Source: JAMORN01 sp027063545 [NCBI: bacterium]
GTDB taxonomy: Bacteria > JAMORN01
Direction of reading: 5' to 3'
DNA length: 11,733 bases
NCBI GenBank assembly: GCA_027063545.1
Contig: JAMORN010000040.1
Location: 1-11,733, forward strand
The notes beneath the pieces are model-generated. The model searched no databases. It saw only the letters and a program-made list of their open reading frames with translations, and was not told where the DNA came from. Shown in pieces: positions 1 to 11,733 of this stretch. Position numbers and translations under genes: made by a program. Position 1 is the stretch's first letter. Each line of letters opens with the position of its first letter.

Positions 1-1359
1 GAAGAGAAGAGAATATTAAAAGAGTTAAAGGAAGGTAAAATAGATATAATAATAGGGACTCATAAATTACTCTCTAGTAAGGTAATATTTAAAAATTTAG
101 GATTATTAATAATAGATGAAGAACAACGATTTGGAGTTTCCCATAAAAATAAACTTCTTAAATATAGGTATTCTATTGATGTACTCTCTATGACAGCAAC
201 TCCTATCCCTAGAACTTTATCTATGGCTTTAAATGGAATAAAGGATTTAAGTATTATTGCTACACCACCAAAAAATAGATTAAGAATAGAAACGTTTATT
301 AAAGAATTTGATGATAATATACTTAAATACGCAATTGAAAGAGAATTACAAAGGGGCGGACAGGTATTTTTTGTTCATAATCGAATAGAAGAATTACCTA
401 GAATGGAAGAACATTTATCTAAATTAGTTCCTTTTGCTTCTGTTGTAACAATACATGGATCTTTATCAGTAGAAGAGATAGAGGAAAGATTAGAAAGATT
501 TATTAATAAAGAATATGATATACTTTTGACAACAACAATTATTGAAAATGGTATAGATATGCCAAATGTGAATACAATTATAATAAATGACTCACATAAA
601 TATGGGATATCTCAATTGTATCAGTTAAGAGGGAGGGTAGGAAGAAGCGATAAACAAGCATATTGTTATTTAATTATACCTAATAATTCAGTTTTATCAA
701 GTCAAAAGATTAAGGAAAGATTAACATCATTAATTCATTATACAGAATTAGGTAGTGGTTTTTATCTTGCAATGAAAGATTTAGAAATAAGAGGGGCTGG
801 AGATATTTTAGGTAAAGAACAAAGTGGATTCATTATAAAAGTAGGATTTTCATTTTATTTTAGAATGCTTCAAGAAATGGTAGAAAAAATTAAGAATAAA
901 AAATACATATCTATGCATCAAGTATATTTTTATGTTCCATTTGATACATATATTAATCCAAGTTATATAGAAGATGATGAAGTAAGAGCTACTATATATC
1001 ATAGATTGTCAAATATAACAAGATTAGATGAATTAAAAGAGATAGAAGATGAACTTATAGATAGATTTTCTACAATGGATAGTATAAGCTGGAGGTTTTT
1101 TAGAGTTATAGAAATGAGAATAAGGGCAGGCTTAAAGGGTATAAATGATATAAGAATATTGACAAATAATAAGTTATATATAAGATGGGAAAATCCAGAT
1201 AATATTGATGTCAAAAGAATAATTGAAAATTTAACAAAAGCAGACTTAAAATTTAAGTTTTCTTATGAGAGCGGGTTGGCTATAGAAGTAATGTTAAAAA
1301 ATTTTTACAAATCAAAAGCTGTTTTTAAAGAAATATATGAGATATTAAATTTTGTATAA
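1..1359 (+). CDS. mfd: Transcription-repair coupling factor Mfd, C-terminal part (5' end outside window)
   Basis: Mfd is a DNA translocase that removes stalled RNA polymerase at lesions and recruits UvrA for transcription-coupled repair. The reading frame is open from base 1, so the 452 codons here are the C-terminal portion of a protein that is usually about 1,100-1,200 residues. Visible in order are the superfamily 2 helicase motifs GTHKLLS (bases 58-78), the DEEQ box (115-126) and TATPIPRT (motif III, from base 193). The second RecA lobe follows with TTIIENGIDMPN and the QLRGRVGRS motif (about 622-648). The RGAGDILG translocation segment comes next, then a D7-like C-terminal domain. The Walker A, RNA-polymerase-interaction and UvrB-like domains lie upstream of the window. 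The internal ATG at 190 sits inside motif III and is not the start. The frame shows no damage. A 34-base gap separates it from the next gene. Confidence 0.97.
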   Translation, partial: EEKRILKELKEGKIDIIIGTHKLLSSKVIFKNLGLLIIDEEQRFGVSHKNKLLKYRYSIDVLSMTATPIPRTLSMALNGIKDLSIIATPPKNRLRIETFIKEFDDNILKYAIERELQRGGQVFFVHNRIEELPRMEEHLSKLVPFASVVTIHGSLSVEEIEERLERFINKEYDILLTTTIIENGIDMPNVNTIIINDSHKYGISQLYQLRGRVGRSDKQAYCYLIIPNNSVLSSQKIKERLTSLIHYTELGSGFYLAMKDLEIRGAGDILGKEQSGFIIKVGFSFYFRMLQEMVEKIKNKKYISMHQVYFYVPFDTYINPSYIEDDEVRATIYHRLSNITRLDELKEIEDELIDRFSTMDSISWRFFRVIEMRIRAGLKGINDIRILTNNKLYIRWENPDNIDVKRIIENLTKADLKFKFSYESGLAIEVMLKNFYKSKAVFKEIYEILNFV

Positions 1360-1393
1360 GGATTAAATTTTTTTATTTTCATTATGATGAGTT

Positions 1394-2245
1394 ATGAAAA
1401 ATAGACAGAATATATTTTTAGTTTTACTTTTTCTTGTGATTTTATTTATTTCCTCTTGTGATAGAATCAATAAATTAAAACAAGTTTATATATTATCTTC
1501 AGATAGTATATTAGCTAGGGTTGATGGATTTTATTTGTTAAAAGATGATTTCTATAATCAATATCCATATATAAAAAATAGCAGCGATAGTTTGAAAAAA
1601 ATATATATAAATCAATGGGTTAATGAGAAATTACTTTATATGTATGCTAAACAATTAAAATTAGATAAAGATCCTCAAGTAAAAAAGATTATTCAACAGG
1701 CACAGGAGGAGATTATCGTTAATTATTTAAAGAAAAAGATTGTTGGTAGTAAGTTAGAAATATCAGAAGAATTATTAAAAAGATTTTATGAAAAAAATAA
1801 GGATAGATATAGAGTAAAAGAAAATGAGTATAAATATATAATATATTTTTTTAAAGATATGAAAATTGCATGGAAGGTAAAAACTAATCTTATAAAACAG
1901 CAACCTCCGAAAGATATATATAAAGCAGCTAGGGGTGTAGGTGTTAATATTCTACAAAAGGAACAGGTAACTTTTTTTACTAAAGAGCATCAAATAAAAT
2001 CCCAGATTCTTTTAGCCAAGCTTAGAGTCATGAATAATGGAGATTATTCAAGACCTTTTTTATATGATTCTAAACCAGCTATTGTATATTTAATTGATAA
2101 AAGATTAGAAGGGAAATATTTACCATATGAAGAGGTAAAATCCATAGTTGCTTTAGATTATATTAGAGAAAGAGAAAAAGAAATTATAAAGGATTTAATA
2201 GATAGTTTGAGGGTGGTATATGACTATGAAATATTTTATAAGTAA
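1394..2245 (+). CDS. SurA/PpiC-like lipoprotein chaperone with degenerate isomerase domain
   Basis: This is a 283-residue predicted lipoprotein. A short basic N-terminus and hydrophobic stretch end in ISSC with Cys22 as the lipidation site, followed by Asp23. Residues about 38-130 resemble the SurA N-terminal chaperone region (ARVDGFYLLKDDF, then helices with a conserved-looking QWVNEKLLY). The remainder looks like a shortened, weakly conserved parvulin domain: the usual GGDLG segment is absent, while the terminal part (about 220-265) still has the strand-rich ending and YEEVKSIV helix typical of PpiC/SurA proteins. A role in holding outer-membrane or periplasmic clients is inferred from this and from the surA gene that overlaps its 3' end. 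Isomerase activity is doubtful. The start at 1394 is the only ATG that gives a signal peptide; no strong Shine-Dalgarno sequence is visible. Family assignment is by eye and moderate. Confidence 0.75.
   Translation: MKNRQNIFLVLLFLVILFISSCDRINKLKQVYILSSDSILARVDGFYLLKDDFYNQYPYIKNSSDSLKKIYINQWVNEKLLYMYAKQLKLDKDPQVKKIIQQAQEEIIVNYLKKKIVGSKLEISEELLKRFYEKNKDRYRVKENEYKYIIYFFKDMKIAWKVKTNLIKQQPPKDIYKAARGVGVNILQKEQVTFFTKEHQIKSQILLAKLRVMNNGDYSRPFLYDSKPAIVYLIDKRLEGKYLPYEEVKSIVALDYIREREKEIIKDLIDSLRVVYDYEIFYK
2209..2213 (+). promoter_or_regulatory. Ribosome binding site of surA
   Basis: GAGGG lies inside the end of the upstream lipoprotein gene, 6 bases before ATG 2220 and 12 before ATG 2226. The spacing favours the first ATG, but either is possible. 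Confidence 0.5.
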
Positions 2246-3533
2246 GTTATTATTATCTTTTATTTTATTATTAACTACAATAATTCAATTATATGCGAAA
2301 TGGGAAGTAGCAGAACAAATTGTTGCTATTGTGGATAATGAACCTATTCTTTTATCTGATGTAAATAGTTATTTACAATACTATTTTATGTATAATAAAA
2401 TAGATATAAGAATGTTAACAGAGGAAGATTTTAAACAATATCAAAAAAAAGCTCTTGAAAATCTTATAAATTCAAAGGTATTAGTAAAAGAGGCAGAAAG
2501 GGAATCATTAAATGTGAATTCTGATAAGATATCTCAGGAGGTAGATAAACAAATTGATCAATTAATTAATCAATTTGGCTCAAAGGATAAGTTTGTTGAA
2601 GCTTTAAAATCTCAAGGTATGGATATTGTAGATTTTAGAACAATGAAGTTTAATCAAATTAAAGAACAGATGTTAGAATATATTATGAAAAATAAGCTTA
2701 GATCAGAACTTTCTATAACAAAAGATATGATTATAGAGTTTTATAATACCCATAAAGATAGTTTTCCGGCTCAAGATGAAAGTTACAGATTATCTATCTA
2801 TAAAACACCAATATATTTGGAAGGTAATAGAAAAAAGATTTTATATGATTCTTTGTCAACTATAAGACAAAAAATAGTAAGTGGTAAGTTATCATTTGAG
2901 GAAGCTGCTAAACTCTACTCTCAAGGTCCTATGAAAGATAAAGGAGGAGATCTAGGGTTTGTAAAAAAAGGAGATTTAATACCAGAATTAGAGAAAGTAG
3001 CATTTGCTTTAGATATAGATTCTATTTCTCCTATAATTGAGACAAATGTAGGACTTCATTTATTAAAAGTTATAGATAGAGATAAGGATAGGGTAAGATT
3101 AAGACATATTGTTTTTTTATTTAATATAACTGAAAAAGATATTAAATATTCAAAATTATATTTAGATTCTTTAATAAATTTAGTATATAAAGATACAACT
3201 TTATCATTAGAGAGTTTAGATAGTTCTATAAAAAAGATTATTTCTTCAGAATGGATTAAGTATAAAGATTTACAACCACAATTTCAGCAGGCTATAGAAG
3301 AATTAAAGATAGATTCTTTAACTTATTTCCCCAAATATACAAGACCTATTTTACTAGATAAGAATTTTTATATTTTAGAAATTTTAGATTATAAACCTAA
3401 AAGATATTTAAGTTTAAAAGATGATTGGAATATAATAGAAGAAAAAGCCCGAGAATATTATTTACAAAAATACTTTGAAGATAAATTAAGAGAATGGAAG
3501 AAGAATTTTTATATAGAAGTTAGAATGAAATGA
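2220..3533 (+). CDS. surA: SurA-type periplasmic chaperone / peptidyl-prolyl cis-trans isomerase
   Basis: SurA escorts unfolded outer-membrane proteins through the periplasm and carries parvulin (PpiC) isomerase domains. The 437-residue product starts with a Sec signal peptide (hydrophobic core about 10-25, probable cleavage after Ala26). The SurA N-terminal chaperone domain follows, with VAIVDNEPILLSDV near residues 35-48. A well-kept first parvulin domain spans about 188-288; KGGDLGFVKKGDLIPELE and NVGLHLLKV are diagnostic. A second parvulin-like domain begins at about 293 (RLRHIVF) but lacks the GGDLG core. The C-terminal helix (about 405-430) matches the family layout. The ATG at 2220 lies 26 bases inside the upstream gene, six bases after GAGGG; an ATG at 2226 would give almost the same protein. 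The stop overlaps the pdxA start in ATGA, indicating translational coupling. Confidence 0.9.
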   Translation: MTMKYFISKLLLSFILLLTTIIQLYAKWEVAEQIVAIVDNEPILLSDVNSYLQYYFMYNKIDIRMLTEEDFKQYQKKALENLINSKVLVKEAERESLNVNSDKISQEVDKQIDQLINQFGSKDKFVEALKSQGMDIVDFRTMKFNQIKEQMLEYIMKNKLRSELSITKDMIIEFYNTHKDSFPAQDESYRLSIYKTPIYLEGNRKKILYDSLSTIRQKIVSGKLSFEEAAKLYSQGPMKDKGGDLGFVKKGDLIPELEKVAFALDIDSISPIIETNVGLHLLKVIDRDKDRVRLRHIVFLFNITEKDIKYSKLYLDSLINLVYKDTTLSLESLDSSIKKIISSEWIKYKDLQPQFQQAIEELKIDSLTYFPKYTRPILLDKNFYILEILDYKPKRYLSLKDDWNIIEEKAREYYLQKYFEDKLREWKKNFYIEVRMK

Positions 3534-4519
3534 AAAGGATTCATATTACTATAGGAGATCCAGGTGGTATAGGTGTTGAAACTTTAATTTTAGGGATAAA
3601 TAAGTTGTTAAATACTGACTCAGAGTTTTTTTCTAAGTTTATCACATTAATTTATACACCATTTTCAGTTATTGAAAGATATAAAGATAAAATAAGTTTT
3701 GATTATAATATTATTGAAGATATAGATAAAGCTCAAAGTGGTATAAATATATTTAATATAAAAGAGTTAAATAAAATAGACTACCAAATAGGGACTATAG
3801 ATAAAAATAATGGTTATATAGCAGCAAAAAGTATAGAAGAGGCATTAAAATACATAAAGCCCAAGGAGGTACTAATAACTTTACCCATAAATAAAGAAAG
3901 TATAAATCTTGCTGGGTATAAGTTTAATGGACATACAGAATTCTTAGCTTTTTTAACAAATACAGAAGAAGTTTTTATGAGTTTTTGGGGTAAAATAAAT
4001 ACTTTGCTATTAACAACACATATATCAATGGAAGACATGATTAAAAAAATTAGAGATAAAGATTATGTCTATACAAAGATAAAAAATAGCTCTAAATTAA
4101 TTGAGGAAGTATATGGAAGAAAAATAAAATTTGGACTTTGCGGTTTAAATCCCCATGCGGGTGAAAATGGTCTTATGGGAAAGGAAGAAGTTGAAGTTTT
4201 ATCTCCAGTTGTTGAAAGGTTAAGAAAAGATGGGATAGATATATCTTATCCTCAACCTTCAGATACAATATTTTATAGATATTTAAATGGAGAATTTGAT
4301 TTTATATATAGCCTTTACCATGATCAAGCTTTAAGTGTGATAAAAACATTTTTTTTAAATAAAAGTGTAAATTTTACTTTAGGATTACCATTTTATAGAA
4401 TATCTCCAGATCATGGAACAGCTTTTGATATAGCAGGAATGTTTATTGCTAATTATGAACCTTTTATATATACTTTAAAATTTGGAATAAAGTTATATGA
4501 AAGAAATTTTAGAATTTAG
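3530..4519 (+). CDS. pdxA: 4-hydroxythreonine-4-phosphate dehydrogenase
   Basis: PdxA oxidises 4-phosphohydroxy-L-threonine with NAD to the amino ketone that PdxJ condenses with deoxyxylulose 5-phosphate, in the DXP-dependent vitamin B6 pathway in the cytoplasm. The 329-residue length is typical. The N-terminal ITIGDPGGIGVE matches the family signature ITMGDPAGIGPE. Gly134-His135-Thr136 (GHTEFLA) is the substrate site. The three metal-binding histidines are present: His164 (LTTHISM), His209 (NPHAGENG) and His264 (YHDQA), almost the same numbers as in E. coli. The SPDHGTAFDIAG motif lies near residues 292-303. Its ATG overlaps the surA stop (ATGA), and surA-pdxA adjacency is also seen in E. 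coli. No other B6 gene is in the window. The PdxA family includes dehydrogenases acting on other 4-phosphorylated acids, so the substrate is inferred. Confidence 0.93.
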   Translation: MKRIHITIGDPGGIGVETLILGINKLLNTDSEFFSKFITLIYTPFSVIERYKDKISFDYNIIEDIDKAQSGINIFNIKELNKIDYQIGTIDKNNGYIAAKSIEEALKYIKPKEVLITLPINKESINLAGYKFNGHTEFLAFLTNTEEVFMSFWGKINTLLLTTHISMEDMIKKIRDKDYVYTKIKNSSKLIEEVYGRKIKFGLCGLNPHAGENGLMGKEEVEVLSPVVERLRKDGIDISYPQPSDTIFYRYLNGEFDFIYSLYHDQALSVIKTFFLNKSVNFTLGLPFYRISPDHGTAFDIAGMFIANYEPFIYTLKFGIKLYERNFRI

Positions 4520-5120
4520 AGATTTTAATATAAAGATAAAGGATAGTTTTATTTTTCCTAATGATTTAAATATTAAATTATTAGAAAATGATTTTTCTGT
4601 TGTAGAAACAGATTATAAAGATGAAATTTTAAATGTTCTATTAGGTAAATTTTATGACTATAAAGGAGATATAATATTCCTAGAAACATCTATAAAAAAT
4701 TTACCACAAAAATTTATCCATAAACGAATAAGTTATATTTCTAGTTATAATTCATTTTTATCTGAAATGAGTGTTTTTGAAAATATAGAGCTTTCTGTTT
4801 ATTTTAAGAACAGAGACTATATAAAAAATTTATTTGATTATTTAAAAGAAAATAATCAAATAAATTTCCTTTTATATAAAAAGGTTAAAGATTTAACAGA
4901 TTTTGAATATGAAAGGTTAATGATAATAAGAGCAATTTCAAGACTTCCCCATCTTTTAATTGTAGATGAGATTTTATACTCAGAAAATATAGATTTCTTT
5001 TTTAAGAATTTAAGTTTTTTTAAAGAGTTTAATACCTTTACAATTTTATGGCTTGTAAGAAAAGATAAAAAGAAAATTTTAAAGAAATATTGCAATGAAG
5101 AAAATTATATTAGTTTTTAA
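4497..5120 (+). CDS. FtsE-like ABC subunit with degenerate ATP-binding motifs (predicted pseudo-ATPase)
   Basis: FtsE normally binds and hydrolyses ATP on the inner face of the membrane to drive FtsX, which activates cell-wall amidases through EnvC. This 207-residue protein aligns by eye with FtsE over its full length: the N-terminal strands (LEFRDFNIKI), the G50 helix end, KGDIIFLETSIKNLP, RISYISS, SVFENIELS, then ERLMIIRAI and the Walker B LLIVDE (153-158). The nucleotide motifs are mostly lost. The P-loop GxxGxGKST position reads ETDYKDE (37-43), with at most Lys41 kept and acidic residues in place of Ser/Thr. The Q-loop Gln is Ser83, LSGGE is LTDFE (133-137), the D-loop after Glu158 is ILYSEN, and the H-loop His is Arg188. 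The frame is intact. It overlaps pdxA by 23 bases and ftsX by 26 bases, so its identity rests partly on the ftsX neighbour. ATP hydrolysis is very unlikely; ATP binding is doubtful. Confidence 0.8.
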   Translation: MKEILEFRDFNIKIKDSFIFPNDLNIKLLENDFSVVETDYKDEILNVLLGKFYDYKGDIIFLETSIKNLPQKFIHKRISYISSYNSFLSEMSVFENIELSVYFKNRDYIKNLFDYLKENNQINFLLYKKVKDLTDFEYERLMIIRAISRLPHLLIVDEILYSENIDFFFKNLSFFKEFNTFTILWLVRKDKKKILKKYCNEENYISF

Positions 5121-5916
5121 ATTATCTTTTTATTTATTAAAAAGGGATTTTTTTAAAAGTTTTTATATTATTCTAATGTTTCTATTTCTTCTTATAGTTT
5201 TTGATTTAATATATATAACTAACTCTTATAAGATAAACTATATTGATTTTATTTTAAATAATACCTCTATAGAAGTTTTTTTTGATCCTTTAGTTGATTC
5301 TAATTACATAAAAGAATTTATTGATTCATTAACAAATAAATATAAATTAGAACAAATAGAAATAGTTACAAAACAAGACGCATTTTCATATTTAAAATCT
5401 AAGTTTAAAGATTTAAAGGTAGTGAGTATAGATATTTTACCAATGTCCGTTGTATTGATAATAAATAAAGATTTTAATTATAATAGGTTAAATAAATTAT
5501 TACATTACTTAAAGTCAAGGAAAAATGTTATTCATATTTCGTATAATAAAGGACTTCTGTTATTTTTGAAAAAGTTTGATAAATATTATCATTATTTTTT
5601 TATATCTTTTATTTCACTTTTATCTATAATTGGAATATTTTTTATATATAACAATATTTATCATTATACAGGTGATAGAGATGAATTCTTAGAAACTTTC
5701 AATGAACTAGGTTATAGTAAATACTATATTAAACTATCTTATTTTATAAATTTTTTAATATTATCATTAATATCTAATTTAATTATAGCATTTTTTATGT
5801 ATAAATATTATTATTTACTAAATAATATTATAAACAAGGATCTATGGTGGATTTTAAAAACAAATATTTATATAACATTAGGATTTTTATTATTTATCTT
5901 ATTTTTTCATCTATAA
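5095..5916 (+). CDS. ftsX: Cell division protein FtsX (permease-like subunit)
   Basis: FtsX is the membrane partner of FtsE at the division site; its periplasmic loop binds EnvC-type activators of peptidoglycan hydrolases. The 273-residue protein has the family layout: a short cytoplasmic N-terminus, TM1 (about 24-43), an extracytoplasmic domain (44-160), TM2 (166-188), a cytoplasmic loop (189-213), TM3 (214-240) and TM4 (256-273). The extracytoplasmic domain shows the FtsX pattern of IEVFFDP, KQDAFSYLKSKF and DILPMSVVLI (about 59-123). The loop RDEFLETFNELGYSKYYI corresponds to the REIEIMKLVGA coupling segment that docks on FtsE. It is slightly shorter than the usual ~300 residues and ends right after TM4. 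There is no clear Shine-Dalgarno; translation is probably coupled to the upstream frame. Its last 73 bases also encode the start of the EnvC-like protein. Confidence 0.88.
   Translation: MKKIILVFKLSFYLLKRDFFKSFYIILMFLFLLIVFDLIYITNSYKINYIDFILNNTSIEVFFDPLVDSNYIKEFIDSLTNKYKLEQIEIVTKQDAFSYLKSKFKDLKVVSIDILPMSVVLIINKDFNYNRLNKLLHYLKSRKNVIHISYNKGLLLFLKKFDKYYHYFFISFISLLSIIGIFFIYNNIYHYTGDRDEFLETFNELGYSKYYIKLSYFINFLILSLISNLIIAFFMYKYYYLLNNIINKDLWWILKTNIYITLGFLLFILFFHL
5836..5840 (+). promoter_or_regulatory. Possible ribosome binding site of the envC-like gene
   Basis: AAGGA lies inside ftsX only three bases before ATG 5844. The spacing is short, but it is the best purine-rich site near the only ATG that yields a signal peptide. 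Confidence 0.35.
5844..5916 (+). other. 73-base dual-coding overlap of ftsX and envC
   Basis: The final 24 codons of ftsX (TM4 plus stop) and the first 24 codons of the EnvC-like protein (basic leader and most of the signal peptide core) are read from the same bases in two frames. Both frames encode a hydrophobic helix, as the T-rich sequence allows. Confidence 0.8.
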
Positions 5917-7067
5917 TAAATTTTTCAGTTTTTATCAGTTTAAGTGCTAAGAATTATGATAGACTTTTAAAGAAAAAAAATACCGAAATTCAAAAAATTG
6001 AGAAACGATTAAATAAATTACAGAAGAAAAGAGACAAATTAATAAAAACAGAAAGGGATATTTTAAATAAGATAAAAAGATTAGATGAAGAGATAGATTT
6101 ATACATTGAATTAATAAATAAATTAGAGGAAAAAAATGAACTTTTAATATCTCAGATAGATTCTTTAAAAGAAAGTTATCAGTCCAAAGAGATTGAATAT
6201 ACCGATTATGTTAGAGAACTAAATAAACTTCTTCTTTATCTATATTTTTATTCAAAAGACAAAGATAGATTGAATTTTTATTCTGTTTTTGATACTACTT
6301 ATTATCGGGAAATAGATAGATTTTTTATTTATTATAACTATTTATATAAAATATTAAAAGATATTGTGGAGACAACTCATAAAGAAAAACAGCAATTAAT
6401 AGAAAAAGAAATTATTTTAGCTCAGAAATATAAACAATTGGAAGAAACTAAACTAGAGTACTTACAAAAAAGACAAGAGTTAAAGTTATTAAGAGAAAAA
6501 CGTAATCAAGAAGTAAAGAAGATTAAAAATAAAAGATTAAAATTAGAGCTTCAATTGAAAGAATTGCAGAGGGAAAAAAAAGAAATAGAAAACATAATAA
6601 CTATTTTAATAAAGCAAAAAGAAAAGCAAAAGAAACTCAAATCTAAAGTTAAAACATATTCTGTAAAACTATTAAAAGGTAAAAGATTTTTTTATCCTAT
6701 ATATAAGCCCAAGATTGTTAGAAGATTTGGGAGATATTATGATAAAAAGTATAAAGTTAAAATATTAAATAAAGGTATAGATATAACTTCTAAACTTACA
6801 AAAAGTTATAAAGTATTTGCAGCTCGTAAAGGAAAAATTGTAAAAATTGGATATTTTAAGAATTTAAAAAATTATATTATAATAGAACATGAAGATGGAA
6901 TTTATACATTTTACTCTGGATTAGATAAAATTTTAGTAAAAGAGAATATGAAAGTAACAATAAAAACACCTATTGGTATAATGAAAACAAAAGGTATTTT
7001 ACATTTTGAATTAAGAGTTGGAAGAAAGGCAATAGATCCCATTAGATATTTAAAGCATAGAGGATAG
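5844..7067 (+). CDS. envC: EnvC-like murein hydrolase activator (signal peptide, coiled coils, degenerate LytM/M23 domain)
   Basis: EnvC is recruited by the FtsX periplasmic loop and switches on N-acetylmuramoyl-L-alanine amidases during septum splitting. The 407-residue product begins with a basic stretch and hydrophobic segment (about 12-35, probable cleavage after Ala35). A long Lys/Glu-rich coiled coil (about 40-125) follows, then a helical middle (140-190), a second coiled coil (about 190-275) and a LytM domain (282-403). The LytM zinc site is mostly lost: the usual first His is Asn309 though Asp313 is kept (NKGID), the YxHL His is Gly359 (YSGL), and the HxH reads Ile385-Leu-His387. This pattern marks a non-enzymatic activator, as is normal for EnvC. 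The protein should be periplasmic. It directly follows ftsX, the expected partner; the amidase is not in the window. NlpD-like or PcsB-like proteins are alternatives, but the context favours EnvC. Confidence 0.88.
   Translation: MVDFKNKYLYNIRIFIIYLIFSSIINFSVFISLSAKNYDRLLKKKNTEIQKIEKRLNKLQKKRDKLIKTERDILNKIKRLDEEIDLYIELINKLEEKNELLISQIDSLKESYQSKEIEYTDYVRELNKLLLYLYFYSKDKDRLNFYSVFDTTYYREIDRFFIYYNYLYKILKDIVETTHKEKQQLIEKEIILAQKYKQLEETKLEYLQKRQELKLLREKRNQEVKKIKNKRLKLELQLKELQREKKEIENIITILIKQKEKQKKLKSKVKTYSVKLLKGKRFFYPIYKPKIVRRFGRYYDKKYKVKILNKGIDITSKLTKSYKVFAARKGKIVKIGYFKNLKNYIIIEHEDGIYTFYSGLDKILVKENMKVTIKTPIGIMKTKGILHFELRVGRKAIDPIRYLKHRG
7060..7064 (+). promoter_or_regulatory. Ribosome binding site of holB
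   Basis: GAGGA within the last codons of the envC-like gene lies five bases before ATG 7070 and supports that start. Confidence 0.6.
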
Positions 7068-7069
7068 AT

Positions 7070-8194
7070 ATGGAACTAAAGTTTAATTTTCAACCAGATG
7101 TTTATAGTAAGTTAAATTCTATTCTAAACAATAGAGAAAAAAGGTTACCCCAGACTTATCTTTTTTATGGTCAGGAGGGATTAGGTAAATTATATTATGC
7201 CTTATGGTTTATAGCAAATATTATATGTTTTGATGATAATAAAGATTGTTTAAATAAATTACATACTAATACACATCCAGATGTAAAGATTATTCATCCA
7301 GAGAATTTTACAAAGGAATATCATCCTAAAATAATAGATCAACCTTTATTATATCATAAAATAAAGGAGACAGATAAGATAAAAATAGAAGAAATAAGAG
7401 AGTTAAAAGAATATGTAACAACAAAACCTTTTGAGAGTTTAGTAAGAGTTATTTTAATAAATTATGCTGATTATATGACCACACAGGCTGCAAATTCTTT
7501 TTTAAAGTTGTTAGAAGAGCCCTCAGAAGATACAATAATTATTTTATTGGCAACGAATTTGAGAAATTTATTACCTACAATTATATCAAGAATTCAGGTA
7601 AAAATTAAGTTTTCACCAATAAAAATTGATTATATTAAAACTATATTAAAAGAATATAATCAATTGGATGAAGAGTTAGATACGTTTTTTATATCTTCAG
7701 GAAGTTATGTGGAAATTTATGATGATTTAAACTTTTTTGATAAAGAGAAAATAGAATTTATAAATAAATTAATGATTTATATATTAAATATTATTGATTC
7801 AGAGAGGGTGTTAAAATTAAAAGAAGAGGATTATATTAAACAAGCATATGAAATTTCTAAGATTATAGAGAAATTTTCTTCATCAATAGGATTTAGTACT
7901 AGTAATAAGGAATCTTTGGATTATTTATTAAATAAACTTTATGATATATTACATAAAATTTTTATTTTAAATACAACACCAAACATAAAAATATTTGAAA
8001 AAGTCTTTGGCTATTTAATAGAAAGAAATAAAAACATAGATAATTTTTTGAAGATAAAAATATTAGAAGATATAAAATTAGCAAGAAATAAGATACAAGC
8101 TAATGTTAATCCCACTATAACAATTCAAACTTTGTTATGGCGATTATATAAATTGTGTAGGGATTATTATAAAATTATTAATAGTTATCATTAG
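7070..8194 (+). CDS. holB: DNA polymerase III delta' subunit
   Basis: Delta' is a structural subunit of the AAA+ clamp loader that places the beta clamp on DNA. The 374-residue protein has a clamp-loader N-terminus: LPQTYLFYGQEGLGK (27-40) as the P-loop region, THPDVKIIHPE after the zinc-module position, ANSFLKLLEEPSEDT (141-155) and an SRIQ sequence (173-176) at the SRC arginine-finger position. The P-loop ends in Lys40-Leu41, lacking the usual Ser/Thr, so nucleotide hydrolysis is unlikely, as in several delta' proteins. Only two cysteines (53 and 60) remain of the usual four-Cys zinc module. There is an insertion between HPE and the IKIEEIRELK segment (about 78-103). The C-terminal half is poorly conserved. 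A gamma/tau (dnaX) assignment is disfavoured by the P-loop defect. The ricT neighbour supports holB, as in Bacillus. Confidence 0.88.
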   Translation: MELKFNFQPDVYSKLNSILNNREKRLPQTYLFYGQEGLGKLYYALWFIANIICFDDNKDCLNKLHTNTHPDVKIIHPENFTKEYHPKIIDQPLLYHKIKETDKIKIEEIRELKEYVTTKPFESLVRVILINYADYMTTQAANSFLKLLEEPSEDTIIILLATNLRNLLPTIISRIQVKIKFSPIKIDYIKTILKEYNQLDEELDTFFISSGSYVEIYDDLNFFDKEKIEFINKLMIYILNIIDSERVLKLKEEDYIKQAYEISKIIEKFSSSIGFSTSNKESLDYLLNKLYDILHKIFILNTTPNIKIFEKVFGYLIERNKNIDNFLKIKILEDIKLARNKIQANVNPTITIQTLLWRLYKLCRDYYKIINSYH

Positions 8195-8196
8195 AG

Positions 8197-8202
8197 AAAG
8201 GA
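8197..8202 (+). promoter_or_regulatory. Ribosome binding site of ricT
   Basis: AAAGGA in the 15-base gap after holB lies seven bases before ATG 8210. Confidence 0.65.
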
Positions 8203-8209
8203 TAGCCGT

Positions 8210-9004
8210 ATGTATGGAGTTATAGTTGAGAATAAAAATAAAAATCATTTTATTTGTGAAAATCCTGATGATATAATCTTAAAAAGAGGTGATAAGGTTA
8301 TATTTTCAACAGATGATGATGGGTTTGATTTTGGAGAAGTATTATATACAAATGTTACGTTAAGAAAATCAAGTATTTATAAGTTATTAAGAAAAGCTAC
8401 AGAAGATGATATTAGAAGATTTGAGAGATTGATAAGGTTAGAAGAAGAAGCTTATGACATATTTAGAGAAAAAGTAAAAGAGAATAATTTAGAGATGAAA
8501 TTAGTTAAGGTAGATTTTCGATATGATAAGACAAAATATTTATTCTATTTTAAAGCAGAAGGGAGAGTAGATTTTAGGAAACTTGTTAGGAATTTAGCTG
8601 CAATATATAAAACTAGAATAGAGTTGCGTCAGATAGGAGTAAGAGATGAGGCAAAGCTTATTGGTGGGATTGGAATGTGTGGGCAAGAGCTCTGTTGTAG
8701 GAGGTTTTTAAAAGAATTTCAGCCTATAGAAACAAATATGGCTAAAATCCAAGATCTGATGATAAATCCTAGTAAAATTTCTGGGTATTGTGGAAAACTT
8801 ATGTGTTGTCTTGCATATGAGAAGGATTTTTATGAGAAATATAGAAAATATTATCCTAATATAGGTGATGAATATAAGACAGAGAAGGGAGAAGGGGTAG
8901 TTAAAGGAGTTAATATACTAAAAGGTACAATATTGGTTGAGTATGAGGGTAGATATCAGGAAGAAATAAAATATGAAATACCAGAGGAAATAATAGAAGA
9001 ATAA
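8210..9004 (+). CDS. ricT: RicT/YaaT family protein (PSP1 domain)
   Basis: In Bacillus subtilis RicT works with RicA and RicF in an iron-sulfur protein complex that affects RNase Y-dependent mRNA maturation, sporulation and competence. The 264-residue length is typical. The PSP1 core is clear: the central VDFRKLVRNLAAIYKTRIELRQIG (120-143) and GVRDEAKLIGGIGMCG, then the cysteine groups Cys157, Cys162, Cys163 and Cys194, Cys199, Cys200 (GYCGKLMCCL), with MAKIQDLMINPSKISG between them. The six cysteines are where iron-sulfur ligands would be expected. A KOW/SH3-like tail (about 217-250) follows. It sits after holB, as in Bacillus, and before metG. Neither RicA nor RicF is seen here, so its partners in this organism are unknown and the RNA-processing role is carried over from the family. 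Confidence 0.92.
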   Translation: MYGVIVENKNKNHFICENPDDIILKRGDKVIFSTDDDGFDFGEVLYTNVTLRKSSIYKLLRKATEDDIRRFERLIRLEEEAYDIFREKVKENNLEMKLVKVDFRYDKTKYLFYFKAEGRVDFRKLVRNLAAIYKTRIELRQIGVRDEAKLIGGIGMCGQELCCRRFLKEFQPIETNMAKIQDLMINPSKISGYCGKLMCCLAYEKDFYEKYRKYYPNIGDEYKTEKGEGVVKGVNILKGTILVEYEGRYQEEIKYEIPEEIIEE

Positions 9005-9006
9005 AA

Positions 9007-9011
9007 GGGAG
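9007..9011 (+). promoter_or_regulatory. Ribosome binding site of metG
   Basis: GGGAG in the 15-base gap after ricT lies eight bases before ATG 9020, close to ideal spacing. Confidence 0.65.
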
Positions 9012-9019
9012 TATAAAAT

Positions 9020-11083
9020 ATGGAGAGATATTTAGTAACCGCAGCACTTCCTTATGCAAATGGGCCCATACATATAGGGCATTTAGCAGGTGCTTATATT
9101 CCCGCAGATATATATGTGAGGTTTTTAAGATTAAATGGTGATGATGTTGTTTTTATTTGTGGGACTGATGAGCATGGTGTTCCTATTACAATAAGAGCAG
9201 AAAAAGAGGGAAAAACTCCTCAGGAAATAGTAGATTATTATCATGAGGTGATAAAGAAATCTTTTGAAGGAATGAGGATAGAGTTTGATAATTTTTCAAG
9301 GACCACAAGAGAAATTCATCATAAAACTGCTCAGGAGTTTTTTTTGAAACTTTTAGAAAATGGAGCATTGGTAGCGAAAAAGGAAAAAGGTTTATATTGC
9401 CCTAATTGTAAAATATTTTTGCCTGATAGATATGTAGAAGGTACTTGTCCTGTTTGTGGGGCAGATGGTGCAAGAGGAGATCAATGTGAAAAGTGTGGTA
9501 CATGGCTTGAGCCATTTCAACTTATTAATCCAAAGTGTAAGATATGTGGAGCTACTCCTGAGGAACGAGAAACAACTCATTTTTATTTCAAATTAGGTGA
9601 TTATCAAAAAAGATTAGAGGAGTTTGTGTATTCTCATGATTTTTGGAGGCCAAATGTTATTAATTATTGTAGAAACTGGTTTGAAGAAGGGTTAAGGGAT
9701 AGAGCTATTACCAGAGATCTTCTTTGGGGTATAAAGGTTCCATTGGATGATGAGGAGTTTAAATCTAAGGTACTATATGTATGGTTTGAGGCTCCTATTG
9801 GATATATTTCTTCAACAAAAGAGTGGGCTATAAAGATTGGTGATCCTGATAGATGGAAGTTATACTGGCAGGATAAAAATACAAGAATAGTTCATTTTAT
9901 AGGTAAAGATAATATAGTATTTCATGCAATAGTTTTTCCAGCAACTTTAATGGCTTATGGGGATGAGTGGAATTTAGTTTACGATATACCTGCGAATGAA
10001 TTTTTGAATATTGAAGATGAAAAGATTTCTACAAGTCGTAATTGGGCTGTTTGGGTTGATGAGTATTTAGAGGAGTTTGAACCTGATCCATTAAGGTATT
10101 ATTTAACCATGATAGCACCTGAGAATAGTGATTCTAATTTTACATGGGAAGGTTTTCAAAAGCATAATAATACAGAGTTAGCAGATGTGATAGGAAATTA
10201 TGTTAATAGGGTATTAACATTTATAGCAAGAAATTTTGATTCAAAAATTCCTGAATATTCCAAAGATGATTTAGGAGAGTATGAAAAGAATTTATTGAAA
10301 GAAGAGAAAGAATTTTTTAATAAATTTTATGAAAATTTACATAATAAAAGATTTAAGAGAGCATTAACAGAATATATAGAGTTTTATAAAAAGTTAAATA
10401 AGTATTTTAATGATATGAAGCCTTGGGAACTTGTAAAAGAAGATAAAAAAAGAGCAGGTGAGGTTTTGGCTTTTTGTGTGAAGTTATTAAGAGATACAAC
10501 AGTAATGATGTATCCTTTTATGCCTACTACAGCTGAGAGAATTTGGGTTCTTATTAATGAACTTAGAGATATAAAAGAGGAAAGATGGGATAGATTTTTA
10601 GATATATTCCCAGAGCCTAATAGAGAGATAAAGAGGCCTAAAAAGGTTCTATTTAGAAAATTTGCAGATGAGGAAATTAAAAAGCAGAAAGAGAAATTAA
10701 TACAAAAGTCTAAAGAAGAAATAGAGAAGAATAAGAAATATAAGCCATTAAAAACAGAAATTACAATAGAGGATTTTCAAAAATTGGATATAAGAGTTGG
10801 AAAAATATTATCAGCTGAAAAGGTAAAAGGTGCTGATAAACTTCTTAAAATGGAAGTTGATTTAGGCTTTGAAAAGAGGACAATTGTTGGAGGATTAAAA
10901 AAGTATTATAGTTCGGAAGAATTAATAGGAAAGTATGTTATTGTTCTTGCTAACTTAAAACCTAGAAAATTAAAGGGAATAGAGAGTCAAGGAATGCTTC
11001 TTGCAGTAGTTAATGATGAAAACATTTCTCTTTTAGAGCCAGATAATAAAGATAAAATAAACCTTGGAGATGTTATTGGATAA
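9020..11083 (+). CDS. metG: Methionyl-tRNA synthetase with C-terminal tRNA-binding domain
   Basis: MetRS charges tRNA-Met with methionine in the cytoplasm. The 687-residue protein has a class I Rossmann core with HIGH at 18-21 and GTDEHG at 48-53. Its connective domain has four CxxC pairs (127/130, 143/146, 156/159, 173/176), the two-zinc-knuckle arrangement of the E. coli-type enzyme. The KMSKS loop reads KISTS (335-339) followed by RNWAVW, a variant I associate with Bacteroidetes- and archaeal-type MetRS. An anticodon-binding helical domain (about 385-555) is followed by a Lys/Glu-rich linker and a Trbp111-type OB fold (about 583-687; DIRVGKI, KPRKLKGIESQGM) that binds tRNA and mediates dimerisation. 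The reading frame is complete. It stands 15 bases after ricT and four bases before miaB, with a noticeably higher GC content than the ftsE-ftsX stretch. Confidence 0.97.
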   Translation: MERYLVTAALPYANGPIHIGHLAGAYIPADIYVRFLRLNGDDVVFICGTDEHGVPITIRAEKEGKTPQEIVDYYHEVIKKSFEGMRIEFDNFSRTTREIHHKTAQEFFLKLLENGALVAKKEKGLYCPNCKIFLPDRYVEGTCPVCGADGARGDQCEKCGTWLEPFQLINPKCKICGATPEERETTHFYFKLGDYQKRLEEFVYSHDFWRPNVINYCRNWFEEGLRDRAITRDLLWGIKVPLDDEEFKSKVLYVWFEAPIGYISSTKEWAIKIGDPDRWKLYWQDKNTRIVHFIGKDNIVFHAIVFPATLMAYGDEWNLVYDIPANEFLNIEDEKISTSRNWAVWVDEYLEEFEPDPLRYYLTMIAPENSDSNFTWEGFQKHNNTELADVIGNYVNRVLTFIARNFDSKIPEYSKDDLGEYEKNLLKEEKEFFNKFYENLHNKRFKRALTEYIEFYKKLNKYFNDMKPWELVKEDKKRAGEVLAFCVKLLRDTTVMMYPFMPTTAERIWVLINELRDIKEERWDRFLDIFPEPNREIKRPKKVLFRKFADEEIKKQKEKLIQKSKEEIEKNKKYKPLKTEITIEDFQKLDIRVGKILSAEKVKGADKLLKMEVDLGFEKRTIVGGLKKYYSSEELIGKYVIVLANLKPRKLKGIESQGMLLAVVNDENISLLEPDNKDKINLGDVIG

Positions 11084-11087
11084 AGTT

Positions 11088-11733
11088 ATGGGAGAAAAAA
11101 AGTTTTATATAAAAACTTTTGGCTGTCAGATGAATGTTTATGATTCTAATATTATAGAAAGTAAATTAATAAAAGCAGGATATATCCCTACAGATAAAGA
11201 AGAAGAAGCTGATTTAATAATTTATAATACCTGTGCAGTAAGACAAAAAGCTGAGGAAAGGGCTATTTGGCATATAAAATCTGCAGCCAGCAAATTTAAG
11301 AAGGGATCTAAAATTGCTGTTATAGGTTGTGTGGCTCAAGAGAAAGGAGAAAAGTTAAAGAAAGAATTGCCTTTTGTAAATTATATTATAGGAACGGATG
11401 AGTATAAACGATTTGATGATATAATAAAAGGAAAACTAAAAGATGGAGTATATACAAATGTTTATTCTCAAGAGTTATATGAAGATTTTATAGATGATGT
11501 AGTAGTTAAAGGTCCAACAAGTTTTGTTACTATTATAAGGGGGTGTAATAATTTTTGTAGTTATTGTATTGTTCCTTATGTTAGAGGTAGGGAAAGAAGT
11601 AGGAAAAAAGAGAAGATAATAGATGAGGTAAAGAAATTAGTAGATAAAGGTATCAAAGAGGTTATTTTGTTAGGACAGAATGTTAATTCATATATAGATG
11701 GAAATATTAGATTTCCTGATTTATTGTATGAGG
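11088..11733 (+). CDS. miaB: tRNA-2-methylthio-N6-dimethylallyladenosine synthase, N-terminal part (3' end outside window)
   Basis: MiaB is a radical-SAM methylthiotransferase that converts i6A37 to ms2i6A37 next to the anticodon of tRNAs reading U-starting codons. The 215 complete codons here cover the N-terminal UPF0004 domain with its three cluster cysteines, Cys13 (TFGCQMN), Cys49 (NTCAVR) and Cys81 (IGC). The start of the radical-SAM domain follows, with CNNFCSYC (Cys153, Cys157, Cys160) and IVPYVRGRERSR, the MiaB-type sequence rather than RimO or MtaB. LGQNVNSY near residues 195-202 is also typical. The remainder of the SAM barrel and the TRAM domain lie beyond the window. ATG 11088 starts four bases after the metG stop, with only a weak GGA upstream, so coupling to metG translation is likely. 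Confidence 0.95.
   Translation, partial: MGEKKFYIKTFGCQMNVYDSNIIESKLIKAGYIPTDKEEEADLIIYNTCAVRQKAEERAIWHIKSAASKFKKGSKIAVIGCVAQEKGEKLKKELPFVNYIIGTDEYKRFDDIIKGKLKDGVYTNVYSQELYEDFIDDVVVKGPTSFVTIIRGCNNFCSYCIVPYVRGRERSRKKEKIIDEVKKLVDKGIKEVILLGQNVNSYIDGNIRFPDLLYE

What the first reader, a model, noticed from the sequence alone, without database searches (positions are those of the whole stretch)
4497..5120. FtsE homologue that has lost nearly all ATPase motifs
Aligned by eye to E. coli FtsE, the P-loop GxxGxGKST is ETDYKDE (37-43), the Q-loop Gln is Ser83, the LSGGE signature is LTDFE (133-137), the D-loop is gone and the H-loop His is Arg188. Walker B (LLIVDE, 153-158) and the overall order of secondary-structure landmarks are preserved in an uninterrupted frame between pdxA and ftsX. 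FtsE ATP binding and hydrolysis are known to drive FtsX-EnvC amidase activation, so a maintained pseudo-ATPase would mean a different way of working: a scaffold, an FtsZ/FtsA linker, or a constitutive conformation.
Basis: partly seen in the sequence, partly recalled or inferred. Interest (0 to 1): 0.8.

Follow-up and report, generated by a model that had tools for sequence, protein, structure and literature searches.

The report
Cell-division ATPase turned non-catalytic partner
In one deep-branching bacterium the protein that normally burns ATP to trigger daughter-cell separation (FtsE) has lost almost all its ATP-handling parts while its membrane partner still carries the piece that plugs into it, which suggests that this division switch can be rebuilt to run without ATP.

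Summary
ORF 4497-5120 is an open 207-codon gene in the place of ftsE: another deep lineage (G101) has ftsE-ftsX-envC-holB-ricT-metG in the same order, with a normal P-loop. The window protein models as an ABC domain (pLDDT 83.8, alignment-guided) and keeps Walker B, but has lost the P-loop glycines (loop three residues shorter), A-loop Tyr, Q-loop Gln, the SGG of the signature and the H-loop His. One correction: K41 is in register with the Walker A lysine.
FtsX keeps a full-length coupling helix with its glycine; four other FtsX, all without ftsE beside them, have lost it, though 12 further FtsX-like proteins without an adjacent ftsE keep the glycine. An EnvC-like gene follows; ftsZ and an Amidase_3 protein are present; no second FtsE was found in the 83%-complete genome.
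Elsewhere, divergent FtsX often sit beside partly eroded FtsE (GK[ST] kept, signature and H-loop lost), conserved through most of one phylum. Of 77 adjacent FtsE compared, only the window's lacks GK[ST].
Best reading: FtsE became a nucleotide-independent docking subunit for FtsX-EnvC. Gene decay is the main rival, because no relative within the phylum is held to test selection.

The parts
4497..5120 (+). ftsE-derived pseudo-ATPase gene, 207 aa
   Evidence: open frame; ABC_tran E 8.5e-10; position in the ftsE-ftsX-envC-holB-ricT-metG order shared with G101; AF2 model pLDDT 83.8, FtsE structures 9iue, 8tzj and 6z4w at Z 20.1
4605..4625 (+). P-loop remnant ETDYKDE (residues 37-43): all glycines lost, loop 3 residues short, K41 in register with the Walker A Lys
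4743..4745 (+). Q-loop position, Gln replaced by Ser83
4746..4793 (+). post-Q segment YNSFLSEMSVFENIEL (84-99), placed by me near the FtsX-docking groove; 5 of 16 identical to consensus, mean log-odds +0.54, but 1 of 4 near-invariant columns kept
   Evidence: position in the groove inferred, not shown
4893..4907 (+). ABC signature replaced: LTDFE for LSGGE
4953..4970 (+). Walker B LLIVDE retained
5058..5060 (+). H-loop position, His replaced by Arg188 (register; one search puts D190 there)
   Evidence: no His after residue 152
5095..5916 (+). ftsX, 273 aa, four strongly hydrophobic TM-like segments
   Evidence: TIGR00439 49.4 bits, FtsX_ECD E 5.7e-4; hydropathy
5674..5742 (+). FtsX coupling helix DRDEFLETFNELGYSKYYIKLSY (residues 194-216), full length, glycine kept
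5844..7067 (+). envC-like gene: M23/LytM domain in which usual zinc ligands look replaced (NKGID, YSGL, ILHFE)
   Evidence: Peptidase_M23 E 4.8e-17; tblastn to the EnvC-like gene of G101 E 8e-14; residues read, ligand positions recalled

Best explanation
The gene is ftsE by descent, and its product is a pseudo-ATPase kept as a structural subunit of FtsX. Shown: the gene is open and its product models as an ABC nucleotide-binding domain; of the positions that bind ATP in E. coli FtsE only the lysine is identical; the part of FtsX that inserts into FtsE (the coupling helix) is present at full length; an EnvC-like gene follows. Inferred: two copies dock on the FtsX dimer without nucleotide, stabilise it, and hold FtsX-EnvC in one conformation, so that amidase activation is set by recruitment to the division site or by EnvC itself rather than by an ATP cycle.
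For: Of eight ATP-contacting positions named for E. coli FtsE (G40-T43, Q86, S139, G141, H195; PMC11491553 section 7, read) only the lysine is identical. The AF2 model, guided by 12 ABC homologues, has pLDDT 83.8 and pTM 0.82; FtsE structures align at Z about 20 and TM 0.74-0.76. FtsX keeps a full coupling helix with its glycine. That glycine is kept in 48 of 48 FtsX beside an FtsE of 150 bits or more, 26 of 28 beside a weaker one, and 12 of 16 with no FtsE in at least 700 bp read upstream; the four without it there (G022 and three species of one genus) have a shortened or replaced helix. 42 of 49 hydrophobic columns kept, P 2.5e-8 against the protein's own composition (overstated, since the alignment favours such matches). 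Eroded FtsE elsewhere is conserved: five within-genus pairs with GK[ST]-only FtsE give dN/dS 0.021-0.110. E. coli FtsE K41A and E163Q still bind FtsX in a two-hybrid test (PMC7668044, passage read).
Against: No relative inside the phylum, so selection on this gene itself is untested. The coupling-helix argument is weak: 12 of 16 FtsX-like proteins without an adjacent ftsE keep the glycine too, among them weak FtsX of G179 and G314, so a kept helix need not mean a docked FtsE beside it; their FtsE may lie elsewhere. FtsE residues that bind the helix in E. coli (R78, R79) are H75 and K76 here. ftsE and ftsX are the lowest in GC of the ten genes measured, compatible with relaxed constraint. In E. 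coli, K41A and E163Q FtsE do not complement (PMC7668044), D162N blocks septation through FtsA and is thought to be ATP-bound (PMC7343993), ATP binding is held to drive the change in EnvC (abstract of PMC12505981), and nucleotide-free FtsEX was unstable in vitro (PMC11491553, passage).
Confidence: 0.58

Rival explanations
1. A gene in decay: the FtsEX switch is being lost, FtsE has stopped working and the open frame is a passing stage before deletion, as in lineages where ftsX-envC remain without ftsE.
For: ftsX-envC without ftsE upstream is seen in G022, G078, G220 and G350; the window gene scores far below FtsE; low GC of ftsE-ftsX; FtsX itself is strongly diverged; many FtsX without an adjacent ftsE keep the helix glycine.
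Against: Open frame of 207 codons where 121 of 1863 single changes give a stop; hydrophobic columns kept at 42 of 49; the window's FtsX keeps the helix that four FtsX without ftsE have lost; coding overlaps with both neighbours.
Confidence: 0.26
2. It still handles nucleotide in an unusual way, through K41 and the Walker B DE, or in a mixed dimer with another ABC ATPase of the cell.
For: K41 and D157-E158 are kept; the genome holds other ABC ATPases, the best at 180.7 bits to the FtsE model.
Against: No glycine is left in a shortened P-loop; no Gln, His or signature glycines; the best other ATPase lies beside a 419-aa LolC-like permease, and I saw no FtsX-like gene beside any of the eight ATPase loci read, of 15 other matches.
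Confidence: 0.09
3. It is not FtsE but another degenerate ABC protein, or an assembly or sequencing artefact.
For: NCBIfam scores FetA (36.4 bits) above FtsE (26.5); tblastn of the window's ftsE and ftsX finds no hit in the syntenic locus L146; the genome is an 83%-complete assembly of 355 contigs.
Against: Gene order ftsE-ftsX-envC-holB-ricT-metG is shared with G101; consensus errors would be expected to break the frame rather than replace motif after motif within a good hydrophobic pattern (inference).
Confidence: 0.07

Closest known systems
FtsE of FtsEX-EnvC (E. coli, V. cholerae, S. pneumoniae; type VII ABC system)
   Same: gene order with ftsX and an envC-like gene; ABC fold in the model; Walker B; FtsX coupling helix
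   Different: no P-loop glycines, Q-loop Gln, signature SGG or H-loop His; shorter P-loop and C-terminus; score far under the family cut-off
   Same: adjacent to a divergent ftsX; signature and H-loop lost; Walker B kept
   Different: they keep GK[ST] of the P-loop; the examples scored (L076, L077, L085, L092, L094, L101, L103, L118) reach 94-142 bits to the FtsE profile built here, against 31 for the window
E. coli FtsE K41A, E163Q and D162N mutants
   Same: nucleotide-handling defect; K41A and E163Q still bind FtsX (PMC7668044)
   Different: single laboratory changes that harm the cell, not a natural state
Orphan ftsX-envC pairs without an adjacent ftsE (G022; G078, G220, G350; found here)
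   Same: divergent FtsX followed by an EnvC-like gene (by reading)
   Different: no ftsE upstream, and FtsX has a shortened or replaced coupling helix without the glycine

Membership tests
FtsE (cell division ATP-binding protein) | curated profile score (TIGR02673, 264.85 bits) | tested here: not met
   26.5 bits, E 4.6e-6
FtsE (cell division ATP-binding protein) | gene directly upstream of ftsX, with an envC-like gene after it | tested here: met
   same order in G101 with a normal FtsE
FtsE (cell division ATP-binding protein) | Walker A GxxGxGK[ST] | tested here: not met
   ETDYKDE; K41 only. GK[ST] occurs in 76 of 76 other adjacent FtsE-like proteins by text pattern, one more (L099) being cut before its P-loop; non-random sample
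FtsE (cell division ATP-binding protein) | Q-loop Gln, LSGGE signature, H-loop His | tested here: not met
   S83, LTDFE; no His after residue 152
FtsE (cell division ATP-binding protein) | Walker B with catalytic Glu | tested here: met
   LLIVDE 153-158
FtsE (cell division ATP-binding protein) | ATP binding and hydrolysis | not testable with these tools
   needs purified protein
ABC ATPase domain superfamily | profile match and fold | tested here: met
   ABC_tran 39.8 bits over its 25-bit cut-off; AF2 model from a 13-row alignment of ABC proteins, best Foldseek E 2.3e-13; the single-sequence model was poor, pLDDT 36
FtsX (for the neighbour 5095-5916) | FtsX profile match, four TM segments, coupling helix | tested here: inconclusive
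   TIGR00439 49.4 bits (cut-off 255), FtsX_ECD 20.9 bits (cut-off 23.5); four strong TM-like segments and the coupling helix present
EnvC-type LytM activator (for the neighbour 5844-7067) | coiled coil plus LytM domain without zinc ligands | tested here: inconclusive
   M23 E 4.8e-17; ligand positions read by eye against recalled M23 motifs; the coiled coil was not computed

The most novel reading that the evidence does not exclude
FtsEX-EnvC exists in nature in an ATP-free form: FtsE has turned from motor into a passive docking subunit, and this is the far end of a repeated path (intact FtsE, then GK[ST]-only FtsE, then motif-less FtsE, then FtsX alone without a normal coupling helix) taken in several bacterial lineages.
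Probability: 0.48. Interest if true: 0.78.

Novelty: new variant of a known kind. Interest (0 to 1): 0.6.

Why it matters
Whether FtsEX needs ATP hydrolysis for amidase activation, or partly works with a docked, non-cycling FtsE, is debated in E. coli (PMC7343993 against PMC7668044; passages read). A natural FtsEX whose FtsE should not handle ATP by any means I know, and a series of eroding FtsE beside it, gives an evolutionary test: what FtsX and EnvC keep when the motor dies shows which contacts matter. It also warns that an annotation 'FtsE' or 'ABC ATP-binding protein' may hide non-ATPases. My searches of open-access full text showed no report of a natural motif-less FtsE (judged from the listings, of which 57, 69 and 72 show only part, and from passages of the papers opened, a broader question on ABC proteins, found none). 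Subscription papers are not covered.

Tried and rejected
Frameshift hiding a P-loop: the other five frames of 4497-5120 hold 11 to 31 stops each and I saw no P-loop in them. A second FtsE in the genome: 16 matches to the FtsE model, the window's own included, none over the cut-off; eight loci were read, one beside a LolC-like permease, the others beside other transporter or unrelated genes, none that I could see beside an FtsX-like gene (gene names from reading); the genome is 82.7% complete, so absence is not proven.

Close relatives: a genome-contig scan with the RicT neighbour found three loci; in the two that I read (L037, L039) I saw no ftsE, the third (L038) I did not read. Relatives and phylum searches showed the window's genome to be alone in its phylum. 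G101 is alone in its phylum too. pdxA of the window had no match in the G101 locus; what lies there between surA and ftsE I did not identify.

Structure: the single-sequence model was useless (pLDDT 36). For the alignment-guided model I tried 120 random subsets of 24 homologues and took one of 12 in which MAFFT put R188 on the H-loop column; with all 24 the C-terminal register differed. So that register is partly my choice, and an alignment of intact ABC proteins pulls the model towards the ABC fold. No FtsE-FtsX complex could be predicted.

dN/dS: 29 within-genus pairs; only the 8 with dS below 1.5 are used. Five are GK[ST]-only FtsE (0.021-0.110), three have an intact P-loop but a changed signature and H-loop (0.118-0.197). 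Several ftsX comparison rows of that call were mis-picked (another gene) and are not used.

Survey: one search was faulty (length and distance limits hid some adjacent FtsE, three repeats), and the groups were set by hand after seeing it; one search replaces both, with one rule. It reads 101 distinct FtsX-like loci, 78 with an adjacent FtsE-like gene. One, L099, is cut before its P-loop and not counted, leaving 77 with the window. L069 is listed there without FtsE by a few bases of my limit, although one search shows an FtsE with a P-loop. The replaced count had said '0 of 4' for weak FtsX without ftsE; the fair figure is 12 of 16 keeping the glycine, so I lowered the best explanation from 0.62 to 0.58 and raised decay. 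The figure '42 of 47' left out the Q- and D-loop columns; the full count is 42 of 49. The sample is not random: the 30 strongest FtsX hits, 39 stretches from the 64 genomes with the weakest hits, one phylum, and likely relatives; most mid-ranking hits among the 278 genomes were not read, and some weak 'FtsX' may be other permeases. The H-loop row was a mis-lookup and is not used.

Full report
What is there. The frame 4497-5120 is open for 207 codons, starts inside the end of pdxA and ends inside the start of ftsX. It has coding character in its own frame (+0.28 bits per codon, against -0.76 and -0.75 in the other two; ftsX +0.22, metG +0.44). Pfam sees an ABC ATPase (39.8 bits); NCBIfam gives weak matches to 14 ABC models, FetA best (36.4 bits), FtsE at 26.5, none near its cut-off. 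Next come ftsX, an envC-like gene, holB, ricT and metG.

Why it is ftsE by descent. One other genome (G101, alone in its own phylum) has surA and, further on, ftsE-ftsX-envC-holB-ricT-metG in the same order; its FtsE has a normal P-loop and scores 298 bits to an FtsE profile I built from 20 sequences. tblastn links surA, envC, holB, ricT and metG of the two loci; ftsE and ftsX of the window are too diverged to match that way. By MetG the nine nearest genomes given as loci are 51-54% identical. In five of those nine I read an ftsE beside ftsX, and all five have a P-loop; two were not fetched, one is cut by a contig edge, one has no ftsE there. So on the evidence held the loss belongs to the window's own lineage.

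What is lost and kept. Against 34 intact FtsE, on hand-anchored segments: glycines of the P-loop, Q-loop Gln, serine and two glycines of the signature and the D-loop are lost, and the A-loop Tyr falls on an isoleucine; no His lies after residue 152. Kept: K41 in the lysine column with the loop three residues shorter, L133 and E137, R140, I143, R145, A146 and P151 after the signature, D157-E158, G57, N96. Hydrophobic columns are kept in 42 of 49 (P 2.5e-8 against the protein's own hydrophobic fraction of 0.473; overstated, as the alignment favours such matches). Of the eight positions named as ATP-binding in E. coli FtsE (PMC11491553, section 7) only the lysine is identical.

Fold. With 12 ABC homologues the AF2 model has pLDDT 83.8 and pTM 0.82; FtsE of S. 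pneumoniae, V. cholerae and others are among the top structural matches (Foldseek TM 0.74-0.76; Z about 20), though not above other ABC domains. Without an alignment the model failed, so the fold result leans on the alignment.

The partner's side. FtsE and FtsX meet through the FtsX coupling helix, which sits in a groove of FtsE (PMC11627006, passages and section 7; PMC11491553, section 7). The window's FtsX keeps a full-length helix, DRDEFLETFNELGYSKYYIKLSY, with the glycine that I take to match E. coli G262 (assignment mine). That glycine is present in 48 of 48 FtsX beside an FtsE of at least 150 bits, 26 of 28 beside a weaker one, and 12 of 16 without an FtsE in at least 700 bp read upstream. 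The four of these 16 without it (G022; G078, G220 and G350, one genus) have a shortened or replaced helix. In this sample loss of the glycine is thus confined to FtsX with an absent or eroded adjacent FtsE, but absence of ftsE beside ftsX does not require it, since FtsE may lie elsewhere. This is suggestive only.

A wider pattern. Searching 386 genomes across the domain with the FtsX model gave 278 with a match; I searched the 64 with the weakest matches again and one phylum of 25 genomes. FtsE beside divergent FtsX often lacks signature and H-loop while keeping GK[ST]. In the G096 phylum an FtsE was read in 21 of 25 genomes: 18 have GK[ST] without the full P-loop (for example LPQSGGKST, LSISE, ATL), three have an intact P-loop; three genomes gave no FtsX match and one is cut by a contig edge. 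G142 and G079 are similar. Within genera these genes are conserved: five GK[ST]-only pairs with dS below 1.5 give dN/dS 0.021-0.110. Of 77 loci with an adjacent FtsE-like gene read past its P-loop, the window's is the only one without GK[ST] (sample not random).

The rest of the pathway. The window's EnvC-like protein has a LytM domain in which residues that bind zinc in active M23 enzymes look replaced (NKGID, YSGL, ILHFE; motif positions recalled); E. coli EnvC also lacks its zinc ligands (PMC11627006, passage read). The genome has ftsZ (399 bits, over the cut-off) and a protein with two partial Amidase_3 matches. So a ring protein and a possible target are present.

How it may work. In E. 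coli, ATP binding and hydrolysis by FtsE are held to move FtsX and EnvC; K41A and E163Q FtsE fail in growth and outer-membrane assays but still bind FtsX (PMC7668044, passages), whereas D162N FtsE still promotes EnvC-dependent cell separation if its block on FtsA is relieved (PMC7343993, passages). The second result shows that a non-cycling FtsE can do part of the job, but that mutant is thought to be ATP-bound, so it does not show that a nucleotide-free one can. I think the window's protein holds FtsX-EnvC in place and in one state, with control moved elsewhere. This last step is inference. The main rival is decay; only relatives in the phylum or bench tests can separate the two.

Noticed in passing
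L076, L092, L094, L101-L119 (phylum of G096; FtsE read in 21 of 25 genomes): Partly eroded FtsE beside ftsX: 18 keep GK[ST] without the full P-loop and have signatures such as LSISE or LSLSE with Q-loop Gln to Glu or Asp; in one family (L107, L113, L115) the P-loop is intact but signature and H-loop are changed.
   Followed up: partly
L086, L088, L127, L130 (G220, G350, G078) and L095, L131 (G022): ftsX-envC pairs with no ftsE upstream and an FtsX whose coupling helix is shortened or replaced; in G022 the upstream neighbour is a transketolase-like gene as in the G096 phylum, so ftsE looks deleted in place.
   Followed up: partly
L080, L087 (G179, G314): Weak FtsX matches without an adjacent ftsE that nevertheless keep the coupling-helix glycine; where their FtsE lies was not looked for.
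   Followed up: no
L144/L145 (G000:C57): A protein with two partial Amidase_3 matches about 280 aa apart in one 658-aa frame, apparently cut by the contig end; the second copy reads DPACGGDD where amidases usually have DPGHGG (recalled).
   Followed up: no
4497-5916: ftsE and ftsX are the lowest in GC of the ten genes measured in the window (18.9% and 16.4%; whole window 25.1%; metG 31.3%).
   Followed up: no
L125, L126 (G072, G343): FtsE-like proteins in frames of 204 codons beside ftsX that lack the H-loop His and much of the region before the Q-loop, beside an FtsX without the coupling-helix glycine.
   Followed up: no
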